Shown here: one piece after another, positions 1-5,163 of the stretch
Layout of the letters: each line of letters starts with the position of its first letter
Numbering within the stretch: position 1 is the first letter of the stretch
Assembly (NCBI GenBank): GCA_021781255.1
Contig: JAJXXG010001283.1
Coordinates: 1-5,163 of the forward strand
DNA: 5,163 nucleotides
Origin: Acidobacteriota bacterium
Lineage (GTDB): Bacteria; Acidobacteriota; Terriglobia; Terriglobales; Acidobacteriaceae
Direction: 5' to 3'
Notes under the pieces: model-generated
Database searches by the model: none
What the model saw: the letters and a program-made list of their open reading frames with translations, nothing else
What the model was told of the DNA's origin: nothing
Translations under genes and position numbers: made by a program

Positions 1-7
1 AGGGATC

Positions 8-81
8 ACCAGTAGCTGCGCGCTACCGACCTCCAGTGCCGGCTACTGGTCCCCGTCTTTATCTTGTGTTATATGAAAGAC
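8..81 (+). ncRNA. Structured RNA segment, possible 3' part of an off-window transcript
   Basis: Two inverted repeats precede the terminator at 85-124. ACCAGTAGC (8-16) pairs perfectly with GCTACTGGT (42-50) around a 25-nt loop, and GTCTTT (55-60) pairs with AAAGAC (76-81) around a 15-nt loop. Bases 2-4 and 51-53 (GGG/CCC) could extend the first stem across a 3-base bulge. Three consecutive stems ending in a poly-T terminator suggest either the 3' untranslated region of an upstream gene or the end of a small structured RNA. I recognise no named RNA family. No convincing protein-coding frame covers this stretch. The type is tentative and the 5' end would lie outside the window. Confidence 0.3.
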
Positions 82-84
82 AAG

Positions 85-124
85 CGCCTCCGAAGAGACG
101 TGATCCTTCGGGGGCGATTTTTTT
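85..124 (+). terminator. Strong Rho-independent terminator
   Basis: CGCCTCCGAAG (85-95) pairs with CTTCGGGGGCG (106-116), giving an 11-bp stem with one G-U wobble and a 10-nt loop. An A and seven T residues (118-124) follow directly. This is the textbook layout of an intrinsic terminator for a rightward transcript. No gene inside the window ends here, so it must close a transcript that starts left of position 1. It also insulates the gene at 350-1150 from read-through. Confidence 0.85.
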
Positions 125-290
125 GCCCGGGATCGAACACCCCCCAAAGCTGCATCCTGCGTCTGGGCTAAACTTCAGACCAGACGGCCGCACCCCGGCA
201 ACTACCCCTGCTTCTTATGGAACCTTGCATCACGAGCGGATCGGCGCCGAGGCCGGAGATCCCTCATCAAGACCGAACGCAGAAATTGAT
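125..290. other. Non-coding spacer
   Basis: I see no convincing gene here. An open frame crosses it (36-359) but runs through the terminator and lacks protein-like composition. The only structure noted is GTCTGG (161-166) pairing with CCAGAC (180-185) around a 13-nt loop. A second CAGAC at 176-180 could compete for the same 5' arm. Confidence 0.5.
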
Positions 291-319
291 TTGACTTGTC
301 GCGACGCAGTGCGTAACTT
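291..319 (+). promoter_or_regulatory. Possible sigma70-type promoter for the HbpS-like gene
   Basis: TTGACT (291-296) is a five-of-six match to the -35 consensus. With a 17-bp spacer the -10 would be TAACTT (314-319), which matches only weakly. A better -10-like TATATT lies at 326-331, but it is too far from this -35 and has no good -35 of its own. The location, after a strong terminator and 30-60 bp before the start codon, is what a promoter for the gene at 350 would need. Assigned by eye. Confidence 0.35.
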
Positions 320-339
320 CAACTTTATATTTGCTTTCC

Positions 340-345
340 AGGAGG
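340..345 (+). promoter_or_regulatory. Ribosome binding site AGGAGG
   Basis: A perfect AGGAGG lies 4 nt before the ATG at 350. The spacing is short but workable. It fixes the start and excludes the in-frame methionines at residues 13 and 17, which would destroy the signal peptide. Confidence 0.8.
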
Positions 346-349
346 AACG

Positions 350-1150
350 ATGTACTTGAATAAGAGCGGGTTTCTTGCGCTGCTGATGGCATCAGGCATG
401 AGTTTGGCCGGATTTTCGCAGGCGCCCGGCAGCAAAATCGCAAAAGTGGCCCCTGCATGCGCAGGGCTACCCTCGTATGCTCAACTGAAGTCGGCTCTCA
501 CGACCGCGCGGAATGAGAAAAACGGTGGATTCAATCTGGATATGTGGGGCACGGTTGTCAATCGCGACGGCGTAGTCTGCGCTGTAGCTTTTACAGGTGC
601 TGACCGCGGGTCGCAATGGCCCGGCAGCCGCGTGATCTCCGCGCAGAAGGCGAATACCGCGAATGCCTTCAGTTTGCCCGCTCTTTCGCTCTCCACGGCG
701 AATCTATTTAGCGCCGTGCAGCCAGGGGGCAGTCTTTACGGCCTGCAAGCCAGCAATCCGGTAAACACATCCGTCGCTTACGGGGGTGATCCGAAGAACT
801 ACGGGCAGGCGAACGATCCAATGGTGGGCGGACGCGTCGGCGGCGTGAACGTGTTTGGCGGCGGCCTGGCGCTCTACAACAAGCAGGGCAAGCTTATCGG
901 AGCCCTGGGAGTCAGTGGCGACTCTTCCTGCGCGGACCATAACATCGCATGGCGCACGCGAAACAATCTTAAGCTCGATTATGTTCCGGCTGGAGTAAGC
1001 GGCGACAAGACCAGGCCCGACAATATCGTCTATGACATCACCAATGCGTCGGGCCTCCCCGTCGGAGTGAGCGCGAGCGGCTGGGGACATCCGGCTTGCA
1101 GCGCCCAGGCCACTTCGATTGCAGCTGAATTGCCAGACGTAGAGAAGTAA
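350..1150 (+). CDS. Secreted GlcG/HbpS-family (DUF336) putative heme-binding protein
   Basis: This is a 266-residue protein with a Sec-type signal peptide: Lys5, a hydrophobic core around residues 7-22, and likely cleavage after SQA (23-25). It should therefore be periplasmic or released. The body resembles the GlcG/HbpS (DUF336) family. The clearest match is near the C-terminal part, where a glycine-rich FGGGLALYNKQGKLIGALGV (169-188) leads into SGDSSCADHNIAW (189-201), the position of the usual 'IGVSG..DEEIA' element. Standard family members are about 140 residues, so this is an extended form with an insertion around residues 108-160. Four cysteines (37, 77, 194, 250) could form two disulfides after export. 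Characterised relatives bind heme (HbpS of Streptomyces); heme binding here is inferred. An intrinsic terminator follows and the gene stands alone, convergent with the cytochrome genes. Confidence 0.85.
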   Translation: MYLNKSGFLALLMASGMSLAGFSQAPGSKIAKVAPACAGLPSYAQLKSALTTARNEKNGGFNLDMWGTVVNRDGVVCAVAFTGADRGSQWPGSRVISAQKANTANAFSLPALSLSTANLFSAVQPGGSLYGLQASNPVNTSVAYGGDPKNYGQANDPMVGGRVGGVNVFGGGLALYNKQGKLIGALGVSGDSSCADHNIAWRTRNNLKLDYVPAGVSGDKTRPDNIVYDITNASGLPVGVSASGWGHPACSAQATSIAAELPDVEK

Positions 1151-1160
1151 CAGGACGTGA

Positions 1161-1192
1161 AGATGGCGGCCCGGTTGCCGGGAAGCCATTTT
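1161..1192 (+). terminator. Rho-independent terminator after the HbpS-like gene
   Basis: ATGGC (1163-1167) pairs with GCCAT (1185-1189), and inside it CCCGG (1170-1174) pairs with CCGGG (1178-1182) around a TTG loop. A GG/AA internal mismatch separates the two stems. TTTT (1189-1192) follows. It begins about 10 bp after the TAA at 1148-1150. On the opposite strand there is no T-run, so it should act only on rightward transcripts. Confidence 0.7.
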
Positions 1193-1439
1193 AACCAATA
1201 ACGCCGGGTTTCCCAGGTACCTCGTCTTTGGGCGCCTGGGAGACCACGGAACTGAATCGCCTGGAATCGGAATCGCCGCTTGCCTCATCCTCTTTGTCCT
1301 CCTGAGCGAGGCCGCCACGGTCAGAGCCCTGTTGACAAGCCTTCGTCGCTCGGGTGACGAGGCGTTCGAGTCGAAAGACCTGCTTCCTGAAACTCCGCGC
1401 ACGGGCGCGATAGCGCAAACATAGGCTCTCCAGATTCAC
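1191..1439 (-). CDS. Doubtful small hypothetical ORF
   Basis: An 82-codon frame starts at GTG and ends at TAA within the T-run of the neighbouring terminator. The predicted protein has a basic, helix-prone N-terminal half rich in Arg (about residues 8-33) and an acidic, hydrophilic middle (about 46-60), a composition that looks protein-like. By my count about 63% of codons end in G or C, compatible with coding but not decisive. Against it: no Shine-Dalgarno sequence precedes the GTG, no recognisable family, no signal peptide, and the region holds several hairpins. It could be a real small protein, a remnant, or chance. Confidence 0.22.
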   Translation of the reverse strand: MNLESLCLRYRARARSFRKQVFRLERLVTRATKACQQGSDRGGLAQEDKEDEASGDSDSRRFSSVVSQAPKDEVPGKPGVIG

Positions 1440-1490
1440 TGCGGGGAATGAGTCTGCTCGTCACACAAGACGCGGGGATATCGAAAGGCA

Positions 1491-1585
1491 TGGCGCTCGC
1501 GCCAAAGGCGCAGCAATCCTTAGCCTCACGCTCTACCGTGAGGAACGCGGAACCTCATAAAGGACGGGAGTGCCGTAGGGACGGC
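1491..1585 (-). repeat. REP-like palindromic intergenic element
   Basis: Read on the minus strand there are three short hairpins in a row. They are GCCGT/ACGGC with a 4-nt loop (1572-1585), CCTCACG/CGTGAGG with a 6-nt loop (1524-1543), then the linker CTAAG (1519-1523), then GCGCC/GGCGC with a 3-nt loop (1499-1511). The last can refold with the overlapping TGGCG/CGCCA hairpin at 1491-1504. The order hairpin, CTAAG, short hairpin matches dispersed palindromic repeats I recall from acidobacterial and planctomycete genomes. That recollection cannot be checked here, and only one copy is in the window. None of the hairpins has a T-run, so they are not intrinsic terminators. Confidence 0.5.
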
Positions 1586-1685
1586 GGCGGAGGGCTTGTA
1601 ACAGGAGCACGACCCCACCGGCTTCCGAAGAGCTCAGATGGATGTCTTGATGAAGGGCGCTTGCTTGCTCGTGCCGAAAAAGCCA

Positions 1686-1752
1686 GGCAAATGACCGGGG
1701 TTTGCCCCCCTGAATGCATTTGCCCGGACAAGAACAGCTTTGCCCGGGCAAA
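1686..1752. repeat. Cluster of TTTGCCC direct and inverted repeats
   Basis: TTTGCCC occurs at 1701-1707, 1719-1725 and 1739-1745, with starts 18 and 20 bp apart. Inverted copies are GGCAAA (1686-1691) and GGGCAAA (1746-1752). The last pair forms a perfect 14-bp palindrome at 1739-1752. On the minus strand alternative stems are possible, including a 9-bp stem between 1744-1752 and 1719-1727. The cluster lies 30-96 bp after the porin stop codon. It may protect or end that transcript, but no T-run follows. Confidence 0.6.
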
Positions 1753-1781
1753 CACAGCCATGACGTGCGTTAAGACGGCAA

Positions 1782-3122
1782 TCAGAATACGAACCGAGCG
1801 AGCAGATACAGCGTGTTATTGTCACTCGCAGAGCGTGAGTCGACCCCGTCATAATTCGTTGACCCGCCGTTAAAGCGCGAGTAGGCGGTGTACTGTGCGG
1901 CCAGGTCCAGGTTCTGAGTCGGCCAGTAAGAAACATTGGTGATGAAGCCGACACTTCTGGGGCTGCCGTTGGCGCTGCCCGAGATTGAAGCCGGAGCATA
2001 CAACACGGGATCCGCGGTTCCCGAGGTCATGAATGCTCCAAAGGCTCCTGACAATCGATTTCCGTAGTGGTACTCGACGTTCGCATTGCCCGTATTCAGG
2101 TGATGCCGGCTGAAGGCTGCCGCTTCCGAGCCCGCAGTCGCAACGAGAGACGAGTTCTCACGAACGTACGTGCCGCGAACGGAAAGCACGTCTTTGCCGA
2201 AAATTCGGTCGTACTGAAAATCCGGCCCAAAGTCCGTATAACCATCCTCAGGCCCGGTAATCGCTCCAGGTGTCGATTTCACGTGCATTCCGTAGGCGCC
2301 GATCTCCCATTGGTTCGTGCGGCCGTTCTCCTGCCACGCAAGACGCCAGTAGGGCGCTACGCCGCGGATGTTAATGTTCGAGGGTGTTCCGTCGGTGGGC
2401 TGAGGACTGCCAATGTGATCGGTGCGATAAATCGTCCCGTCGAAATACAGGTGATCATTCCACATGGTGAAAGCACCGATGCCGGCAACATCCTGTGCCA
2501 GAGAGCCATTGATGATCGTCGAGGCAGTGGGGGTAGGAGCCGAATCACTGACGATGAAGGGATAGCCCCATGCCGGGGTACTGTTCCAGAGATCCTCCAC
2601 GGTCGGATTGTTATTCAAGGTAAGGCCGTACACCCAATCCTTGCCGTTTACCTTTTTCTTGTTGGCGTAACGGATATCGGTGTTGTCCGAGGTGAAGTGA
2701 TCATCTTGTGCGCTATAGGTTACCTGGAGAAAACTGCCGATATTCGAGGTCCAGGCGCCGGCAAGAAAGAACGATATGTCCTGGGGAAACTCGAAGTTCC
2801 CGTTCTGCGTGTTGGGCTGGGGCGCGTTGGTGCTTGTAAACGAGGTTTCAAACCATGCTCCCAGAGGGAGCGTTTGGAGCATGTCCAGGCCCGAACGCCG
2901 CTTGTCGCCCGTTGCCTCGATGCTGGTGCCTTTCGATCTATCCGTGTATCCCAGAAGTTTGAATAGGCGGCCGGCAGGGTTTAATTCTGGCGGCGTAGTG
3001 TGGCAGCCGCTGCACGGCAAGCCGGTTTGGCGCGCATAGCTGGGGAGCGCCGATGCTCTAGGAGCAAAAGCCAGCGACAGAGCACATAAAATGAACACAC
3101 TCGGTATGGTGTAACTTTTCAT
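1782..3122 (-). CDS. Cyc2-like fused monoheme cytochrome-porin, outer membrane
   Basis: The 446-residue product starts with a signal peptide (hydrophobic core 8-20, likely cleavage after ASA at 23-25). A very short cytochrome segment follows: ARQTG (30-34), the heme site CSGCH (37-41), then PELNPAGRLFKLLGY (45-59). From about residue 70 to the end the sequence is made of alternating amphipathic, aromatic-rich strands with polar loops, ending in LLARFVF. A terminal Phe is typical of outer-membrane beta-barrels folded by BAM. One heme at the very N-terminus followed by a barrel of this size is the architecture of Cyc2, the outer-membrane iron oxidase. The spacing of ARQTG, CxxCH and GR.FK..GY also fits my memory of that family. 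Function as an iron oxidase is not shown; other fused cytochrome-porins are uncharacterised. ATG at 3120-3122 is preferred; an in-frame TTG directly upstream (3123-3125) would add one residue. Confidence 0.88.
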   Translation of the reverse strand: MKSYTIPSVFILCALSLAFAPRASALPSYARQTGLPCSGCHTTPPELNPAGRLFKLLGYTDRSKGTSIEATGDKRRSGLDMLQTLPLGAWFETSFTSTNAPQPNTQNGNFEFPQDISFFLAGAWTSNIGSFLQVTYSAQDDHFTSDNTDIRYANKKKVNGKDWVYGLTLNNNPTVEDLWNSTPAWGYPFIVSDSAPTPTASTIINGSLAQDVAGIGAFTMWNDHLYFDGTIYRTDHIGSPQPTDGTPSNINIRGVAPYWRLAWQENGRTNQWEIGAYGMHVKSTPGAITGPEDGYTDFGPDFQYDRIFGKDVLSVRGTYVRENSSLVATAGSEAAAFSRHHLNTGNANVEYHYGNRLSGAFGAFMTSGTADPVLYAPASISGSANGSPRSVGFITNVSYWPTQNLDLAAQYTAYSRFNGGSTNYDGVDSRSASDNNTLYLLARFVF

Positions 3123-3132
3123 CAATTTCCTT

Positions 3133-3138
3133 CCTCCT
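3133..3138 (-). promoter_or_regulatory. Ribosome binding site AGGAGG of the cytochrome-porin gene
   Basis: On the minus strand AGGAGG ends 10 nt before the ATG at 3122 and 7 nt before the alternative TTG at 3125. GGAAGG lies between and may also pair with 16S rRNA. The strong site, after a 160-bp gap, suggests independent and efficient translation rather than coupling to the upstream lipoprotein gene. Confidence 0.8.
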
Positions 3139-3153
3139 AAAAAACGTCATACA

Positions 3154-3167
3154 GCATGATGTCATGC
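3154..3167. promoter_or_regulatory. Candidate operator palindrome upstream of the cytochrome-porin gene
   Basis: GCATGA (3154-3159) and TCATGC (3162-3167) form 6-bp inverted arms with a 2-bp centre, 32 bp before the start codon. GTCAT also repeats directly at 3146-3150 and 3161-3165. The position fits a transcription-factor site near a promoter, but I see no good -35/-10 pair in the gap; TATGAC on the minus strand nearby is the nearest -10-like sequence. The regulator is unknown. Confidence 0.3.
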
Positions 3168-3285
3168 GATTTCGTAGCGGCATTCAGGTCAGAGCGTCGC
3201 ATCAGCGCTCGACTCCGCGGTATGATTCGTCGGCGGCAGAATGGTACTTGCCGATTCCCCTCGTGTCGACAACGAATCTGAAGAT

Positions 3286-4017
3286 TTATTTGTTTGCATA
3301 CACCACCCCGGCGGCGCGATAGGGGGGCTCGGATACGAGGCGGATATATGCAATCAATGCATGGGTATCGGCCTTTGTCAGCGTGCCGCCGTAAGACGGC
3401 ATGAGTGCCGAGCGATTCAGGGCAGGACCGCCGTGGTTGATAATCGCCGTCAATTCGGCATCGCTGAGTTTGTTGTACACATCTCCGTTGCTGAAAGAAT
3501 GCGGCTTCACGGCCAGGTTGTCGTAATTGGAGACCTGCTCCACCGTAGACTCCTGATCGTGGCAGCGTGAGCAGTAGGCTTTGCGAAGCTCGTATCCGCG
3601 CTGCTCCTCGTACCCCGCAGCCAATTCTGTCACCTTAAGATCGAATATCTTTCCGGCAGAATCCGCAGACGTAGCAGTTACTTCATAGCGGCCTGGTGAA
3701 CCGCTGAGGGTGACGTTCGTGGTGGCTTGCCCGCTGGAATCGGTCAGTACCTTTTGGGGGTCAAAGCTCAACCCCGCGGGCCCGGCAAACTGTACCAGTG
3801 CGCCGGTCACCGCATTCCCGTCCTTGTCGTTCACCTGAACGACCAACGGTTGCGGGAGCGCGGTGCCTGGGCTTCCCAACTGTTTGTCGCCGCTCGACTC
3901 GACTATCGCCGAACCGAAGGCCGTAGCATGAAGCGCGGGCGTCTTCGCCGCGCGCCGCCCGCATCCTGAGCTCATCGCCATCACTGCGATCCCGGCAATC
4001 CAAAGCTTCCGTTTCAT
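3286..4017 (-). CDS. Predicted lipoprotein with Big-1-like Ig domain and C-terminal monoheme cytochrome c
   Basis: The product has 243 residues. The N-terminus has Lys/Arg at 2-4, a hydrophobic stretch (5-15) and MSSGC with Cys19 as the likely lipidated residue; the lipobox is imperfect because -3 is Ser. Residues about 30-131 look like a bacterial Ig-like (Big-1/invasin) domain: PLVVQVNDKDGNAVTGALVQF (57-77), a TDSSGQAT turn (92-99) and GRYEVTATS (109-117). Residues about 135-230 form a class I cytochrome c domain with CSRCH (149-153) and a likely Met axial ligand in LMPSYGG (205-211). Its ATG overlaps the stop of the multiheme cytochrome gene (ATGA), implying translational coupling and a shared transcript. 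The Ig domain probably acts as a spacer or docking module holding the heme away from the membrane. Which membrane it is anchored to cannot be told. Confidence 0.88.
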   Translation of the reverse strand: MKRKLWIAGIAVMAMSSGCGRRAAKTPALHATAFGSAIVESSGDKQLGSPGTALPQPLVVQVNDKDGNAVTGALVQFAGPAGLSFDPQKVLTDSSGQATTNVTLSGSPGRYEVTATSADSAGKIFDLKVTELAAGYEEQRGYELRKAYCSRCHDQESTVEQVSNYDNLAVKPHSFSNGDVYNKLSDAELTAIINHGGPALNRSALMPSYGGTLTKADTHALIAYIRLVSEPPYRAAGVVYANK

Positions 4018-5163
4018 TTCTTCGCCCCCCGAACTCCGGAAGTCTTCTGCATCATGAGAAACGCCGTAAGAGCGCGGGCGTCATCATCGCTGATCCCTTG
4101 GTTCGGTTCCATCGTGCCCGGGCGCAATGCCTGGGGATTCTTGAGCCAGTGATAGATCCAGGCCGCTGTGAGCCGGGAGCCAACGTCAGTGAGAACCGGC
4201 CCGATGTAGCCCTTATCCTGCTGCGAATTCACCATATGGCAGGACTGGCAGGCGTACTTCGAATAGAAGAGCTGCCGCCCCTGCTCAACCAGCGCCGTCG
4301 GATATCCGCTCAAGGGCATCGAGTCGCGATCGAATTCCGGTGTCTGGTACACCGTCATGATGTAGTCCGTCAACTCTGCGCTCTCGCTGTCGGTCAGATT
4401 GAACTTGGGCATGCGCCGGATTAGGGCGGGCCGCAGCGTGTTGGGGTTCTTCAGGAAGGAATCCAGCCACTGCCTCTGTACGGAGCTTCCTTCCCAGCTC
4501 AGATCCGGGGCCATATCTCCGCCGTGCCCGTTGATGCGGTGGCAGGCGAGGCAATTCATCTGCGTCATGAGTTCCCCGGCGTGGCCCGCCGGCCGGTAGT
4601 TCGAAGTCCGCGGCGACGCTACTTGCAGCCGCGGCGGCAGACTGAAACTACGATCGGTAAGAGAGAGCAGCGCCGTAGTCAGGTCATCGATCTGCGCCGG
4701 CGTGAAAGTGTACTGCGGCATCTTCAGATCGGACCCAAACGAGTGGGGCCGGCCGATCTTCGCGGCGAGAAAATCCGGCAGCGTGTGCGGCATTCCTGGC
4801 GTGAAGACAATCTGAGATGTTGGCAGGCTGCCAATGCGGCTTAATTCAGGTGCAAAGTTCTCCGGTTTACGAACGCCGCGAATCTGGTGGCATACGGCGC
4901 ACCCGTACTCTGTCACCAGAAGTTTTCCGTGCGCCACCTGTTGCGGTGTAGCCGGCTCAAGATGCACGTTCGTGAGGAGGTCGCTATTTGTCTGGCTCAG
5001 CAGAAATCCTGAGAGCACCGTTAACTGCTGGTTGGTCCAGCGGTATTGCGGCATTGTGGTGCCGGGGTCGTAGGCTTGCGGGTCCCGCAGCCATGCCTGA
5101 AGCCATTTCGCGTCGACCTTGCTGCCGATGGCTGTCAGTTCCGGACCGATGTTTCCACCAACC
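4014..5163 (-). CDS. Multiheme c-type cytochrome of tandem class I domains, 5' end outside window
   Basis: The open frame continues through the right edge of the window with no stop, so the start lies outside; 382 codons are visible. Three heme sites are present: CAVCH (4887-4901), CLACH (4539-4553) and CQSCH (4236-4250). Each is followed by a typical class I domain with a likely Met ligand: KMPQY, RRMPKF and GTMEPNQG. The edge-proximal sequence (GPELTAIGSKVDAKWLQAWL, then TTMPQYRW) is the C-terminal part of a further domain whose CxxCH must lie just outside. The protein therefore has at least four monoheme domains about 100 residues apart. The methionine at 5052-5054 is an internal residue, not the start. 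It is probably periplasmic, but its targeting signal is not visible. It likely relays electrons between an inner-membrane complex and the downstream cytochromes. I recognise no named gene. Confidence 0.9.
   Translation of the reverse strand, partial: VGGNIGPELTAIGSKVDAKWLQAWLRDPQAYDPGTTMPQYRWTNQQLTVLSGFLLSQTNSDLLTNVHLEPATPQQVAHGKLLVTEYGCAVCHQIRGVRKPENFAPELSRIGSLPTSQIVFTPGMPHTLPDFLAAKIGRPHSFGSDLKMPQYTFTPAQIDDLTTALLSLTDRSFSLPPRLQVASPRTSNYRPAGHAGELMTQMNCLACHRINGHGGDMAPDLSWEGSSVQRQWLDSFLKNPNTLRPALIRRMPKFNLTDSESAELTDYIMTVYQTPEFDRDSMPLSGYPTALVEQGRQLFYSKYACQSCHMVNSQQDKGYIGPVLTDVGSRLTAAWIYHWLKNPQALRPGTMEPNQGISDDDARALTAFLMMQKTSGVRGAKK

Follow-up and report, generated by a model that had tools for sequence, protein, structure and literature searches.

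The Cyc2 proteins characterised so far oxidise Fe(II) (PMC8406198), and Cyc2-type porins have been recorded in Acidobacteriota MAGs (PMC9671151, PMC10367259, PMC11312239), including one assigned to Cyc2 cluster 3 (PMC9671151), the role of which is termed uncertain (PMC8406198, PMC13264449). In Mtr/Pcc complexes, a multiheme cytochrome is inserted into a separate large barrel. Anammox bacteria have complexes that combine an NAD(P) oxidoreductase with hexa/octaheme cytochrome c, to which the Rieske proteins Kuste4569 (9rk4) and Kustd1480 (9rk3) belong (PMC12954380).

The window analysed here, 5,163 nucleotides of an Acidobacteriota contig (JAJXXG010001283.1), was described in a sequence-only reading as encoding a complete three-gene electron wire across the cell envelope. 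Our analysis suggests that it would be the end of an eight-gene, quinone-linked respiratory module that more probably exports than imports electrons through a cytochrome-porin. We give this reading as a whole roughly even odds (about 0.5); the Rieske, cytochrome b, GltD-like and cupredoxin genes lie outside the window and are predicted from those of its relatives.

Results

The three cytochrome genes lie in a row on one strand, as the sequence-only reading had stated; all three ORFs, and all features below, are on the minus strand. Its count of at least five visible hemes also agrees with ours (3+1+1 = 5 CXXCH). At the right end of the window, positions 4014..5162 encode the last 382 aa of an octaheme cytochrome c, in an ORF that is open at the edge, the gene continuing beyond it. 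The fragment matches Pfam Cytochrom_C (E 7e-28) and is 77% identical to residues 305-686 of the 686-aa octaheme protein of the related locus L002. It contains three of the eight hemes of the octaheme protein, at sites read from the sequence as CAVCH (4887..4901), CLACH (4539..4553) and CQSCH (4236..4250), and in an alignment of 10 relatives all eight CXXCH motifs are invariant. The protein had been taken for a periplasmic cytochrome. It is better read as a c-type subunit of a Rieske/cytochrome b complex than as a free periplasmic protein, because the full-length sequences of relatives show a hydrophobic stretch at the N-terminus and the gene lies downstream of the Rieske/cytochrome b genes.

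The octaheme stop and the start of the next gene share four bases, ATGA (4014..4017), an overlap of the same length as in L002. This second gene (3286..4017) encodes a 243-aa lipoprotein-like Ig-cytochrome with a Big_1 Ig domain (E 9e-9) and a Cytochrome_CBB3 domain (E 3.5e-8) in Pfam, and one heme site, CSRCH (3559..3573), read from the sequence. Its N-terminus holds a lipobox-like SSGC, and a Cys follows the hydrophobic N-terminus in most of the orthologues listed.

The third gene (1782..3122) encodes a 446-aa fused monoheme cytochrome-porin. We preferred its ATG at 3122 over the 1782-3125 reading because AGGAGG, a likely ribosome-binding site (3133..3138), precedes it. The gene follows the Ig-cytochrome gene after a gap of 163 bp, and its co-transcription with the upstream genes is therefore putative. 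A promoter and terminator scan of 1600-4100 gave nothing above the level of shuffles, and neither Rfam nor a tRNA scan matched anything in the window.

The window porin had no Pfam, NCBIfam or PDB sequence match. An AlphaFold2 model built on 79 sequences (the window, 69 of the 240 listed homologues, and the porins of 9 of 23 loci) predicts a 16-strand beta-barrel (1785..2864) and an N-terminal helix at residues 6-19, with the heme domain at low confidence. The fold comparison rests on this model; an earlier alignment of 14 sequences, which omitted L002, L005, L008, L013, L014, L017, L018, L020 and L022, had given a pLDDT of 50, and the L021 porin, which has a broken frame, was omitted from the alignment. 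Foldseek returned TM-scores of 0.35-0.50 by query length among the 50 matches listed, and VIA-align gave closer numbers than these, with its top rows tied; both comparisons suggest that the modelled barrel has the fold of general porins. The family is large, with 7803 of 8000 scored candidates matching at E<=0.001, and is without Pfam or NCBIfam matches. Exactly one CXXCH was found in all 120 close homologues listed, and in a more distant set, which may include fragments, it is missing in 9 of 120 proteins.

Judged on the published features of Cyc2 (PMC8406198), the cytochrome-porin resembles that family, its activity being predicted. As in Cyc2, a single CXXCH (CSGCH, 3000..3014, read from the sequence) lies near the N-terminus of the porin, PXL stands four residues after it (CH-TTP-PEL in the window, and so placed in each of the 116 listed close homologues, out of 120, that have the upstream pattern), and the protein is a 16-strand porin, by prediction here, of more than 365 aa. 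The sequence-only reading did not know the trio as a named system; the architecture of its cytochrome-porin is a known, Cyc2-like one, and the distinction it drew from Mtr/Pcc complexes holds, given 16 predicted strands and a single fused heme in the window porin. Two features differ from Cyc2. The signature AXPXFAR[QK][TY] is not matched, as the window has ALPSYARQT (3024..3050) with F replaced by Y, and the gene neighbours here encode a Rieske/cytochrome b complex. Among the listed close homologues (120), Y stands at the position of the motif F in 113 and F in 3, and 4 are without the pattern, so that the PXFAR motif screen described for the Cyc2 tree (PMC8406198) would lose 113 of the 120 through one F-to-Y change.

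Locus surveys, which covered Acidobacteriota, revealed a one-strand cluster of eight genes, all present, on 18 of 23 related contigs (with the porins of L017 and L018 scored as present though they run off the contig); three of the other five are cut by contig ends. The cluster encodes a plastocyanin-like protein, a GltD-like Fe-S flavoprotein, a Rieske protein, a split cytochrome b, the octaheme cytochrome, the Ig-cytochrome and the cytochrome-porin. In L002, adjacent genes overlap or lie at most 24 bp apart as far as the Ig-cytochrome gene, cytochrome b is split between a 262-aa gene (Pfam Cytochrome_B) and a 234-aa gene (Cytochrom_B_C), and the GltD-like protein has the Pfam domains Pyr_redox_2, Fer4_20 and Fer4. 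L008 and L010 have the porin and cupredoxin only, and their MAGs are without a strong octaheme match. The genes for cytochrome b, a Rieske protein and a quinol oxidoreductase that had been sought beyond the right edge of the window are thus present upstream in the clusters of its relatives.

A free-standing three-gene wire was rejected, as the cluster in relatives is larger. The proposed route across the envelope and the co-function of the genes gain support from their staying together in relatives, whereas the idea that three genes form the complete set gives way to the eight-gene cluster. The three-gene order recurs in 10 of the 18 complete clusters and is broken in the other 8, where the porin comes first, but all 18 keep the three genes linked.

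A reverse test on a phylum sample found a cytochrome-porin near 20 of 22 octaheme loci, the remaining two ending at contig edges, versus 2 of 26 other, lower-scoring Rieske/cytochrome b-type loci, several of them on short contigs (Fisher p 3e-9); the octaheme profile was made from porin-linked loci, 8 of its 10 rows being among the 22 (without those rows, 12 of 14), and the 640-bit octaheme cut was chosen after a gap in the scores was seen. In 8 of the 26 lower-scoring loci GltD is present and the porin absent, so NAD(P)-type complexes also occur porin-free, and L109 has a porin and no GltD match. In L094, L096 and L105-L107, GltD is 72-78% identical to that of L002 and the porin only 25-27%, indicating that different porins occupy one position. 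Six loci have a same-family porin adjoining a different Rieske gene; five of them, those on a long enough contig, also have a cytochrome b/multiheme c fusion. Viewed from the porin side, 14 of 40 contexts (from 77 porin matches) have GltD, Rieske, cytochrome b and octaheme genes. Further porin contexts came from 16 of 20 regions (L139, L140, L141 and L147 omitted), and the ORF labelled Rieske/cupredoxin in L134 and L142 is one on the opposite strand that covers the tblastn match.

Discussion

Computation gave the heme sites, the predicted barrel and, for relatives, gene content and linkage; the genes upstream of the window, protein contacts, locations, substrate, direction and any NAD(P)H formation are what we infer. 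At the core of the module would be a Rieske/cytochrome b complex of b6f-like type, with the octaheme protein as its c-type subunit and a GltD-like NAD(P)-type Fe-S flavoprotein on the cytoplasmic side; a plastocyanin-like carrier, the Ig-cytochrome lipoprotein and the Cyc2-like monoheme cytochrome-porin would complete it. Electrons would flow from quinol through the Rieske and octaheme proteins to the cupredoxin and/or the Ig-cytochrome, and on to the heme plug of the outer-membrane porin, which could pass them to a small dissolved acceptor, e.g. Fe(III), entering the pore. For the other electron of the quinol, a route through cytochrome b and the flavoprotein to NAD(P) is possible.

The encoding of a heme-bearing outer-membrane pore with a membrane electron-transfer complex suggests a compact, uncharacterised form of electron exchange with the surroundings in soil Acidobacteria. 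A large porin family without Pfam or NCBIfam matches is now tied to a specific quinone-linked complex, providing a concrete circuit for testing and a candidate mechanism by which a phylum very common in soil could carry out iron redox chemistry. More speculatively, and with the odds well against it, many soil Acidobacteria might carry out bifurcating quinol oxidation: one electron would leave through the monoheme porin for extracellular Fe(III) and the other would reduce NAD(P)+, NAD(P)H formation being driven by an acceptor outside the cell. In some genomes, inward electrons would then be handled by a sister cytochrome-oxidase cluster.

The module appears to be a quinone-pool-linked outer-membrane electron conduit in which export is more likely than import: we would put export slightly ahead of all else together, uptake a clear second, and any other direction at a small remainder. 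A RuBisCO family match was found in only 7 of 23 genomes (draft MAGs) and none in the other 16, which was counted for export, as was the Fe(III) reduction reported for Acidobacteria (PMC8790237). For Acidithiobacillus, it has been proposed that Cyc2 has a reducing role in which a bc1 complex feeds it (PMC8790237), and this too was counted for export.

Uptake is the strongest alternative, credible although the less probable. In that case dissolved Fe(II) would be oxidised at the porin, as by Cyc2, and the module would act as an uphill branch driving electrons through the Rieske/cytochrome b complex to quinone and NAD(P), like the Acidithiobacillus pet operon. The Cyc2-like architecture favours this, as characterised Cyc2 oxidises Fe(II), and so do the cupredoxin adjoining the porin and two RuBisCO matches above 450 bits. 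A downhill branch could be provided in 7 of the 23 genomes, where another porin, a diheme cytochrome c and COX1 form one cluster resembling the rus operon (PMC10654088); a COX2-like gene was seen in six of the seven and none in L145. Gene-by-gene Pfam searches were made on L150, where the cupredoxin-like protein matches only C-terminal accessory domains and no copper domain. A COX1 label on L135 proved false, a PF00115 search finding no match on that contig. Five of the seven genomes also have a strong octaheme match; uptake may therefore have a porin of its own, the COX1-linked one, which was counted for export by the module. Against uptake, no oxidase-linked porin was found in the fragmentary MAGs of the two closest relatives of the window (G001 and G002), RuBisCO matches are lacking in most genomes, and one Acidithiobacillus Cyc2 is described as serving both branches (PMC10654088), so that one porin per branch would not be expected.

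It is improbable that the porin and cytochromes aid the quinol complex or solute uptake without extracellular electrons, e.g. in redox-gated porin transport. The general-porin fold and the low confidence of the modelled heme domain would suit such a role, but the single heme site is constant among the listed close homologues and is also kept in the porins that replace this one in the same slot. That the porin is a chance neighbour of a Rieske/cytochrome b operon is very improbable: the 163-bp gap, the two gene orders and the 26 of 40 porin contexts without the module would allow it, but the contrast of 20/22 with 2/26, the link preserved in both orders and the replacement by other cytochrome-porins in the same slot argue against it.

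Returning to the quinone-linked export module, its parts are of known kinds and their combination is apparently undescribed, no description having been found in the literature searched. NCBIfam scores of cytochrome b against ExtP (259.3 bits), the cytochrome b C part against ExtQ (50.3) and the octaheme protein against ExtS (95.1) fall below the cut-offs of 290, 150 and 100, and the cluster is not placed in the Ext selenite/tellurite operon. Acidithiobacillus rus/pet likewise has a Cyc2-type porin with copper proteins, and bc1 genes for the uphill branch, but there cyc2 lies with cytochrome oxidase genes and bc1 in a separate operon (PMC10654088), whereas here the porin is in the bc-type cluster; the rus arrangement of cyc2 with cyc1, cup and cox is not repeated, as no cox gene is among the eight module genes and cox-linked porins form separate loci. 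In the porin-cytochrome clusters referred to as 'PCC4', outer-membrane conduit genes also adjoin cytochrome b and Rieske genes (petB/petC), but those encode multiheme porin-cytochrome complexes (PMC13264449), in contrast to the fused monoheme porin here. The closest solved Rieske proteins were 9rk4 and 9rk3, and the Kuenenia complexes (Kustd1480-1485 and Kuste4569-4574), as described in PMC12954380, share a split b6f-like cytochrome b (found in L002, helices uncounted), an NAD(P) oxidoreductase with Fe-S clusters (matched in L002 by domains, its activity predicted) and a hexa/octaheme c that replaces cytochrome f (eight CXXCH in 10 aligned sequences here). To this plan, the Acidobacteriota cluster adds a cupredoxin, an Ig-cytochrome and an outer-membrane cytochrome-porin.

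Genes of the window

Three open reading frames occupy the minus strand in this region of the window, according to the ORF listing. These are the C-terminal part of a multiheme cytochrome (4014-5162), which has three heme sites and is cut by the window edge, a gene whose Ig-like and cytochrome c domains are assigned by Pfam (3286-4017), and, leftmost, a cytochrome-porin with one CXXCH, starting at an ATG at 3122 with AGGAGG ahead of it. The octaheme and Ig-cytochrome genes share four bases, and a 163-bp gap precedes the porin start. Pfam, NCBIfam and PDB sequence searches returned no family match for the porin. None of its 120 listed close homologues (P0001-P0120) has a precomputed Pfam domain, and their source names, where shown, read "hypothetical protein". 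On the opposite strand, an HbpS-like gene (PF03928; 350-1150, plus strand; E 1.7e-11) apparently lies outside the module.

The cluster in close relatives

A contig scan with the window porin recovered 23 loci at 57-73% identity, all from Acidobacteriota MAGs as judged by their titles. With the proteins of L002, a reference relative, used to call module genes, 18 of the 23 encode a complete one-strand set of eight genes: a plastocyanin-like protein, a GltD-like flavoprotein, a Rieske protein, cytochrome b in N- and C-terminal parts, octaheme cytochrome c, Ig-cytochrome and cytochrome-porin. The sequence-only reading had proposed the three window genes as a possible trans-envelope conduit and had named conservation of their order in relatives as a check; their linkage was borne out, but a fixed order was not, as the porin is last, as in the window, in 10 complete clusters and first in 8. 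The cytochrome b and Rieske genes it suggested looking for are present in these 18 clusters, the window itself ending inside the octaheme gene. Contig ends cut the cluster in L013, L020 and L022; L008 and L010 encode only porin and cupredoxin, although sequence is present on both sides. Pfam and NCBIfam matches back the module parts of L002, whose GltD-like protein has NfnA-type and formate-dehydrogenase-type subunits as its nearest solved chains. The L021 porin gene (10001-11288) has its frame broken by in-frame stops, which may reflect a pseudogene or a fault in the assembly.

Ten aligned octaheme sequences, with identities down to 35%, share all eight heme sites without change. Strong octaheme matches were found in 21 of the 23 source genomes; the match in G008 was weak (best 7e-15), and a search of G010 gave none.

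Survey of the phylum

At E<=1e-60, the octaheme profile A3 matched 48 places in 47 of 247 genomes, and a score gap from 643.9 to 387.3 bits split 22 upper from 26 lower loci. A cytochrome-porin lies 0.7-5 kb away in 20/22 upper loci, the other two (L103, L104) ending at contig edges, versus 2/26 lower loci (L070, L084), some of which are on short contigs (Fisher p 3e-9); A3 was built from porin-linked loci, and without the eight upper loci that are its own rows the porin count is 12/14. Eight of the 26 lower loci encode GltD without porin, and L109 has a porin with no GltD match, so the porin tracks the octaheme-type cluster and not every NAD(P)-type complex. L070, L084, L113 and L115-L121 are Rieske/cytochrome b loci with GltD in which the multiheme c gene is shorter or more distant, and most of them have no cytochrome-porin. 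Five loci match L002 at 72-78% identity in their core genes but carry a porin of a different type (25-27%); judged by these identities, the porin slot is kept and the porin itself replaced or fast-changed.

The porin profile A1 matched 77 places in 60 of the 247 sampled Acidobacteriota genomes, distant matches being mostly restricted to the N-terminal heme region. Among the 40 contexts examined, from the 44 highest-scoring places, a motif scan found the heme-porin signature in 38, and GltD, Rieske, cytochrome b and octaheme genes were nearby in 14.

Other partners of the porin family

A second porin paralogue adjoins a different Rieske gene in G001, G002, G004, G005, G011 and G018 (L060, L061, L134-L137). 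Five of these loci also encode a cytochrome b fused to a c part that holds 4 or 5 CXXCH, the exception being the G005 locus (L137), whose contig stops short; the L135 fusion was checked by Pfam. In G008, G010, G013, G016, G020, G021 and G023, a distant porin belongs to a cluster that also encodes COX1 and a diheme cytochrome c (L142, L144, L145, L146, L149, L150, L151). A COX2-like gene was seen in six of the seven clusters, and most have cupredoxin-like matches close by; Pfam was run on one of them, L150. Strong octaheme matches occur in five of the seven genomes, all but G008 and G010. L143 (2776-8457) encodes a porin, two tandem cupredoxin-like genes, a hexaheme and a monoheme cytochrome, and no Rieske or cytochrome b gene was seen beside this group.

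Direction of electron flow

Linkage, heme content and the predicted barrel are established computationally. The gene clusters suggest that the porin would exchange electrons with the Rieske complex via the cupredoxin or the Ig-cytochrome. All 23 source genomes encode a heme-copper oxidase, and 7 of 23 the RuBisCO large-chain family (five at 213-237 bits), absences being weak evidence because these are draft MAGs. Export from quinol is favoured by the separate oxidase-linked porins and the scarcity of RuBisCO, and Fe(II) oxidation by the known biochemistry of Cyc2. For Acidithiobacillus, it has been proposed that Cyc2 works in reverse, as an exporter (PMC8790237).

Comparison with known systems

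The solved structures closest to the L002 Rieske protein are 9rk4, Kuste4569 (Kustd4569 in the paper's table), and 9rk3, Kustd1480 (PMC12954380). PCC4 is a known case of conduit genes beside petB/petC (PMC13264449), and the Acidobacteriota porin/diheme cytochrome c/COX1 clusters resemble the rus operon (PMC10654088). No description of a cluster joining a fused porin, a cupredoxin and an NAD(P)-type Rieske/cytochrome b complex was found in a literature search that took in few subscription papers. MAG surveys have already recorded Cyc2 homologues of Acidobacteriota (PMC9671151, PMC10367259, PMC11312239), and a similarity network Acidobacteria homologues of Leptospirillum Cyc572. The window porin has every published Cyc2 feature tested except the F of AXPXFAR and is for that reason not filed as Cyc2, but it probably works like Cyc2.
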